64,000 bases of DNA. Origin: Halorubrum sp. PV6 (GTDB taxonomy: Archaea > Halobacteriota > Halobacteria > Halobacteriales > Haloferacaceae). The notes beneath the pieces were generated by a model. The model made no database searches, was not told where the DNA came from, and was given only the letters and a program-made list of their open reading frames with translations. The stretch lies in the NCBI RefSeq assembly GCF_003990725.2, contig NZ_CP030064.1, positions 1,426,001 to 1,490,000 on the forward strand. The letters are read 5' to 3'. The position numbers were made by a program, and so were the translations under genes. How positions within the stretch are numbered: the first letter of the stretch is position 1; the number at the start of each line of letters is the position of its first letter. Of the stretch, positions 1-64,000 are shown piece after piece.

Positions 1-511
1 GCACGCCGACCTGCCCGAGCGCGACGAGCGCGGCGACGTAGACGATGCTGTACTTGACGATCGGCGGCAGGACGCCGAGTTCCGGGAGTTTGATCCCGCG
101 GAGCCGCTCGGCGACGAGGAGTTCGGCTTTGTCGCCGATGACGACGCCGACGATGAGGACGACGACCGCGATGAACACGCGAGGGAGGAACGCGGCGACG
201 CCGGCCCAGAACTGCTCGAGGTAGTTGACCTCGGCGACGGTCATCGCGGCGATGACGGCGACCGCGACGATGAAGTAGCTCGACAGGCTCGCGAGGATCC
301 GCACGGTCGACGTGTCGAACTCGCGGGCGGTGCGCTCGAAGGCGGTGCCCTCTATCACGTCGGGGACGCCGGCGCGGGTCAGCAGGCGGCGGTTGATCAC
401 GCCGACGACGTACGCCGCCACCAGTCCGAAGAGGAGGACCAAGAGCGCGAGCCAGATCCGCTCGGGGACCGCCGAGACGACCCCGGAGAGGGAGGTCGGG
501 ACCGCGGACAT
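1..511 (-). CDS. Mechanosensitive-channel-like conserved TM helix protein (3' end outside window)
   Basis: Partial gene; 170 residues are visible from the ATG at 511 and the rest lies left of the window. Predicted membrane helices lie at about residues 19-39, 72-95, 101-126 and 151-170, separated by short polar loops. The pattern resembles the 'conserved TM helix' repeat found in small-conductance mechanosensitive channel relatives, but the MscS beta domain, if there is one, is not in view. The start lies only 3 nt after the dacZ stop codon, so the two genes are almost certainly co-transcribed. Since c-di-AMP is tied to osmotic control in other organisms, a role in turgor or ion balance is a reasonable inference. 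Pore identity is not shown by this fragment. Confidence 0.75.
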   Translation of the reverse strand, partial: MSAVPTSLSGVVSAVPERIWLALLVLLFGLVAAYVVGVINRRLLTRAGVPDVIEGTAFERTAREFDTSTVRILASLSSYFIVAVAVIAAMTVAEVNYLEQFWAGVAAFLPRVFIAVVVLIVGVVIGDKAELLVAERLRGIKLPELGVLPPIVKYSIVYVAALVALGQVGV

Positions 512-514
512 GGG

Positions 515-1324
515 TCAGTACTCCTCCGGATCGATCTCCAAGACGAGTTCGCCGGCTTTGAACGCGCGGACGAGCCCGTCGGACTCCGAGAGGACGATGG
601 CCGTCGCGTTCGTGTCGCGGGTGATCGCGCCGCCGGCCATGTGGCGCGCGCCGAGCCCCTTCGGGATGTCGACCCCCTCCGCGCCCGGTTCGAGGTAGCG
701 GTACGCGGAGACGATCTTCCCCGAGTCGGAGACGACGAAGGCGCCGTCGAGCCGGGAGAACTCCTTTAACATGACGTTGACGATGGGGTCGCCGACGTGG
801 ACGTGCGACTTCTCGAAGGGGTTGTACGACAGCGGGCGGGACTTGTTCATCACCTTCCCCGCGTCGCCGACGACGAACAGGGCGCCGACGGGTTTCCCCT
901 TCTGTCCCTTCTGTCCGAGTTCGATGGCGACCTCGAACACGTCGCGGATCACGCTGGGCTCGGCGCGGGAGTCGACGAAGAGGCCGTAGATCCCCGTGTG
1001 AACCGTCTCGTCGACGGTGACGCGGATCACGCTGTCCGGACCCCCGTCGAAGACGGAGGCGACACAGACCACCTCGTCGCCCGCCGAGACGAGGTCGGCG
1101 TCCATCGCGCCCTCGATGCCGAACCGAATTCTGTCCTTGACGTTGTCGAAGGGGAGCGGCAGCTCGACGAACACCTCGGCGTCGACATCGTTGTCGGGCG
1201 CGACGACGACGACGTCCGTGTCGTCGCCCTCGAACCGATCGAAGAACGAACTGGTCGGCGAGAACAGCAACACGGCGTCTGCGTCCGAGACGAGATCGGA
1301 CAGGTGATCGGTGAGCGAGGCCAT
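515..1324 (-). CDS. dacZ: Diadenylate cyclase DacZ (c-di-AMP synthase)
   Basis: 269 residues. The C-terminal half is a DisA_N (DAC) domain that condenses two ATP into cyclic di-AMP. The catalytic DGA motif is at residues 193-195 and the ATP-contacting RH(M)A motif at 227-230. The N-terminal ~120 residues form the extra domain seen in archaeal DacZ proteins. I chose the ATG at 1324 rather than the longer upstream frame because a TATA element lies at about 1348-1355, making the transcript leaderless, and because known DacZ proteins begin near here. The gene is followed after 3 nt by a membrane channel-like gene. The protein is probably cytosolic. c-di-AMP is known to be essential and osmotically relevant in Haloferax; the role here is by homology. 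Confidence 0.92.
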   Translation of the reverse strand: MASLTDHLSDLVSDADAVLLFSPTSSFFDRFEGDDTDVVVVAPDNDVDAEVFVELPLPFDNVKDRIRFGIEGAMDADLVSAGDEVVCVASVFDGGPDSVIRVTVDETVHTGIYGLFVDSRAEPSVIRDVFEVAIELGQKGQKGKPVGALFVVGDAGKVMNKSRPLSYNPFEKSHVHVGDPIVNVMLKEFSRLDGAFVVSDSGKIVSAYRYLEPGAEGVDIPKGLGARHMAGGAITRDTNATAIVLSESDGLVRAFKAGELVLEIDPEEY

Positions 1325-1342
1325 TGGCAGAAAAACTCTCGG

Positions 1343-1360
1343 GCAACGTATAGTCGTTGC
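1343..1360 (-). promoter_or_regulatory. dacZ promoter: TATA box inside a perfect inverted repeat
   Basis: GCAACG-TATAGT-CGTTGC is a perfect 6-bp-arm inverted repeat whose centre overlaps the TATA-like element about 25-30 nt upstream of the dacZ ATG at 1324. A protein bound here would compete with TBP/TFB, so it is a candidate repressor operator. The regulator is unknown. Confidence 0.5.
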
Positions 1361-1469
1361 GTCGGCGTCATACGGGCGTCTGACGCGTTCTGTCGGGAGT
1401 CGCCTGCCGCGGCGCCCGCTGTCCGTCGCCCGCGCGACTTTTATCCGGGAGGCGAGTACGGGGCGGCGT

Positions 1470-2579
1470 ATGGCGACCCGCGACGCCCTCTGGGGGTACC
1501 GCAACGAGTTCGGCGACGCCTTCGGGCGGACGTACTTCCGGCGGTTCGGGCCGGGCGTGGCCTCCAGCATCGGCCTCGGGACGTACCTCGGCGCCCCCAC
1601 GCCCGCCGTCGACGCGGCCTATCGCGAGGCGATCGAACTCGCGCTCCGATCCGGGATCAACCACGTCGACACCGCCGTCAACTACCGATGCGGGCGCGCC
1701 GAGCGCGTCGTCGGCGAGGCGGTCCGATCGTCCCCCGTCGACCGCGAGGCGGTCGTCGTCGCGACGAAGGGGGGCTTCCTCCCGTTCGACGGCGAGCGAC
1801 CGGACGACCCCGCCGCGTACGTCCGCGAGCGGTTCGTCGAACCGGGCCTCGTCGCGCCCGACGCCCTCGCGAGCGGGTCACACGCGATCGCGCCGGCGTA
1901 CCTGGAGTGGTCGCTCGACCGCTCGCTGGACCGCCTCGGCCTCGATTCGGTCGACTACTTTTATATCCACAATCCGGAGACGCAGCTCGCGACCCGCTCC
2001 CGCGAGGCGGTGTACGACCAGCTGTCGGCCGCCTTCGAGGCGCTCGAACGGCGTCGCGCCGCGGGCGACGTGGGCGCGTACGGCGTCGCGACGTGGGACG
2101 CGTTTCGCGTCCCCGAGGGCGCCGACCGGTACCTCTCGCTCGCCGAGGTCCTCGCGCGGGCCGAGGCCGCCGGCGAAGCGGTCGGCGCCGACGACGGCCA
2201 CGGGTTCGAGGCGATCCAACTGCCCTTCAACGTCGCGATGGCGGACGCGTTCACGCGCCGGAATCAGCGGCTCCCCGACGGTGACGACGGCGACCGAGTC
2301 TCCGCCCTCGAACTCGCCCACGAGGCCGGCCTCTCCGTGGTGACGAGCGCGAGCATCGGCCAGGGTGACCTCGCGAGCGAGGGGTCGGTCCCGGGCGAGG
2401 TCGACGCGGCGCTCGCGGGCGAGACGCCGGCCCAGCGAGCGCTCAACTTCGCTCGGAGCGCGCCGGGCGTCACCTCGTCGCTCGTCGGCGCGAGCGATCT
2501 CGACCACCTCCGCGAGAACGTCGCGGCCGGAACCTTCGACCCGCTCGGCGCGTCGGCGTTCGACGCGGTGTTCGAGTGA
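1470..2579 (+). CDS. Aldo/keto reductase family protein
   Basis: 369 residues, TIM-barrel aldo/keto reductase. The family tetrad is visible: Asp in HVDTAVNY near residue 70, Lys in VVVATKGG near 100, and His in DYFYIHNPE near 168. The enzyme should reduce an aldehyde or ketone with NADPH; the substrate cannot be read from sequence. I chose the ATG at 1470 because the conserved barrel begins soon after it, and a purine-rich GGGAGGCG lies about 20 nt upstream with a TTTTAT element before that. The upstream in-frame extension to 1311 runs into the divergent dacZ promoter and is not credible. The gene is transcribed divergently from dacZ and appears monocistronic. Confidence 0.85.
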   Translation: MATRDALWGYRNEFGDAFGRTYFRRFGPGVASSIGLGTYLGAPTPAVDAAYREAIELALRSGINHVDTAVNYRCGRAERVVGEAVRSSPVDREAVVVATKGGFLPFDGERPDDPAAYVRERFVEPGLVAPDALASGSHAIAPAYLEWSLDRSLDRLGLDSVDYFYIHNPETQLATRSREAVYDQLSAAFEALERRRAAGDVGAYGVATWDAFRVPEGADRYLSLAEVLARAEAAGEAVGADDGHGFEAIQLPFNVAMADAFTRRNQRLPDGDDGDRVSALELAHEAGLSVVTSASIGQGDLASEGSVPGEVDAALAGETPAQRALNFARSAPGVTSSLVGASDLDHLRENVAAGTFDPLGASAFDAVFE

Positions 2580-2648
2580 GGCGGTGAAAGCGACGGGCCG
2601 TAGCAAAAAGGAGGTTTGCGGGGAGGGCAGTTCGGCGCGAAGCCGCCG

Positions 2649-2819
2649 TCAGCGGAGCTCTTTGAACTTCGTTCCGCACTCGGGACAGACGCGAACCGAG
2701 AACACTTCGTCGGGGTCGTTCTGCTTTTTTAAGACCTGCTCGCACTCGGCGCAGTTCAGTCGCTCGTACGTGTCCTTAAATAAGTCGCCGTCGCGAAGGC
2801 CCTTCCGCGTCGATTTCAT
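2649..2819 (-). CDS. Small zinc-finger protein, HVO_0758 type
   Basis: 56-residue protein, too short for standard ORF cut-offs. It begins MKSTRKGLRDGD and carries two CxxC pairs (NCAECE and VCPECG) that would bind one zinc, then ends KFKELR. The layout matches the HVO_0758 family of haloarchaeal small zinc-finger proteins, whose function is unknown. The start is supported by a TATA element at 2843-2850 on the minus strand, giving a leaderless transcript. It is convergent with the aldo/keto reductase and divergent from the MFS gene. Confidence 0.85.
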   Translation of the reverse strand: MKSTRKGLRDGDLFKDTYERLNCAECEQVLKKQNDPDEVFSVRVCPECGTKFKELR

Positions 2820-2842
2820 ACTCCGAGTTGAACACGTGGCGG

Positions 2843-2850
2843 TATAAAAA
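2843..2850 (-). promoter_or_regulatory. TATA box of the small zinc-finger gene
   Basis: TTTTTATA on the minus strand, centred about 27 nt upstream of the ATG at 2819. This is the spacing expected for a leaderless haloarchaeal transcript. Confidence 0.6.
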
Positions 2851-2918
2851 CCCCGTCCGACGCCAGTCAGACGCGTCGCTTTCGCAACCCTTGTCTCCCG
2901 GCGCCGTCAACTCCGCTC

Positions 2919-4103
2919 GTGTCACGGACTCGGCTGTTCGGATCGCTCTGTGCGCTGGTCTTCCTCGTGAACTTCGCACGAGTGGTGTTCGCACCCCTCG
3001 TGGGACAGTTCATCACCGAGTTCGCCATCGGCGAGGGGACCGCGGGGCTCATCGTCACGCTCGCCTGGCTGGGCTCTGCGGCCCCGCGGCTCCCGGCGGG
3101 CTGGGCACTCACGCGGTTCTCGCGGCAGTTCGTCATCCTCGTCTCCGGCGCCATGCTGACGCTCGGCGCGCTCGGCGTCGCGCTCGCGCCGGGCGTGCCG
3201 ACGCTGATGACCGCCGCGTTCGCCATCGGCCTCTCGTCCGGCGTCTACTTCGTCGCCGCCAACCCGTTCATCGCCGAGCTGTTCCCCCGGCGCGTCGGCC
3301 GCGTCATGGGCGTCCACGGCATGGCGAGCCAACTCGCCGCCGTCGCCGCCGCGCCCGTGGTCACGGTCGCCCTCTGGTACGACTGGCGGCTCGCGTTCTA
3401 CGGGCTCGCCGCGGTCGCCGCCGCCTCCACCGCCATCTTCGTCGCGCTCGCGCGGCGCACGGACCTGCCCGACGCGGGCACGAGCGACACCGACTTCCTC
3501 GCCGGGGCGTTCTCGGAGTGGAAGCTGATCCTCGCCGGCGTCGTGCTGATGGGGCTCACGGGGTTCGTCTGGCAGGGCCTGTTCAACTTCTACGAGCTGT
3601 ACATGGTCGACAAGGGGCTCCCGCCGACGACCGCCCGGAACCTGCTGACGGTGATCTTCGCCGCCGGCGTCCCGGCGTTCCTCGTCTCCGGGGACCTCGC
3701 CGACCGGCTCCCGCACGTCCCGTATCTCCTCGGTATCGTCTCGACGTTCATCCTCGGCACCGTCTTCGTCGTCGTCTCCTCCGGGCTGGTCGCGGTGATC
3801 GCCGCCAGCGTCGTCGTCGGCTTTGCCATCCACATGCTGTTTCCGGCGGGGGACACCTACCTGCTCGCGTCGCTGCCGGACGAGTCCAGGGCGTCGGCGT
3901 ACGCCGTCTTCTCCGCGGGGATGATGACGATGCAGGCGGCCGGGTCGTGGGTCGTCGGCGAGGCCATCGAGGCCGGCGCCGGCTACGACGCGGTGTTCCT
4001 GGCGCTCGCCGGCGGCCTCGCGCTCGTCGTCCTCGCGTACGCCGGACTGGAGTACGTCGGGCGCGTGCCGGGCGGCGCGGCGGGGACGGAGCCCGCGGTC
4101 TGA
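2919..4103 (+). CDS. MFS transporter
   Basis: 394 residues with a GTG start at 2919 (gtg tca cgg act). About 12 hydrophobic helices run through the protein. The loop between helices 2 and 3 reads LPAGWALTRFSRQ, the equivalent of the MFS motif A, and the sequence before it is WLGSAAPRLPAGW. The family moves small solutes by uniport, symport or antiport across the cytoplasmic membrane; the substrate is unknown. GTG was chosen because hydrophobic sequence begins within seven residues of it and the upstream extension is arginine-rich out-of-frame-like sequence. The downstream glycosyltransferase has its own TATA box, so an operon with it is not required. Confidence 0.85.
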   Translation: MSRTRLFGSLCALVFLVNFARVVFAPLVGQFITEFAIGEGTAGLIVTLAWLGSAAPRLPAGWALTRFSRQFVILVSGAMLTLGALGVALAPGVPTLMTAAFAIGLSSGVYFVAANPFIAELFPRRVGRVMGVHGMASQLAAVAAAPVVTVALWYDWRLAFYGLAAVAAASTAIFVALARRTDLPDAGTSDTDFLAGAFSEWKLILAGVVLMGLTGFVWQGLFNFYELYMVDKGLPPTTARNLLTVIFAAGVPAFLVSGDLADRLPHVPYLLGIVSTFILGTVFVVVSSGLVAVIAASVVVGFAIHMLFPAGDTYLLASLPDESRASAYAVFSAGMMTMQAAGSWVVGEAIEAGAGYDAVFLALAGGLALVVLAYAGLEYVGRVPGGAAGTEPAV

Positions 4104-4155
4104 CCCCGCCGGTCGACGGCGACGAACCGGTCGCGACGGATCGGGGGTATCGGAC

Positions 4156-4163
4156 CTATTTAG
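4156..4163 (+). promoter_or_regulatory. TATA box of the GpgS-like gene
   Basis: CTATTTAG about 27-34 nt upstream of the ATG at 4190. It supports a leaderless transcript starting near 4186. Confidence 0.55.
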
Positions 4164-4189
4164 GGCGTCCCGCCCGTGGTAACTGCTAC

Positions 4190-5383
4190 ATGGAGTACGT
4201 ACAAGAGCGCGTGACGACCCTCCACGCGTTGACCGACCACCGGCCGGCCGCGCCGACCGGCCGCGCGGCGGTCGTCGTGCCGATGACGGAACGCGAGTAC
4301 GGGACGCTCGCGGCCGACCGGGTCCTGACGGCGCTGGAGACGGTCGACCCCGCTCGCGTCGTGGTCCCCCTCCGCGCCGCCCCCGACCGCGTCGGCCCCT
4401 TCGCCGACTGGCTCGACGGCTTCGACGTGGACGTGGAGACCCTCTGGTGTGGCGGACCGCGCCTCACGGAACTGCTCGCGAGCCGCGGGCTCGACGGGAG
4501 CCGGGGAAAGGGCCGCGACGTGTGGCTCGGGTTGGGTCGCGCGCTCGACGAGGAGTTCGTCGTCGTCCACGACGCCGACACCAAGACGTACTCGCCCGCC
4601 TTCGTCTCTCGGCTCCTCTTCCCGCTCGCGAACGATCACGAGTTCTCGAAGGGGTACTACGCCCGCGTCGAGGATAACTCGCTGTACGGCCGGCTGTTCC
4701 GGCTGTTCTTCCGACCGCTGGTCCGCGCGCTCGGCGACGCGACCGAGCGCCGCGAACCGAGCATCATGGAGTATCTCGACGCGTTCCGGTACGCGCTCGC
4801 CGGAGAGTTCGCGGCGACGACCGACCTCGTCTCGCGGTGCCGCATCCAGCGCGGGTGGGGGTTAGAGGTCGGCACGCTGGGCGAGGCGTTCGCGCACGCC
4901 GGCTTCGCGGAGAGCGCGCAGGTCGACCTGGGGCGGTACGAACACGACCACCGCTCCGTCGACGGCCCGACCGGCCTCGCCGACATGAGCCGCGCGGTCG
5001 GCGCGGCGACCCTCCGAGCCGTCGAGGGCGCGGGCGTCGCCGTCGAGTACGACGCGCTCGCCGACCGCTACCGCGAGGCGGCCGAGCGGCTGATCCGCGG
5101 CTACGAGACGGACGCCGCGTTCAACGGTCTCGACTACGACCGCGCGGCCGAGCGCGAGCAGGTCGAGACCTACGCCGACGCACTCGGCGAACCGGGCCCG
5201 GACACCCGCCTTCCGGCGTGGCGAACCGCGCCCGTGACCCCGAGCGAGGTGGCTGACGCGGCGCAGGCCGACCTCGCGGCGGCGCGGGAGTCGCACGCCG
5301 ACGCGGCCGCGCGCCCGCCGGAAGAGTCCGACCGACGCCAGTCGGCCGAGGAAGCGCCCGAGACCGGGACGGGAGAGGACTGA
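4190..5383 (+). CDS. Glycosyltransferase, glucosyl-3-phosphoglycerate synthase-like
   Basis: 397 residues. The GT-A fold glycosyltransferase shows the metal- and sugar-nucleotide-binding acidic motif VVHDADTKTY, a GRGKGRDVW-like segment before it, and EFSKGYYARV after it, all typical of the GT81 family (GpgS/MpgS). Such enzymes make glucosyl-3-phosphoglycerate from NDP-glucose and 3-phosphoglycerate, the precursor of the compatible solute glucosylglycerate. The C-terminal ~45 residues are a disordered acidic tail. The start at 4190 fits the TATA box at 4156-4163. The next gene overlaps by one base. I see no dedicated phosphatase (GpgP) in the window, so the end product is uncertain. Confidence 0.75.
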   Translation: MEYVQERVTTLHALTDHRPAAPTGRAAVVVPMTEREYGTLAADRVLTALETVDPARVVVPLRAAPDRVGPFADWLDGFDVDVETLWCGGPRLTELLASRGLDGSRGKGRDVWLGLGRALDEEFVVVHDADTKTYSPAFVSRLLFPLANDHEFSKGYYARVEDNSLYGRLFRLFFRPLVRALGDATERREPSIMEYLDAFRYALAGEFAATTDLVSRCRIQRGWGLEVGTLGEAFAHAGFAESAQVDLGRYEHDHRSVDGPTGLADMSRAVGAATLRAVEGAGVAVEYDALADRYREAAERLIRGYETDAAFNGLDYDRAAEREQVETYADALGEPGPDTRLPAWRTAPVTPSEVADAAQADLAAARESHADAAARPPEESDRRQSAEEAPETGTGED

Positions 5384-5934
5384 TGAGCGACGCGCCGAGC
5401 GTCGCCGCGCGCGCCGACCTCGCCGGCGTCGTCGACCTGTTCGAGTGGCTCACCCGCGAAGAGCTGTCGCGGGCGCTCTCGGAGCTCGCTTTTAAACAGC
5501 GCGCCGAGATCGACGAGGCGGCCATCGCCGCCGCCATCGACCTCGCGGTCGCGGAGTACGCCCTCGTTCCGGCGCCGCCGGCGTCGCTCTCGGAGTCTGC
5601 GGGCGGCGCCGACGCGACGGAGCCGGTCGACCCGACCGACGACGCCGACGCCGACGGCGTCGCGCTCGCGGTCGGCCCGGCGGCGTTCCCCTCGCTGCCG
5701 GCGGACGCCGAGGACCTCCCGCACATCCTCGACGTGCCCGACCGCGACGTGGACCGGGAGCTGCTCGCCGAGGCGGTCGTCGAGCGCCTCTCCGCCGACG
5801 CGGTCGCCGCCATCGGGGCGAACGACGCGGCGCGGTTGGAGGTCCTCGCCGACGTGACCTACGACATCGAGGCGTGGGCGCCCGTCGACGCCGGCGACGT
5901 TCGCGAGCGGATCGTCGCCGAACTGGACGGCTGA
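5383..5934 (+). CDS. Conserved haloarchaeal protein of unknown function
   Basis: 183 residues. Its ATG shares the last base of the preceding stop codon (TGATG), so it is translationally coupled to the GpgS-like gene. The N-terminal 60 residues are helical (DLAGVVDLFEWLTREELSRA, then ELAFKQR), a low-complexity Ala/Asp linker spans about 65-100, and a second helical segment forms the C-terminus. No catalytic motif or membrane helix is visible. I believe relatives carry a DUF7109 label, but I cannot confirm that here. The tight coupling suggests a partner or regulator of the glycosyltransferase. Confidence 0.7.
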   Translation: MSDAPSVAARADLAGVVDLFEWLTREELSRALSELAFKQRAEIDEAAIAAAIDLAVAEYALVPAPPASLSESAGGADATEPVDPTDDADADGVALAVGPAAFPSLPADAEDLPHILDVPDRDVDRELLAEAVVERLSADAVAAIGANDAARLEVLADVTYDIEAWAPVDAGDVRERIVAELDG

Positions 5935-5994
5935 CCCCTCGGAAGACAGTCATTTTTCGGCGCTCCGGTCTCGCGTCGACACCGTCTCGCAGGC

Positions 5995-6003
5995 ATATCT
6001 TTA
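5995..6003 (+). promoter_or_regulatory. TATA box of the dhaKLM operon
   Basis: ATATCTTTA, centred about 35 nt upstream of the chosen dhaK start at 6034. The alternative ATG at 6004 touches this element and so cannot be the start if it is the TATA box. Confidence 0.55.
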
Positions 6004-6033
6004 ATGGCCGCCAGAGTGTCATTGACGACGATT

Positions 6034-7035
6034 ATGAAAAAACTGATCAACGAGCCGGACGACGTCGTCGACGAGATGCTGGACGGAATGACCGCGGCGT
6101 ATCCGGACCGGGTCCGACGGGTCCCGGACACGCAGGTCCTCGTCCGGAGCGACGGGCCGGTCGAGGGGAAGGTGGCGCTCGTGACCGGCGGCGGAAGCGG
6201 TCACGAGCCGACCCACGCGGGCTACGTCGGCGACGGAATGCTCGACGGGGCCGCCGCGGGCGACGTGTTCTCCTCGCCGACCGCGGACGAGTTCGAGGCG
6301 CTCATCCACGCCTGCGACGCCGGCGACGGCGTGTTGGCGATCATCAAAAACTACGAGGGCGACGTGATGAACTTCGAGACCGCCATCGAACTCGCCGAGA
6401 TGGAGGGCGTCGAGGTCGAGAGCGTCGTCGTCGACGACGACGTGGCGGTCGAGGACTCGCTGTACACCTCCGGGCGCCGCGGCGTCTGCGGGACCATCCT
6501 CGTCCACAAGGCCGCCGGCGCGAAGGCCGCGGCGGGCGGAGACCTCGCCGAGGTCAAGCGCGTCGCCGAGAAGGTGATCGACAACGTGGGCACGATGGGC
6601 ACCGCGCTCACGTCGTGTGTCACCCCCGAGAAGGGCGAGCCGACCTTCGATCTGGGCGACGACGAGATCGAATTAGGGATCGGGATCCACGGCGAACCGG
6701 GAACCGAACGCACCGAAACGATGAGCGCAGACGAGATAACCGAGGCGCTGACTGATGCGGTCTTGGACGACCTCGACCTCGACGATGGACAGGAGGTGCT
6801 CACCATCGTCAACGGGATGGGCGGCACCCCGCAGATGGAGCTGTTCGTCGTCAACCGACGGCTCCAGGAGCTGCTCGGCGACCACGGGCTGGAGACGTGG
6901 GACGCGTGGGTCGGCGACTACATGACCTCACTCGACATGGCGGGCGCGTCGATCACCGTGTGTGCCGTCGACGACGAACTGAAGGAGCTCCTCGGCGCGC
7001 CGGCGGACACTCCGGCGTTCGCTCGGACCCGATGA
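6034..7035 (+). CDS. dhaK: Dihydroxyacetone kinase subunit DhaK
   Basis: 333 residues, starting MKKLINEPDDVV. DhaK binds dihydroxyacetone covalently as a hemiaminal. The binding histidine is H219 in GIGIHGEPG, and the signature VTGGGSGHEPTHAGYVG is near residue 50. Start 6034 is preferred over 6004 because family members begin MKKLI and because of the TATA position. It is the first gene of dhaKLM, overlapping dhaL by four bases. Together with DhaL, DhaM, HPr and EI encoded next door, it converts dihydroxyacetone to DHAP with PEP as phosphate donor. Dihydroxyacetone is a known substrate of haloarchaea in Dunaliella-dominated brines. Confidence 0.95.
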   Translation: MKKLINEPDDVVDEMLDGMTAAYPDRVRRVPDTQVLVRSDGPVEGKVALVTGGGSGHEPTHAGYVGDGMLDGAAAGDVFSSPTADEFEALIHACDAGDGVLAIIKNYEGDVMNFETAIELAEMEGVEVESVVVDDDVAVEDSLYTSGRRGVCGTILVHKAAGAKAAAGGDLAEVKRVAEKVIDNVGTMGTALTSCVTPEKGEPTFDLGDDEIELGIGIHGEPGTERTETMSADEITEALTDAVLDDLDLDDGQEVLTIVNGMGGTPQMELFVVNRRLQELLGDHGLETWDAWVGDYMTSLDMAGASITVCAVDDELKELLGAPADTPAFARTR

Positions 7036-7745
7036 GCGATGGCGATTCCGCCGGCGCCGCCGTCGTGGCGGTCGTCGAAGCGGTCGCGGCGCGGATCGAG
7101 GCGGAGCGCAGCCACCTGACCGAACTCGACTCGGCCATCGGCGACGCGGACCACGGGGGGAACATGGCGCGGGGGTGGGCCGCGGCGGCCGACGCCGCCC
7201 GCGACCTCGACGATCCGGACGCGCAGACCGTCTGCAAGACGGTCGGCAAGACGCTCATGAGCGAAGTCGGCGGCGCTTCCGGCCCACTCTTCGGCGGGTC
7301 GCTCGTGTTCGCGAGCGCCGAACTCGACGACGGCCTGACTCCCGAGAGCGCGGTCGCGTTCGCCGAGACCTACTTAGCGAAGGTCCAGGACCGCGGCGAC
7401 GCGACGGTGGGCGACCAGACGGTGGTCGACGCGCTCACCCCCGCCGTCCACACGTTTAAAAAGTCGATCGAGACGGACGACCTCCCGCCGCTCGAAGCGC
7501 TCGCGAAGGCGGTCGACGCGGCCGAGCGCGGCGTCGCGTTCACCGTCCCGATCCGAGCCAAAAAGGGCCGGGCCTCCTACCTCGGCTGGCGCTCGGTCGG
7601 ACACCAAGACCCCGGCGCGACGAGCGTACTCTACATCCTCGAAGAGGTGCTCTCAGTCGTCGCAGAGCAGATGGACGCTGAGGTCCCCGACGTTGACGCG
7701 ACCTCGCCGACGATCCCGGACGACGCCGAGCCGGAGGACGACTGA
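7032..7745 (+). CDS. dhaL: Dihydroxyacetone kinase ADP-binding subunit DhaL
   Basis: 237 residues. DhaL holds a tightly bound ADP that acts as a phosphate relay between DhaM and dihydroxyacetone on DhaK. The Mg-ADP motif is visible near the N-terminus: ELDSAIGDADHGGNMARG, with its three aspartates. GGASGPLFGG and GDRTVGDQT-like (GDATVGDQT) segments follow, as in the family. The ATG overlaps the dhaK stop (ATGA), and dhaM overlaps its own stop, so the three subunits are translationally coupled and made together. The C-terminal ~20 residues are an acidic haloarchaeal tail. Confidence 0.95.
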   Translation: MSDGDSAGAAVVAVVEAVAARIEAERSHLTELDSAIGDADHGGNMARGWAAAADAARDLDDPDAQTVCKTVGKTLMSEVGGASGPLFGGSLVFASAELDDGLTPESAVAFAETYLAKVQDRGDATVGDQTVVDALTPAVHTFKKSIETDDLPPLEALAKAVDAAERGVAFTVPIRAKKGRASYLGWRSVGHQDPGATSVLYILEEVLSVVAEQMDAEVPDVDATSPTIPDDAEPEDD

Positions 7746-8125
7746 TGGTCGGGCTCGTCGTCGTCTCGCACAGCGCGCGGGCGGCTGAGGGCATCGTCGA
7801 AGTCGCCGCCGAGATGGCCGGCGACACCCGCATTGAGGCCGTCGGCGGCGACGGACAGGGCGGGATCGGTACCGTCCCGGACGCCATCGGCGACGCCATC
7901 GACGCGGCCGACGACGGCGACGGGGTGGTCGTCCTCGTCGACCTCGGCAGCGCGGTGATGAACGCCGACGTCGCCGTCGAGTTGAGCGACGCCGAGGCCG
8001 TCATCGCCGACGCGCCCGTGCTGGAAGGCGCGGTCAACGCGGCCGTCGCGGCGACCGACCCCGCCGCCACGCTCGACTCGGTTCGCGAGCAGGCCGAGGC
8101 GGCTCGGGGACTGGAGAAACTCTGA
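7745..8125 (+). CDS. dhaM: Dihydroxyacetone kinase phosphotransfer subunit DhaM
   Basis: 126 residues, a single EIIA-Man-type domain. The phosphorylated histidine is H9 in VVVSHSARAAEG, and VVLVDLGSAVMN near residue 60 is the second family signature. E. coli DhaM carries extra HPr and EI-like domains; this one does not, so it must receive phosphate from separate EI and HPr proteins, which are encoded convergently just downstream. It starts within the dhaL stop codon and ends the operon. The 20-bp gap to the ptsI stop codon means transcripts from both sides meet here. Confidence 0.95.
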   Translation: MVGLVVVSHSARAAEGIVEVAAEMAGDTRIEAVGGDGQGGIGTVPDAIGDAIDAADDGDGVVVLVDLGSAVMNADVAVELSDAEAVIADAPVLEGAVNAAVAATDPAATLDSVREQAEAARGLEKL

Positions 8126-8145
8126 TCGGGCGGCCCGAGCGACGG

Positions 8146-9846
8146 TCAGTCGCGGTCGAGCCCCAGCACGTCGACGACCTCGGCCCGCGTCTCGCAGGCG
8201 AGCGCCTCGTCGGCGCGGGCCCGCGCCGCCGCCGAGTCTATCTGGCGGATTCGGGTCTTTACCGCCGGGACGGTCACCGCGCTCATGCTGAGCTCGTCGA
8301 GCCCGAGGGCGACGAGGAGCTCGGTGAGCGCCGGATCGCCGGCCATCTCGCCGCACATCCCGACCCACGCGTCGGTCTCCGCCGCGGCCGCCGTCGTCCG
8401 GTCGACGGCGCGTAACACCGCCGGATGAAGCGGGTCGTGATACGCGGCGACCCCGTCGTTCTCGCGGTCGGCGGCCATCACGTACTGCGTGAGGTCGTTC
8501 GTCCCGATGCTCAGGAAGTCGACCGCGTCCGCCAGTCGGCCCGCGAGGAACACCGCGGCCGGGGTCTCGACCATCACTCCCACGTCGGGTATCGCGTGGG
8601 GGACGCCCTCCGCTTCGAGGTCGGCGGCGACCGCGTCGACCGCCGAGAGCGCCGACTCGACCTCCGTCATCCGCGAGACGAGCGGGAACATGACTGCGAG
8701 GTCCGCGTCGCCCCCGTGGGCCGCCGCGCGCAGGAGCGCCCGCAGCTGCGTCTCGAAGAGGTCGCGGTGGTCGTCCAGCGAGAGCCGGATCCCGCGACGC
8801 CCGAGGAAGGGGTTCGACTCGGCGGGGAGATCGAGGTACGGCACCCGCTTGTCGCCGCCGACGTCAAGCGTCCGGACCACGACCTGCTCGCCGGGGAACG
8901 CCGACAGCGCGGCCGTCACGGCCTCGTACTGCTCCGCCTCGGTCGGGGGCGACTCGCGGTCGAGAAAGAGGAACTCCGTCCGGAACAGCCCGATTCCGTC
9001 GGCGCCGCGCTCGGCCGCCGGGGCGACCTCCGCCTCGCTCCCGACGTTCGCGGCGACCGTGATCGGAACCCCGTCCGCGGTCGACACGCGGTCCGGGACC
9101 GGGGTCGTCGCCGCCGTGTCCGCTTGCTCGCGAGTCGCCGCGTCCGGATCGACGACGACTCGCCCGTCGCTCCCGTCGACGAGCAGGTCGGTTCCGGCGT
9201 CGACGTCGCGGAGCGACTCGCCGACGCCGACGACCGCCGGGATCGAGAGCGACCGCGCGATGATGGCCGCGTGGGCGGTCCGCCCGCCGGTGACGGTCGC
9301 GATGCCCGCGACGGCCGCCGGGTCGAGCGCGGCGGTGTCGCTCGGGGTGAGCCGCTCGGCTAACAGCACCGTTCCCGGCGGGAGGTCGGCGACGTCGGTC
9401 CCCGGCGCGGCGTCTAACAGGGCACGGAGGAGCCGGTCTCGCACGTCTCGCAGGTCGTCGGCGCGCTCGGCCATCGGCCCGTCGAGCGCCTCGAACTGCT
9501 CGATAGCGGCCGCGAACCGATCGCTCACGGCGTGTGGCGCGGGCGTCCCCTCGGCCATCGCCGCCTCGATGTCGTCGACGAGCTCCGGGTCGTCGAGGAA
9601 CTGCTCGTGGGCCTCGAACACCGCCGCCTCCTCCTCGCCGACGCGCGCCGCCGCCCGGTCGCGCGCCTCGCGGATGTCGTCGCGAACCGCGTCGCGGGCC
9701 GCGGCGAACCGGGCGCGCTCGGCGTCGCCGTCGACGGTCGCGGGGGCGGGGCGCTCGGGGAGCGTCAGGTCGGCCTCGGGCCGATACCAGCGCGCGGTCC
9801 CGACGCCCGAGAGGGGCGTGCTGCCCACGCCGGTGAGCGTCCTCAC
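8146..9846 (-). CDS. ptsI: PTS enzyme I (PEP-protein phosphotransferase)
   Basis: 566 residues. Enzyme I takes phosphate from PEP onto a histidine (H192 in GGRTAHAAIIARS) and passes it to HPr. The PEP-binding barrel follows, with GIGLFRTEFLFLDR, RTLDVGGDK and the C-terminal GTNDLTQYVMAADR and MCGEMAGD with its active cysteine. The start is GTG at 9846, overlapping the ptsH stop (GTGA), so ptsH and ptsI are translationally coupled. No sugar-specific EIIB/C is present nearby, so the likely local acceptor is DhaM through HPr. Overlap and convergence with dhaKLM argue for a dedicated role in DHA phosphorylation, though it may also serve a fructose PTS elsewhere. Confidence 0.95.
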   Translation of the reverse strand: MRTLTGVGSTPLSGVGTARWYRPEADLTLPERPAPATVDGDAERARFAAARDAVRDDIREARDRAAARVGEEEAAVFEAHEQFLDDPELVDDIEAAMAEGTPAPHAVSDRFAAAIEQFEALDGPMAERADDLRDVRDRLLRALLDAAPGTDVADLPPGTVLLAERLTPSDTAALDPAAVAGIATVTGGRTAHAAIIARSLSIPAVVGVGESLRDVDAGTDLLVDGSDGRVVVDPDAATREQADTAATTPVPDRVSTADGVPITVAANVGSEAEVAPAAERGADGIGLFRTEFLFLDRESPPTEAEQYEAVTAALSAFPGEQVVVRTLDVGGDKRVPYLDLPAESNPFLGRRGIRLSLDDHRDLFETQLRALLRAAAHGGDADLAVMFPLVSRMTEVESALSAVDAVAADLEAEGVPHAIPDVGVMVETPAAVFLAGRLADAVDFLSIGTNDLTQYVMAADRENDGVAAYHDPLHPAVLRAVDRTTAAAAETDAWVGMCGEMAGDPALTELLVALGLDELSMSAVTVPAVKTRIRQIDSAAARARADEALACETRAEVVDVLGLDRD

Positions 9847-10211
9847 GGCGTGTCACCGCCGTCGGCGCCCTCGGATCGGGCATCGCTCTCACCGCCCGCT
9901 CCGTCGCCCGCTCCGCCCGCTCCGTCGCCCGCTCCGCCCGCTCCGTCGACCTCGCTCGTCAGTAGGTCGCAGACGGCGTCGAGCGCGTCGGCCGCGTCCG
10001 CGCCCTCGGCGACGACGCGGACGGACTCGCCGTGGCCGACGTTCAGCCCGCTCACGGAGAGCATGCTGTCGGCGCGGACGAGGCCGTCGTCGCCGTCGTC
10101 CGCGCGACCGATCGAGACGCTGGCGTCGAACCGGTTCGCCGTCTGCACCAGCTTCGAGGCCGGTCGCGCGTGGAGGCCCGCCTCCGGCACGACCGATACA
10201 GTGCGTTCCAT
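9843..10211 (-). CDS. ptsH: PTS phosphocarrier protein HPr
   Basis: 122 residues. The HPr fold occupies residues 1 to about 88, with phosphorylatable H14 in AGLHARPAS and the SMLSVSGL segment at the regulatory-serine position of bacterial HPr. The last ~35 residues are not part of HPr: they are a Gly/Ala/Asp-rich tail coded by a 21-nt tandem repeat. The ATG at 10211 is used because the HPr fold begins immediately; the in-frame upstream extension is basic and lies across the promoter. The gene is co-transcribed and overlaps with ptsI. Confidence 0.93.
   Translation of the reverse strand: MERTVSVVPEAGLHARPASKLVQTANRFDASVSIGRADDGDDGLVRADSMLSVSGLNVGHGESVRVVAEGADAADALDAVCDLLTSEVDGAGGAGDGAGGAGDGAGGESDARSEGADGGDTP
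9892..9948. repeat. 21-nt tandem repeat inside ptsH
   Basis: About 2.7 copies of a 21-nt unit (ccgcccgctccgtcgcccgc plus t on the + strand) code for GAGDGAG units in the HPr tail. The period is a multiple of three, so copy-number change would lengthen or shorten the tail without a frameshift. Confidence 0.8.
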
Positions 10212-10278
10212 GCGCCGGGGTAGGCGCGGCGGCGGCTTATAAGTGCGTTCGCCGGGGACGCAGATCATCCCCTCCGTC

Positions 10279-11016
10279 TCACTCGATCACGTCGACGACC
10301 TCCCCGTCGATCATCCGAGCGAGGACGACTCGCGACACGGTCGCGCGCTCGCGGACGACCCGCGCGACGGTCCGCGCCGCCGCCGCGTCGGCCGCGTCGT
10401 CGACGGCGTTCAGGAGGGGAATCACGGTCGCGCCCGCCGGGACGCCTCGGAGTCCGCCGTCCTCGTGAGCGAGGACCCGGCCGACGAGTTCGGGCGTGAT
10501 CTCGTCGCCGAGCGCGGCGTCGGTGAGCGCCGCGACGCGCTCGGGGCGGTGGACGGTCTCGGCCGTCAACGGCTCGCCGACCGCGCCGACGCTCGCGACC
10601 GGGACGACGCGGTCGGCGCCGGCCGGAACCTGTGGCTCGCGCTCGTTCGGCGCCTTTAAAAGTCGCGTCCGCGCGCCGTCGGCTTTCACGAGGACCGGAC
10701 CGTCGTGTGCCGCCCCGATATCGTCGACGACCGACGGGTCGTACCCCCGATACCGGTCGTCGCGCTCGCGCTCCGGGACCAGACCGAGGGGGAAGGCGGC
10801 GTCCCGGTCGTCGAAGTCCCCCAGCGCGGCGACCGGGTCGCCGGTGACGCGCACCGCGGCGACCTCGCGGTCGAAGATCGGGATCCGGACCGTCGCGGTG
10901 AGCACGGCCCGGTCGAGGCGGTCGGCGAGCGCGTAGAGCGTGGTCTTCTTTCCGCCGGCCCCGACGAGACAGGTCGTCCCCCGTGCCGCGTCGAGGGCGG
11001 CGACGACATCGTCCAT
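10279..11016 (-). CDS. YqeC-like P-loop protein (selenium/molybdenum hydroxylase accessory family)
   Basis: 245 residues. A P-loop is visible at residues 19-26 (GAGGKKTT), followed by LYALADRL and a central GPVLVKADGARTRLLKAP segment; both match the YqeC family. In bacteria YqeC sits with genes for selenium-dependent molybdenum hydroxylases and is thought to help mature their cofactor; its reaction is not known. Here it is divergent from an aldehyde:ferredoxin oxidoreductase-like gene across 162 bp. That fits a link to molybdo- or tungstopterin enzymes, but no selenium genes are in view. Family assignment is good; function is inferred. Confidence 0.75.
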   Translation of the reverse strand: MDDVVAALDAARGTTCLVGAGGKKTTLYALADRLDRAVLTATVRIPIFDREVAAVRVTGDPVAALGDFDDRDAAFPLGLVPERERDDRYRGYDPSVVDDIGAAHDGPVLVKADGARTRLLKAPNEREPQVPAGADRVVPVASVGAVGEPLTAETVHRPERVAALTDAALGDEITPELVGRVLAHEDGGLRGVPAGATVIPLLNAVDDAADAAAARTVARVVRERATVSRVVLARMIDGEVVDVIE

Positions 11017-11178
11017 GCCTCTCCGTCACGACCGGCGGCGGCGAAAAGCCGTCGGTCGGGTGAGTTCGGTCGGGTGGATTCGGTCGATCGGGAGGGGTCA
11101 GTCGGCCGACCGAGCGACTCCGGGTCGAGTCGGGGCCGACGGGTGGTTTAATCCGGCCCGCCCGCGAGGTGCGTCACG

Positions 11179-13050
11179 ATGTCCGTCCCCGACCGAATGC
11201 TGCGCGTCGATCTCTCCGCGGAGCGCGTGCGCAGCGAGCCGGTCCCCGAGGCGTGGCTCGCGCGCTACGTCGGCGGAAAGGGGCTCGGCGCCCGCTACCT
11301 CTACGAGACGCCGCCGGGCGTCGACCCGTCGTCATCGGCGAACCGGCTCGCGTTTCTCGTGGGACCGCTGACGGGGCTGTTGCCGGGCGAGCCGCGCTAC
11401 GCGGCGGTGACGAAGTCCTCGCTCACGGGCGCGTTCCTCGACTCGTACGGGGGCGGGTCGTTCGCGGCCCGGCTCGCGGGGTCGCTCGGGGGCCACCTCG
11501 GCGTCGTGATCGAGGGGGCGAGCGACGAGCCGGTGACCCTCTCGGTCGCGGACGGCACGGCGACGATCGAGTCCGCGGCCGATCTCTCCGGGCTCGATAC
11601 GGCCGAAACCGACGCGCGGTTCCCGGACGCCGCGGTCGCCTGCGTCGGGCCGGCCGGCGAAGCCGGCGTCCGGTACGCGACCATCGCGTCCGACGGCGGG
11701 GACCACCACGCCGGTCGGGGCGGCGCGGGCGCGGTGATGGGCGCGAAGGGGCTCAAAGCCGTCGTCGCGCGCGACGCGGCGCCGACGGTCCCGGCCGCGC
11801 TCCGCGAGCACCGGGAGCGCGCCGAGGAAGCCTTCGCCGACAGCGACGGCGGGCGCTGGCTCGCCGCCGGCGACACGCTGGAGACGGTGGCGTTCGGCGA
11901 CGAGACGGGGGTCTTGCCGACCCGCGGCTGGCAGACCCGGCGCTTCGACGGGGCCGAGGGGCTCGGGGTGGCGGCGGCGACGGAGCGCGCGGTCGGTCGC
12001 GAGCGCCCCGACGACCCGGTGCCGGGCGGGTTCCGGGTCGCGAGCGAGAGGGGGAAAATCGAGAGCGACGACCCCGCCGACGCGACGGCGACGACCGTCC
12101 CCCGCGGGGGCACACCGATCGCGCTCGGGGCGGGGCTCGGGATCGACGACTTCGACGCGGTGGCGGCGCTCGGGGGCGTCTGTGACCGACTCGGGCTCGA
12201 CGTGATCTCCGCCGGGAACGCCGTCGCGTGGGCGGTTCGCGCGAGCGACGCCGGCGTGATACCCCCCGGCGACCGCGAGGTCGACGACGACCTCTCGTTC
12301 GGCGACGCGACCGCGGCGCGGCGCCTGATCGAGGACATCGCGGCCCGGTCGACGCCCCTCGGCGACGCGCTCGCGGACGGGGTGGCGGCCGCCGCGGCCC
12401 GGTTCGGCGGGACCGACCTCGTCCCGACGGTGAAGGGGCTGGAACTCGCGTCGTACGACCCCCGCGGCGCGGCGACGATGGCGCTGGCGTTCGCCACGGG
12501 CGACCGGGGCGGCTGTCACCGTCGCGCTCGGCCGGTCGAGACCGAGGCGGTGGCCGACCCGAGGTGGACGCCGACCGAGCGCGCGGCCGTCGTCGCCGAC
12601 GAGCAGGACCGGCGGGCCGCGCTCTGGTGTCTCGTCGGCGACGACTTCCTCGCCGAGAGCTTCGGACCGGACGCGGCCGCCGAGTGGCTCGCCGCTCTCG
12701 GCGACGAGCGCGACCCGACCGACCTCCGCGCGCTCGGCGAGCGGGTGTGGACGCTCACGCGCCTGTACAATTTGCGAGAGGGGTTCGACCGGAGCGACGA
12801 CGGGCTTCCGGAGGCGCTGACCCGCGCGACCGATGGGGAAAACGAATCCGACGGCGAGGCGGGAGACGGTCTCGACCCCGACGCGTTCGAGGCGCTCCTC
12901 GACCGGTACTACGCGTACCGGGGGTGGGACCGCGAGGGGCGCCCGACGGCCGAGCTACTGGACCGACTCGACATCGGGGATCTGCCCGACTCGGCGACGC
13001 CGGTGGGGTCGGCGGCGGAGCGGCCGGACGCCGGTCGCAACGACGACTGA
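11179..13050 (+). CDS. Aldehyde:ferredoxin oxidoreductase-family protein lacking three Fe-S cysteines
   Basis: 623 residues with the AOR fold. YVGGKGLGARYL near residue 30, TKSSLTGAFLDSYGG, GRGGAGAVMGAKGLKA and LGIDDFDAVAALGGVCDRLGLD all follow the family order. AORs oxidise aldehydes to acids using a tungsto-bispterin and one [4Fe-4S] cluster. The cluster normally uses CxxCxxxC plus one later Cys. The expected CxxCxxxC place, about residues 274-285, reads RERPDDPVPGGF with no cysteine. Only C155, C335, C446 and C484 exist, and C484 sits near the position of the fourth ligand. The pterin-binding parts look intact. A TATA-like GGTTTAATCC lies near 11145. The enzyme may lack the cluster or do different chemistry. 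Confidence 0.8.
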   Translation: MSVPDRMLRVDLSAERVRSEPVPEAWLARYVGGKGLGARYLYETPPGVDPSSSANRLAFLVGPLTGLLPGEPRYAAVTKSSLTGAFLDSYGGGSFAARLAGSLGGHLGVVIEGASDEPVTLSVADGTATIESAADLSGLDTAETDARFPDAAVACVGPAGEAGVRYATIASDGGDHHAGRGGAGAVMGAKGLKAVVARDAAPTVPAALREHRERAEEAFADSDGGRWLAAGDTLETVAFGDETGVLPTRGWQTRRFDGAEGLGVAAATERAVGRERPDDPVPGGFRVASERGKIESDDPADATATTVPRGGTPIALGAGLGIDDFDAVAALGGVCDRLGLDVISAGNAVAWAVRASDAGVIPPGDREVDDDLSFGDATAARRLIEDIAARSTPLGDALADGVAAAAARFGGTDLVPTVKGLELASYDPRGAATMALAFATGDRGGCHRRARPVETEAVADPRWTPTERAAVVADEQDRRAALWCLVGDDFLAESFGPDAAAEWLAALGDERDPTDLRALGERVWTLTRLYNLREGFDRSDDGLPEALTRATDGENESDGEAGDGLDPDAFEALLDRYYAYRGWDREGRPTAELLDRLDIGDLPDSATPVGSAAERPDAGRNDD

Positions 13051-13072
13051 AGGAGGGAGAACGGTCGCCGCG

Positions 13073-14275
13073 TTACGGGGCCGCCTGCTTCGTCGAGATC
13101 AGTTCGATCACGTCGCGGTGAGAGAGCTCGTGGTCCGCGCCGACCTGCCGACCGCTCCGGCAGTCGGTGCCGTGGAGGAGCCCCTCGCCGATGTCCGAGT
13201 GGATGTGGAACGCGAAGTCCTCGGTCGTCGACCCCTCGGGGAGGATAAAGCAGTCGCGGAAGACGCCCTTCTCGTCTTTGCTCCCGTTCGCGGAGCCGGG
13301 GAAGACGGCGATACAGTCGAGCACGTCGAAGACGGCTTCTTCGAGTGCGCCCTGCACGCCGGTGCCGTCGTACTCGTCGACGAACTCGGCTATCTGATCG
13401 AGGCCCGCCGCCTGCTCGCCGGAGACGTCGCCGACGACGTCGAATTCGCTCTCGCCGGGGCGGTAGTCGACGACGCCGGCCTCGTCGGCGTTTTTAAGCG
13501 CCTTCTCGGCGTGAGCGCTCGCCGGGACGAAAGAGAGGTGGTCGTAGTCGGGGTCGGCCGTGATCTCGTCCCAGTTCGCCTGCGCTTCCGGCGTGTCCAT
13601 CTTGTTCGCGGCGACGACCATCGGCTTCGTGCGCTTGCGGATCTCGCGTGCGAGGTCCGCCTCGTCCGTCTCGTCCCACGTCTCGGGGTCGAGTTCGAGC
13701 CCCTCCGCGAGGATCACCTGTTTCATGCGGTCCTTGTCGATGCCGAACGCCGACATCTGGTCGGCGAGCTCCGCCTCGATGGCCGCGTCCGCGCCGTGGT
13801 AGCGCGTCTCGAACTTCTCGAGGCCCTTCCGGAGCACGTCGAGGTACCACTCGTCGAGCTCCTCTTCGAGGAAGTCGATGTCCTCGCGCGGGTCGTGGCC
13901 TTCAGTCGTCTCCCCCTCGATGTCCGTCTTGCCGGAGAAGTCGACGACGTGGATCAACACGTCCGTCTCGTTGAGGTCGGTGAGGAACTGGTTACCGAGG
14001 CCGCGTCCCTCGTGGGCGCCCGGAACCAGCCCGGCGACGTCGACGAGTTTTACGGGGACGAAGCGGGTTCCCTCGCGGCAGACGCCGACGCTCGGCGTAC
14101 ACGTCTCGTCGAACTCGGGGGCGGCACAGTCGACGCGGACGTACGCCTCGCCGACGGTCGGGTCGATGGTGGTGAACGGGTACGCGCCCTCGGGCACGTC
14201 GTTCATCGTCGCGGCGTTGAAAAACGTCGACTTCCCCACCGAGGGCTTGCCGACGAGACCGATCCGGTAACTCAT
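13073..14275 (-). CDS. YchF/OLA1-type P-loop GTPase with TGS domain
   Basis: 400 residues. The P-loop is GKPSVGKST at residues 9-17, then the G2/G3 region with KLVDVAGLVPGAHEGRGLGN. The G4 element is NKMD, the GTP-specific NKxD form rather than the NxxE of bacterial YchF. The C-terminal ~80 residues form a TGS domain (CIAVFPGS ... FAFHIHSDIGEG). Relatives bind ribosomes and influence translation or stress responses. The ATG at 14275 starts MSYRIGLVGKPS; the long upstream in-frame extension runs through intergenic DNA. It is convergent with the AOR-like gene, 22 bp away. Confidence 0.92.
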   Translation of the reverse strand: MSYRIGLVGKPSVGKSTFFNAATMNDVPEGAYPFTTIDPTVGEAYVRVDCAAPEFDETCTPSVGVCREGTRFVPVKLVDVAGLVPGAHEGRGLGNQFLTDLNETDVLIHVVDFSGKTDIEGETTEGHDPREDIDFLEEELDEWYLDVLRKGLEKFETRYHGADAAIEAELADQMSAFGIDKDRMKQVILAEGLELDPETWDETDEADLAREIRKRTKPMVVAANKMDTPEAQANWDEITADPDYDHLSFVPASAHAEKALKNADEAGVVDYRPGESEFDVVGDVSGEQAAGLDQIAEFVDEYDGTGVQGALEEAVFDVLDCIAVFPGSANGSKDEKGVFRDCFILPEGSTTEDFAFHIHSDIGEGLLHGTDCRSGRQVGADHELSHRDVIELISTKQAAP

Positions 14276-14403
14276 TACCACCAGTGTGCGATCCACGGTA
14301 AAAAGCGATGCGAGAGGCGTCGTGGCGTGGGGGTCGGTGACGGGGTGGCGACCCTCTGAACGGGCTCGCCGGGGCAAGGCGGGTCGAATCGAGCGAGCGC
14401 GGA

Positions 14404-14661
14404 TCAGGCGTCGCCGTCCGACTGTCCGGGCTCGCCGAGCGCCTCGATGGGAAGGACGTTCTGGAGCGCGATGTAGGCGTCCTCGGCGCTCTCGAACCGC
14501 TCCTGTGTGATGTCGGCCACCAGTTCGCCCAGGTCGGCGTCGCCGTCGGCGAACAGCACGGTGGTGTCGGCACACGACTCGGCGAGGTCGTCGCGGGCGG
14601 TGGGGAACGAGTGGTCGTTGAACTCGGCTTCGACGCGCGAGAGACGGACTTCGGGTGTCAT
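14404..14661 (-). CDS. DUF5789-type small haloarchaeal protein
   Basis: 85 residues. It has the pattern of the haloarchaeal DUF5789 family: an N-terminal helix, DTTVLFADGDADLGELV in the centre, and NVLPIEALGEPGQSDGD at the end. No catalytic residue or membrane helix is seen. Start 14661 is supported by a TATAAT-like element on the minus strand at 14687-14694 (TATTTAAG), giving a leaderless mRNA. The longer frame to 14754 crosses that promoter. Function is unknown. Confidence 0.8.
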   Translation of the reverse strand: MTPEVRLSRVEAEFNDHSFPTARDDLAESCADTTVLFADGDADLGELVADITQERFESAEDAYIALQNVLPIEALGEPGQSDGDA

Positions 14662-14812
14662 TACCACGGTATACACCTGCGGAGGGCTTAAATACGCCTG
14701 TTCGGCGCCTCTGCCGCCGATTTGCGGCTCAGACCGCGAATTCGACCGTAACATGAACCGGCAAGACGCGCAAAGAGTTATGCGTAGGGAGTGCCGTGGT
14801 GTATGTGAGCAA

Positions 14813-15427
14813 ATGGCGTTATACGATCGGCTCCTCGTTCCGACCGACGGCTCCCCCGAGGGGCGGCGGGCAATCGCACACGCCCTCGACCTCGCGTCGT
14901 TCCACGGAGCGGCCGTTCACACCCTCTACGTCGTCGACACGGCGAGGTACGTGGGAACGCCGATGGAGCGCTCCTGGGAGGGGGTCGGCGACCTGCTCCG
15001 GGACGACGCGGCCGAGGCGGTCGCCGAAGTGGCGTCGTTCGCGGCCGCGACCGACATCGACGTCGAAACGGCGGTCGTCGAAGGGCCCCCGAGCGCGGCT
15101 ATCGTCGACTACGCGGAGCGCACCGACTGCGATCTGATCGTGATGGGGACGCACGGCCGCGGTGGGATCAACCGGCTACTGCTCGGGAGCGTCGCGGAGA
15201 AAGTGGTTCGCGGATCGGCCGTACCCGTCCTCACGGTGCGGCTGACCGGCGAGGAGTCGGCGGCCGAGAGCGGGACCGCGAGCGCGACGGAAACGGATCC
15301 CGCGAGCGCGACGGAAACGGATTCCACGAGTGCGACGAACACCGCAGCGGCCGGCCGCGAACGCGACGCGTCGCCCACGCGAAAGCCGAGCGGCGAAGGC
15401 GACGCGGAGGCGGCAAGCGAGGGGTAA
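14813..15427 (+). CDS. Universal stress protein (UspA family) with repetitive tail
   Basis: 204 residues. The Usp domain covers about residues 1-143, with LLVPTDGSPEG near the start and the ATP-binding signature GTHGRGGINRLLLGSVAEKV at about 111-130. The remaining ~60 residues are a Ser/Ala/Thr/Glu-rich tail coded partly by a 24-nt direct repeat, absent from standard Usp proteins. ATG 14813 begins MALYDRLLVPTD, the usual start. A weak AGTTATGC element lies near 14777. ATP binding is expected from the GxxG(9x)GS motif; the stress to which it responds cannot be read. Confidence 0.9.
   Translation: MALYDRLLVPTDGSPEGRRAIAHALDLASFHGAAVHTLYVVDTARYVGTPMERSWEGVGDLLRDDAAEAVAEVASFAAATDIDVETAVVEGPPSAAIVDYAERTDCDLIVMGTHGRGGINRLLLGSVAEKVVRGSAVPVLTVRLTGEESAAESGTASATETDPASATETDSTSATNTAAAGRERDASPTRKPSGEGDAEAASEG
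15277..15346 (+). repeat. 24-nt direct repeat in the Usp tail
   Basis: Two near-identical copies begin at 15277 and 15301, and a degenerate third begins near 15325. They code for SATETDPA-type units. The unit length preserves reading frame. Confidence 0.75.
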
Positions 15428-15442
15428 GCGACGGCGCTCCGC

Positions 15443-16408
15443 TTAGTCCCCGGCGTCGCGCAGGTGTTCGCAGTCGCCGGCGTGGACGCGCCGGGTCCCC
15501 TCGGCGGTCTCCACGACGAGTGCGCCGGGCGCTTCAACGTCGACCGCGGTGCCCGTCACCGGGCCGCTCGGCGTGTCGACGCGGACCCGGCGCCCCAGCG
15601 TGCTCGCGAACTCGCGCCACGCCGGGAGGATTCGGTCCATCCGGTCCGGCGTCTCGGTGAGCGCCGCGAAGCGCTCGAGCAGGGTCGCGGCGAACCGTCG
15701 CCTGTCGATCGGTTCGCCTACCTCGGCCGCGAGGGCGGCCGCGTCGGCGGGGAGCGCGTCGGTCGCGACGTTGGCGTTGACGCCGACCCCGGCGACGAGC
15801 CACGAGACCCGGTCGGCCTCTCCCTCCATCTCGGTGAGAATCCCGGCGACCTTGCGACCGCCCCGACCGCCGGCCTCGCTCGCAGCGTGGCCGACGAGAA
15901 CGTCGTTCGGCCACTTGATGTGGGCGTCGACGCCGGCGTCTCGACAGGCCTCGGCGGTCGCGACCGCGGCCGCGAGAGTGAACAGGGGAGCGCGGGCCGG
16001 CGGCACGTCGGGGCGGACCGCGAGCGAGAGCCAGACGCCCCCGCTCGGCGCGACCCACTCGCGGTCTAAGCGGCCGCGGCTGCCCGTCTGCTCGTCGGCG
16101 ACGACCGCGATGCCGTCGGCCCCTGCTGCCGCCAGTTCGCGGGCGCGCTCGTTCGTCGACCCGATCCGGTCGTGGTACTCGACCTCGTAGGGGGCGTCGA
16201 GCCCGAACTCGATGCCGGCCGCGGAGTAGCCGGGGGCCTCGGGCGCGACGTAGCCGTCAGGCGTCGACTCGACCGCGAACCCCTCCTCCCGGAGCGATTC
16301 CACCGCCTTCCAGACCGCCGCCCGCGACACGTCGAGGTCGTCGGCGAGGGCGGGGCCGGCGACGGGGCCGGCGGCGAGAGCGTCGAGCAGCGCGCGACGC
16401 GTGTCCAT
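15443..16408 (-). CDS. birA: Biotin--[acetyl-CoA carboxylase] ligase with N-terminal HTH (BirA)
   Basis: 321 residues. Residues 1-60 form a winged HTH (ALADDLDVSRAAVWKAVESL). The ligase domain follows, with the biotinoyl-AMP loop GSRGRLDREWVAPSGG and KWPNDVLV. A small C-terminal SH3-like domain ends the protein. It attaches biotin to carboxylase carrier proteins and may also repress biotin-related genes, as bifunctional BirA does. ATG 16408 starts MDTRRALLDALAAG directly at the HTH. The very long in-frame reading through to 18634 is an artefact of high G+C. The gene is divergent from the ferredoxin gene. Confidence 0.93.
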   Translation of the reverse strand: MDTRRALLDALAAGPVAGPALADDLDVSRAAVWKAVESLREEGFAVESTPDGYVAPEAPGYSAAGIEFGLDAPYEVEYHDRIGSTNERARELAAAGADGIAVVADEQTGSRGRLDREWVAPSGGVWLSLAVRPDVPPARAPLFTLAAAVATAEACRDAGVDAHIKWPNDVLVGHAASEAGGRGGRKVAGILTEMEGEADRVSWLVAGVGVNANVATDALPADAAALAAEVGEPIDRRRFAATLLERFAALTETPDRMDRILPAWREFASTLGRRVRVDTPSGPVTGTAVDVEAPGALVVETAEGTRRVHAGDCEHLRDAGD

Positions 16409-16513
16409 GTCGTCGGGGTCGGCGCGGACCCGCAAAGCCGTTCCGGGTCGGCGGCGCGTCGGGGGTGGACGCTGCCACAGGGCTATGTGCCCGGCGTCCG
16501 AACGTCGGATCGA

Positions 16514-16864
16514 ATGACCCGAGACGCCGACGAGACCGTGTCGCTGACCGTCCTCCACGGCGACGACCGGACGGAGCTGTCGGTCGAGCCTGGGGCGTCG
16601 CTCCGTCAGGTGCTGATCGACGCGAACCTGTCCCCGTACGCCCCCGCGACCCGCCGGCTGAACTGCGGCGGAAGGGGGCTCTGTGCGACCTGCGGCGTCC
16701 GGATTCGCGACGAGTGTCCGCCGGACCACTGGCACGACCGGCTGGCGGCGCGGTTCGGGTACCCGCGGCTCTCCTGTCAGGTGACCGTCGAGGAACCCAT
16801 GACGGTCGAACTGGTGGAGAAGGTGGTGTGGGGGTCGCGGGAGCGGTCGGACGAGGGCGCGTGA
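16514..16864 (+). CDS. [2Fe-2S] ferredoxin
   Basis: 116 residues, beta-grasp plant-type ferredoxin. The cluster ligands are C51, C57 and C60 in NCGGRGLCATCG, plus C88 in RLSCQV; C68 is extra. The spacing CxxxxxCxxC...C matches chloroplast-type or xylene-monooxygenase-type ferredoxins. It is a small electron carrier whose partner is unknown. ATG 16514 is the first start after the divergent birA promoter region. It is shorter than the abundant haloarchaeal ferredoxin with its acidic insertion, so it is a distinct paralogue. Confidence 0.88.
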   Translation: MTRDADETVSLTVLHGDDRTELSVEPGASLRQVLIDANLSPYAPATRRLNCGGRGLCATCGVRIRDECPPDHWHDRLAARFGYPRLSCQVTVEEPMTVELVEKVVWGSRERSDEGA

Positions 16865-17050
16865 GCGGACTGCGGGCGAGCGGAGAGACGGGTGAGCGGC
16901 CGGAGTTCGGGCCGCGACTCCCCTCGCCGAAGACACCGCGTTTCCGGTGAAACGAAGCGTGTTACCGAACGGCACGGATCGGGGCGGACGGACGAGTTCG
17001 CGCGTCGACCGCGGCACAAGACACAAGGTCTCAGGGGCGAACGCTCGGGT

Positions 17051-17602
17051 ATGCAACCCTCCAAGGAACGCGAGGCGTCCACAGAGGACGTGACGGACGA
17101 CCTCGATAGCCTCCTCGACGACGACCTCGCGGCCGACGAGCGCGGGGGTGACGCGGACGCGGATTCGGCCGGGTCGAGCGCAGCGACCGCGACGGCAGAC
17201 GACGGGGGTCGGATCGGGGTCGACGGGCGCTGGTTTTCGCTGAAATCGTTCGCGGTTGCGCTCGGTGCCATCGCCGTCGGCGTGTTCGCGGGTGGTGCCA
17301 TCCCGATCATCGGAGGGACCATCGGCTCCATCGGCGGCGTGTTCCTCGCCGCGTTCCTCCTCGGCGTGGTGTTCTCGGGGCGGCGGTACGCGGAACTCGG
17401 CGTCGCCGGCGCGGCGGCCGGCGCGGGGACCGCGGTGGCCAGCGTCCTCGGCGTCGGGTTCCTGCCGATCGGTATCGACTACCTCCAGCAGTGGGGGCTC
17501 GCGCTGCTCGCCGTCGGCGGCGGCCTCGGACTGGCGGTGGCGCTCGTGGGCCACTACTTCGGCCGGGACCTGCGGGCCGGCCTGACCGCGGACATCGACT
17601 GA
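17051..17602 (+). CDS. Uncharacterised membrane protein with acidic N-terminus
   Basis: 183 residues. Residues 1-60 are acidic and likely disordered (DLDSLLDDDLAADERGG). From about 67 onward there are four glycine-rich hydrophobic helices (AVALGAIAVGVFAGGAIPII, GGVFLAAFLLGVVFSG, AGAAAGAGTAVASVLGVGFL and LALLAVGGGLGLAVALVGHYF). The small-residue packing resembles DUF456-like membrane proteins, but I cannot assign a family. The gene is convergent with the EamA transporter. Confidence 0.75.
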   Translation: MQPSKEREASTEDVTDDLDSLLDDDLAADERGGDADADSAGSSAATATADDGGRIGVDGRWFSLKSFAVALGAIAVGVFAGGAIPIIGGTIGSIGGVFLAAFLLGVVFSGRRYAELGVAGAAAGAGTAVASVLGVGFLPIGIDYLQQWGLALLAVGGGLGLAVALVGHYFGRDLRAGLTADID

Positions 17603-17616
17603 GTGGGATCGGGGAG

Positions 17617-18558
17617 TCAGTGCGCCCGGAAGGGATTCTCCACGCCGACGTACGCGGCGATCTCGTGGCGTTCGAGCATCGCGAACCCGGCGAGGATCGC
17701 GACGAAGCCGACGAGCGCCTCTGCCTCGATCAGGCTGCCGAGCAGCGCCCAACTGCCGACCGCGGCGACGACCGGCTCCGCGTAGCCGACGAGGTGGAGC
17801 TGCGTCGGCCCGACCTCGTCGAGCAGCGCGAAGTAGATGAGGAAGGCGACGACGCCGGACAGCAGGGTGAGATACGACAGCGACGCCACGGAGGTGACGT
17901 TCCAGACGATCGCAGCGGGCGACTCGCCGAGCGCGGCGGCGCCGACGAAGAGCGCCCCGGCGCCGGCGACCATCGCCCAGCCCTGGAGCGCGGCGATCGG
18001 GAAGTCGGTCCGGAGCGGGCGGAGCAGCACCGCGCCGAGCGAGAACGAGACGGCGCCCGCGAACGCGAGGCCGACCCCAAACAGGGCGGCGCTGCCGGTC
18101 CCGGCGCCCAGCGGGTCGGCGATCACGACGACGCCGAGGATCCCGAGCGCGAACCCGCCGATTTCGACGGGGCCGAGCCGCTCGTTCGGGAGGACGAGCG
18201 CCGCGAACGTGGCGGTCAACACCGGAGAGAGGCTTACGATCACGGCGGCGACCGCGCCCGTGACGTGGAGTTCGGCGACGTACAACAGGCCGTGGTAGGC
18301 CGCGATGACGAACGCGCCCGCGACGGCGATACCGAGCCACTCGTCGCGGCGGCGGGGGAGGGTTCTCCCGCTCGTCACCGCGGCGAAGCCTAAGACGATG
18401 GCGCCGGCGATGGCGTATCGGACCCCGGCGAACAGAAGCGGGGGAAAGTAGTGGAGGCCGGCCTCGATGGCGACGAAGGAACTGCCCCACAGCGTCGCGA
18501 GGAGGACGAACGCCGCGACGATCGATTCGGGCGTGGAAATAACGTTCCGCAGATTCAT
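17617..18558 (-). CDS. EamA-family (DMT superfamily) transporter
   Basis: 313 residues with ten hydrophobic helices in two repeated EamA halves. The first starts WGSSFVAIEAGLHYFPPLLFAGVRY, the family signature in the first repeat, and the second half ends LVGYAEPVVAAVGSWALLGS. Members export amino acids, nucleobases or other metabolites; the substrate is unknown. A TATA element at 18587-18594 on the minus strand places the ATG at 18558 near the transcript start. It is divergent from an Lrp/AsnC gene across 182 bp of AT-rich DNA, so that regulator probably controls it. This favours an amino acid or related substrate. Confidence 0.9.
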   Translation of the reverse strand: MNLRNVISTPESIVAAFVLLATLWGSSFVAIEAGLHYFPPLLFAGVRYAIAGAIVLGFAAVTSGRTLPRRRDEWLGIAVAGAFVIAAYHGLLYVAELHVTGAVAAVIVSLSPVLTATFAALVLPNERLGPVEIGGFALGILGVVVIADPLGAGTGSAALFGVGLAFAGAVSFSLGAVLLRPLRTDFPIAALQGWAMVAGAGALFVGAAALGESPAAIVWNVTSVASLSYLTLLSGVVAFLIYFALLDEVGPTQLHLVGYAEPVVAAVGSWALLGSLIEAEALVGFVAILAGFAMLERHEIAAYVGVENPFRAH

Positions 18559-18586
18559 TGAGTAAACCTTTGGAATTTCTGGCGAT

Positions 18587-18594
18587 AGTTAAAT
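18587..18594 (-). promoter_or_regulatory. TATA box of the EamA transporter gene
   Basis: ATTTAACT on the minus strand, about 30 nt upstream of the ATG at 18558, inside the AT-rich divergent region shared with the Lrp gene. Confidence 0.55.
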
Positions 18595-18707
18595 CATTCT
18601 TCGAAAACGGCGCGGATTGGAAATGAACAATCATACATACGAATTACTTGCAACTGCGTCTCGAAATAGCCTGAAGTCTTGAATCTCTGTGTAATTATAT
18701 CGGTCGT

Positions 18708-18716
18708 AATATATAA
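18708..18716 (+). promoter_or_regulatory. TATA box of the Lrp/AsnC gene
   Basis: TAATATATA, centred about 29 nt upstream of the ATG at 18741. This spacing favours 18741 over the ATG at 18732, which would fall upstream of the expected transcription start. Confidence 0.6.
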
Positions 18717-18740
18717 CAAACCGTCACTCGAATGGGGTGC

Positions 18741-19223
18741 ATGGACGAGCGCGACGTGCGGCTGTTGAAGGCGATTTCGGATCTCGGCACCGGGAGTCCG
18801 GAGCGGCTTCACGAGGAGACCGACATCCCGGTGTCGACGATCCACTACCGGCTGAACAACTTGCGAGACGCCGGCGTGATCGAAAACGACCTCTACGATT
18901 TCGACCACGAGGCGCTCGGTCTCGGCGTCACCGTTATCGTCGAGGTGCTCGCCGACTACGAGGGCCCCTACGACGCGTTCGCCGAGGAACTGCTCGCGGT
19001 CGAAGGGGTCACCGAGGCCTTCTTCACCATGGGCGAGACGGATTTCGTCGTCCTCGCGCGGCTCTCCTCGTCGGACACCGTCGAACGGCTCATCAGCGAC
19101 TTCGAGGCCATCCCGCAGGTCGAGCGGACGAACTCGACGTTTACCATCGCCACCCTGCGCGACGAGTCGCGCGCGCCGGCGACGTACGACCTCGACACGC
19201 TGATCAAGGAGCTGACCGAGTAG
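18741..19223 (+). CDS. Lrp/AsnC-family transcriptional regulator
   Basis: 160 residues. An N-terminal HTH covers about residues 5-50 (SPERLHEETDIPVSTIHYRL), followed by a RAM/AsnC ligand-binding domain (VTVIVEVLADYEG ... VTEAFFTMGETDFVVLARL). Lrp-type proteins bind amino acids and work as dimers or octamers on nearby promoters. It is divergent from an EamA exporter with a 182-bp AT-rich spacer, the classic layout for a regulator controlling its neighbour and itself. I saw no obvious perfect palindrome in that spacer. Start 18741 was picked from the TATA position. Confidence 0.9.
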   Translation: MDERDVRLLKAISDLGTGSPERLHEETDIPVSTIHYRLNNLRDAGVIENDLYDFDHEALGLGVTVIVEVLADYEGPYDAFAEELLAVEGVTEAFFTMGETDFVVLARLSSSDTVERLISDFEAIPQVERTNSTFTIATLRDESRAPATYDLDTLIKELTE

Positions 19224-19232
19224 CCGGGTGCC

Positions 19233-19754
19233 TCAGTCGGTGAGCGACGGGCCGACCGACCGCTCGACGTACAGGAGCGCGACGAGCCCGACGATCACGA
19301 TTCCGTAGGCGAGGGCGGCGAAGAGCGCGTCCCGCGGCGTGGCGTACTCCGTGGTGCGGAAGATGATCACCTTCCGGACCATGGCGATGACGCCGGTGTA
19401 GATCACCAGCCGGACGATCCGGCGGGTGTTGCTCTGTTCGATGTAGGCGACGACCGTCTGGTACACCTCGACGATGATCAACAGGAGCAGCCCCGTCTCG
19501 ATGAACCCGATGACCACGTTCGGGTCCGTGATCTCCCCGGTCGGGACGGACTCCGCGATCTGGAGGGCGAGGTCGACGACGCCGATGCCGAAGAGAAGGG
19601 CGAAAAGCGCCGCGGCGGCGAGTTCGACGCCGTGGACGAACCAGCTCGTCGCGTCGGAGACCCGGTCGCTGCGCGAGCGCGAGACGGGCGCGCCGTCGGT
19701 CTCGGCGGGTGGACCCGAGTCGGTCGAGCGGTCGGTTGCGGGCGAGTCGTCCAT
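19233..19754 (-). CDS. PsiE-family membrane protein
   Basis: 173 residues. After a polar N-terminal 40 residues there are four hydrophobic helices (ELAAAALFALLFGIGVVDLAL, GFIETGLLLLIIVEVYQTVV, IVRLVIYTGVIAMVRKVIIF and LFAALAYGIVIVGLVALLYV). This is the pattern of the phosphate-starvation-inducible PsiE family. The E. coli protein responds to phosphate limitation but its activity is unknown. The gene stands alone, convergent with the Lrp gene by 9 bp. Confidence 0.8.
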   Translation of the reverse strand: MDDSPATDRSTDSGPPAETDGAPVSRSRSDRVSDATSWFVHGVELAAAALFALLFGIGVVDLALQIAESVPTGEITDPNVVIGFIETGLLLLIIVEVYQTVVAYIEQSNTRRIVRLVIYTGVIAMVRKVIIFRTTEYATPRDALFAALAYGIVIVGLVALLYVERSVGPSLTD

Positions 19755-19848
19755 CTGAACTCTCTCACACGACAGGAGGGTCCCGCGACACGTAAAGAAC
19801 GGGGGCGACTACGTCAGATATCGGGTCGTCGCCGGGTGCGCGAGCGCG

Positions 19849-21732
19849 TTACGACCGCTTGCCGATCTCTTCGCGCAGCACGTCGGAGACGACCTCGCCG
19901 TCCGCTTTCCCGCGGAGCGCGCCCATCGCCTCGCCCATCAGGCCCGAGAAGGCGCCCATCCCCTCGGCTTCGATCTGGTCGGCGTTGCGCTCGACGACCT
20001 CGACGACGGCGTCTCGCACTTCCGCCTCGCTGACGCCGGACAGCCCCGCCTCCTCGACGGCCTCGGCCGCCGACAGCGACGGCGTCTCGGCGAGCGTCGT
20101 CAGCACCTCGGGTACGCCCTCCTTCGCCAGGTCGCCGTCCTCGACGAGATCGAACAGGGCTAGGAACTGCTCGTCGGTCAGGTTCTCGACGGGCGCGCCC
20201 TCCCTGCGGATCTCCGTGGTCGTCGACTCCAGCGTCGAGGCCGCGAAGGTGGGGTCGACGCCGCGGTCGACCGCCGTCTCGAACAGCGGGAAGCGCTGAC
20301 CGAACGCGACCTGCTTGGCGAGGCCGGCGTCGAGCCCGAACTGCTCGGTGTACCGCTCGGCCTTCTCGTCGAGGAGTTCGGGCCGCTCCACGTCGGAGGG
20401 GTCGGGCTCGACCGGCGGCACGTCCGTCTCGGGGTACATCCGCGCCGCGCCGGGGAGCGGTCGGAGGTAGCGCGTGGTCCCGTCGTCGTTCGCGCCGCGC
20501 GTCTCTTCGGGGACGCCCTCGATGGCGGTCTCGGCGCGCTCGGCGGCCGCCTCGATGGCGAGGTCGGCGGTCTCCGGATCGGCGGCCACGATGGCGACCG
20601 CGTCGTCCTCGCCGGCACCGACCGCGTCTCGGAGGGCCGCCACCTCGGCCTCGGTCACGCCGTAGGCCGGGAGTTCGTCGGTGTGGAAGATGCCGCCCGC
20701 GCCGTGGCGCTTCGCGTGGTCGGAGAACTCGGTCCCCAGTCGGCGGTCAGGCTGGATTTCGCGGCCGACGAGGCCGTCGAAGCCGAAGAGGGGGACGGCG
20801 GTGACTTTCCCGCCGGAGTCGAGCGCGCCGCGGATGACCCCCGACTCGGTGTCGGCGAAGGTGTCGGTCACGTCGGAGACGGATCCGACGCTTGCGTCGC
20901 GCTCGCGGAGTTCGTCGCGGATGTCGAGCAGTTCGGCCTGTCTGCCGACCTCGCCGCGGACGATGTCCTCGATGCCTTGGAGGTCCTGGACGCCTTTCAC
21001 CTCGACGCGCGCGCCGTCGGCGATGGAGACGTTCACGTCCTGTCGGATCGTGCCGAGGCCGCGCTTGACCGCGCCCGTCGAGCGGAGCAGCATGCCGATA
21101 CGCTCGGCGGCCTCGCGGGCGCCCTCCGGGCTCCGGATGTCCGGGCCCGTACCGATTTCGACGAGCGGCACGCCGAGCCGGTCGAGCGAGTAGACGACGC
21201 CCTCGTCGGTCTCTTCGACGCGTTTGGCCGACTCCTCTTCGAGCATGAGGTCCGCGATGGAGACGCGGCCCTCGCTCGTCTCGATTTCGCCCTCCTGACC
21301 GAGCAGGATGGAGCGCTGGAAGCCGGAGGTGTTCGAGCCGTCGATGACGAGCTTGCGCATGACGTGGGCCTGATCGACCACGGATAAGTCGAGCAGGTCG
21401 GCGATCTGCAGGGCGACGGCGAGGGCTTCGTCGTCGACGCGACGGGGCGGCTCGTCGTCCTCTTCGACGAGGCAGGTGGTGTCGTAGCCGAGGTAGGTGA
21501 ACTCGCGGTCGACGCGGCTCTCCTCCATCGCGGCGTCGTCGAGTTCGCCGAGTTCGCTCTTCGTCGGGTGGAGCCGGCGAGTGATCGAACGGTCGGCTTC
21601 CTCGGGGTCGCGCTCGGTCGTCGGGGAGTCACAGAACAGCTTCGTCTCCGTGTCGAGCTGCTGGTGGATCTCCAGGCCGGCGACGAGCCCCAGCTCCTCG
21701 TGGTCGTACTCGGGGGTCGCGTCCGTACTCAT
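19849..21732 (-). CDS. gatE: Glutamyl-tRNA(Gln) amidotransferase subunit E
   Basis: 627 residues. GatE is the archaeal-specific partner of GatD; it binds Glu-tRNA(Gln), activates its side chain and accepts ammonia to give Gln-tRNA(Gln). The GatB-like core shows GLEIHQQLDTETKLFC near the start and VEIGTGPDIRSPEGA. An AspRS-like insertion lies in the middle (KRHGAGGIFHTDELPAYG). A YqeY-like tail with GLMGEAMGALRGKADGEVV ends the protein, contacting the tRNA elbow. GatD is not in the window, so the two subunits are unlinked here. ATG at 21732. Confidence 0.95.
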   Translation of the reverse strand: MSTDATPEYDHEELGLVAGLEIHQQLDTETKLFCDSPTTERDPEEADRSITRRLHPTKSELGELDDAAMEESRVDREFTYLGYDTTCLVEEDDEPPRRVDDEALAVALQIADLLDLSVVDQAHVMRKLVIDGSNTSGFQRSILLGQEGEIETSEGRVSIADLMLEEESAKRVEETDEGVVYSLDRLGVPLVEIGTGPDIRSPEGAREAAERIGMLLRSTGAVKRGLGTIRQDVNVSIADGARVEVKGVQDLQGIEDIVRGEVGRQAELLDIRDELRERDASVGSVSDVTDTFADTESGVIRGALDSGGKVTAVPLFGFDGLVGREIQPDRRLGTEFSDHAKRHGAGGIFHTDELPAYGVTEAEVAALRDAVGAGEDDAVAIVAADPETADLAIEAAAERAETAIEGVPEETRGANDDGTTRYLRPLPGAARMYPETDVPPVEPDPSDVERPELLDEKAERYTEQFGLDAGLAKQVAFGQRFPLFETAVDRGVDPTFAASTLESTTTEIRREGAPVENLTDEQFLALFDLVEDGDLAKEGVPEVLTTLAETPSLSAAEAVEEAGLSGVSEAEVRDAVVEVVERNADQIEAEGMGAFSGLMGEAMGALRGKADGEVVSDVLREEIGKRS

Positions 21733-21906
21733 TACGCCTCACTCCGGCGGCGCGCGACTAAAAGGGTGGCAGTTCGTCGGGGCTGCGCCGACCGCAGAAC
21801 GAGCGGATCGCGGAGCCGCCGCTCGTCGCGTAGCGGTCGAAAGGAATTATGCGTGGGTGCTGTCGTAGAGACAACACCGTGCATCGTGGGGGTGTGCCCC
21901 GTGCGA

Positions 21907-21991
21907 TGCGTGGGACCGGATTTGAACCGGCGGACCTCTACAGGACAGCGCCCTCAACGCTGCGCCGTTGGCCTGGCTTGGCTACCCACGC
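21907..21991 (-). tRNA. tRNA-Leu (GAG anticodon)
   Basis: 85 nt. Acceptor arms GCGTGGG and CCCACGC pair exactly, with discriminator A. The anticodon stem CAGCG/CGCTG closes the loop TTGAGGG, giving anticodon GAG. A long variable arm (TCCTGTAGAGG) marks a class II tRNA, and the T loop is GGTTCAAATCC. The 3' CCA is not encoded. A TATA-like TTTTAAT on the minus strand at about 22031-22038 could be its promoter. No intron is apparent. Confidence 0.93.
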
Positions 21992-22153
21992 TCGCGGTGT
22001 TCTGTCGCGTTCCCACGTACCCTTCCCCCAATTAAAAGCCCTTCCATTCGACCGGGCCGTGTCGGGCGTTGCCACCGATCCCAACGCCCGAACAGAACGC
22101 CCCGGCCCGCCGCAACCGGCACGCGTTTGGGGATGGCGCTCGTCCATTCGCCT

Positions 22154-22714
22154 ATGTCCGAGTGGGCCCGCGAGAACGTCCCGTTGCTGACCGCGCTGCT
22201 GTCCGTCGCCGCGCTGGCGCTCGTGTTCGGCGCCGTCGGCGGCGTCATCCCGAGCGGCATTCTGCCGCGCGCGAGCGACGGCGTCCTCAGTGCGCTTCCG
22301 CACCTCAACGCCGTCATCTCCGCGACCGCCATCGCCACCATCCTGCTGGGGTGGCGCGCGATATCGCGGGGGAACGTCCGCCGCCACCGCGCGTTCATGC
22401 TGTCGTCGTTCGCGCTGTTCGTCGCGTTCCTCGTCAGTTACCTCTACCGGCTGATCCTCGTCGGGACCGTCGAGTTCCCCGGCCCCGAGGCGGCGTACAC
22501 CTACCTCTATCTGCCCTTCCTGGCGATCCACATTCTGCTCGCGATCGTCTGTATCCCGTTCGTCTTCTACGCGCTGTTGCTCGCCGCGACGCGCCCGTAC
22601 GCGGAGTTGTACCACACCCGGCACGCGCAGGTCGGCCTCGTCGGCGCGGTGCTCTGGCTGATCTCCTTTACCATGGGGATCGGCGTGTACCTGATGCTGT
22701 ACCACGTGTTCTGA
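22154..22714 (+). CDS. DUF420 family membrane protein
   Basis: 186 residues with five hydrophobic helices. Conserved histidines sit in the DUF420 pattern: LPHLNAVISATAIATILLGW, RRHRAFMLSS, IHILLAIVCIPFVFYAL and YHTRHAQVGLVGAVLWLIS. DUF420 includes the Bacillus CtaM/YozB proteins needed for maturation of certain haem-copper oxidases, so a role in terminal oxidase assembly is likely. Start ATG 22154 leads straight into MSEWARENVPLLTAL. No oxidase subunit genes are adjacent, though a halocyanin gene, another respiratory component, follows convergently. Confidence 0.85.
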   Translation: MSEWARENVPLLTALLSVAALALVFGAVGGVIPSGILPRASDGVLSALPHLNAVISATAIATILLGWRAISRGNVRRHRAFMLSSFALFVAFLVSYLYRLILVGTVEFPGPEAAYTYLYLPFLAIHILLAIVCIPFVFYALLLAATRPYAELYHTRHAQVGLVGAVLWLISFTMGIGVYLMLYHVF

Positions 22715-22772
22715 GGGCGAGAAGATGCTGACGGAGTCGATCGCGGTCGGACGCAATCGGCGGATGCGGGCG

Positions 22773-23477
22773 CTACTCCTTGTTAGCGCGCTTGTGAGCC
22801 GCGTAGAACAGCGGGATCAGCAGCGCGCCGGCGAACCCGAACCCGAGCGCGAGCGCCCCGATGTCGCCGGCGCTGAGAACGCGACCGCCGGAACCGCTGC
22901 TTCCATCGCCGCCGTCGCTTCCGTCGCCGCTTCCGCCGCTTGCGCCGCTTCCGTCGCTGCTCCCGCCGCTGCCACCGCTCCCGCCCTCGCCGGGCGTCAC
23001 GAGGGTATCGTCGACCGAGCCGATGGCGACGGCGCCTTTCATTCCGACCGCCTTGTGGGGCGTACAGTAGTAGTTGAACGTGTCGCCCTCCGCGGCGTCG
23101 CTGAAGGTGTACTCGAAGGTGGTCCCCTCCTCGCCGACCGGGTCGCCGCTGTTGAACGTCTCGTTGTTCTCGACGACGTTGTGGTTCCCGCCCGCGCCGG
23201 TCCACTCCCAGACGACCGTCGTTCCGGGGTCGACGAGAATGGCCGCAGGACCGAACTTGAGGCCGTTCTCGCCCGCCCCGACCTCGACCGTGACCTCGTC
23301 TTGGCCGGTGTAGTCGTGCGTGCCGTCGTAGTTGTCGACGTCGCTCAGCCAGCCGTCGTACTGGGCCGCCGCACCGCCCGCGCCGGCGGCAAGCCCGGTT
23401 GCGGCGGCGGCGCCCGCGGCGCCGGCCCGAAACAGCCCGCGGCGACTCATCGTCGTCTCGTCGGCGTCGGATGTCAT
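22773..23477 (-). CDS. Halocyanin-type blue copper protein, membrane-anchored
   Basis: 234 residues. A twin-arginine signal (SRRGLFRAGAAG) lies near residue 10. The type-1 copper domain has ligands His in GGNHNVVE and Cys, His and Met in YYCTPHKAVGM. A long Gly/Ser linker (about 60 residues) leads to a C-terminal helix (LALGFGFAGALLIPLFYAAH) and a positive tail. The copper domain should therefore sit outside the membrane and carry electrons, as halocyanins do. ATG 23477 fits a TATA element at 23501-23508; the GTG three codons upstream is less likely. The serine/glycine spacer may act as a flexible tether. Confidence 0.92.
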   Translation of the reverse strand: MTSDADETTMSRRGLFRAGAAGAAAATGLAAGAGGAAAQYDGWLSDVDNYDGTHDYTGQDEVTVEVGAGENGLKFGPAAILVDPGTTVVWEWTGAGGNHNVVENNETFNSGDPVGEEGTTFEYTFSDAAEGDTFNYYCTPHKAVGMKGAVAIGSVDDTLVTPGEGGSGGSGGSSDGSGASGGSGDGSDGGDGSSGSGGRVLSAGDIGALALGFGFAGALLIPLFYAAHKRANKE

Positions 23478-23551
23478 ACGTCCCACTCCCGTCGTGCGCG
23501 TATTTAAGTTCCCGATACGCGACGAGCGGTCGACACTCGAGGCCCGCGCGG

Positions 23552-25051
23552 TCAGTCGTCGGCGGGCGTCGACTCCAGGCCCGCGCTCTCGATGTCGCGG
23601 TCCGTCGTCTCGCCCTCCACGTCGAAGGGATACTCACCGGTGACACAGCCTAAACAGAGGTCCGCGCGGCTCTCGCCGAGCGCCGCGGCGACGGCGTCGA
23701 TCGAGAGGTACGAAAGCGAGTCCGCGCCGATCTCCTCGCGGATCGCCTCGGTGGACCTGTCGGCCGCGATCAGTTCGTCGCGCGTCGCCATGTCGATGCC
23801 GAAGTAACAGGGCGCGACGATCTTCGGCGCGCCGATCCGGAGGTGGACCGACTCGGCGCCGGCCTCGCGGACCAGATCGACGAGTTGGGTCGAGGTGGTC
23901 CCCCGGACTATCGAGTCGTCGATGATGGTGACCGACTTCCCCTCGACAGTCGATCGGATCGGGTTGAGCTTCAGCCGGACGGCGCGCTCGCGCTCGTCCT
24001 GGGTCGGCATGATGAACGTGCGGCCGACGTAGCGGTTCTTCATCAGCCCCTCGGCGAACTCGATGCCGCCCTCACCGTCGGGACGCGGCTCGCCGGCCGC
24101 CGTCGTCTCGCCGGCCGCGTCGGCGTACCCGGAGGCGAAGGCGCGCCCGGAGTCGGGGACGGGCATCACCACGTCCGACTCGACGCCGGACTCCTCCCAG
24201 AGCTTCCGGCCGAGCTTGCGCCGGACCTCGTAGACCAGGTTCTCGTCGATCACGGAGTCCGGGCGCGCGAAGTAAACGTGTTCGAAGAAACAGTGAGCGG
24301 TCGACTCGCGCTCGACCAACTGATACGTGTCGTAACCGCTTCCGTCGGGGTCCAACACGACGAGTTCGCCGGGGCGAACGTCTCTGATTAGCTCCCCGTC
24401 GAGCGTGTCGATGGCGGCGGACTCGCTGGCGATGACGTAGCCGCCGTCGATCTTGCCGAGACACAGCGGGCGGTTCCCGAGCGGGTCGCGGACGCCCAAC
24501 ACGGTGTCGTCGTGGGTGATCGCAAGCGAGTAGGAGCCGTGGATCCGTCGCATGGTGTGTTTGACGGCGCGAACCAAGTCCTCCTCTAAGAGGTTGCGCG
24601 CGAGGTCGTGGGCGATGACCTCCGTGTCGCCGTCGGAGGTGAACGCGTGGCCGGCCGCCGCGAGCTCCTCTCGGACCGCGTCGGCGTTGACGAGGTTCCC
24701 GTTGTGCGAGAGACCGAGCGATCCTGATTTAAAAGAGACCGAGAACGGCTGCGCGCAGCTCTTATCGAGACTCCCGGCGGTCGGATAGCGGACGTGACCG
24801 ATACCCGTCCCGCCGGACAGCGACGCCAAGTCCCCCTCGTCGAACGCGTCCCCGACGAGTCCACGCTCGACGTGGCTGTGCTGTTGGAACCCGTCGTGGG
24901 TGACGATCCCCGCGGACTCCTGTCCGCGGTGTTGGAGCGCGTACAGCGCGTAGTACAGCGGGCGTGCGGCCTCGCGGTCAGCGAGCGAAACGCCGACGAC
25001 GCCGCACTTCTCTCGCGGCTCGTCAGCGGTGTGGTCCCCACCGGCGTGCAT
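23552..25051 (-). CDS. purF: Amidophosphoribosyltransferase PurF
   Basis: 499 residues. It catalyses the first committed step of purine synthesis, PRPP + glutamine to phosphoribosylamine. The glutaminase nucleophile is the Cys in EKCGVVGV, preceded by a ~15-residue propeptide that must be removed. The phosphoribosyltransferase PRPP loop is SVTIIDDSIVRGTTS. Two promoter-like elements and an inverted repeat precede the gene. ATG 25051 begins MHAGGDHTADEPREKCG. It is monocistronic on the minus strand. Confidence 0.95.
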   Translation of the reverse strand: MHAGGDHTADEPREKCGVVGVSLADREAARPLYYALYALQHRGQESAGIVTHDGFQQHSHVERGLVGDAFDEGDLASLSGGTGIGHVRYPTAGSLDKSCAQPFSVSFKSGSLGLSHNGNLVNADAVREELAAAGHAFTSDGDTEVIAHDLARNLLEEDLVRAVKHTMRRIHGSYSLAITHDDTVLGVRDPLGNRPLCLGKIDGGYVIASESAAIDTLDGELIRDVRPGELVVLDPDGSGYDTYQLVERESTAHCFFEHVYFARPDSVIDENLVYEVRRKLGRKLWEESGVESDVVMPVPDSGRAFASGYADAAGETTAAGEPRPDGEGGIEFAEGLMKNRYVGRTFIMPTQDERERAVRLKLNPIRSTVEGKSVTIIDDSIVRGTTSTQLVDLVREAGAESVHLRIGAPKIVAPCYFGIDMATRDELIAADRSTEAIREEIGADSLSYLSIDAVAAALGESRADLCLGCVTGEYPFDVEGETTDRDIESAGLESTPADD

Positions 25052-25076
25052 ATATCCGTCGCTGGGGCGGGGGGCG

Positions 25077-25084
25077 GTAAAAAC
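25077..25084 (-). promoter_or_regulatory. Proximal TATA box of purF
   Basis: GTTTTTAC on the minus strand, about 26-33 nt upstream of the ATG at 25051. A stronger-looking TATATAAATA element lies further out at about 25114-25124. Confidence 0.5.
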
Positions 25085-25094
25085 CCTCGTGTTC

Positions 25095-25108
25095 GTGGTT
25101 CAAACCAC
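25095..25108. promoter_or_regulatory. Inverted repeat upstream of purF, candidate operator
   Basis: GTGGTT-CA-AACCAC: two perfect 6-bp arms around a 2-nt centre. It lies between the distal TATATAAATA element and the proximal TATA box of purF, where a bound protein could block transcription from the distal promoter. Confidence 0.4.
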
Positions 25109-25165
25109 CGTTGAATATCTATTTATATACAGAAACGTGGATCGGTTTCGCGCTGCGGCCCGAGT

Positions 25166-25549
25166 TCACGCGCCGCCGACGTGTTCGTCGAGCCGCTCGA
25201 AATACGCCTCTCGCGGCACCTGATACGCGGCCCGGTAGTCGACCTCGCCGCCCGCGAACCGCTCCGCGACGTCGACGGCGGCGGTCGCGCCGGCCTCGCG
25301 GCTCTCGTGAGTCTCCGAGACGGCCTCGATCTCGGGCTCTAAGAAGAGGACGACGTGCCACTCGTCGGTCGCGTACTGTCCCGATCCGGGGCGGGCGTTG
25401 CGCGCGCCGTTCGTCAGGTAGATGGTCGGCAGACACGCGGACGGGAGGTCGTCGCCGCCGAAGACGTCCGGGCGGTACACGAGGATCGCCCGCCCGCTCG
25501 GCTCCTCGTTCCACACCCGCCAACCGTCCGGCAGCGCCTCGAAGCTCAT
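25166..25549 (-). CDS. DUF5820-type haloarchaeal protein
   Basis: 127 residues. Sequence features such as LPDGWRVWNEEPSGRAILVYRPDVF, CLPTIYLTNG and YATDEWHVVLFLEPE recall the haloarchaeal DUF5820 family. It looks like a small alpha/beta cytosolic protein with one cysteine; no catalytic motif is evident. It lies 117 bp downstream of the NFACT gene start with a TATA-like CTTTTATACC on the minus strand near 25601-25610, so it has its own promoter. Function unknown. Confidence 0.8.
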   Translation of the reverse strand: MSFEALPDGWRVWNEEPSGRAILVYRPDVFGGDDLPSACLPTIYLTNGARNARPGSGQYATDEWHVVLFLEPEIEAVSETHESREAGATAAVDVAERFAGGEVDYRAAYQVPREAYFERLDEHVGGA

Positions 25550-25666
25550 GGGCCGAATCGGGGGCGGACGTATGAAAGGGTCGCGCTCCGAGCGACGATC
25601 GGTATAAAAGGCACCGCGGGCGGTGCGTGTGGTCGAGCGGTGCGTGCGATCGGGCGGTCGTCGCTC

Positions 25667-27847
25667 TCAGTCGACGATGTCCGAGCCGCCCGGCGGCAGG
25701 AACTCCTGGAGCTGGTCGGCACTCGCCACTTTCCGCACGAACGAGGTGTCGGCGAACCGGCTCTTCAGCTCGCGGTACACCATCATCGCGGCGTCGTTTT
25801 GCGCGTACATCCCCGGCTCCAGCGTGACGCTCGTCGCCACCCGATCGACGATGGCCGACGGGGGGCCGCCGAGCGCCCGCGTGACGGGTTCACACTGGAC
25901 CCCGACGGCGACCCGGCAGGGCACGTCCTCGAAATACGTGCGGTCGCCGCGGATGACGAAACTTCCCTTCTCGATGTACTCGCCGCTCTCGGGCGTCTTC
26001 GACACCTGGTCCGGCTCGACCATGTACGCGTCGCCGGCGCCGCGCCCGTCTTTCCAATCCGAGGAGTACGAGACGGCGAACTGGGCGGCCTCCCGCAGCG
26101 TCTCCTCCGAGAAGTCGACCGGGTCGGCCGATTCCGACGGCCCGGACGCTTTTAAGATCGTCACCGGTCCGCCGTGCGCCTGCGTGTGGAAGAACCGGTC
26201 GTGTTTGCCCATGTACTTTTTCACCAGCTCCTCGTTCTGGTCGGCGTTGCGCCCGCCGATGACGAGGTACCCGGTCGAGGTTCGGAACCAGCGGAAGTGG
26301 TCGAACCAGTCGTCCGGGCTCCGGATCGGGATCGACGACCGGGAGAGCCAGTCCGTCTCGTACTCCGCTTCGTCGTCGGCGTCGGCTTCGTCGGCGTCGG
26401 CTTCCGCCTGTTCCGCGGTCCACTCGGCTTTCCGCTCTTTGACCGCTTCGAGCTCTCGGCGAGTGGCCTCGATGGCCTCCTGTGCGCCCTCCTTTTTCCC
26501 CTCGATCCGCTTCGCCTCCTGGTACAGCTGGTCGGCGTTGACCTCCACCCCCGCGCCGGCGTCAAGTTCGATCCGAGTCGGCCCGCCGTCGTCGCCCTCG
26601 CCCGTGAGCTCCACCGTCACCGTCCCGTCGCCGCCGTCGACGTCGACGACGGCCTCTGCCGCCGGGATCCCCTGTTCCGCGCCCGCATCGAGGGTCGCTG
26701 CGATGTCGTCCCACGGAACGTCGTTCTCGCGGGCGTCCTGAACGGTCGAGAGGACCTCGTCGACGAGGTCGTACTGCGCGTACAACAGTTCCGCGCGCTC
26801 GCGTTCGGCGTCGGCCTGTTCGTCGAACCCTTCGATCGCGCCCCGCTGCTGTTCGATGATCCGCTCTTGTTTGGCGATCTCCTCTTCGAAGTCGGGCCGC
26901 GAAGCGCCGGCGTCAGCCGGCGCCTCGCCCGACTCGCTCTCCTCGCGTTCGAGCCGATAGAAGTACTCGTCGACGGCGGCGGTAAACGAGTCGAAGCCGA
27001 CGCTCGGGAGGCCCTCGTGTTCCGAGAGCGGGAAGGGCGTAACGTCAACGACGCGGGCGTCGGCGTCGCCGTCGTCGCGTTCCCCGTCGCCGTCGACGCG
27101 CTCCTCGTACACGCGCGGGTCGAGGTCGCCGGAGCGGAGACGCTCGCCGACGCGCTCTAACGCCTCGTGGAGCGCGCGGAACTGGTCGTCGGTCGCCTCG
27201 TCGATCGGCGTCTCCTTCTCGACGCCGGCGCGGGTACACACCTCCTCGGCGTAGAGCCCGCCGAGGTTGAGCTGCGTGGCGAGCGTTCGCACCACGTCGC
27301 TGTCCGAGTCGCGCATGTGCCGTGTGAACCCGCCGAGACTCACGTCGAGCGGGTTGAGCCGGGAGGCCGGGTACTCGTACTGTGCGCCGGGAGCGACCGT
27401 CCGGGATTTGAGCCGAACCGTCGACAGCGACCCGACGACCTCGCCCGTCTCGTCGAGCGCGGCGACGTTCCCCTGTCCGAACAGCTCGGCGACGAGGGTC
27501 GTGTTCTCGTCGTCGCGCTCGAACTCGAAGGTGAGGATCCGGTCGAACTCGTACTGCTCGACGCCGGCGAAGTCGGCCCCGGAGAGCCGGTTTCTGAGCA
27601 TCTTCGCGAAGTTCGGCGGCCGGCCCGGCGCGTCCGCGACGTGATCCGGGTCGGCGACGTGAGCGCGCTTGATATCGCCCACCTCGATCAGCAACTCGAC
27701 GCGCCCGCGGTCGAAGTCGCGGAGCTTCAGCCGGAGCAGGTCGTCGTCGTAGAGGTACGCCTTGTCGACCTTCGCGCCCGAGTACCGGTTCAACTCGGTG
27801 ACGAGCGCGGCGAGGTCGATGCTCGACAGCTCCCGCTTCTGGTCCAT
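25667..27847 (-). CDS. rqcH: NFACT/RqcH-family ribosome quality-control protein
   Basis: 726 residues. The order is NFACT-N (residues 1 to ~200: SSIDLAALVTELN ... GAKVDKAYLY), HhH and coiled-coil arms in the middle (KQERIIEQQRGAIEGFDEQ and QLYQEAKRIEGKKEGAQEAI), then NFACT-R near 520-620 (KYMGKHDRFFHTQAHGGP). Members bind the 60S/50S subunit with stalled peptidyl-tRNA and, in bacteria and eukaryotes, recruit alanine-tRNA to tag the nascent chain. The linker between the two coiled coils contains an acidic Ala/Glu/Asp insert (about 480-500). ATG 27847. Archaeal members are proposed to add C-terminal alanine tails; activity here is inferred. Confidence 0.9.
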   Translation of the reverse strand: MDQKRELSSIDLAALVTELNRYSGAKVDKAYLYDDDLLRLKLRDFDRGRVELLIEVGDIKRAHVADPDHVADAPGRPPNFAKMLRNRLSGADFAGVEQYEFDRILTFEFERDDENTTLVAELFGQGNVAALDETGEVVGSLSTVRLKSRTVAPGAQYEYPASRLNPLDVSLGGFTRHMRDSDSDVVRTLATQLNLGGLYAEEVCTRAGVEKETPIDEATDDQFRALHEALERVGERLRSGDLDPRVYEERVDGDGERDDGDADARVVDVTPFPLSEHEGLPSVGFDSFTAAVDEYFYRLEREESESGEAPADAGASRPDFEEEIAKQERIIEQQRGAIEGFDEQADAERERAELLYAQYDLVDEVLSTVQDARENDVPWDDIAATLDAGAEQGIPAAEAVVDVDGGDGTVTVELTGEGDDGGPTRIELDAGAGVEVNADQLYQEAKRIEGKKEGAQEAIEATRRELEAVKERKAEWTAEQAEADADEADADDEAEYETDWLSRSSIPIRSPDDWFDHFRWFRTSTGYLVIGGRNADQNEELVKKYMGKHDRFFHTQAHGGPVTILKASGPSESADPVDFSEETLREAAQFAVSYSSDWKDGRGAGDAYMVEPDQVSKTPESGEYIEKGSFVIRGDRTYFEDVPCRVAVGVQCEPVTRALGGPPSAIVDRVATSVTLEPGMYAQNDAAMMVYRELKSRFADTSFVRKVASADQLQEFLPPGGSDIVD

Positions 27848-27999
27848 GTACGAACAAGACAGTCGGCCCGGAAAAAGGGGTGTCGTTCGAGGTGCCGGAC
27901 GAAGTGGCGCGCGTGCGGCAGTCGAGACGGGGTGAGGGCTGCTCGCAGGCGTCTCGGCTCAGCGGTTGATTCGGCGAGCGAAGGTGAATCGCGACGCAC

Positions 28000-29724
28000 T
28001 CAGAGCCGCTTCGAGACGTACGGGCCGTCTTGGTGGTAGCCGAGCTTGGTCCGGTAGTACTCTCGCGCCCCGATTCCGGAGATGATCGCGAGTTTGCGGT
28101 AGCCGGCCTCGCGGGCGGTCTCCTCGGCGCGTTCGAGGAGCTTTCGGCCGTACCCCTGATGCTGCCAGTCGCCGTCGCCGCCGATGGCGACTTCGCTGCC
28201 GTACACGTGGAGTTCGCGGAGCAGCGCGGCGTCTTCCAGTTCGGGGCGGATCGCGTCGGTTTCGGTGCCGGGTGCGCCGGGCTGGCCGGGCGCGAAGGAG
28301 GGGAACCGCAGGCGACAGAACCCGACGAGGAGGTCCCGAACGGGGTCTTCGAAGGAGATGAAGTGTTCCGTCCCGCCGCCGGCCTCGTAGGTCATGACGT
28401 CGAGTTCCACGTCGTCGGGCTCCGGGTCGGCGTCGTTGTGACCGACCTCGCGGGCGCGGATGTCCCGCTGGGTGATCCCCTTCTCCTCGGCGCGCTGGTC
28501 GGCGAGCTGCCGGAGGTTCGACTTCCAGACGCCGCCCTCGATGAAGTCGGCCGGAATGTCGCGCTGGACGCGCTGGAGCCGGGTGTACTTCGGAATCTGG
28601 TCCATCGCCTCGGCGACGACGTCTGCAGCCTCCTCGTTCGAGAGCGGTTCGAACTCCTCGCGGCGCCAGCGGTCGTACACCCGCGTCCCCTCGACGACGA
28701 GCGTCGGGTAGATCTTCAGGTAGTCCGGCCGCCAGTCGGAGTTCTCGAAGATCTGTCGGAAATCCTCGATACACATCTCCTTCGTCATCCCCGGCTGACC
28801 GGGCATCATGTGGAAGCCGACTTTGAACGCGGCGTCGCGGAGGCGGCGGTTGGCGTTGCGCGAGGCCTCGTTGCCGTGGCCGCGATGCATCTCGCGGTTG
28901 ATCCGCTCGTAGGTGGTCTGGACGCCGACCTCGACTTTGGTCCCCCCGAGATCGAGCATTCGGTCGATCTGTTCGGGGTCACACCAGTCGGGTTTCGTCT
29001 CGAACGTCGTCCCGATGTTGCGGATCTCGTTGGTCTCGTTTCTCGCGATCACGTCTTCGAGGTACTCGAAGGAGGTCTCTTCGGGGGCGGGCGCGAACGA
29101 CTCGCCTTCGGCCGGCTCGGGCTCTTTGTCGAGATCATAGTCGTTCATCGCCTGCAGGGCGCGCTTGACGAACCACTCTTGATAGTCGTGCGAGCGAGCG
29201 GTCATCGTCCCGCCCATCAGGATGAGTTCGACCTTATCGACCGGGTGGCCGATCTTCCGGAGCTGTTCGAGTCGGAGCGTGACCTGCCCGTACGGGTCGT
29301 AGTCGTTCTGCTCGCCGCGGGCCGCGGCGGGCTCGTGGCCCGTGTACGACTGCGCCGAGGAGAACTCCGAGGCCGGCCCGCCCGGACAGTAGAGGCATTT
29401 CCCGTGCGGACACAGCTTCGGGGAGGTCATGATCGCGACCGGAGAGACGCCGGACGCGGTTCGGACCGGCTTCCGCTGGACGACTTCGATCACGTCGTCG
29501 CGGGCCTCTTGCGGGGCGTGATCGAGGATTTCGGTGTTCTTCGGCACCTTCGGCGAAGAGAACTCGGAACAGGCGTCGAGTTTGGCGGATTCCAACTCGT
29601 CGCGACCGATCTCCCCGTCGAGAATCCGGTCGACGAGGTGTTCGCAGGCCCGGACGAACGCCTCGGGTTCGCCGTCGTCGCCGTCGCTTCCGGCGTCCCC
29701 CTCGGTCGCCGCGTCAGTACTCAT
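28000..29724 (-). CDS. elp3: Elp3: tRNA U34 cm5 radical SAM/acetyltransferase
   Basis: 574 residues. The radical SAM cluster cysteines lie in KLCPHGKCLYCPGGP. The SAM domain follows with LILMGGTMTARS and TKVEVGVQTTYERI. A C-terminal GNAT domain (about residues 430-574) ends GIGAREYYRTKLGYHQDGPY. Elp3 transfers an acetyl-derived carboxymethyl group to U34 of tRNA. In archaea it works alone without the other Elongator subunits, none of which is nearby. ATG 29724 begins MSTDAATEGDAGSD after a long in-frame leader that is not conserved. Divergent gene: the Bax1-type nuclease. Confidence 0.93.
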   Translation of the reverse strand: MSTDAATEGDAGSDGDDGEPEAFVRACEHLVDRILDGEIGRDELESAKLDACSEFSSPKVPKNTEILDHAPQEARDDVIEVVQRKPVRTASGVSPVAIMTSPKLCPHGKCLYCPGGPASEFSSAQSYTGHEPAAARGEQNDYDPYGQVTLRLEQLRKIGHPVDKVELILMGGTMTARSHDYQEWFVKRALQAMNDYDLDKEPEPAEGESFAPAPEETSFEYLEDVIARNETNEIRNIGTTFETKPDWCDPEQIDRMLDLGGTKVEVGVQTTYERINREMHRGHGNEASRNANRRLRDAAFKVGFHMMPGQPGMTKEMCIEDFRQIFENSDWRPDYLKIYPTLVVEGTRVYDRWRREEFEPLSNEEAADVVAEAMDQIPKYTRLQRVQRDIPADFIEGGVWKSNLRQLADQRAEEKGITQRDIRAREVGHNDADPEPDDVELDVMTYEAGGGTEHFISFEDPVRDLLVGFCRLRFPSFAPGQPGAPGTETDAIRPELEDAALLRELHVYGSEVAIGGDGDWQHQGYGRKLLERAEETAREAGYRKLAIISGIGAREYYRTKLGYHQDGPYVSKRL

Positions 29725-29892
29725 TACCCTCCGATCGACGGGTTTCGGAGTTAAGCGTGTCGCACCGGTACCCGACCGACGGTTTCGGTGACGGGTGGTG
29801 TCGTGTTTCGGCGGCGGGTGGTGTCGCTGCTCACCGGAGCGCGCTCGCACCGAACCCGCCCGCTTTAGGTCGGTCGCTTCCTACCGCCGGCC

Positions 29893-31407
29893 GTGCTCCG
29901 GAAGGACCTCCTGCGCGTCTCTCGGGCCGGCGGCGGCTACCGGCCGCAGTTCACCACCCGAGACCACCGCCCGCTCGCGGCGACGGTCTTAGAGACCGTC
30001 GAGTCGCACGTCGGCGAGCGGCGCGGCGATGTCGACGACGCGCTGGAGGCGTTAGAGAGCGACGCGGCCGCTCGGAACGGCGACTTCAAGCTCGTCCGGG
30101 GGCTCGCCGCGCTCGTCGAACGCGAGTGCGTCTTCGAGACGCGCGCGCCGGTCCCCCCGCGCCGGGTCCGACGAGCCGTGTTCGAGGCCGCGGAAGCGGT
30201 CGGCGTCGCGACCGAGACGGAACGCGAGATGGCGATTGCGAGCGCCGCCGACGGCCTCGGGATCACGCCCGACGCCGTCGAGCGCTCGCTGTACGCCGAC
30301 CGCGAGCAGAACGAGGTGCTGGTCGACGCCGACGTGCGGTGGGGCCCGGACGCCTTGCTCGAACAGTACGACCTGTCGTTAGCCCAGACCGCACTCTTCG
30401 ACGCCACCGAGGTCCGGGTGCGCTCGAACGACCCCAAGCGGCTCGTCTCGGCGGTCAAGCGGCTCCGACTCATGTACGAGGTGGAGACGACGCCGGAGGG
30501 GCGCGAACTCGTCGTCACCGGCCCCGACGCGCTGTTCTCCCGCACTCGTCGCTACGGGAGCGCCTTCGCGCGGCTGCTCCGGACCGTCGCGGGGTCGGCG
30601 GACTGGGAGCTGACAGCGACGATCGACGACCGTGGTCGCGAGCGCACCATGCGCCTCTCCGACGGCGACGTGACCGTGCCGGGCGTCGAGCCGGTCGTGG
30701 AGCCGGCGTTCGACAGCGGGGTCGAGGCCGACTTCGCCGGGCGGTTCCGCGGCCTCGATCTCGACTGGACGCTGGTCCGGGAGCCGGAGCCGCTCGAAAC
30801 CGGAGCGCGGGTGATGATCCCCGACTTCGCGTTCGACTACGACCACGCCGACTTTCGGCTCTTCTTCGAGGTGATGGGGTTTTGGACCCCCGAGTACGTC
30901 GAGAAGAAACTCGATCAACTCGCGGACGTGGAGGACGTGGACCTGCTCGTCGCCGTCGACGAGAGCCTCGGCGTCGGCGAGGAAATCGTCGCCCGCGACC
31001 ACCGAGTCGTGTCCTACTCCGGCACGGTTCGGGTAAAAGACGTCGTCGACGTGCTTCGCGAGTACGAGGCAGAGTTCGTCGCCGAGGCGGCCGCGGCGCT
31101 GCCCGACGCCTTCGAGCCGGACGACGACGTGATCACCGTCGGTGAGCTGGCGGACCGACACGGCGTGAGCGAGTCGGCGGTCGAAGACGGCCCGTTTCCG
31201 GATCACGAGCGCGTGGGCCGGACGCTCGTTCGGCCGGCGGTGCTCGACCGCATCGCCGACGAGATAACCGACGGCGTGGAATTGTCGGCGGTCGAGGCGG
31301 CCTTAGAGTCGTACGACATCGACGACACGAGCGCGCTCCTCTCGGTTCTCGGCTATCGCGTCGAGTGGGAGGGGCTCGGTGGCGGCACCGTCAGACGGAA
31401 GGAGTAG
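29893..31407 (+). CDS. DUF790 nuclease (Bax1-like, XPB partner)
   Basis: 504 residues with a GTG start at 29893 (MLRKDLLRVSRAGGGYRPQF). The N-terminal half contains helical winged domains. The C-terminal part holds a PD-(D/E)xK-like nuclease core: MIPDFAFDY, then LFFEVMGFWTPEYVEKKL and VDLLVAVDE. This is the DUF790 family that includes Bax1, the nuclease that binds archaeal XPB helicase and cuts DNA at bubble junctions during repair. Bax1 genes usually sit beside the XPB gene. Here neither flank (Elp3, DoxX-like) is a helicase, so any partner is encoded elsewhere. Confidence 0.85.
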   Translation: MLRKDLLRVSRAGGGYRPQFTTRDHRPLAATVLETVESHVGERRGDVDDALEALESDAAARNGDFKLVRGLAALVERECVFETRAPVPPRRVRRAVFEAAEAVGVATETEREMAIASAADGLGITPDAVERSLYADREQNEVLVDADVRWGPDALLEQYDLSLAQTALFDATEVRVRSNDPKRLVSAVKRLRLMYEVETTPEGRELVVTGPDALFSRTRRYGSAFARLLRTVAGSADWELTATIDDRGRERTMRLSDGDVTVPGVEPVVEPAFDSGVEADFAGRFRGLDLDWTLVREPEPLETGARVMIPDFAFDYDHADFRLFFEVMGFWTPEYVEKKLDQLADVEDVDLLVAVDESLGVGEEIVARDHRVVSYSGTVRVKDVVDVLREYEAEFVAEAAAALPDAFEPDDDVITVGELADRHGVSESAVEDGPFPDHERVGRTLVRPAVLDRIADEITDGVELSAVEAALESYDIDDTSALLSVLGYRVEWEGLGGGTVRRKE

Positions 31408-31449
31408 TGCGGTGGGTGCGGATTACCCACCGGCGAGAACGGCAGCATA

Positions 31450-31460
31450 TTTATATATTA
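31450..31460 (+). promoter_or_regulatory. TATA box of the DoxX-like gene
   Basis: TTTATATATTA, a strong AT tract. A transcript start about 26 nt downstream (near 31479) would leave a leader that still contains the GGAGG at 31482-31486. This contrasts with the leaderless genes elsewhere in the window. Confidence 0.65.
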
Positions 31461-31481
31461 TGATAGAGGAGTTATCTTCTT

Positions 31482-31486
31482 GGAGG
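31482..31486 (+). promoter_or_regulatory. Shine-Dalgarno site that decides the DoxX-like start
   Basis: GGAGG lies six nt before the ATG at 31493. The alternative ATG at 31459 lies inside the TATA element and cannot be used. Confidence 0.6.
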
Positions 31487-31492
31487 CAACAC

Positions 31493-32026
31493 ATGGTAAC
31501 TAACATTCAAACGCAGTTGCTCGGTAGAGACATATCGTTCCCGGTCGAGGAGTCGCGATTCGCGTACTGGCTCGTCGTGATGCGACTGATCGTCGGGTGG
31601 TGGTTCCTGCACGCGGGGCTCGATAAATTCCTCGCGTGGCCGTTCGACGCGGGGTGGTTCGTCGGCGGCGCGGCGGCCCAGACGAGCCTCGGCCCCGTCG
31701 TGACCCTGTTCGCGGACGGGATCCTGTTATCGTTTACCAACATCATGGTCCCGCTGGGACAGACCCTGATCGGGCTCGGCCTGATCGTCGGCGCGCTGAC
31801 GCGGCTCGCCGCGTTCTTCGGCGCGTTCCTGATGACGTTCTTCTACTTCATCAACGGCGAGACGGGCGGGTGGGCACACGGCGTGATCACCGGCGACCTA
31901 CTCGGGCTGCTGATCTTCGCGATGATCGCGACGCTCGGCGCCGGCCGCGTCCTCGGCGTGGACGCCTACCTCGCGAAGACGGCGTTCGTCCGAAATCATC
32001 CGCGGCTGCGGTACTTCATCGGCTAA
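31493..32026 (+). CDS. DoxX/DoxD-like membrane protein
   Basis: 177 residues with four hydrophobic helices. The first reads LVVMRLIVGWWFLHAGLDKFLAWPF, the typical DoxX opening; others are VPLGQTLIGLGLIVGALTRL and ITGDLLGLLIFAMIATLGAGRV. The family includes DoxD subunits of thiosulfate:quinone oxidoreductase and many uncharacterised oxidoreductase-linked membrane proteins. ATG 31493 follows an SD site. A small two-helix membrane protein follows after 14 nt, so the two probably form a complex. No catalytic partner such as a quinol oxidase is nearby; a thiosulfate role is not shown. Confidence 0.8.
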   Translation: MVTNIQTQLLGRDISFPVEESRFAYWLVVMRLIVGWWFLHAGLDKFLAWPFDAGWFVGGAAAQTSLGPVVTLFADGILLSFTNIMVPLGQTLIGLGLIVGALTRLAAFFGAFLMTFFYFINGETGGWAHGVITGDLLGLLIFAMIATLGAGRVLGVDAYLAKTAFVRNHPRLRYFIG

Positions 32027-32040
32027 CAAGGTGACAACAG

Positions 32041-32298
32041 ATGAGCGAACTCACAACAATGGAACGGATTGGATTGTACGGCGGCGCCGTGTTCCTGCTG
32101 CTGGGCACGGTTGGGATGGGGCTGTTAGAGATGGCGCTCGGAGCCCCCCACCCGGTGTCGGGAGAGGGACAGATCGTCCACGAGACGCTGTTCAGTCTGA
32201 GCATTCGGTCGTATACGATCCTGCTCGGGCTGATCCTGCTGGCGGCGTACGGGATCAGTAACCTCGCGACCAAGCCGCCACAGGACCCGTCGATCTAG
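32041..32298 (+). CDS. Small two-helix membrane protein, DoxX-like partner
   Basis: 85 residues. Two hydrophobic helices (RIGLYGGAVFLLLGTVGMGLL and YTILLGLILLAAYGISNLA) flank a short loop with GQIVHETLF. It starts 14 nt after the DoxX-like stop, with AAGGTGA as a possible ribosome site. I do not recognise a family. The close pairing suggests it is a subunit of the same membrane complex. The loop histidine could be catalytic or a cofactor ligand, but that is speculation. Confidence 0.75.
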   Translation: MSELTTMERIGLYGGAVFLLLGTVGMGLLEMALGAPHPVSGEGQIVHETLFSLSIRSYTILLGLILLAAYGISNLATKPPQDPSI

Positions 32299-32323
32299 GG
32301 TCCCGTCTCACCCACAGCCAACT

Positions 32324-32345
32324 CTATCGGGACACCCACCGATAG
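32324..32345. terminator. Hairpin between convergent genes, possible bidirectional terminator
   Basis: CTATCGG, 8-nt loop, CCGATAG: a perfect 7-bp stem lying in the 85-bp gap between two convergent genes. Archaeal termination relies more on T-tracts, and the only nearby one is ATTTTG near 32364, so this is tentative. Confidence 0.35.
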
Positions 32346-32383
32346 ACGACGCTCGTGAACAGTATTTTGCGTCGCAGCCCCGC

Positions 32384-32941
32384 TCACTCGACGACCGGCA
32401 GGTCCGCCCGGCTCCCCTTCGGAACCACGGAGCGCAGTTCGTCGTAGAGGTACAGACCGACGCCGATCGGCGCCGACTCGCCCGCGACCTCGTGGGCCGC
32501 GATGAGGTAGCCCCAGTCGCCGTCCCACTCGGGAAGGTCCTGATCCTCGCCGGCCACGAACCGAGCGGCCTGCTCGGGGTCGAGGTCGACGACGTTTTTC
32601 GTCGCGCGCGCGCCGAAACGCGTGACCGCCCGGCTGGTCGGCTTCCAGTGGTCCTGTCGCGTCCGCAGGAAGGTCATGCCGATGGCTTCCACCGCACTGG
32701 GGTCGGTCGCCTCCCCGTTGAAGATCCACACCTTGCCCGCCCCCTTCTCCCAGAAGGTGTACGTCTCGAAGACGCTCGGCTCGATGCCGAACCGCTCGTC
32801 CCACCAGTCTAAGACCTCCTTGCGGCTCGCGCGGCCCTCCACGTCGCGGTCCGCGGGCGTCTCCGGGAGCCGGTCGAACTGCTGGCCGTCGTTGGTGGGG
32901 GCGTCGGGAGAGCCCGCGGGCTCAGTCTCGTCGTCGCTCAC
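32384..32941 (-). CDS. Conserved partner of the RsmB-like methyltransferase (PUA-like, DUF7122-type)
   Basis: 185 residues. The start is GTG at 32941, overlapping the stop of the upstream RNA methyltransferase (GTGA), so the two are translationally coupled. The N-terminal ~45 residues are disordered; then KEVLDWWDERFGIEPSVFETYTFW leads a compact domain with GKVWIFNG, KPTSRAVTRFG and IGVGLYLYDELRSVVPKG near the end. The layout looks like a PUA-type RNA-binding domain, which other methyltransferases of this class carry fused at the C-terminus. I believe its label is DUF7122. It probably presents RNA to the enzyme next door. Confidence 0.65.
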   Translation of the reverse strand: MSDDETEPAGSPDAPTNDGQQFDRLPETPADRDVEGRASRKEVLDWWDERFGIEPSVFETYTFWEKGAGKVWIFNGEATDPSAVEAIGMTFLRTRQDHWKPTSRAVTRFGARATKNVVDLDPEQAARFVAGEDQDLPEWDGDWGYLIAAHEVAGESAPIGVGLYLYDELRSVVPKGSRADLPVVE

Positions 32942-33861
32942 GCGCCCACCTCCGTGCCGCCGACGCGCAGTTTCGCACAGAAGAATCCGCCGGTGTCGTT
33001 GTGGTGTGGGTACACGCGGTGTGCGCGCGTCACCGACTCGTCGTACGTCTCCTCTTCCCACTCCGTCACGCCGGGAACCGTCTCGACCGGGAGGTCGAAC
33101 TCAACGAGTTCGCAGTCTTCGGCCGCGAGGACGTGATCGAGGACGGCCTCGTTTTCCTCGGGCGCGAACGTGCAGGTGGAGTAGACGACAGTTCCGCCGG
33201 GGCGGGTCGCCTGCACGGCGCGGGCTAAGATTCCCTTTTGAATCCCGGCGACGCCGTGGACGTGGTCGAGCGTCCACTGGTCGACCACGTCCGGGTTCTT
33301 CCGGCAGGTCCCCTCACAGGAACACGGGGCGTCGACCAAGGCCCGGTCGAACTCATCGAACGCGAGCGGCTTCGTCGAGAAGTTGCGCGCGTCCTGGTTC
33401 GTGACGATGGTGTTCGTGATCCCCAGTCGCTCGGCGTTGTGCCGGAGCGCGGAGAGCCGCCCGAGGTTGTTGTCGTTCGCGACGACCGTCCCCCGGTCGT
33501 CCATCGCGTCGGCGATCTGGGTGGTCTTGCTGCCGGGCGCCGCGCAGGCGTCCCAGACGCGGTCGCCCGGTTGCGGGTCGAGCGCGAGACCGGGGAGCAC
33601 GGACACCTCCTCCTGGCCGTGCGTCCAGCCGTGGACGTACGGCCAGTTGCCGCCGGGGTTCCCGTCCGGAAGCCGAAACAGCCCGTCGTGCCAGTCGACC
33701 GGCTCGTACGCCACGCCCTCCTCGTCGAACGCGTCGCGGACGCGGGCGGGCGAGGCCGCCATCTCGTTCACGCGGACGACCGACGGCAGGGGTCGGTCAC
33801 AGGCCGCGCGGAACGCCGCCGCGTCGTCGACGAGCGGCTCGTACCGCGCTAACGGATTCAT
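32938..33861 (-). CDS. RsmB/NOP-family RNA cytosine-C5 methyltransferase
   Basis: 307 residues. The SAM site is VWDACAAPGSKTTQIADAM. The two catalytic cysteines of m5C RNA methyltransferases are in VDAPCSCEG (motif IV) and YSTCTFAPEENE (motif VI). The N-terminal ~60 residues form the RNA-recognition segment. The substrate may be rRNA or tRNA. ATG at 33861. It overlaps a PUA-like gene that may supply RNA binding in trans. The divergent neighbour is the PAC2 gene. Confidence 0.92.
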   Translation of the reverse strand: MNPLARYEPLVDDAAAFRAACDRPLPSVVRVNEMAASPARVRDAFDEEGVAYEPVDWHDGLFRLPDGNPGGNWPYVHGWTHGQEEVSVLPGLALDPQPGDRVWDACAAPGSKTTQIADAMDDRGTVVANDNNLGRLSALRHNAERLGITNTIVTNQDARNFSTKPLAFDEFDRALVDAPCSCEGTCRKNPDVVDQWTLDHVHGVAGIQKGILARAVQATRPGGTVVYSTCTFAPEENEAVLDHVLAAEDCELVEFDLPVETVPGVTEWEEETYDESVTRAHRVYPHHNDTGGFFCAKLRVGGTEVGA

Positions 33862-33945
33862 GGCCGTCCTTTCGCGTCGGCCCGTTAGTCGGTTTCGGGA
33901 CGTGCCCGCCCTACCTTTAGGTCACTGGCCGGAGTTGGCCGGGGT

Positions 33946-34686
33946 ATGGCGAGTATCTCAGTGCTTGAAGACGGGGTGTCGCTGGACGCGCCGACGCTGG
34001 TCGAAGGGTTCCCCGGCATCGGGTTGGTCGGGAAGATCGCCACGGACAACCTGATCGAAGCCCACGACATGGTCCACTACGCCAACGTTCACTGCAGCGC
34101 GCTTCCGCGGGTGGCCGTCTACCACGAGGCGGACCCGTCGCTGACGACGCCGGTCCGGCTGTACGCCGACGCCGACCGCGATCTCGTCGCGCTCCGCAGC
34201 GACGTGCCGGTGAATCCAGACGCCGCGACCCAGGTCGCCGGCTGCCTCGACACGTGGTTCGCGGAACACGACGTGTTGCCCGTGTTCCTCTCCGGGCTCG
34301 GCCGCGAGAAGGGCGAGGAACCACCCGCCCTCTACGGCATCGCGACGGGAGACGGCGGTGAGGCCCTCGCTCGCGCCGACATCGACCGACCGACCGAGCC
34401 GGGGCTCGTCTCCGGGCCGACGGGTGCGATGCTCGCGGAGTCGTTAGAGCGTGGCCGCGACGCGGTCGGGCTCGTCGTCGAGTCGGACCCGAGGTTCCCG
34501 GACCCGGAGGCGGCGCGGACGCTCCTCGTCCAGGGGATCGACCCGATAGCGGGGATAGAGACGCCGACCGACGAACTCGTCACCAAGGCGACCGAAATCC
34601 GGAACGCAAAGCAGGCGTTCGCAAAGCAGATGCAGGAGGCGACACAGGAGAGCTCGCAGGCGGAACCGCTGAAGATGTTCCAGTAG
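33946..34686 (+). CDS. PAC2-family proteasome assembly chaperone homologue
   Basis: 246 residues. The PAC2 domain shows TLVEGFPGIGLVGKIATDNLI near residue 17 and LVVESDPRFPDPEAA later, ending in a coiled-coil (VTKATEIRNAKQAFAKQMQE). The last three residues, MFQ, resemble the HbYX motif (hydrophobic-tyrosine-any) that docks proteasome activators and the archaeal chaperone PbaB onto the 20S core, with Phe for Tyr. A TATA-like CTTTAG is about 26 nt upstream. Function as chaperone or activator-like factor is inferred. Confidence 0.85.
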   Translation: MASISVLEDGVSLDAPTLVEGFPGIGLVGKIATDNLIEAHDMVHYANVHCSALPRVAVYHEADPSLTTPVRLYADADRDLVALRSDVPVNPDAATQVAGCLDTWFAEHDVLPVFLSGLGREKGEEPPALYGIATGDGGEALARADIDRPTEPGLVSGPTGAMLAESLERGRDAVGLVVESDPRFPDPEAARTLLVQGIDPIAGIETPTDELVTKATEIRNAKQAFAKQMQEATQESSQAEPLKMFQ

Positions 34687-34706
34687 TCGCACCCGCCGGC
34701 GACCGC

Positions 34707-36044
34707 TCAGTTCGTTTCTTCCAGTTCGTCGAGGATCGGGCGGTACTTGAGCTGCACCTCGTCCCACTCGCGGTCGGGCTCGGAGTCGGCGACGAGGCCG
34801 ACGCCGGCGAAGAGCGTCGCGCGGCGCGAGGTCGCCACCGCGGACCGGATCGCGACCGCGAACGCCCCGTTGCCGGCGGCGTCGATCCAGCCGACCGGGG
34901 CCGCGTACCAGCCGCGGTCGAACGGCTCCGTGTCGTGGATCGTTTCGAGCGCGCGGTCCGGCGGGAGCCCGCCGACCGCGGGGGTCGGGTGGAGCGCCTC
35001 GACGAGGTCGAGGACGTGACGGTCCGCGTTGAGTTCGGCGGTGATCGGCGTGTGAAGGTGTTGTACCGTGGCGAGCCGGCGGACCCGGCGCTCGCCGGCG
35101 GCGATCGAGGCCGCAAACGGCTCGAGCTGTTCGCGAACCGTGTCGGCGACGAGCTCGTGTTCGTGGACGTTCTTCGGGTCGGCGAGCAGTTCCTCTGCGA
35201 GCCACTCGTCTTCGGTCGGCGTCTCGCCTCGGCCGGTCGTCCCCGCGAGCGCGTCGGTCTCGACGGTCCGCCCGCGGAGCGCGACCAGTCGCTCCGGCGT
35301 CGCGCCGAAGAAGGCGCTCCCGCCGGCGTCGGGCTCGAAGTAGTATCGGTGACAGTCCGGGTACTTCACCGCGAGTCGGTCGAGCGTCGCCGCCCGCGGG
35401 AACGGCGCGTCGAGGTCCACTTCGAGCGCCTGCGCGAGGACGACTTTCCGAAGGTCGCCGCCACGGATGCGGTCGACCGCGGCCTCGACGCTCTCGCGCC
35501 ACGCCTCGCGGCTCGTCGTCCGGCGAGTGGCGCCGATTCCCGGCCGCGGAGGGCGGTCGCCCGTCGCCGCAAGTCCCGAGATCCGGTCGCGCTCGGCGGC
35601 GAGTCGCTCCTCAACCGCGTCCGGGTCGGCGTCGTCGCCGACCGCGTTCACCGTGAGCCAGGTGCCGTTGTCTGCAAAAGTGACTTGCACGCGCGGGAGG
35701 ACGAACCGCGCTTCCGGGAACGGTCCCCACGGATCGCCGTCGCACCCGCCCTCGTGGAAGGCGAAACCGCCGAACAGGCGCGGGCGGGCGGCCTCGGTCC
35801 CGGCGTGGACGTCGCCGGAGTGGAACAAGTCGTCCACGCCGGATCTGACCGCCGCGAACCGGTCCGGACCGCTGGCGGTGACGGTCGCGGCCGCGCCGCT
35901 GCCGAGGACGAGCGCGTCGTCGGGGGCGTTCCACGTCGTTCGCGGGGCGGCGAGCGCGTCGAACGCGGCCGCGAAGCCGGGCGCGTCGATCTGGGCCGTG
36001 CGGCTGACGAGGGTCGACGCCGGGGACGAACGCGCCCGTTCCAT
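34707..36044 (-). CDS. menF: Isochorismate synthase MenF
   Basis: 445 residues of the chorismate-binding family. The C-terminal core shows IRGGDLRKVVLAQALEV, GATPERLVALRGRTVETDALAGT, HEHELVADTVREQL and VGWIDAAGNGAFAVAIRSA. It converts chorismate to isochorismate, the first step to menaquinone. Salicylate synthase or anthranilate synthase are alternatives, but the menE gene 7 kb away favours menaquinone. ATG 36044 with a TATA-like element near 36072-36079 on the minus strand. The rest of the men set (B, C, D) is not in the window. Confidence 0.85.
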   Translation of the reverse strand: MERARSSPASTLVSRTAQIDAPGFAAAFDALAAPRTTWNAPDDALVLGSGAAATVTASGPDRFAAVRSGVDDLFHSGDVHAGTEAARPRLFGGFAFHEGGCDGDPWGPFPEARFVLPRVQVTFADNGTWLTVNAVGDDADPDAVEERLAAERDRISGLAATGDRPPRPGIGATRRTTSREAWRESVEAAVDRIRGGDLRKVVLAQALEVDLDAPFPRAATLDRLAVKYPDCHRYYFEPDAGGSAFFGATPERLVALRGRTVETDALAGTTGRGETPTEDEWLAEELLADPKNVHEHELVADTVREQLEPFAASIAAGERRVRRLATVQHLHTPITAELNADRHVLDLVEALHPTPAVGGLPPDRALETIHDTEPFDRGWYAAPVGWIDAAGNGAFAVAIRSAVATSRRATLFAGVGLVADSEPDREWDEVQLKYRPILDELEETN

Positions 36045-36114
36045 TACAGATAGATCGGGTGCGAGGAACCTTTATCTTGACTATCCCGCGTATCGGCGGC
36101 GCTCGTCGCCGAGC

Positions 36115-36747
36115 CTAACTGTACCGCTCCTCGTTCCACGGGTTCGCGGTGTCGCTGTAGCCGCGCTGCTCCCAGTAGCCCAACTCCTTTTCGGTGAGAA
36201 ACTCGACGCCGGACACCCACTTTGCGCCTTTATAAGCGTACTTGTGCGGCGTGACGACGCGGATCGGACCGCCGTGGTCTGCGGGGAGGTCCCCGTCGTC
36301 GAAGCCGTACGCGAAGAGGACGCCCTCGCGGGTGCACTCCGAGAGCGAGAGGTTCGTCGTGTAGCCGTCGAGCGCGTGAAACATGACGTGATCGGCCTCG
36401 TCTCGCACGCCCGCGCGCTCGACGAGTTCGCCGAACTCGACGCCGGTGAACGTGCAGTCGAACTTGCTCCATCCGGTGACGCAGTGAAAGTCCTGCCGCT
36501 GCGTGACGGACGGAAGCTCTCGGAACTCGGCAAGCGAATAGTCGAGCGCGTTTTCGACCGCACCCCACACCTCGAACGCGAACGTCTCCGGGTCCCACGA
36601 CGGCGTCCCGCTCTTCGAGAGGACGGGGAAGCGGTCCGTCTCGCGCTGTCCCGGCGGGAGCCGGTCGGTGCCGTACTCTCGGTAGAGCCCCGTGAGGTCC
36701 TCGACGGTGTCCGTGCCAGCGGCGGTGTCGGCGCCGGAATCGGTCAT
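36115..36747 (-). CDS. Small molybdopterin oxidoreductase (sulfite oxidase/MsrP fold)
   Basis: 210 residues. The SUOX-fold molybdopterin domain is nearly the whole protein. The molybdenum-ligand cysteine is C89 in FHCVTGWSKFDC; GGPIRVVTPHKYAYKGAKWV near the end binds the cofactor and substrate channel. Unlike MsrP/YedY it has no Tat signal, so it should stay in the cytosol. Substrate unknown: sulfite or a sulfoxide are possibilities. ATG 36747 (MTDSGADTAAG) is preferred to the ATG eight codons upstream because the N-terminus is otherwise unconserved and low-complexity. Stop is TAG. Confidence 0.85.
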   Translation of the reverse strand: MTDSGADTAAGTDTVEDLTGLYREYGTDRLPPGQRETDRFPVLSKSGTPSWDPETFAFEVWGAVENALDYSLAEFRELPSVTQRQDFHCVTGWSKFDCTFTGVEFGELVERAGVRDEADHVMFHALDGYTTNLSLSECTREGVLFAYGFDDGDLPADHGGPIRVVTPHKYAYKGAKWVSGVEFLTEKELGYWEQRGYSDTANPWNEERYS

Positions 36748-36940
36748 GCCACCGCTTCGGGCCGGCGTCACGTATCAATGTCGCTCTCGCAGGCGTCTAA
36801 CGGGCGCGGTCGATGCTCGGGAGAGAAGTATACGCAAACTGGCGTGTGTTTTGATTGTCAAAAGAGGTATTTGTAGAATAGAAACGATCATTATTTGATT
36901 ACCCGAATTTGGTTTCAATTCAGCGTAGCACCGACGCCAC

Positions 36941-36948
36941 ATTTATAT
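36941..36948 (+). promoter_or_regulatory. TATA box of the small RHH-like gene
   Basis: ATTTATAT, about 29-36 nt upstream of the ATG at 36977, supporting a leaderless or near-leaderless transcript. Confidence 0.6.
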
Positions 36949-36976
36949 CCCCATTCCCATTACTCCCGTGCAGGAA

Positions 36977-37192
36977 ATGCCACAAGTAGAGATCACCGTG
37001 CCGGAGCATCTGGAGATGCAGATCGCGCAGATGGTCGAGCAGGGAGAGTTCCTCAACCGCGAAGAAGCGGTCGAAGAGCTCCTGTCGACGGGCATAAAGG
37101 CGTTTAAGACGAGCGGGCCGCGAGACGACGAGGACTCCAGCGGGTTCGAAGACGAGGGAATGATGGGCCACGAAGACGAGTACGTCTTCTAA
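36977..37192 (+). CDS. Small ribbon-helix-helix-like protein (DUF7120-type)
   Basis: 71 residues. MPQVEITVPEHLEMQIAQMV followed by GEFLNREEAVEELLSTGIKAF has the strand-helix-helix profile of CopG/Arc-type DNA-binding proteins. The C-terminal half is acidic and ends GHEDEYVF. I believe related haloarchaeal proteins are labelled DUF7120. The GTG at 36968 is an alternative start, but homologues begin MPxVEI. It could be a small regulator; targets unknown. It is monocistronic and well separated on both sides. Confidence 0.75.
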   Translation: MPQVEITVPEHLEMQIAQMVEQGEFLNREEAVEELLSTGIKAFKTSGPRDDEDSSGFEDEGMMGHEDEYVF

Positions 37193-37360
37193 TCCGGGTC
37201 GTTGCACGCTCCGGGAACGGCCCCGGCGGTTCACGGTGTGGTTTCGACGACGCTCGTCGGTCGTGTCCTCCGACGATCCGACGCACGTAGTCACACTACC
37301 GCAGAGCCGTGCGTATACCCCTCAACAACGTTTAAAGGGTGTACGCCCCGTATCAGTGGT

Positions 37361-37639
37361 ATGCACAAAGACGAGCTGCTCGAACTCCACGAACAGATGG
37401 TGACGATCATGGAGCATTTCCGCGACCACGAAACCGTGGACAGCTCGCTTTTCGACCCGTACGACGAACTCGACGTCGACCCGTCTCACGTCCACAAATC
37501 GAAGAGCGAACACAAACACGCCGTATTCGTCCTCGGCAACGCCCTCGCGAGCGCGATGAGCGAAGACGAGTTCTCTCCCGCCGGCCGGGTCGGGAAGCGG
37601 ATGGAAGAGCTGGCCGACGACGCCGAAAACAAGATCTGA
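37361..37639 (+). CDS. UPF0058 family protein
   Basis: 92 residues, beginning MHKDELLELHEQMVTIMEHF, the hallmark of the archaeal UPF0058 family. It is mostly helical and carries VHKSKSEHKHAVFVLGNALASAM in the centre. Function unknown. TATA-like TTTAAAGG at 37331-37338 gives a leaderless start at 37361. A second UPF0058 member starts at the right end of the window (63908), so the genome has at least two. Confidence 0.88.
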   Translation: MHKDELLELHEQMVTIMEHFRDHETVDSSLFDPYDELDVDPSHVHKSKSEHKHAVFVLGNALASAMSEDEFSPAGRVGKRMEELADDAENKI

Positions 37640-37686
37640 GTCGGCGCCCCGCGAACGCTTAAGCGCACGGCCGCCCGCTGGCCTGT

Positions 37687-39513
37687 ATGGTCGCGGAGGC
37701 GCTCTCGTCAGGAGTCGCGCACCTCGTCGCCGGCGGCGCCCTCGTCGTCGCCGCCCTCGCTGTCGTCTATCGGACCGACCGCCCGAGCGGCGCGTGGACT
37801 CGCGCGCTTCGCTCGCGGCTCCTCCTCGGCGTCCCCTGGGGGACGCTCGTCACCGTCGCCGCGGTTATCGCCGTCTACCTGTTCGTTCAAAGCGGGCTGG
37901 AGAACCCGAATCGACCCGTCGTGATCCCGTTTCGGTCGTGGTCGTACCTCTACCCGGAAGGGATGTTCTGGGCCGGGCTCGCCCATTCGAGTCGTAGCCA
38001 CATCACCGGAAACCTCCTGTCGACGCTCGTCGCCGGCGGACTCGCCGAGTACGCCTTCGGGCACTTCCCCGACGGACGCGGCGTCGACGAGGCGAGCGAG
38101 ACGGAAGACGGCGCGACGCGGTCGGGACGCCTCACGCTCGCCGCCGCTCGCGAGTCGCTCCCCACGCTCGCGGCGATCCGTGACGGTCTCGCCGCCGGCG
38201 ACCGCCCGCTCGCCGCCAACCCCTACGTTCGAGCGTTCGTCGTCGTCCCCGGCTCGCTGCTGTCCTTTGCCGTCCTCTCGTCGCTGTTCGCGCTCGGCCC
38301 GGTGATCGGCTTCTCGGGGGTCGTGTTCGCGCTGTGGGGGTTCGCGCTCGTCTTCTACCCCCTCTCGACCGTCGCGGCGCTCACCGGGGCGACGCTGGTG
38401 AACGTGACCTACGAGACGCTCCGAAACCCCGTCGTCGTCGCGGAGGCGAGCGGGTCGTACGGCGCGCCGAGCTGGGCGAACATCGCGGTACAGAGCCACG
38501 CCATCGGGCTGATCGCGGGGGTGCTCGCGGCCGGCTGGCTGATTCGGTACCGCCGCCGGCGCGGTGCAGGCGACCCGACCGGTCGACGGTCGCGAACCGC
38601 GGGGCTCGCCGTCTTCGGTGCGGTCCTCCTGTTCGGTGCGTCACGACGGCTCTGGGCGATATACTGGTACCTCGGGAACGAGCGGTACGAGCTGTATCGC
38701 GCCGTGGGCCTCGGGCTGCTCGCGGCGTTGGCGGCCATCGCGGCGCTCGCCGTCGCCGGGCGCGACGAGCCGATCCGGTCGGCGGTTGCGGTGCCGGAGC
38801 CGGACACGATTCGCGGGAGCGTCCGGTCCGTCACGCCGGGGGCCGTCGGGTTCCTCCTGCTCGTCTCGGCGCTGGCGGTCGTCGCCGGACCGGGAATCGG
38901 TCCGAACCTCGTCGCCGTCGACGACGACGAACTGCCGGGCGACCCGATCGAAATCGACGGGTATCAGGTGACCTACGCGGAGAACGTCGAGGACCGGCTG
39001 GTGAGCGTCGTCGATGTCGAGGCGTTCGGGCGGTCGACGAGCGTCAACACCTCGGGGGTGATCGTGGCCAACGCCGACCGGGAGATATGGACCACGGCGG
39101 TCTCGAAGGGGAACCTCGCGTTCTGGGGGTATCGTGCGGTCGATGTCGGCGGAACCGGCTGGCGTGAGACCGTCTGGGTGCAGCGCGTCGGCTGGGTCGC
39201 GACAAACGCCGGCCCGGCGTACCGCGTGGACGCGGTGCGCAACGACACGCGCGAGACCCTGTTCGTGAGCGACCCCGTTCAGGCCGGCCCCCGGATCGAC
39301 GGCCGGAACGTCACCGTCGCCCCCGTCGCAGGCGGGTTCGAACTGCGCGTCGACGCCGACGGCGACCGCGAAGTCGCCGCGCTCCCGGCGACCAACGAGT
39401 CGGTGACGCTCGAAGGGATCGAGTTCGTTCGCCAAAGCGACGCGGTGTTCGCCGAACGCGGGGAGACGCGCGTTCGGATCGCGACACGGGAACGCTACGA
39501 GGGGAGGCAGTAG
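37687..39513 (+). CDS. Rhomboid-family intramembrane serine protease with large C-terminal domain
   Basis: 608 residues. The N-terminal ~300 residues hold about six to seven helices with rhomboid catalytic features: H100, H105 and N109 in GLAHSSRSHITGNL, Ser210 in IGFSGVVFALWGF (GxSG) and His271 in QSHAIGLIAGVLAAG. Ser-His would be the dyad. More helices follow at about 310-400, then a ~200-residue beta-rich, likely extracytoplasmic domain (DGYQVTYAENVEDRL onward). A CTTAAG element near 37658-37663 fits ATG 37687. The C-terminal domain may bind substrates. Confidence 0.85.
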   Translation: MVAEALSSGVAHLVAGGALVVAALAVVYRTDRPSGAWTRALRSRLLLGVPWGTLVTVAAVIAVYLFVQSGLENPNRPVVIPFRSWSYLYPEGMFWAGLAHSSRSHITGNLLSTLVAGGLAEYAFGHFPDGRGVDEASETEDGATRSGRLTLAAARESLPTLAAIRDGLAAGDRPLAANPYVRAFVVVPGSLLSFAVLSSLFALGPVIGFSGVVFALWGFALVFYPLSTVAALTGATLVNVTYETLRNPVVVAEASGSYGAPSWANIAVQSHAIGLIAGVLAAGWLIRYRRRRGAGDPTGRRSRTAGLAVFGAVLLFGASRRLWAIYWYLGNERYELYRAVGLGLLAALAAIAALAVAGRDEPIRSAVAVPEPDTIRGSVRSVTPGAVGFLLLVSALAVVAGPGIGPNLVAVDDDELPGDPIEIDGYQVTYAENVEDRLVSVVDVEAFGRSTSVNTSGVIVANADREIWTTAVSKGNLAFWGYRAVDVGGTGWRETVWVQRVGWVATNAGPAYRVDAVRNDTRETLFVSDPVQAGPRIDGRNVTVAPVAGGFELRVDADGDREVAALPATNESVTLEGIEFVRQSDAVFAERGETRVRIATRERYEGRQ

Positions 39514-39620
39514 CGGGTGAAGAACGGCGGTGAGAGAGGCGGTAGGAGCAACGGGCGACGGTGAGAGGGACGGTACCGAGCAACGGGCGATAACGAGGGT
39601 GAGTCGTCGTGGTCGCCGAC

Positions 39621-40244
39621 TTACCGCCACTCGATCCGGTACACCTCCGCGTCGATGTCGCGGGAGTCGTCGGTGTGGTGATCGAACTGCGACTCGATGG
39701 CGAAGTCGGCGGCGAACGCGTGGGTTACCTCGCCGCCGTTGTCGGCCGCGAACGCCTCCACGAACTCGCGGCTCCCGCCGTTGTGGACCGAGTAGGAGAC
39801 GGTCGCGACGCGGCTGGCCGTCGTGAGGAACTCCCTGTCGGCGTTCCGGTGTCCGTCCTGGGCCCCGAAGGGCGGGTTCATCAGGACCGTCACGGGGTCT
39901 GGCACGTCGAGGGGAAGGCGGGTCGCGTCGCCTTGCAGCCAGTGGACTGGCGCGCTCGCCGCGACGCGTCGCTGGTTTTCGGTCGCGGTCACGAGCGCGT
40001 CTCCGTCCAGTTCGATACCGATCACGCGCGCGGGGCCGCGGAGGGCGGCCGCCAGCGCGAGCATCCCCGTTCCGGTGCCCAGATCGAGGACGGTGCGGGC
40101 GTCGACGTCGCCGTGTAAGTCCGCGAGGTGGACGACGTGCGCCGCCAGGTCGGGCGGCGTCGGGTACTGTTCGAGGGCCGCGCTCGGCGCCTCGAAGCCG
40201 GCGACGACGCCGAGTTTGGTTGCGAGCGAGCGCTTCGACGCCAT
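39621..40244 (-). CDS. METTL5-like N6-adenine RNA methyltransferase
   Basis: 207 residues. A Rossmann SAM fold with VLDLGTGTGMLALAAAL and the N6-adenine methyltransferase motif NPPFG in VTVLMNPPFGAQDGHRNADR. QYPTPPDLAAHVV near residue 27 and YSVHNGGSREFV near 150 match the METTL5 family, which methylates a single adenine in the small-subunit rRNA in eukaryotes. It lies four bases downstream of the gene at 40249-40638 on the same strand, so the two are probably one transcript. Confidence 0.9.
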   Translation of the reverse strand: MASKRSLATKLGVVAGFEAPSAALEQYPTPPDLAAHVVHLADLHGDVDARTVLDLGTGTGMLALAAALRGPARVIGIELDGDALVTATENQRRVAASAPVHWLQGDATRLPLDVPDPVTVLMNPPFGAQDGHRNADREFLTTASRVATVSYSVHNGGSREFVEAFAADNGGEVTHAFAADFAIESQFDHHTDDSRDIDAEVYRIEWR

Positions 40245-40248
40245 CGGA

Positions 40249-40638
40249 TCAGTCGGACTCGATGCGGGCGAGGTCGACGCCCTCGCGGCGCGCGCGCTCG
40301 GCGAGCGCCGACAGCGCGGAGTCGACGGCGTCCGGTTCGGCGCCGTCGTCGAGGCGAACTTCGAGGCGCCCGGCGCCGAGGAACGACGCGGCGCGGACGA
40401 ACTCCCGGAGGCGGTCGGCCTCGCGCTGGGTCGCGAGGGTGTCGCCGGCCTCGAATCGCGCGACGACGGAGAGGGTGGCGGGCTGGTAGCCGCGAGCGGA
40501 CAGCGCGGCCTTGACGTCGCGGAGGTGGTCGGGTGCGGTGCTTTCGAGGTCGGCGGCTTCGATGACGATGGGGTCGACTTCGGCCGGGCGACAGCCCCGA
40601 AGCGCCGCGTCGATCCCGCCGGACTGTGTCGTGCTCAT
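40249..40638 (-). CDS. Conserved haloarchaeal protein upstream of the METTL5-like gene
   Basis: 129 residues. A small alpha/beta protein: VDPIVIEAADLESTAPDHL, then LRDVKAALSARGYQPATL and DRLREFVRAASFLGAGRLEV. No metal or catalytic motif is clear. The leaderless TATA at 40659-40671 fits ATG 40638. The METTL5-like gene follows four bases after its stop, so function in RNA modification or translation is possible. I do not recognise the family with confidence. Confidence 0.75.
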   Translation of the reverse strand: MSTTQSGGIDAALRGCRPAEVDPIVIEAADLESTAPDHLRDVKAALSARGYQPATLSVVARFEAGDTLATQREADRLREFVRAASFLGAGRLEVRLDDGAEPDAVDSALSALAERARREGVDLARIESD

Positions 40639-40658
40639 ACCACAGGATATACCGCGGT

Positions 40659-40671
40659 AATATATAAGTTT
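40659..40671 (-). promoter_or_regulatory. TATA box of the 40249-40638 gene
   Basis: AACTTATATATTA read on the minus strand, about 27 nt before the ATG at 40638. Among the clearest TATA boxes in the window. Confidence 0.65.
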
Positions 40672-40920
40672 TAGTGTATGTTCAGTAGTTATTCCTGCGA
40701 GCCGAAAAGCGACGAGTCGACACCGCGGCTCAGTCGCGCGTGCGAGGCCGACCGCCGCCACCGGTCACGTTTCGTGTTCAGGTCGGTGGTCCGACAGGGA
40801 AATGCGACGCGACGCGAACTCGTGAAAGGCGGCCGAGAGCGCCCGATAAGTCGTATCGGCGTCTCTGTCGCCACCGCTCGGTGTCAGTCGACGTGAGCGG
40901 CGTTACAGATCGGGACAAAG

Positions 40921-40928
40921 GTTTAAAT
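40921..40928 (+). promoter_or_regulatory. TATA box of the first tfb gene
   Basis: GTTTAAAT, about 28 nt upstream of the ATG at 40953, consistent with a leaderless tfb mRNA. Confidence 0.6.
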
Positions 40929-40952
40929 GCGGCAATAACCAGAAACCTTATA

Positions 40953-41906
40953 ATGGAACGTCCGAGCCGCCAGCGCCAACAGGAGCGGGAGACAGAGCGA
41001 GAATCGGACGAAGAAACGCTCTCCTGCCCGGAGTGCGACTCGACCGAGATCGTCACTGACGCTGACCAAGAACTGGTGTGTGAAGACTGCGGCTTGGTGT
41101 TAGACGAGCGGAACATCGATCGCGGCCCGGAGTGGCGGGCGTTCAACCACTCGGAGCGCCAGTCGAAGTCCCGCGTCGGCGCGCCCATCACGGAGACGAT
41201 GCACGACAAGGGGCTGACGACGACCATCGACTGGAAGGACAAGGACGCCTACGGTCGGTCGCTCTCCTCGGAGAAGCGGTCGCAGATGCACCGGCTACGG
41301 AAGTGGCAAGAGCGGATTCGGACGAAAGACGCCGGCGAGCGCAACCTCCAGTTCGCGCTCTCTGAGATCGACCGGATGGCCAGCGCGCTCGGCGTGCCGC
41401 GCTCGGTCCGAGAAGTCGCCTCGGTCATCTATCGACGCGCGTTGAACGAGGACCTGATCCGCGGGCGATCGATCGAGGGCGTCTCGACCGCCGCCCTCTA
41501 CGCCGCCTGTCGCCAGGAGGGGATCCCCCGATCGCTCGACGAGGTCGCCGACGTGTCGCGCGTACCGCAAAAGGAGATCGGCCGGACGTATCGGTACATC
41601 TCACAGGAGCTCGGCTTGGAACTGAAGCCGGTCGACCCGAAGCAGTTCGTCCCCCGGTTCGCGTCGGCGCTCCAACTCAGCGAGGAGGTCCAGTCGAAGG
41701 CGACGGAGATCATCGACGTCTCCGCCGAACAGGGGCTGCTCTCCGGGAAGTCCCCGACCGGGTTCGCGGCGGCGGCGATCTACGCCGCCTCGCTGCTCTG
41801 TAACGAGAAGAAGACCCAACGAGAGGTCGCCGACGTGGCGCAGGTCACCGAGGTCACCATCCGCAACCGGTACCAAGAGCAGATCGAAGCGATGGGCTTC
41901 CGCTGA
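40953..41906 (+). CDS. tfb: Transcription initiation factor TFB (copy 1)
   Basis: 317 residues. A zinc ribbon (CPECDSTEI ... [10 protein letters not shown]) is followed by the B-finger/linker ([20 protein letters not shown]) and two cyclin-like repeats (residues ~120-215 and ~220-310). The HTH of the second repeat ([20 protein letters not shown]) reads the BRE. TFB recruits RNA polymerase to TBP-bound promoters. The 25-residue N-terminal extension is Gln/Arg/Glu-rich. Haloarchaea have several TFBs that act on different promoter sets; which genes this one serves is unknown. Confidence 0.95.
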
Positions 41907-42081
41907 CCTCGGCGGCGATTCGAACGCAGACGCGGCGACTCGGACACGAACGCGGCGGGAACGACCGAGACGCACCGTGCGCTGTGAACCGACGTTCTAC
42001 GGGTGAGACCCCGACTCCGGGGGCGACGCCGAACCGCTGTGATCGGGTTTTTAATCGACACCAACCGTATCGAGTGAGTAG

Positions 42082-42516
42082 ATGTACTCTCAAATTCTCG
42101 TGCCGACCGACGGCAGTCCCGCATCAGACGCCGCCATCGAGCACGCGATCGACCTCGCGGAGCACTACGACGCGCGCGTTCACGCCCTCTACGTCGTCGA
42201 CGGGGCGGCGTACTCGACGCTCGAAGCCGGCTCCGACATCGTCGTCGAAGCGCTCGAAGCGGAGGGCGAAAACGCCACGCGTCGCGTCGCCGAGGCCGCC
42301 GCGAACGCCGGCGTGGACTGCGAGACGACCGTCGCGACGGGCACCGCGTATCAGTCGATCCGCGACCACGTCGCCGAGAACGACATCGACGTGGTCGTCA
42401 TGGGGACCCACGGGCGGAAGGGCCTCGACCGGTACCTCCTCGGGAGCGTGACAGAGCGGGTCGTTCGCACCTCCGACGTCCCCGTACTGACGGTTCGCCA
42501 TCCGGTCGATGAGTAG
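42082..42516 (+). CDS. Universal stress protein (UspA family)
   Basis: 144 residues, a single Usp domain of the ATP-binding type: ILVPTDGSPASDAAIEHAI at the start and GTHGRKGLDRYLLGSVTERV near 115-134. It lacks the repetitive tail of the other Usp gene in this window. A TTTTTAAT element at about 42048-42055 is correctly placed for a leaderless start at ATG 42082. It lies 27 bp upstream of menE and could be co-transcribed with it. Confidence 0.9.
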   Translation: MYSQILVPTDGSPASDAAIEHAIDLAEHYDARVHALYVVDGAAYSTLEAGSDIVVEALEAEGENATRRVAEAAANAGVDCETTVATGTAYQSIRDHVAENDIDVVVMGTHGRKGLDRYLLGSVTERVVRTSDVPVLTVRHPVDE

Positions 42517-42543
42517 TCGCCACTCGCGTCCGCGGTGACAGCC

Positions 42544-44637
42544 ATGCGGGACTGGCTATCTCACCGGGTCGTCTCCTCGCCGGACGACACCGCGCTGATC
42601 CGGGCCGAAGACGGGGAGGCGTGGACCTACACCGACCTCGATCAGTTGGTCTCCGACATCGCCGGGCGCCTCGTGGCACACGGGATCGAAGCCGGCGACC
42701 GCCTCGGCGTCCTCACGCCGCCGTACGTCGGGACCGTCGGGCTCGTCCACGCGTCGATGCGGATCGGCGCGACGTTCGTCCCGTTGGCCGAGGAGTTCAC
42801 CGGGCGGGAACTCGCCCAGCGCGTGGAGGGGGCCGACCTCGACGCCATCGTGTGCGCCGATCCGACCGAGGACGTCGCGCTCAGCGCGGTCGAGGAGTGC
42901 GAGTCGGTCGATTCCGTCCCGGTGTTATCGGTCGACGAGCCGATAGCCGAGGAGGTGACGGCGGTCCACGGCGTCGATCCGGAGCCAGTCGAGCCCGCGC
43001 GTTGGGAGGAGTCGGACTACCTCTGTGTCCTGTTTACGTCCGGAACGACGGGCGACCCCAAGCCGGTGCCGCTGACCGCGGGCAACGTGTACAGTTCCGC
43101 CGTCGCCTCCGCGTTCCGACTGGGGGTCGAACCGGAGGATCGGTGGCTCGTGTCGCTGTCGCTCCACCACATGGGTGGGCTCGCCCCCGTGTATCGCTCC
43201 GCGTTGTACGGGACGACGCTGGTGTTGCGAGAGGGGTTCGCACCCGGCGGCACCGCAGACGACATCGACAGTTACGACGTGACCGGCATCTCGCTGGTGC
43301 CGACCATGCTCAAGCGGATGTTGGACCGACGCGGCACCCTCGCCGACTCCCTCCGCGTGGTGCTGCTCGGCGGGGCGCCGGCCTCCGAGGAGCTGCTCGA
43401 ACGGTGTCACGACTACTCGGTCCCGGTGTACCCCACCTACGGGATGACGGAGACCGCCTCACAGATCGCGACCGCGACGCCCCGACAGACTAAGGACCGA
43501 CTCACCACCGTCGGGCGCCCCCTGTTCGGCATCGACGTGACGATCGTCGACGAAGACGGGACGCCGGCAGAGCCCGGAGCGACCGGCGAGATCGTCGTCG
43601 ACGGGCCGACGGTTACCCCCGGCTACGTCGAGACCGGCAGCGACGACGCGGACGGCGACGCCCTCGACCGATTGGCGTTCGGCCCGCACGGGCTTCACAC
43701 CGGCGACGTGGGGAAAATCGACGATGAGGGGTTCCTCTCGGTCCTCAACCGCCTCGACGATCGGATCGTCACCGGCGGCGAGAACGTCGAACCCGGCGAA
43801 GTGATCGAGGTCCTCCGGACGTTTGCCCCGGTCGAGGACGCCGCGGTCGTCGGCCTCGACGACGAGGTGTGGGGCGAACGCGTGAGCGCGCTCCTCGCGG
43901 TCGGTGACGTGGACGGCGTCGAGCCGAAGGGGGCAGCCGGCTCGACCGACGACGAGAGCGAAGAGACGGACGCCGATGCGGTTGAGACGGGTGACGATGG
44001 GGCTGAGACGGGCGATGAAGGTGAGATGGACGCCGATGGGGCTGGAGCAGGCGACAATGAGGCCGAGACGGACACCGATGGGGATGAGGCGGACGCCGAT
44101 GCGGCTGAGACGGACGACGAGACGACGGGGGACGCCGAGGAATCGGAAGCGGACGAACCGGCGCCGCCGGTCGTCGACGAAGGGGAACTCCTCTCGTTCG
44201 CCCGCGATCGGCTGGCAGGGTTTAAGATCCCGAAGACGGTCGGGTACGTGGACTCCCTTCCCCGGACCGTGTCTGGCACCGTCGATCGGTCGGCGGTGCG
44301 CCGACTGCTGCGCGAACACGGACACGACCCGCGGAACGGGGACGCCGACCTCGAAACGGCCGGGTTCGAGCCCGCCGACCCCGCTGACCCGGACGACCAG
44401 GGCGACGTAGCGGAATCGGTCGACGGCGACGAGCCCGGACCTGTCGAAGATGTCGGCATCGACGAGGCCGAGCCTGCGAGAGACGCAGCTCGGGAGGAGG
44501 CCGAGGCGGCCGACGACGACGACTCCGAGGACGCCGACTCCGTCGAAGATGCGACCACCGACGAGGGCGAAGGCGACGGCGAAGCGGCAGCCTACATCGA
44601 AGACGCGGAGCCGCAGGGCGACCAGACCGACGAATAA
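42544..44637 (+). CDS. menE: o-Succinylbenzoate-CoA ligase-like (MenE) with acidic insertion and missing A10 lysine
   Basis: 697 residues, an adenylate-forming enzyme. The P-loop FTSGTTGDPKPVPLT lies near residue 165, YPTYGMTETASQIA near 300, and HTGDVGKIDDEGF with its adenine-site Asp near 387. In MenE the product is o-succinylbenzoyl-CoA for menaquinone. Two features are unusual. An ~80-residue Asp/Glu/Ala/Thr insertion (about 460-545) splits the C-terminal domain. The A10 segment reads SGTVDR, so the usual Gly-Lys is Gly-Thr (T579). A further ~100-residue acidic tail follows. ATG 42544 is chosen over the GTG three codons earlier. Other acyl-CoA ligases are possible, but menF nearby favours MenE. 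Confidence 0.78.
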   Translation: MRDWLSHRVVSSPDDTALIRAEDGEAWTYTDLDQLVSDIAGRLVAHGIEAGDRLGVLTPPYVGTVGLVHASMRIGATFVPLAEEFTGRELAQRVEGADLDAIVCADPTEDVALSAVEECESVDSVPVLSVDEPIAEEVTAVHGVDPEPVEPARWEESDYLCVLFTSGTTGDPKPVPLTAGNVYSSAVASAFRLGVEPEDRWLVSLSLHHMGGLAPVYRSALYGTTLVLREGFAPGGTADDIDSYDVTGISLVPTMLKRMLDRRGTLADSLRVVLLGGAPASEELLERCHDYSVPVYPTYGMTETASQIATATPRQTKDRLTTVGRPLFGIDVTIVDEDGTPAEPGATGEIVVDGPTVTPGYVETGSDDADGDALDRLAFGPHGLHTGDVGKIDDEGFLSVLNRLDDRIVTGGENVEPGEVIEVLRTFAPVEDAAVVGLDDEVWGERVSALLAVGDVDGVEPKGAAGSTDDESEETDADAVETGDDGAETGDEGEMDADGAGAGDNEAETDTDGDEADADAAETDDETTGDAEESEADEPAPPVVDEGELLSFARDRLAGFKIPKTVGYVDSLPRTVSGTVDRSAVRRLLREHGHDPRNGDADLETAGFEPADPADPDDQGDVAESVDGDEPGPVEDVGIDEAEPARDAAREEAEAADDDDSEDADSVEDATTDEGEGDGEAAAYIEDAEPQGDQTDE

Positions 44638-44698
44638 ACGCACCCGGTGTTTTTCGTTGTTCCACGAACGTTTTGACCACGGGGTCCACAGGGAGGGT

Positions 44699-45847
44699 AT
44701 GGACTTGCTCGACGACAGCATTGTTCCGGAACACGCCAGAGACGTGAAAGCGGAGGCCCGCGAGTTCGCGGAAGAGTACATCACACCGAACGCCGAGGAG
44801 TACTACGAGTCGGGCGACTATCCCTGGGAAGTGTTAGAGGCGGGGATGGACGCCGGACTCGTCGCCCAAGACATCGGTGAGGAGTACGGCGGAAAGGGGT
44901 TCGACCTCGCGCAGATCCTCGCCATCGCCGAGGAGTTCTACCGCGCCGACGCCGGCATCGCGCTCACCCTCCAACTCGCGAGTTTCGGCGCCGAGATGGT
45001 CGAGCAGTACGGTACCGAAGCACAGAAAGAGGAGTATCTCCGTCCGGTCGCAGAAAACGACCAAATCTCGGGACTCGCCGTCTCCGAGCCAGAGACCGGC
45101 TCTGACCTCGCGGGGATGACGACAAAAGCCGAGAAGGTCGAGGGCGGCTACGAACTCACCGGCGAGAAGTACTGGGTCGGGAACGCCGTCGAGGCCGACT
45201 GGCTCACGGTGTACGCCAAGACCGGCGACAGCGACGACCGCTACTCGAACTACACCCTGTTCATCGTCGAGACGGACAGCGAGGGGTACGAGGCCGAACA
45301 CATCCCCGAGAAGATGGGTATGCGCGCCTCCAAGCAGGGCCACATCGTCTTCGAGGACTGCTTCGTCCCCGAGGAGAACGTCGTCGGCAGCGAGGGCGGC
45401 GGCTTCTACGTCCTCGCCGACTTCTTCAACCACGGCCGCGTCATCGTCGGCGGGCACGGGCTGGGGCTCGCCGCCGCCGCCATCGAGGAGGCCGAGGACT
45501 TCGTGCACGGCCGCAACGCCTTCGGTCGCACGATAAACGAGTTCCAGGCCGTCCAACACACCATCTCGGATATGCGAATCGGCTTCGAGGCCGCGCGGGC
45601 GCTCAACTGGCGCGCCTGCGAGAAGGTCGCGAACAACGACAACGCGGGTTACTGGGCCGCGCTGGCGAAGACAAAGTCGACCGAAGTGGCCACCGACTGC
45701 GCCGAGAAGGGCATGAAGCTCCACGGCGGTCGCTCGAATCTCACGGACCGCCGGATCGCCCGCGTCTACCGCGACGTGCGGATCCCCGTCATCTACGAGG
45801 GCGCGAACGATATCCAGCGGAACCTCATCTACCGCCAGTCCCGCTGA
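44699..45847 (+). CDS. Acyl-CoA dehydrogenase
   Basis: 382 residues. FAD-dependent acyl-CoA dehydrogenase with the substrate/FAD signatures LAVSEPETGSDLAGM and MRASKQGHIVFEDCFV. The C-terminal catalytic base Glu is in VIYEGANDIQRNLI. It oxidises an acyl-CoA to the enoyl form and passes electrons to ETF. Chain specificity cannot be read; the sequence looks like the short/medium-chain class. It starts 61 bp after the menE-like gene on the same strand, so it may share its transcript. A role in menaquinone synthesis is not implied by the family. Confidence 0.9.
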   Translation: MDLLDDSIVPEHARDVKAEAREFAEEYITPNAEEYYESGDYPWEVLEAGMDAGLVAQDIGEEYGGKGFDLAQILAIAEEFYRADAGIALTLQLASFGAEMVEQYGTEAQKEEYLRPVAENDQISGLAVSEPETGSDLAGMTTKAEKVEGGYELTGEKYWVGNAVEADWLTVYAKTGDSDDRYSNYTLFIVETDSEGYEAEHIPEKMGMRASKQGHIVFEDCFVPEENVVGSEGGGFYVLADFFNHGRVIVGGHGLGLAAAAIEEAEDFVHGRNAFGRTINEFQAVQHTISDMRIGFEAARALNWRACEKVANNDNAGYWAALAKTKSTEVATDCAEKGMKLHGGRSNLTDRRIARVYRDVRIPVIYEGANDIQRNLIYRQSR

Positions 45848-45853
45848 ACGCGG

Positions 45854-46528
45854 CTACAGTTCCGCCGCCAACCGCGCGAACGCCTCGTCGCCGCCCGTCG
45901 CGAGCGGGTCGCCGTGTCCGACGCAGGCGACTTCGAACGGCGGGGCGTGCGTCGCGAGCCCCCGAACGCTCGTCGCGACTGCTTCCGTGTCGTAACTGAT
46001 CAGCCAGCCGGAGGGTTCGATGTCGCCGTCCGACGCCGAGACGAGGTCGCCAAGCAGGGCGACCCCGAGTTCCGCGCTGACGTACGCGACGTGACCCGGC
46101 GTGTGGCCGGGGGTGTGGTACGCCGTGAACGACCCGACCGTCTCACCGTCGCGGAGGCCGACAACGTCGAGATCGGGGAGGTCAGTAACGAGCCCGCCGA
46201 GTCGCTGTATCAGGCCCTTGTGGTTCCGGAGCGGCGGGGAGCGTGTCCCGCGGAGCAGCTGGGCGTCGAAGCCGTAGGCGTAGACGGGTGCGTCGAGGTC
46301 GGGCGCGATCGCCGCCAACGTCCCGACGTGATCGAGGTCGTAGTGCGTGAGCAGCACGCGCCCCACGTCCTCGACCGAGAGGCCGGCGTCGTCGAGTCCG
46401 GTACGGATCGCGGCCTCGTCCCACGGCGTCCCGGCGTCGACGAGGGTCGGCACGTCGTCGAAGACGAGATACGCGTTGACGCCGCGGCAGTCGAGTCGCC
46501 AGACGCCCTCCGCGAGTTCGGTCGCCAT
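45854..46528 (-). CDS. Metallo-beta-lactamase-fold hydrolase
   Basis: 224 residues. The metal-binding motif is THYDLDHVG (HxDxDH, a known variant of HxHxDH with Asp for the second His). YHTPGHTPGHVAYV supplies another metal His, followed by LLGDLV with its bridging Asp and VGHGDP with the last His. The family includes glyoxalase II and lactonases; the substrate is unknown. ATG 46528 begins MATELAEGVWRLD, the usual start for this type. It is convergent with the acyl-CoA dehydrogenase (6 bp) and divergent from the MutS-like gene. Confidence 0.88.
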   Translation of the reverse strand: MATELAEGVWRLDCRGVNAYLVFDDVPTLVDAGTPWDEAAIRTGLDDAGLSVEDVGRVLLTHYDLDHVGTLAAIAPDLDAPVYAYGFDAQLLRGTRSPPLRNHKGLIQRLGGLVTDLPDLDVVGLRDGETVGSFTAYHTPGHTPGHVAYVSAELGVALLGDLVSASDGDIEPSGWLISYDTEAVATSVRGLATHAPPFEVACVGHGDPLATGGDEAFARLAAEL

Positions 46529-46654
46529 GGGAGAGCGTCGGGACGAAGCGACATGAACCCTGTCGTGACGCGAGACGTGCAGGGAGATCGACCGGGGGCT
46601 GAACCCCCGCGACGGCGACGAAAGCGCCAAGACGCCGGGGCGACACCACGACGT

Positions 46655-48493
46655 ATGCGACTGGAGGACTACTGGGGGATCGGTCCGAAGACGAGCGAGC
46701 AGCTCACCGCGTCGCTCGGGACCGAACGGGCGGTCGCGGCGATCGAGTCGGCCGACGTCCGGGCCCTCGTCGACGCCGGTCTCCACCGAGGCCGGGCGAC
46801 GCGCATCCTCCGACGAGCGAACGGCGAGGCCGGAATGGACGTGCTCGCGACGGGAGACGCCCGCTCCGTGTACGACGACCTCCTCACGATCGCCGCGGGA
46901 CACGCGCTGACCGACCACGCCGCCGACCGGATCCGCGTTTTGACCCCGCTCGCCGATAGCGATGCCGTCGAGAGTCGCCTCGACGAGATTGTCGCGGCGC
47001 GCGACGCGTGGGCGGCGCTCGACGACGCGGAGCGCGACCGCGTCGTCACCGCGTTCGACGAGTACGACGCCGCGGAGGGGTCGGACCTAGCCGCCGTCGA
47101 GACCGCCGTCGCGTTGCAGGCGGTCGGCCTCACGGACGGTCCGTTCGAGGCCGTCGGCGAGTTGGCGGGAGCCGAACTGCGCGACGCCGCCGACGCGCTC
47201 GCGGATGTCCGCGGGGCGATCGATCCGATGCGAGCCGGCGAGGACGGCGACATCGAGGTCGCGCGCGGCGCGGACGAGGAACTGGATCGGCGACGCGACC
47301 AGCGGGACGCCGCCCGCGACCTCGCGAACTCGGCGTTCGACGTGCTCGACGCGGTGCGAGACGGCTCCGTCCGCGACTTCGAGGCGCTCGAAGCGGCGAC
47401 GATAGACCACGTCGCACAGCGGACGGGCGTCGAACCGGCGACGGTGCGATCGGTCGCGCCGGACGACGCGCTCGACGCCGCCGACTTCGTCTCGGCCACG
47501 CTCAGGGACCTGGCCGCGGAACTCACGGAGGCGGCCGCGGAGCGCGAGGCGACCGTCGCCGCCGACATCCGCGAGCGGATCGGCGGGGCGGAGGCGGCGG
47601 ACGGCACGGCCGACGGCGACGGGACGGGAGGCGGCACCGTCGCGGACGCGGTCGGGGCCGTGGCGGACGCCGCGTTCCTGCTCTCGCTCGCGCGGTTCGC
47701 GGTCGAGCGGGACCTGACCCGGCCCACGCTCGTCGACGACGGCATCGCGGTCCGGAACGCCCGGAGCCCGTTTATCAGCGGCGAGGTCCAGCCGGTGTCG
47801 TACGCGATCGGGTCGCACTCGCTCGCGGGAGCGGCCGGCGTGGCGAGCGCCGACGCGCCCCCGACCGGCGACCGGGTAAGCGTCCTCACGGGGGCGAACT
47901 CGGGCGGGAAGACCACGCTCTTAGAGACGCTGTGTGCCGTGGCGCTGCTGGCGTCGATGGGGCTCCCGGTGCCGGCCGAGGAGGCGGAGGTCGGCGCGTT
48001 CGACCGGGTCGTCTTCCACCGCCGACACGCCTCGTTCAACGCCGGCGTGTTGGAGTCGACGTTGAAGTCGGTCGTGCCGCCGCTCGTCGCGGACGGGCGG
48101 ACGCTGATGCTCGTCGACGAGTTCGAGGCGATCACCGAGCCCGGCCGCGCCGCCGACCTGCTCAACGGGTTGGTGACTCTCACCGTCGACCGCGGGGCGC
48201 TCGGCGTGTACGTCACCCACCTCGCGGCGGACCTGAGTCCGCTACCGGAGCCAGCCCGGATCGACGGCATCTTCGCCGAGGGGCTCACGAGCGACCTCGA
48301 CCTCCGCGTCGACTACCAGCCGCGCTTCGGCACGGTCGGGAAGTCGACGCCGGAGTTCATCGTCTCCCGACTGGTGGCGAACGCGAGCGACCGGGGCGTT
48401 CGGGCCGGCTTCGAACACCTCGCCGGCGCGGTCGGCGAGGAGGCGGTCCAGCGCACCCTCTCGGACGCGCAGTGGTCGGGTGGCGATGACTGA
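46655..48493 (+). CDS. MutS-family ATPase with N-terminal helix-hairpin-helix
   Basis: 612 residues. An HhH motif opens the protein (YWGIGPKTSEQLTASLG). A long helical lever domain spans about 90-390. The MutS ATPase has Walker A GANSGGKTTLLETL near 412 and Walker B LMLVDEFEAITEP near 485. It lacks the mismatch-binding domain I of true MutS, so mismatch repair is not shown. Such MutS5-like proteins are common in haloarchaea and may act on recombination intermediates or branched DNA. The downstream gene overlaps its end. Confidence 0.82.
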   Translation: MRLEDYWGIGPKTSEQLTASLGTERAVAAIESADVRALVDAGLHRGRATRILRRANGEAGMDVLATGDARSVYDDLLTIAAGHALTDHAADRIRVLTPLADSDAVESRLDEIVAARDAWAALDDAERDRVVTAFDEYDAAEGSDLAAVETAVALQAVGLTDGPFEAVGELAGAELRDAADALADVRGAIDPMRAGEDGDIEVARGADEELDRRRDQRDAARDLANSAFDVLDAVRDGSVRDFEALEAATIDHVAQRTGVEPATVRSVAPDDALDAADFVSATLRDLAAELTEAAAEREATVAADIRERIGGAEAADGTADGDGTGGGTVADAVGAVADAAFLLSLARFAVERDLTRPTLVDDGIAVRNARSPFISGEVQPVSYAIGSHSLAGAAGVASADAPPTGDRVSVLTGANSGGKTTLLETLCAVALLASMGLPVPAEEAEVGAFDRVVFHRRHASFNAGVLESTLKSVVPPLVADGRTLMLVDEFEAITEPGRAADLLNGLVTLTVDRGALGVYVTHLAADLSPLPEPARIDGIFAEGLTSDLDLRVDYQPRFGTVGKSTPEFIVSRLVANASDRGVRAGFEHLAGAVGEEAVQRTLSDAQWSGGDD

Positions 48494-49004
48494 CGACGAG
48501 TCGCCCGCATCGGCGGGTCCGGACCGACTCCGGTCGATCGCGGTCCACCGCGATGACGTGGCGACCGCGCTGGAGGCGACGCTCCGGAGCGACCGCGAGG
48601 TGGTGCTTCGCGTCACGCCGCCGTTCTCGGGCCGAATGCGGGCGCGCCTCCACAGCGTCGGGCCGGCGTCGGGGTCGGGGCCAGCGTCAGAGTCGGGGTC
48701 GGGGGCGGCGTCTGAGTCGGAGCCCACCGCAGAACACGAGGGAGGTGCCGAATCGGGGTCGACCGCCGAGCCGTCGCCGCTCCACGTCGACCCGCAGAGT
48801 CTCGTCGCCGACGCACCGCCGTACCCGGAGGTCGATCAGACGGCGGCGGACCACCCCGACACCGACGTCGACACCCGAAGAGAGCGACACACGGAGGCCG
48901 TCGAAGCGTGGCGGACGGCGGTTCGGGGGTCGGTGGTCGACACCGTTTCTATCGAAGCCGGCGACGGCGAGTCAATCGACGTCGACGTGACCGCGCTCGG
49001 GTGA
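48486..49004 (+). CDS. Unknown protein coupled to the MutS-like ATPase
   Basis: 172 residues. The ATG overlaps the MutS-like stop by eight bases, so translation is coupled. An N-terminal ~55 residues (RLRSIAVHRDDVATALEATL, then REVVLRVTPPFSGRMRARLH) is followed by a Ser/Gly/Glu linker with short direct repeats. A C-terminal ~60 residues with VDPQSLVADAPPYPEVD and ERHTEAVEAWRTAV follows. No catalytic or DNA-binding motif is recognised. The coupling makes it a likely cofactor of the ATPase. Confidence 0.7.
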   Translation: MTDDESPASAGPDRLRSIAVHRDDVATALEATLRSDREVVLRVTPPFSGRMRARLHSVGPASGSGPASESGSGAASESEPTAEHEGGAESGSTAEPSPLHVDPQSLVADAPPYPEVDQTAADHPDTDVDTRRERHTEAVEAWRTAVRGSVVDTVSIEAGDGESIDVDVTALG

Positions 49005-49070
49005 GCGGCGAGGGTCTATTTATAAACGGACGCCGCGGCATAAAAAAAACAGAGCGCCGTCGAGGTTGGC

Positions 49071-52000
49071 CTACAGCCGCAGTCGCTCGACCGCGGTGCC
49101 GGCGTCGGCGAACGCCCCGAGCGTGTCGTCGCCGTCGGCCGCGCCGCCGGCGGTGTTCGCGGCGGCGACGACCACCGTCTTCGCGTTGAGCGTCGCGTCG
49201 AGCGTGAACTCGTACTCGCCGTCCGTCGGCGTCGCGAGCGTGGAGCCCTCCGCGGTGTGGAGCGCCACCGCATCGGCGGTGGTCTCACCCGAGATGACGA
49301 CGTCGCCGTCTTGGTGTTCATCCGTCGCCGTCAGTTCCGGCGGGGCGGTGCGGTCGCGTTCGACGTATCGGTCGCGGACGACCGCCGGCGTCTCGACCGG
49401 TTCGCCGGCGTCGACGCCGTGTGCGAGCCGGATGAACCCGGCCATCGACCACGCGAGGGGCGTCGCCCCCCCGGTTCCCTCGCCGAACTCCCAGCCGTAG
49501 TCGGTGGGGTGTTCGCGGTCCCACACCTGCTCCGGGAGCATCCGGCCGGAGTTGCCGAAGCCGGCCATCGTCTCCAGCAGGGCGTCCGGTTCGAGCGCGT
49601 CCTCGTCGGTGCCGCCGAACCCGTCGGGGCCGTCGGCGCGGGCGCGCAGTTCGTACTCGCCGCGCTCGCCGGTGAAGATCGGCCAGAGGCGCCCCCGCCC
49701 GTCGCCGGTCCCGGCCCAGGGACCGCCCGGATCGCCGCGGGCGATTTCGCCGTACGCGTCGCCGACGTATCGGTACCAGCCGGGGCCGTACGGCGTGTCG
49801 ACGCGGATCGAGTCGTCGACGACCGAGACGGAGTTGCGGACCACCTCGTCGTCGGCGGGTTTGATCCCGAGGCGGACCAGTTCGAGGAAGCCGCCGTCGA
49901 TGATCTCCCGCTCGTCGTAGGTCGGGCCGTCGTTCGCGATCGTCCGCGGCCGCCCGGACTCGGGGTCCCCGTCGGCGGTCACGCGCACGTAGTACGGCGT
50001 CTCGGCGTGGCGTTCGGTGCCCGTCGCAGTCGCGCACCACTCGTCGACGCGGGCCGTCCAGTCGTCCGCGAGCGCGAGCCACGCGAGCGCGTCGGCGCGG
50101 AGCGACTCGGGCGACGCCTCGGCCTCGGCGGCGCCCCCGTCCGCTTCGATACGGTTCGCCTCGATGCGGTCGGCCTCGGTGACGGCGAGGGCGGCCCCAC
50201 AGCAGAGGCCGGCGATCTCCGCGGCGATGCTCGACGGCGAGAAGCCGGCCTCCTCCTCCCAGCGCTCCTGGGCGGTCTCGGGGCCGTTGACGGCGATGTA
50301 GCCGAGCGAGCGACGCATCTGGTCGTACGTGTAGTCGGCGTCGCCCGGCGAGACGCCGTGCTCGTGGAGCTGCCACGCCATCACCGAGGGGAACGCGATG
50401 TTGTCCATCTGCTCGCCGCCCCACCGCGTCCGCCCGTCGATGTAGGTGTTCTGCGGGAGGAACCCGTCTTCGTCCTGCTGGGTGTTGTACAGGTACGCGA
50501 GCGCGTCGGCCCCGCGCTCGACTTCGCCGACCTCTATCAGCGCCGTGAACACCTGGTATAAATCCCGCGACCAGACGAAGTTGTACCCGTAGCCGCGCTT
50601 TTCTGCGGCGTACTCGGTCTCGCCCCACGGCACCGAGGGGCTGGCGATGCCCGCGCCGTCCTGTCGTTTGTCTTCGACGGCTGCGAGCGTCATCAGCGCG
50701 AATCGGTACTGCGTCGCCAGGTCCGGGTCATCCGTCACGGAGGCGGGGAACTGCCGGTCGTCGAGCCACTCCCGCCAGGTCGCGGCGTACGCCTCGGAGA
50801 CCGCCTCGAAGCCCCGCGAGACGGCGTCGCGAGCCTCGTCGAACGCGGCGGCCGCGTCGGCCCCTTCGGCGAAGCCGAGCGCCACCGTGTCCGACAGTTC
50901 GGTCCCGCTCCCGAGCAGTCCGGCGAGCACGACGTTGCCGGTCGCCTCCGTAGCGCCCTCGTCGCGCTGTCCCTCGTCGAAGAGCGCTTCGGTCACGTCG
51001 TCGCCGCCGACCATCGCGCTGGCCCACTCGAAACCGCTCGCGCTGTCGACGGCGAGCGCGACCTCGAACGGGTCGCCGTCCTCGTCGACCAGTTTGCCCG
51101 CGTCGCGGTCGGCGTCGATCTCGTTGCGCGCGATCAGGTGGTAGCCGTCCGTCCGCTCGACGCGGTGGCCGCGGTCGTTGGTCCCGACGTTCCCGACGGC
51201 GGTGTCGGCGACGGCGTACACGTCGTACTCGCGGCCGCCCTCGAAGGTCACGTCGGCGAGAATGGCGTGTCCCTCGGTGTCGACGGCGTACTCGACGGTG
51301 AGCGTCCACTCGTGGCCGTGGCTGTCACCGGTCTCGCGGATCGTCTGTGTGTACGCGAGAACGTCGTCGTCGGTCGGCTCCGTGGTCCGTTCGACCGTCT
51401 CCGTGGTGGAGACGTGGCTCGTCTCGTCGAAGGTTCGGATCGTGTAGCCGGTGTCGGGGTCGGCGACGAGGAAGTCGAACGTCCGGAGGTTCATCACGTC
51501 GATACGGGGGAACCGCGCCTCGGTCAGCGCCCCCTCGGTCAGCGTGAACCAGACCGGAACCGGGTCGGCGGCCTGGTGGTCGGCCGGGGTCCCGACGCCG
51601 AACTTCCGGCCGGTCGTCCAGTGGGGCCCGTCGGCCGGGCCGAACGGGTCGTCGTGCGGGACCGGAAGGGCCCCGTGTCTCGCCAACGTCACCGTCGCGT
51701 CGACGCGGAGGGCGTGCGACCACGCGATCGGGGTCGCGCCGTCGAGGTCGCCGTCGTCGAACGCCTGCTCGGCGATCAGCCCGGCGTCGTTGACGAAGGG
51801 GCCGTCGGGCTCACACAGCGTGTAGAGGTCGCGGGCGGCCCCGAACAGTTCGCTCGCGTCTCCGTCTCGCTCCTGGACGAACCCGCCGAGTTCGGCGGCG
51901 GCCGTCGCGCCCCACAGGGTCGCTATCGACCAGACCTTCGCCGCGCCCTGCTCGGCAGTGCGCCAGTCGTCGCCGGTGAACCTGACGAGCCCCTCGATGT

Positions 52001-53813
52001 CGGCGGTCTCGCGGTGGAGTTCGTCGATCGTCCCCAACACGTGTGTTATTACGTGATCGAGGAACTCGTCGACGTCGACTTCGGGGGTCGCTTTCGCGGA
52101 ACCGATCTCGTCGCGTTCGGCTCCGAGCTCCGCGTACTCCGTCACGGCGTTCGCGAGCGAGAGCGTGCTGGCGTCCGCTCGGTCGTCGCGGCTCTCCTCG
52201 CTCGCGCGCTGGGGGAACCGCTCCGTGTCCGGGTTCCATCGGTCGGCGAGGCCGGCGGCGGCGGCGTCCGCCGCGGCGAGCGCGTCGACTCGCACGTCGT
52301 CGGGGAGGGGCGCGCGAGCCGCCGCGGCGAAGGCGCGGAGGTACGTCGCGCCGGTGTGGGTGAACCGACCGAGCGCGTTCTCCCAGCAGTTCTGACACCG
52401 CTTCGGGAGCCCGTCGGATTCGGTCGTCTCGTGGAGGAACGCGAGGGCGTCGGCGAGCGTGTCGTCGATCCGGTCGCACCACTCCGCCGGGAGGTCTGCG
52501 GTTCGTCGGAGACGGGCGAGAAAGGCGACGACCGACGCGGCCTGGTCCAGCTGGTCGTTCGGGCCGGCGGTGTCGTTCGCGCCCTCGATCCGGGCGTTCG
52601 CCCAGCCGGGAGCCACCTTTCCGGAGTCGGCCCACACCCGGTGGGGCCACGAGCCGTCGGCGTCCTGCGTGCGACAGAAGAACGAGGCCGTCGCGAGCAG
52701 TTCCTCGTCGGCATCCAAGCCGAGTTCATCGCTCGCACCGAGGAGGGCGAGCGACGCCTCGGCCTCGTCGCGGAACCACGTGTAGCCGTAGCCACCGGAG
52801 GTCGCATAAAAGGGGTCGAACTCCGGGGCCGCGATCCGCGCGCCCGACTCGGCGGTCAGCAAGTCGAGGGCGCGGAGGTCGCTCGCGACCACCGACCGCC
52901 GCGGCGTGTCCTCGGGGACCGTCGGACCGCGGCCTTCGGCGGCCTCTCGCAGGTCGTTGGCGTCCGGGTACGCGGTCGCGATCCGGGACAGTTCGTCGAT
53001 CCGCCGCTGGCGGTTGGGGCCGTCGGAGACCGCGTCTTTCGCGTCGTCGCCGCGCTCGCGGCTCTCACGTCGGTCGAGGACCGCGCGGCTCGCGAGCGTG
53101 ACGCGCTCCGTCCGGCCGTCGCGCTCGAACGGCGCGCGGACGACGACGTTGGGCGTGAGCCGGGAGTCCTCTCGCTGGTCGATTTCGCCCCGCTGGTCGA
53201 TGGCGCCGCGGTGACCGAACTCCTCGCCGCCTTTGCCGGCCAGTTCGGAGATGCTCCGGAGTCGCTGCCCGTGTGCGGCCGACAGGCCGGTCGACGCGGT
53301 GAGGAAGTCGTGTTCGTTTCGGTGGTACACCTCGACGACACTGCCGTCGTCGGGGCCGGCCCCCTCGTGAACGAGGTTGCCGATCCGCCCCTCGACCATG
53401 TCGGGCGAGAACGCACAGGCGGCGACCAGTTCGGCGTCTGCCGGCGGCGCGCCGCGCAGTTCGACGTGCGTGAGGTGGGTGTCGCTCACAACCAGGTCGA
53501 ACTGGTGGATCGTGTACCGTCCGGCGTCGTACTCGGTCTCGACGAGCGGCGTGTCGCCGTCGTAGTGCTGGCGCGTCGTCGTCAGGTCGTCGAGCCATCG
53601 AACGCCTCGACCGGCGGTGATCCCCATACGGAGCCGGTCCGCGCCGCCGATACCGGAAAGGGAGTACGAACAGTCGTGGACGGTGCCGTTCCGTCCGACG
53701 TGGACCAGCCGTCCGTCGTCGCCCGTGAACGCGCCGGCGGTCGTCGGTCGCTCCGCCGGGTAGCGCTCGCCGCGCCGACGTTCGTGTTGCGTGAGAGCGG
53801 TTCGCAGTCGCAT
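49071..53813 (-). CDS. Double GH15 glucoamylase-family protein
   Basis: 1,580 residues, two GH15 modules in one polypeptide. Module 1 (about 1-710) has a beta-sandwich N-domain, then GGYGYTWFRDEAEASLALL near 336, NCWENALGRFTHTGATYL near 467 and IAWSHALRVDATVTL near 690. Module 2 (about 720-1470) opens like a glucodextranase N-domain (GRKFGVGTPADHQAADPVPV), then YGYNFVWSRDLYQVFTAL near 1080, WEEEAGFSPSSIAAE near 1190 and LWPIFTGERGEYEL near 1380. A last ~100-residue beta domain ends the protein. GH15 enzymes release glucose from non-reducing ends of alpha-glucans. No signal peptide, so it is intracellular. Divergent from malA. Confidence 0.88.
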   Translation of the reverse strand: MRLRTALTQHERRRGERYPAERPTTAGAFTGDDGRLVHVGRNGTVHDCSYSLSGIGGADRLRMGITAGRGVRWLDDLTTTRQHYDGDTPLVETEYDAGRYTIHQFDLVVSDTHLTHVELRGAPPADAELVAACAFSPDMVEGRIGNLVHEGAGPDDGSVVEVYHRNEHDFLTASTGLSAAHGQRLRSISELAGKGGEEFGHRGAIDQRGEIDQREDSRLTPNVVVRAPFERDGRTERVTLASRAVLDRRESRERGDDAKDAVSDGPNRQRRIDELSRIATAYPDANDLREAAEGRGPTVPEDTPRRSVVASDLRALDLLTAESGARIAAPEFDPFYATSGGYGYTWFRDEAEASLALLGASDELGLDADEELLATASFFCRTQDADGSWPHRVWADSGKVAPGWANARIEGANDTAGPNDQLDQAASVVAFLARLRRTADLPAEWCDRIDDTLADALAFLHETTESDGLPKRCQNCWENALGRFTHTGATYLRAFAAAARAPLPDDVRVDALAAADAAAAGLADRWNPDTERFPQRASEESRDDRADASTLSLANAVTEYAELGAERDEIGSAKATPEVDVDEFLDHVITHVLGTIDELHRETADIEGLVRFTGDDWRTAEQGAAKVWSIATLWGATAAAELGGFVQERDGDASELFGAARDLYTLCEPDGPFVNDAGLIAEQAFDDGDLDGATPIAWSHALRVDATVTLARHGALPVPHDDPFGPADGPHWTTGRKFGVGTPADHQAADPVPVWFTLTEGALTEARFPRIDVMNLRTFDFLVADPDTGYTIRTFDETSHVSTTETVERTTEPTDDDVLAYTQTIRETGDSHGHEWTLTVEYAVDTEGHAILADVTFEGGREYDVYAVADTAVGNVGTNDRGHRVERTDGYHLIARNEIDADRDAGKLVDEDGDPFEVALAVDSASGFEWASAMVGGDDVTEALFDEGQRDEGATEATGNVVLAGLLGSGTELSDTVALGFAEGADAAAAFDEARDAVSRGFEAVSEAYAATWREWLDDRQFPASVTDDPDLATQYRFALMTLAAVEDKRQDGAGIASPSVPWGETEYAAEKRGYGYNFVWSRDLYQVFTALIEVGEVERGADALAYLYNTQQDEDGFLPQNTYIDGRTRWGGEQMDNIAFPSVMAWQLHEHGVSPGDADYTYDQMRRSLGYIAVNGPETAQERWEEEAGFSPSSIAAEIAGLCCGAALAVTEADRIEANRIEADGGAAEAEASPESLRADALAWLALADDWTARVDEWCATATGTERHAETPYYVRVTADGDPESGRPRTIANDGPTYDEREIIDGGFLELVRLGIKPADDEVVRNSVSVVDDSIRVDTPYGPGWYRYVGDAYGEIARGDPGGPWAGTGDGRGRLWPIFTGERGEYELRARADGPDGFGGTDEDALEPDALLETMAGFGNSGRMLPEQVWDREHPTDYGWEFGEGTGGATPLAWSMAGFIRLAHGVDAGEPVETPAVVRDRYVERDRTAPPELTATDEHQDGDVVISGETTADAVALHTAEGSTLATPTDGEYEFTLDATLNAKTVVVAAANTAGGAADGDDTLGAFADAGTAVERLRL

Positions 53814-53901
53814 GGGTGCACTGCGATTCCCGAGGTGAAAGCCTTGACGAACGCGGGGTTCTTCGCTTCGCTTCAGAATCCCGTCGCATTGACCGAGGAG
53901 C

Positions 53902-53923
53902 AACACCAAAGACCCAGGGTGTT
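53902..53923. promoter_or_regulatory. Inverted repeat in the GH15/malA divergent promoter
   Basis: AACACC-N10-GGTGTT, perfect 6-bp arms, ending 12 nt before the malA ATG. No clear TATA box is visible for malA; the site would cover the -28 to -7 region if the mRNA is leaderless. This suggests a repressor or activator site shared by both directions. Confidence 0.45.
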
Positions 53924-53935
53924 AATGAAGAGCAT

Positions 53936-55993
53936 ATGCATCATCCAGGACCCCCGCGATTTCTCTCGACAGGAGAGACGACAGAGTTGGCGCCGAGAGA
54001 TCCAGACCCCGGCGGATCGTACGCGTGGCGCGTCGTCGACGCGCCACCGAACAGCGAGGCGACGGTCGGCAGCGAGCCGGTAACCCAGTTCACGCCGGAC
54101 GAGCCGGGTCGGTACCACATTGGGCTCGACGCGCCGGACGGCGACCACCTCCTGACGATTCGTGCGTTCCCCTCCAGCTACGAGGGCGTCGACGTCGAGG
54201 GCGGCAGCGGGACGGCGATCCGCAACCGCATCGCCGACGACGCGCCGGTGGGATACGCCGAGACGCAGGGCGACGCCGGCGTCGGGCGCCCGCGAGTCAG
54301 GCTCGACGCGAGCGTCGAGCGGGCGGACGCGGGCGAAGACGAGGTCGTCGTCCGCGCGACGCCGGCGCCGAATCCCGGCTCCGCGCTCGACGCCGACGAC
54401 CTGCGCGTGTCCTTCGTCGTCGACGACCGAGACGTGGCGGCCGCGATCGAATCGGGGCAGACGAACCCGCGAGACGCGCTCCGAACCGTCGCTGACGGCC
54501 GAGAGCTTCGGGTTCCGGTCTCCGCAGTTCCGGACCGACTCCGGGTTCACGGGGCCGCAGTGGCGGCGGAGCCCGGACAGGAGCCGCGAGTGAGCGTCGC
54601 CGACGCGGTCGCTATCGAACGGGACCGCGACGCGGCAGAAGTCGAGGGGCCGACGCCGGCCGAGTTCGAGACGGTTCGCCTCAACGACCCGCCGGCGTGG
54701 ACCAAAGACGCGACCGTCTACGAGGTGTACGTCCGGACCTTCGCCGACGAGGCGGAGGGCGACACGTTCGCGGCTATCGCAGACCGGATTCCGGCGATCG
54801 CCGACATGGGCGTCGACACGCTGTGGCTCACGCCGGTCCTCGAACACGACGGCAAGCCGCACGGGTACAACATCACCGACTTCTTCGACGTGGCGCCGGA
54901 CCTCGGCGACCGCGACGACTACGAGGCGTTAGTCGAGACGGCCCACGAACACGACATGCGAGTCCTGTTCGACTTCGTCGCCAACCACACCGCGCGCGAC
55001 CACGAGTGGTTCGAGGACGCGTATCAGAACCCCGAATCGCCGTACCGAGATCACTACGAGTGGCAAGAGTCCGGGGAGCCGGGCACGTACTTCGACTGGG
55101 AACTGATCGCGAACTTAAATCACAAGAACCTGGACGTTCGGCGCTTCCTCCTCGACGTGATAGACGAGTGGGCGCCGCTCGTGGACGGGTTCCGGTGTGA
55201 CATGGCCTGGGCCGTGCCGGACTCGTTCTGGCGGGAGCTCCGCGACCGCGTGAAAGACATCGATCGGGAGTTCCTGCTGATGGACGAGACGATCCCGTAC
55301 ATCCCCGGCTTCCACGAGGGGATGTTCGACGTTCACTTCGACGCGACGCTGTACTTCCAACTCCGGCAGATCGGGCGGGGCGTCGACCCCGCGGCCTCGG
55401 TGGTCGATGCGATCGACAAGCGCACCGAGATCGGCTTCCCGGACCACGCGGAGTTCCTCCAGTACATCGAGAACCACGACGAGACGCGCTACCGCGTCGA
55501 GTGCGGCGACGCCGCGGCGGCCGCGGCGGGCGCGGCCATCGTCACGCTCCCCGGCGTTCCGATGATCTACGCGGGCCAGGAGATCGGACAGCGCGGGCGA
55601 CGCGACGCGATCGCGTGGGACCACGCCCGCGAGGGGGTCCGTGAGCGCTACGAGCGACTGCTCGCGGTCCGGGCCGCTCACCCCGCGCTCGGCCCCGAGG
55701 GCGACTTAGAGCGCGTCGGCTACCACGTCGCGAGCGGCGACCTCTCAGAGCAGCCGGTCGTCGCAAGCGGCGACGTTCACCCCGACGACGTGGTGGCGTT
55801 CCGGCGCGACACGGACGAGGAGTCGCTGGTGGTCGTCCTCAACTTCGCGCCCGAGACGGCGAGCGTCGCGGTCGACGCGGACCACGCGACCCGAGACCTC
55901 GTGACCGACGAGTCGTGCGTGGTCGTCGACGGCGAGGGGACCGAACGGATTCGCGTGTCTGACGTCGCCATCGTCCGCGCGGGGGAGCAATGA
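53936..55993 (+). CDS. malA: GH13 alpha-amylase, MalA type
   Basis: 685 residues, beginning MHHPGPPRFLSTGETTELAP, typical of haloarchaeal intracellular alpha-amylases. An N-terminal ~240 residues of beta-rich domains precede the (beta/alpha)8 barrel. The catalytic triad is D422 in GFRCDMAW, E451 in LLMDETIP and D515 in IENHDETR. It cuts internal alpha-1,4 bonds of glucans or maltodextrins. No signal peptide, so it is cytosolic. Its stop overlaps the next gene by four bases. Divergent from the GH15 gene. Confidence 0.88.
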   Translation: MHHPGPPRFLSTGETTELAPRDPDPGGSYAWRVVDAPPNSEATVGSEPVTQFTPDEPGRYHIGLDAPDGDHLLTIRAFPSSYEGVDVEGGSGTAIRNRIADDAPVGYAETQGDAGVGRPRVRLDASVERADAGEDEVVVRATPAPNPGSALDADDLRVSFVVDDRDVAAAIESGQTNPRDALRTVADGRELRVPVSAVPDRLRVHGAAVAAEPGQEPRVSVADAVAIERDRDAAEVEGPTPAEFETVRLNDPPAWTKDATVYEVYVRTFADEAEGDTFAAIADRIPAIADMGVDTLWLTPVLEHDGKPHGYNITDFFDVAPDLGDRDDYEALVETAHEHDMRVLFDFVANHTARDHEWFEDAYQNPESPYRDHYEWQESGEPGTYFDWELIANLNHKNLDVRRFLLDVIDEWAPLVDGFRCDMAWAVPDSFWRELRDRVKDIDREFLLMDETIPYIPGFHEGMFDVHFDATLYFQLRQIGRGVDPAASVVDAIDKRTEIGFPDHAEFLQYIENHDETRYRVECGDAAAAAAGAAIVTLPGVPMIYAGQEIGQRGRRDAIAWDHAREGVRERYERLLAVRAAHPALGPEGDLERVGYHVASGDLSEQPVVASGDVHPDDVVAFRRDTDEESLVVVLNFAPETASVAVDADHATRDLVTDESCVVVDGEGTERIRVSDVAIVRAGEQ

Positions 55994-58536
55994 GCGGGAG
56001 AGAGGCGCCCGGCCGGCTCCGGGACGCGACCGACGCGCTCGTCGAGCAGTCGCGTCGCGACCGCGAGGCGGCCGACGACCGGTTCGGTGCCGCCCGAGCC
56101 ATCGCCGAGCGACTGGGCGCACACCCGATCCGCCCGGACGAGGCTGACCCCGCGACCGACCCGCCGAACGGGGTCGCGTTCGGCTTCTGGACCCCGGAGC
56201 TGACCGAGCGCGGCGTTCCCCTCGACGACGTGCGGCTCGAGCTGTTCACACCCCTCGCGGACGAGGCGAGCGAGTCAGCGGGCGCTATCGACCCCGGTTG
56301 CGACGACCTTCGGGACGTCGAGTTCCGCGTCGACCGAGTCCCCGTCGCGCGCGACGACGAGTTCCACTGGGTCGCCGTCGAGGGACTCCCGGTCGGGACC
56401 AGAGACCGGCTCGGTGCGCTCTATCAGTTGATTTACCGAACTCCGGACGGCGAGTGGGAGACGGTGCGGGACCCGCTCGCCCGGTCGGTCCCGTTCGGGG
56501 CGTTCGCGCCCGCGGAGGCGTACGACTGGCCGCGTCTCAACGCCACTCGCGCGGACCGCGACCACTTCGCCTCGTTCGGGGGTGACGACGAGGCGCTCCC
56601 GACGACCGAAGACGACGGGCTCCCGCGGGTCGACCCCGCGACGAGCATGCTCGAGATCCATCCCGGCACGTCGACCGATCGAGGGTCGCTCGGGGCACTC
56701 GCGGAGCGCTTCGAAGCGATCGGGGAGAAGCTCCGCGGCGACGAGCCGCTCGCCCCCCACGAACGGAACTACGCCGGCTACGACGCGGTCCAGTTGATGC
56801 CGGTCGAGCCGCTCACGCAGGCGTACGGCGAGCAGTGGTACTGGCGCCCCGGCGGGGCCCAAAGCGAGACCCCGGACGGGGCGCTCGACCGCGAGCGCGC
56901 CGCGGAGCGCGTCACCGTCGGCGTCGAGCGACCGGACCAGACGAACTGGGGGTACGACGTGGTCGTGAGCGCCTTTTCGGCCGCGAATCCCGCGATACTG
57001 GAGACGGGACGCCCCGACGAGCTCGTCGACTTCATCGCCGCCTGCCACGCGATGCCCGACCCCGTTCGGGTCGTCTTCGACGTCGCGCTCGGCCACGCCG
57101 ACGAGGGCGCTTCGGGGCTGCTCCCGGACCCCTTCTTCGAGGGGCCGGGGATGTACGGGCTCCACCTGGACTACCGTCAGCCCGTGGTGCGCGCGATACT
57201 GCTCGAACTGCAGCGCCGGAAGGCGAACTTCGGCGCGGACGGGATCCGGATCGACGGCGCACAGGACTTCACGTACCACGACGAGGAGACCGGCGAGCAG
57301 GTCCACGACGACGCGTTCCTCGCGGAGATGGACCGGGTGACACACGAGGTCGCCGGGACCGAGTACAGACCGTGGATGATCTACGAGGACGGGCGACCGT
57401 GGCCCCGGGAGGACTGGGAGCTCGCGTCGACGTACCGGACGCTGATCGACCAGCACCCCCACGCGTTCCAGTGGTCGCCGGTGACGTTCGCGCACAACAA
57501 GCCCGCGCTGCTCACGTTCTGGGCGACGAAGTGGTGGCGCATGCGCGAGGTCGGCGAGATGGGGAGCCAGTGGATCACCGGCGTCGCGAACCACGACACG
57601 CTCCGGCGCGGGTCGCAGGTCGAGGTGACCGACGACTGGGGCGGGGCGCTTATCAACCCGTACCTCGCCGACTCGCCGCCGGAGACGATCCGCGAGGCGT
57701 ACGACAGCCCCGCGGCGCTCGTCTGGTTCCACGTCGCGATGCCGGGCGTCCCGATGGACTTCCTGCACGCGAACTACCGCGCGCCTTGGGGATTCGTCCG
57801 GGACACCGACCCGACGTGGAACGTGAAGGTCGTCGCCGAGGAGGCGCCGTGGATCGACTGGCACGTCCCGGAGGGGTCGTTCGCCGGCGGCGACGCGTTC
57901 CCCCGGCTGAAAGGACTCGGGTTCGAGACGCGCGCGGAACTCAAGGGATTCGTCACCAAACTCGCTGCGCTCATCGACGCGACCGGGTACGACCTCGACA
58001 TGATCGCTGAACTGCTGTCCGTACAGGGGACGCCGCTGTCGACCGCCGACAGCGACATTACCGCCGCCGACCTCCAGGCGTTCTCGTTCGCGTGGAGCGC
58101 TGACGTGGCGGAGTACCTCGTCTTGGATCGGTGGGAAGACGAGCAGGACGACGCGCGGACCGCGTTCGACCGCCGCGTCCGCGAGTTCCGGCAGGCCCGG
58201 CCGTGGCTCCGGGACGACATCGACGACGGTCGCGGCGAGGCGTTCGGGTATCGGCACCCGACCGAGGGGACCGTGGTGTATCAGGCCCTCAGACGCGACC
58301 CGGACGGCGGCGAGTCGCTGCTGATCGCCTGCAACGTCGAGGGAACGCCCGTGGAGGTGTCGCCGACCGGCGTCCGCGACGACCTCGGTCTCGGAGACGA
58401 ACACGGAGCGGCACGCGACTGGACCGTCGCGCTCGCGGGCCCCGACACGGCGGTCGAAGTCGGCGACGACGCCGGTCCCGTCAGGCTCGAAACCGCAGAC
58501 GCGGTCGTGTGGCGCGCGGAATCTCGCGACGACTGA
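55990..58536 (+). CDS. GH13-like hydrolase, probable glucosylglycerol hydrolase
   Basis: 848 residues. A divergent GH13 barrel with nucleophile D422 (DGIRIDGAQDF), acid E466 (MIYEDGRPW) and D536 (VANHDTLRRGS). Family cues IHPGTSTDRGSLGALAERF, NWGYDVVVSAFSAANPAIL and MYGLHLDYRQPVVRAILLEL recall the glucosylglycerol hydrolase (GghA) type known from cyanobacteria. That enzyme splits glucosylglycerol, a salt-stress solute, into glucose and glycerol. The naming rests on memory of the family and is less sure than the GH13 call. It overlaps malA by four bases (ATGA), so the two are co-expressed. No signal peptide. Confidence 0.7.
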   Translation: MSGREAPGRLRDATDALVEQSRRDREAADDRFGAARAIAERLGAHPIRPDEADPATDPPNGVAFGFWTPELTERGVPLDDVRLELFTPLADEASESAGAIDPGCDDLRDVEFRVDRVPVARDDEFHWVAVEGLPVGTRDRLGALYQLIYRTPDGEWETVRDPLARSVPFGAFAPAEAYDWPRLNATRADRDHFASFGGDDEALPTTEDDGLPRVDPATSMLEIHPGTSTDRGSLGALAERFEAIGEKLRGDEPLAPHERNYAGYDAVQLMPVEPLTQAYGEQWYWRPGGAQSETPDGALDRERAAERVTVGVERPDQTNWGYDVVVSAFSAANPAILETGRPDELVDFIAACHAMPDPVRVVFDVALGHADEGASGLLPDPFFEGPGMYGLHLDYRQPVVRAILLELQRRKANFGADGIRIDGAQDFTYHDEETGEQVHDDAFLAEMDRVTHEVAGTEYRPWMIYEDGRPWPREDWELASTYRTLIDQHPHAFQWSPVTFAHNKPALLTFWATKWWRMREVGEMGSQWITGVANHDTLRRGSQVEVTDDWGGALINPYLADSPPETIREAYDSPAALVWFHVAMPGVPMDFLHANYRAPWGFVRDTDPTWNVKVVAEEAPWIDWHVPEGSFAGGDAFPRLKGLGFETRAELKGFVTKLAALIDATGYDLDMIAELLSVQGTPLSTADSDITAADLQAFSFAWSADVAEYLVLDRWEDEQDDARTAFDRRVREFRQARPWLRDDIDDGRGEAFGYRHPTEGTVVYQALRRDPDGGESLLIACNVEGTPVEVSPTGVRDDLGLGDEHGAARDWTVALAGPDTAVEVGDDAGPVRLETADAVVWRAESRDD

Positions 58537-58624
58537 CGACGACTGATGCGGTCACGGGGCCGAGACGCACCGGAGCCGCCACCCGGTCACAACGCTTGAG
58601 TCGGTGGGGGTCACAGGAGGAGCC

Positions 58625-60115
58625 ATGCGACTCGACCGTTCCGGCGGCGTGTTCTGTCACGTCACCTCGCTTCCAGGACGACACGGTATCGGCGACCTCG
58701 GTGACGGCGCACGCGAGTTCCTCTCGTTTCTCGGCGACGCCGATGTCGGCCACTGGCAGATCTGCCCGCTCGGGCCGACGATAGGCGCCGCCGGGGAGTC
58801 CCCCTACCAGTCCCCCTCCGCGTTCGCCGGCAATCCGCTCTTGATCGACCTCGACGGCCTCGTCGACGACGGCTGGCTCGACGAGTCCGATCTCACGCCC
58901 GCCCCCGACTTCCCGAGCGACCGCGTGGACTACGAGGCGGTCCGCGGGTACAAAGAACCGCTTTTGCGGACCGCGTTCGAGCGGTTCGACGAGGCCGGCG
59001 CCGGCGACGCGGCCCCCGACTTCGACGCCTTCTGCGAGCGCGAGTCGTGGCTCGACGATTACGCGCTCTTCCGTGCGCTGTCGGCGGAACGAGACGAGGC
59101 CACATGGGTCGACTGGCCTGACCCGCTCCGGACCCGCGAGCCGGACGCACTCGCCGACGCACGCGAGCGACACGCAGGCGAGATCCGGTTCCGCGAGTTC
59201 GTGCAGTGGGTGTTCGACCGCCAGTGGCGCGAGTTGCGGTCGGTCGCCGACGACGAGGGCGTGTCGATCGTGGGTGACGTGCCCATATACGTCGCGCTCG
59301 ACTCCGCCGACGTGTGGGCGAACCCCGAGGCGTTCCGGCTCGACGAGGGGAACCGCCCCACCGCGGTCGCGGGCGTGCCGCCGAACCCCGGCGACGACGG
59401 CCAGCGATGGGGCAACCCCGTCTACGACTGGGATCGGCTCGCCGAGCGCGACTACGACTGGTGGATCGACCGGTTCCGCCGGCTCTTCGACCTCGCCGAC
59501 GTGGCTCGGCTCGACCACTTCCTCGGGTTCGTCAAGTACTGGGCGATCCCCGCCGACGCCGACGATCCGGCCGCGGGCGAGTGGTGTGACGGCCCCGGCC
59601 GCGCGCTGTTCGAGACCGTCGAGCGTGAGTTAGGGCAGGCCCCCTTCATCGCGGAGGACCTCGGCTTCGAGGAGCCGGCGATGAACGAACTGATGGCGGA
59701 GTTCGGCTTTCCCGGCATGCGCGTGCCGCAGTACGCCGACTGGTGTGCGGAAGGAGACCAGTATCAGCCCATGCACTACCCGGAGGGCGTCGTCGGCTAC
59801 ACGGCCACGCACGACACGAACACGTGGGTCGGCTACTTCGAGTCGCTCCCCGAACGCCAGCGCGACTGTTTCCGCTTCAACGTCGGTGCCGACGGCGACC
59901 GCGCCCCCGAGTGGGAGATCATCGACGAGGTGTGGGCCTCGGGGGCCGTGCTGGCGATGACGACCCTGCCGGACCTGCTCGGTCGTGGGAGCGAGGCGCG
60001 GTTCAACGAGCCGGGAACGCTCGACGGCAACTGGGAGTGGCGCGTCCGCCGAGAGGCGCTCGACGACGACATCGCCGACCGACTGTTCGAACTCGCCGGC
60101 CGACACGTGAGATAG
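58625..60115 (+). CDS. malQ: 4-alpha-glucanotransferase (GH77, MalQ)
   Basis: 496 residues. Starts MRLDRSGGVFCHVTSLPGRHGIG, a canonical GH77 opening. The nucleophile Asp is in VARLDHFLGF, the acid/base Glu in FIAEDLGFEEP, and the stabilising Asp in TATHDTNTWVGYF. It moves maltodextrin chains between glucans, disproportionating short chains so that amylases and glucoamylase can finish them. It follows the GH13 gene after 88 bp. The exchanger gene starts four bases after it, making an operon likely. Confidence 0.94.
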   Translation: MRLDRSGGVFCHVTSLPGRHGIGDLGDGAREFLSFLGDADVGHWQICPLGPTIGAAGESPYQSPSAFAGNPLLIDLDGLVDDGWLDESDLTPAPDFPSDRVDYEAVRGYKEPLLRTAFERFDEAGAGDAAPDFDAFCERESWLDDYALFRALSAERDEATWVDWPDPLRTREPDALADARERHAGEIRFREFVQWVFDRQWRELRSVADDEGVSIVGDVPIYVALDSADVWANPEAFRLDEGNRPTAVAGVPPNPGDDGQRWGNPVYDWDRLAERDYDWWIDRFRRLFDLADVARLDHFLGFVKYWAIPADADDPAAGEWCDGPGRALFETVERELGQAPFIAEDLGFEEPAMNELMAEFGFPGMRVPQYADWCAEGDQYQPMHYPEGVVGYTATHDTNTWVGYFESLPERQRDCFRFNVGADGDRAPEWEIIDEVWASGAVLAMTTLPDLLGRGSEARFNEPGTLDGNWEWRVRREALDDDIADRLFELAGRHVR

Positions 60116-60119
60116 TCCG

Positions 60120-61151
60120 ATGGGTGGCGGGCTCGTCTCGACGGCCACGGCGCTCCACGCGGCCGTGATCGTCGTCGCGACCGGCGCGATCTGGATCGGG
60201 AGCAGTTGGCTCGAAGAGTCCGCAGAGACGCTCTCGGGGTACTACGGGCTCCCGGCCGTCGTTCAGGGGTCGGTCGTCGTCGCCGTCGGGTCGAGTTTTC
60301 CGGAGTTCGCGAGCGTCGTCGTCACGGCCGCCACCGGCGTCTTCGATATGGGTGTCGGCGCGCTCGTCGGCTCCGCGATCTTCAACGTGCTCGTGATCCC
60401 CGGCCTGTCCGGGCTCAGTTCGGAGCGCCCGTTAGAGGCCAGCCGCGAGATCGTCTACAAGGAAGCACAGTTCTACATGATCGCGGTGTCGGCGCTGGTC
60501 GTCACCTTCTCGCTCGCGGTCATCTACTATCCGGTCTCCTCGACCCCGATCGTGGGTGAGTTGACCCGGCCCGTCGCCGCCATCCCGCTGGGCCTGTACG
60601 GGCTCTACCTGTTCATTCAGTACCAAGACGTCGGCGACGCCGCCATAGACCGGATCCGCGACGGGATCGACGTTCGCCGCGAGTGGGGGAAACTCGCCGG
60701 GGGCCTGCTCGTTATCGGCGTCGCCGTCGAGCGGCTGGTCGGGTCGGTCGAGTCGCTCGGGGCGACGTTCGGCGTCCCGGAGTTCCTCGCCGGTATCACC
60801 GTGGTTGCGGCGGCGACGAGCCTCCCGGACACGCTCGTGAGCGTGCGCACGGCCCGCGAAGGGCGGGGCGGGACGAGCCTCGGGAACGTCCTCGGGTCGA
60901 ACACGTTCGACCTGCTGGTCGCGATCCCGGTCGGGGTGTTGATCGTCGGAAACGTCGAGGTGAACTTCTCGACTGCCGTCCCCATGTTCGGCGTCCTCAC
61001 CGCCGCGACCGTGGTGTTGTTCGCGGCGCTCCGGACGGACCTCACGCTCACGAGCCGAGAGTCAGGGGTCCTGTTGATCTCGTATCTCCTGTTCGTCGCG
61101 TGGGTCGTCGCGGAGACGGTCGGCGTGACGTCGTCTCTCCGGGGTATTTAA
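60120..61151 (+). CDS. Sodium/calcium exchanger family membrane protein
   Basis: 343 residues with about ten hydrophobic helices in two inverted halves. The alpha repeats are visible: alpha-1 with GSSFPEFASVVVTAATG and GSAIFNVLVIPGL; alpha-2 with AAATSLPDTLVSVRTA and GSNTFDLLVAIP. Alpha-1 has Glu and alpha-2 has Asp at the usual ion-binding places. It exchanges a divalent cation, probably Ca2+, for Na+. It begins four bases after malQ, so it is in that transcript even though no metabolic link is obvious. Confidence 0.88.
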   Translation: MGGGLVSTATALHAAVIVVATGAIWIGSSWLEESAETLSGYYGLPAVVQGSVVVAVGSSFPEFASVVVTAATGVFDMGVGALVGSAIFNVLVIPGLSGLSSERPLEASREIVYKEAQFYMIAVSALVVTFSLAVIYYPVSSTPIVGELTRPVAAIPLGLYGLYLFIQYQDVGDAAIDRIRDGIDVRREWGKLAGGLLVIGVAVERLVGSVESLGATFGVPEFLAGITVVAAATSLPDTLVSVRTAREGRGGTSLGNVLGSNTFDLLVAIPVGVLIVGNVEVNFSTAVPMFGVLTAATVVLFAALRTDLTLTSRESGVLLISYLLFVAWVVAETVGVTSSLRGI

Positions 61152-61170
61152 ATATGGAGCAGGCAGCGAC

Positions 61171-61383
61171 TCAGTATTGGTTGCGGCCGAGAAGCACGTA
61201 CAAGACGAGGCCGAGAAGCGGCGCGAAGAACGCGACGAGCGCCCACAGGAACGCCGGTTGGTCGCTCCGGTGTTGGGCGTCGGAGTAGATCCAGACGATG
61301 ATACCGAGCTGTACGATCAGTATGAGGAGGCCGATTACCAAGAAGAGCGCGCCGGCACCTCCCTGTAGCAGGAACGGGGACAT
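61171..61383 (-). CDS. Small membrane protein with PLDc_N-like domain
   Basis: 70 residues. Two hydrophobic helices: ALFLVIGLLILIVQLGIIVWIY and ALVAFFAPLLGLVLYVLL, then GRNQY. The loop SDAQHRSDQPAFLWALV resembles the N-terminal membrane segment of cardiolipin synthases (PLDc_N), but no catalytic domain is attached. TATA-like sequence at 61404-61412 on the minus strand fits a leaderless ATG at 61383. It is convergent with the exchanger gene. Function unknown. Confidence 0.75.
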   Translation of the reverse strand: MSPFLLQGGAGALFLVIGLLILIVQLGIIVWIYSDAQHRSDQPAFLWALVAFFAPLLGLVLYVLLGRNQY

Positions 61384-61498
61384 CGTCGATACCGACAGCG
61401 GCGAAAAATAAGTGCTTTTGGTTGATTGCGGCGATCACGTCCGGTCCACCACGTGGTGAGGCGGTGGAGTTAGGTTGCGTGGCGACGACACAAGTACG

Positions 61499-61780
61499 AT
61501 GGAAGCGGCACTCTGGTACGTGTTAACCGGCACGCGAGGCGGAGCGAATCGCGTCCGGTTGCTGCGAGCGCTCGACGAGCGCCCGCGGAACGCGAACCAA
61601 CTTGCCGAGGACCTCGAACTGGATTACAAAACGGTCCGTCATCACCTCGACGTGCTGATGGACAACGACGTGGTAGAGCGCAGCGGGGACGAGTACGGCG
61701 CCGTCTACCTCCCGACCGACCGAGCGCGCCACCACTGGGACACAATCGAGACGATCATGGAGCAAACAGATGACGACTGA
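61499..61780 (+). CDS. Winged-helix transcriptional regulator (ArsR-like)
   Basis: 93 residues. ALWYVLTGTRGGANRVRLL leads into a winged HTH (NANQLAEDLELDYKTVRHHL) and a short wing (VVERSGDEYGAVYLPT). Small proteins of this type are common in haloarchaea and often precede a small membrane gene, as here. It may sense a signal through that partner. ATG 61499 (MEAALWYV) is used; the upstream in-frame start adds only eight residues. Targets unknown. Confidence 0.85.
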   Translation: MEAALWYVLTGTRGGANRVRLLRALDERPRNANQLAEDLELDYKTVRHHLDVLMDNDVVERSGDEYGAVYLPTDRARHHWDTIETIMEQTDDD

Positions 61781-61873
61781 CGGGCCGACGGGACGAAGCC
61801 CCCGCATTGCGGGTGGTATTCGGAAGGAATTTGGGAAAGCCGTTATATCGGCACCGTCGATAGCAGGTGTACG

Positions 61874-62182
61874 ATGAGTCTCTGGTTCGACGTTGCACGG
61901 GTCGCGGTCGGAGTCAACGTCGTCTTGCTCCTCGCGCTCGTCTGGGTGTGGGGGCGGAACTACGCGCAGTTCCGCTCGAAGCACGCGCTCGGACTGGCCA
62001 TGTTCGGCGTCTTTCTGCTCGGCGAGAACGCGTTTGCGCTGTACATCTACCTCGTCGACCCGATGTTGTCCGCGTGGTTCGCCTCGGAGGCGGTCTCGCC
62101 GACCGCGTGGCGCGCGATGATGGCGCTTCACGTGCTACAGACGGCGGGACTGATCTTCCTCGTGTGGATCACGTGGGACTGA
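61874..62182 (+). CDS. Small three-helix membrane protein (DUF7521-type)
   Basis: 102 residues with three hydrophobic helices (VARVAVGVNVVLLLALVWVW, GLAMFGVFLLGENAFALYIYLV and MMALHVLQTAGLIFLVWITW). Conserved histidine in ALHVLQ and a YAQFRSKHALG loop. In haloarchaea such proteins commonly follow a small winged-helix gene; I believe the label is DUF7521. TATA-like GTTATATC at 61842-61849 gives it its own leaderless promoter. It may be a membrane sensor or membrane-bound co-regulator; not shown. Confidence 0.78.
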   Translation: MSLWFDVARVAVGVNVVLLLALVWVWGRNYAQFRSKHALGLAMFGVFLLGENAFALYIYLVDPMLSAWFASEAVSPTAWRAMMALHVLQTAGLIFLVWITWD

Positions 62183-62205
62183 CCGCCGGGAGGTCCTCGA
62201 CACGA

Positions 62206-62218
62206 CTATTTATATACC
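62206..62218 (+). promoter_or_regulatory. Distal TATA-like element upstream of the second tfb
   Basis: CTATTTATATACC, about 205 nt before the tfb start. If used, it would give a leader near 185 nt containing the proximal element. It could alternatively serve as a minus-strand element, since the core is nearly symmetrical. Confidence 0.4.
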
Positions 62219-62333
62219 TCTACGGAAATCGGCGCGAAAAATCGAAGCCGCTGAAAATCGCGCAGATACCCACCGAGGCTTCTCGAGTGGCTCTCACGGC
62301 TATTGACGATATCATTGTTGAGAAATAACACAA

Positions 62334-62344
62334 CATATATATAC
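62334..62344 (+). promoter_or_regulatory. Proximal TATA box of the second tfb
   Basis: CATATATATAC, about 85 nt before the ATG at 62425, giving a leader near 55-60 nt. This is not leaderless, unlike the first tfb in this window. Confidence 0.55.
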
Positions 62345-62424
62345 TCTCGTAACTTACTATTTGTTAACTAATCGGCGAGCCCGGCGCCAGTATTTCTGTC
62401 GGGAGTTCGATCGGTGACGACACC

Positions 62425-63423
62425 ATGAACACCATGACTGAAACACACATACGCGGCTACGACAGCGAGGCGGAGCGGGACCGATCGACCGAGACGACCA
62501 GCGAACAGGAGTCGGGAGACGAACAGCGCACGGTCTGTCCCGAGTGTGAAGGCAACCTCGTGACCGACACGGAACACGGCGAGACGGTCTGTGACGACTG
62601 CGGCCTCGTCGTCGAGCAGGACGGGATCGACCGCGGGCCGGAGTGGCGGGCGTTCGATTCGAGCGAGCGCGACAGCAAATCCCGCGTCGGCGCTCCGACG
62701 ACGAACATGATGCACGACAAGGGGCTCTCGACGAACATCGGCTGGCAGAACAAAGACGCCTACGGGAAGTCGCTTTCAAGCCGTCAGCGCCAGCGAATGC
62801 AGCGGCTGCGGACCTGGAACGAACGGTTCCGCACCCGCGACTCGAAGGAGCGCAACCTGAAACAGGCGCTCGGCGAGATCGATCGGATGGCCTCGGCGCT
62901 CGGCCTCCCGGACAACGTCCGCGAGACAGCCAGCGTCATCTATCGTCGGGCACTGAGCGAGAACCTGCTTCCGGGCCGGTCCATCGAGGGCGTCGCGACG
63001 GCGGCGCTGTACGCCGCCGCCCGACAGGTCGGTAACCCCCGAAGCCTCGACGAGTTCACCGCGGTCTCGCGGGTCGACAAGATGGAACTCACCCGGACGT
63101 ACCGGTACGTGATCCGAGAGCTCAAATTAGAGATCCAGCCCGCCGACCCCGGCAGTTACGTCCCCCGATTCGTGTCGCGGCTCGACTTATCGGAGGAGAC
63201 CCAGCGCGTCGCCCACGAACTCCTCGACAGCGCGAAGGAAGCCGGGATCACGAGCGGGAAGTCTCCGGTCGGACTCGCCGCCTCTGCCGTGTACGCGGCC
63301 GCGCTGCTCTCGAACGAGAAAGTGACCCAAAGCGAGGTCAGCGACGTCGCCGACATCTCGGAAGTGACCATCCGGAACCGCTACAAGGAGCTCCTCGAAG
63401 CGAGCGAGGAGCTGACCGCCTAG
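62425..63423 (+). CDS. tfb: Transcription initiation factor TFB (copy 2)
   Basis: 332 residues. Zinc ribbon CPECEGNLV ... CDDCGLVVEQ near 38-65, then [20 protein letters not shown], and two cyclin repeats. The last HTH reads [20 protein letters not shown]. Its N-terminal 35 residues are acidic and differ from copy 1, as does the B-finger (NIGWQNKDAYGKS against [13 protein letters not shown]). A start at the second Met (62434, MTETHIRGY) is possible. Promoter differs too: long AT-rich leader with two TATA-like elements. The pair probably serve different promoter sets. Confidence 0.95.
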   Translation: MNTMTETHIRGYDSEAERDRSTETTSEQESGDEQRTVCPECEGNLVTDTEHGETVCDDCGLVVEQDGIDRGPEWRAFDSSERDSKSRVGAPTTNMMHDKGLSTNIGWQNKDAYGKSLSSRQRQRMQRLRTWNERFRTRDSKERNLKQALGEIDRMASALGLPDNVRETASVIYRRALSENLLPGRSIEGVATAALYAAARQVGNPRSLDEFTAVSRVDKMELTRTYRYVIRELKLEIQPADPGSYVPRFVSRLDLSEETQRVAHELLDSAKEAGITSGKSPVGLAASAVYAAALLSNEKVTQSEVSDVADISEVTIRNRYKELLEASEELTA

Positions 63424-63514
63424 AAGACGGTCATTCGTCGGCACCGCGCCGTGACGCGACGTGTTTGTCATACAGTCACGTACGTTTTTAACCTACGCGA
63501 GTGTACACCGGGGT

Positions 63515-63694
63515 ATGGTGGATGCGTTCGTCAGACTCGTCTGTCCAGAGTGTACCAAGGAGTGGCAAGCAAATCCCGCAGACCTACAGGAACTGCGCTC
63601 GAATTTTAGCTGTCCCGACTGTCACGCGACGCGTCGCCTGACGGAGTTCATGCGGACCGAACGCGATCTTGAAGCCGTCAAACAGTTCCAGTAG
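63515..63694 (+). CDS. Small zinc-ribbon protein (DUF7836-type)
   Basis: 59 residues. Two CxxC pairs: LVCPECTKEW and FSCPDCHATR, enough for one zinc ribbon. The ends are MVDAFVRLV and LEAVKQFQ. I believe relatives are the DUF7836 putative zinc-binding family. TATA-like GTTTTTAA at 63484-63491 makes ATG 63515 leaderless; the longer in-frame start at 63461 lies before the TATA box. Function unknown. Confidence 0.83.
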   Translation: MVDAFVRLVCPECTKEWQANPADLQELRSNFSCPDCHATRRLTEFMRTERDLEAVKQFQ

Positions 63695-63872
63695 CGCGGC
63701 GACCGCGCGTGAGTAAGACGCGTGAGGCCGACGACCCGCTGTTTTTACCAACCGTCAGTCGACCCGCCGTCACGAACGAGCGGATTCTTCCCGATCGTTA
63801 ACGCAAAAGTAGCCGTTTCCGCCCTCAGAACCGGGAACTCGTGGTTAGCCATGGTAACGTGGCTCAGGATAA

Positions 63873-63880
63873 TAATATAA
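63873..63880 (+). promoter_or_regulatory. TATA box of the second UPF0058 gene
   Basis: TAATATAA, about 28-35 nt upstream of the ATG at 63908, giving a leaderless transcript. Confidence 0.6.
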
Positions 63881-63907
63881 ACCTCCGGTAGCAAAGAACG
63901 GGTACTC

Positions 63908-64000
63908 ATGAAGAAGCAGGAGCTCATCCATCTTCACGGCCTCCTCGCAGAAGTACGAAAACAGTGCGAGTTCTGGAACGAAGACATTGACCTGGACGCC
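63908..64000 (+). CDS. UPF0058 family protein (5' part only)
   Basis: 31 residues are visible before the window ends. They begin MKKQELIHLHGLLAEVRKQC and match the start of the archaeal UPF0058 family, sharing the (K/H)KxEL(L/I)xLH pattern with the gene at 37361. The two copies differ enough to be old paralogues rather than a recent duplication. Function unknown. Confidence 0.85.
   Translation, partial: MKKQELIHLHGLLAEVRKQCEFWNEDIDLDA

Follow-up and report, generated by a model that had tools for sequence, protein, structure and literature searches.

In Synechocystis sp. PCC 6803, the hydrolysis of glucosylglycerol (GG) requires Slr1670 (GghA), a protein of the GHL5 family (PMC5002435, PMC6753628). 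The cyanobacterial enzyme is inhibited by salt (PMC6753628). Savakis et al. 2016 had recorded GHL5 homologues in alphaproteobacteria and halophilic archaea, with halotolerant organisms over-represented, and these homologues frequently carry an alpha-amylase annotation (PMC5002435). Since archaeal homologues have been published, the presence of GHL5 in haloarchaea is not new (PMC5002435). No biochemistry of any archaeal member was found in the open-licence literature. The GG phosphorylases, GH65 Bsel_2816 (PMC3899277) and the GH13_18 enzyme GGP of Marinobacter (PMC10873239), act on the substrate proposed here for the archaeal protein, but they belong to other families and use phosphorolytic chemistry.

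The window, i.e., the whole analysed stretch of 64,000 nucleotides of Halorubrum sp. PV6 (NZ_CP030064.1, positions 1,426,001 to 1,490,000), contains a GHL5 gene within the cluster GH15-GH15 / MalA / GHL5 / MalQ:

49071..53909, minus strand: divergent gene with two GH15 (glucoamylase-type) halves, from profile matches; start codon uncertain
53936..55993, plus strand: malA, haloarchaeal alpha-amylase MalA (NF041321, 893 bits, cut-off 875)
55990..58536, plus strand: GHL5 (PF14872) glycoside hydrolase of the GghA/Slr1670 family, 848 aa, from the Pfam profile and predicted structure
58625..60115, plus strand: malQ, 4-alpha-glucanotransferase (GH77), directly downstream of the GHL5 gene, from profile matches

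The GHL5 reading frame is intact, with an ATG start and zero internal stops over its 848 codons, and its start overlaps the malA stop by 4 bp (ATGA, 55990-55993). The earlier note mentions neither this overlap nor the conserved maltodextrin cluster. The Pfam profile PF14872 matches the protein with 658.9 bits (E 1.4e-197; curated cut-off 23.7) over residues 19-822 of 848 and profile positions 4-789 of 809. GHL5 was the sole Pfam family matched, and the GH13 alpha-amylase profile PF00128 gave no match at E 0.001. By its Pfam family, the window protein is thus a GghA-family member, Slr1670 having been assigned to GHL5 (PMC5002435). Both the GghA-type resemblance proposed in the earlier note and a placement apart from the ordinary alpha-amylases are borne out. 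The neighbouring MalA has a GH13-type fold as well but represents a separate family. Among the NCBIfam models only TreZ (TIGR02402) matched, with 34 bits against a cut-off of 539, and a PDB sequence search returned zero relatives at E up to 1. The nearest named homologue is that of Halorubrum kocurii (90-92% identity). Inspection of the N-terminus by eye revealed no apparent signal peptide; the protein is probably cytoplasmic.

The active-site residues, each invariant in 105/105 aligned homologues, are located as follows:

57079..57081, plus strand: Asp364, the region I Asp (D-x-x-x-G-H369)
57253..57255, plus strand: Asp422, predicted nucleophile (GADGIRIDG), assigned by the GH13 motif
57385..57387, plus strand: Glu466, predicted acid/base (EDGRPWPxxDWEL)
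57595..57597, plus strand: Asp536, predicted transition-state stabiliser (NHDTLRRG)

The three acidic catalytic residues that the earlier note described as kept (D422, E466 and D536) are therefore fixed throughout the alignment, as are the further GH13-type residues His369 (region I), Arg420 and His535 (region IV). The AlphaFold2 model of the protein (pLDDT 87.5, pTM 0.92) predicts a GH13-like fold: its best PDB matches were GH13 enzymes, with TreZ 2bhu at the top (E 4.6e-19). In the same alignment, the active-site motifs are common to the archaeal proteins and those of GG-making Rhodobacteraceae. The haloarchaeal proteins are only ~40-46% identical to these GG-linked homologues, and at 28 positions archaea and Proteobacteria each have their own fixed residue, some of these positions being near the active-site motifs (387, 463, 479 and 606).

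Scanning genome contigs with the motif pattern EDxRPxPxxDWxL revealed at least 81 GHL5 loci. Hosts among the matches listed were Rhodobacteraceae, Balneolaceae, Nitriliruptoraceae, Spirochaetes, Chloroflexi, Halanaerobacter and haloarchaea. None of the listed matches was titled cyanobacterial, which does not imply absence; either the acid/base loop of cyanobacterial GghA deviates from the pattern, or such loci may lie beyond the matches listed. No GHL5 relatives were found in the scanned viral contigs, and the plasmid search gave one match alone, in Rhodobacteraceae.

The Rhodobacteraceae sample comprised 149 genomes, of which 14 carried an intact GHL5 gene, one carried fragmented GHL5 and GgpS (glucosylglycerol-phosphate synthase) genes, and 134 had no GHL5. 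GgpS exceeded the curated cut-off in 14/14 genomes with intact GHL5 vs 8/134 without it (Fisher p ~1e-13, a value that overstates the evidence because related genomes were counted as independent). This co-occurrence supports GG hydrolysis in that branch. The ggpS gene lies close to GHL5 in three Rhodobacteraceae loci (L155, L181 and L198), accompanied in L181 by an S6PP-type phosphatase and gpsA. In the genome with the fragments (G358:C16:160158-171829), the remnants of ggpS and GHL5 are ~11 kb apart, which suggests joint loss. No report of GG genes or metabolism in Rhodobacteraceae was found in the open-licence literature.

In many loci of this family, GHL5 adjoins glgB or malQ. Glycogen operons hold the gene after glgB or malQ in L035, L091, L093, L101, L155, L181 and other Rhodobacteraceae loci. 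Glycogen synthesis draws on ADP-glucose. The same precursor is used by GgpS (PMC5002435), and glycogen or maltodextrin neighbours are therefore compatible with a GG hydrolase.

Other GHL5 carriers include heterotrophic halophiles. A gene for a Na+/solute symporter is found just upstream of GHL5 in the Balneolaceae loci and in a Bacteroidetes bin, the latter also having a TonB receptor. In Halanaerobacter jeridensis (L216), GHL5 is accompanied by sugar-binding proteins, a TreC-like GH13 enzyme, beta-phosphoglucomutase, a GH65 phosphorylase and a LacI regulator, a putative locus of alpha-glucoside scavenging. The check for GgpS covered three genomes of these groups, that of Halanaerobacter and those of the Balneolaceae loci L129 and L126, and none of the three had it over the cut-off. 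The contexts in Balneolaceae, the Bacteroidetes bin and Halanaerobacter fit uptake and breakdown, that is, scavenging.

According to the earlier note, a salt-in archaeon does not need GG itself. GgpS over the cut-off is absent from the archaeon's own genome and was recovered from 0/292 Halobacteria, so that the archaeon cannot make GG by the GgpS route. Co-occurrence with GgpS, lacking in the archaeon and present in Rhodobacteraceae, characterises organisms that make GG and not the enzyme as such. Unlike Synechocystis, the haloarchaeal host makes no GG, and the archaeal gene is found with malA, malQ and a glucoamylase gene instead of ggpS and glpK. Furthermore, the archaeal protein would need to be active in molar salt. 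A supply of GG is plausible, since the compound is abundant in a hypersaline mat (PMC3985010, PMC10251406). Neither GG use by haloarchaea nor GG occurrence in a haloarchaeon was found reported in the open-licence literature.

Of the readings considered, an intracellular GG hydrolase used for scavenging ranks first, with about an even chance of being correct. In this scheme, the protein would work inside the cell as a GHL5/GghA-type alpha-glucosidase with a retaining mechanism, converting 2-O-alpha-glucosylglycerol into glucose and glycerol. Cyanobacteria and other halophiles that make and release GG would be its most likely source, and import would proceed through a sugar transporter whose gene would lie away from the cluster. 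The glucose would be used together with what the adjacent maltodextrin enzymes produce, and the glycerol kinase encoded in the genome would phosphorylate the glycerol. The entry of glycerol into central metabolism, as assumed earlier, would have its enzyme: glpK is present at C1:988895, ~0.49 Mb from GHL5 and lacking linkage to it. The matching ABC transporter sought near the gene did not materialise; all ten SBP_bac_1-type matches lie elsewhere in the genome, one of them near the strongest GH13 gene (C1:2514193-2518877). The scavenging proposed in the earlier note is upheld in part: the contexts in other halophiles without GgpS fit it, and the haloarchaeal cluster, being composed of maltodextrin genes with no adjacent transporter, counts against it.

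Against GG hydrolysis stand the maltodextrin-degrading neighbourhood of the haloarchaeal gene and its tracking of MalA across genomes, as well as the ~40-46% identity and the 28 group-fixed differences described above. No GG transporter, regulator or glycerol kinase is adjacent to GHL5 in the window cluster. Among 292 Halobacteria genomes, 48 carry GHL5. MalA exceeds its cut-off in 45/48 of these vs 75/244 genomes without GHL5 (Fisher p 7e-17, likewise overstating the evidence as related genomes were treated as independent). Given this neighbourhood, GHL5 may instead have a changed substrate or serve the clean-up of GG formed inside the cell. That haloarchaea folded a GG-type hydrolase into the maltodextrin pathway, for a new substrate or for the removal of GG made by transglucosylation, is a tentative possibility, somewhat short of an even chance.

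The first of these two variants, in which haloarchaeal GHL5 was recruited to maltodextrin breakdown, is rather unlikely; the enzyme might then be, for instance, an exo-glucosidase or a trimming enzyme whose substrates are the short or branched malto-oligosaccharides that remain after the action of MalA and glucoamylase. Besides the overlap of malA and GHL5, this variant is favoured by the arrangement at other haloarchaeal loci: in 35/47, MalA precedes GHL5 on the same strand (at a distance of up to 200 bp in 32 of the 35), and in 33/47 the divergent GH15 double gene is nearby. The malQ gene follows GHL5 at each of the six further loci from this genus, and in five more haloarchaeal loci a CBM20 amylase adjoins GHL5 and a TrmB regulator is encoded nearby. 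In 48/48 GHL5 genomes, the MalA match scored 830 bits or more. The haloarchaeal proteins also form a single clade against the bacterial sequences (SH-aLRT 100), in which the window protein is sister to that of H. kocurii. However, the GgpS-linked bacterial homologues have exactly the same core active-site motifs, and the GG-making Rhodobacteraceae also have GHL5 near glgB or malQ, so such neighbours do not exclude GG hydrolysis.

The second variant is improbable. MalA, MalQ or other transglucosylating enzymes would glucosylate cytoplasmic glycerol, and GHL5 would hydrolyse the product, freeing the trapped carbon. This accounts for the membership in a GG-hydrolase family as well as for the maltodextrin cluster, with no need for a transporter. 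GG synthesis by alpha-glucosidases is known chemistry according to work cited in PMC11787520, and glycerol is probably a substrate of this archaeon because its genome encodes glycerol kinase. However, GHL5 is missing in 75/120 MalA-positive Halobacteria genomes, the Balneolaceae and Halanaerobacter contexts indicate uptake, and the silence of the open-licence literature on GG in haloarchaea also weighs against clean-up.

A TreZ-like partner in the maltooligosyltrehalose pathway, suggested by the rank of TreZ as nearest fold among solved structures (TM-score 0.70, by target length) and as the sole NCBIfam match, is rejected as very unlikely: identity to TreZ is ~16%, the TIGR02402 score is far under the cut-off, and TreY over its cut-off was found in 0/28 GHL5-bearing haloarchaeal genomes tested, the own genome included. 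An ordinary alpha-amylase, to which the GH13-type motifs and fold and the common annotation of homologues might point, is just as improbable given the absence of PF00128 and of PDB sequence relatives and GHL5 as the only Pfam family.

If GG is hydrolysed, the protein would provide a defined enzyme through which salt-in archaea obtain carbon from cyanobacteria and bacteria that make GG, and it would be a counterpart of cyanobacterial GghA that is active in salt instead of being inhibited by it. If GG is not the substrate, annotation transfer inside GHL5 would be unsafe, and the conserved malA-GHL5 pair would indicate an undescribed haloarchaeal maltodextrin step. Should GHL5 indeed have joined the maltodextrin pathway, it would constitute an unrecognised additional step in archaeal starch use.

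Several loci show further features. In the divergent gene at 49071-53909 of the window, one half is oligosaccharide amylase-like and the other glucan glucosidase-like, and the fused pair is conserved across haloarchaea. The haloarchaeal proteins of L082 and L083 are found on long branches, and L083 is without the otherwise conserved motif string ANHDTxRRG. The ABC genes downstream in these two loci were considered as a GG transporter and rejected, as the binding protein is of the SBP_bac_6 type and the genes are convergent. In L072, a gene for an MscS-type mechanosensitive channel (7207-8088, identified by Pfam) lies immediately upstream of GHL5, and the neighbour clusters of L053 and L073 match that of L072. 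A link between this channel and solute release on hypo-osmotic shock is possible.
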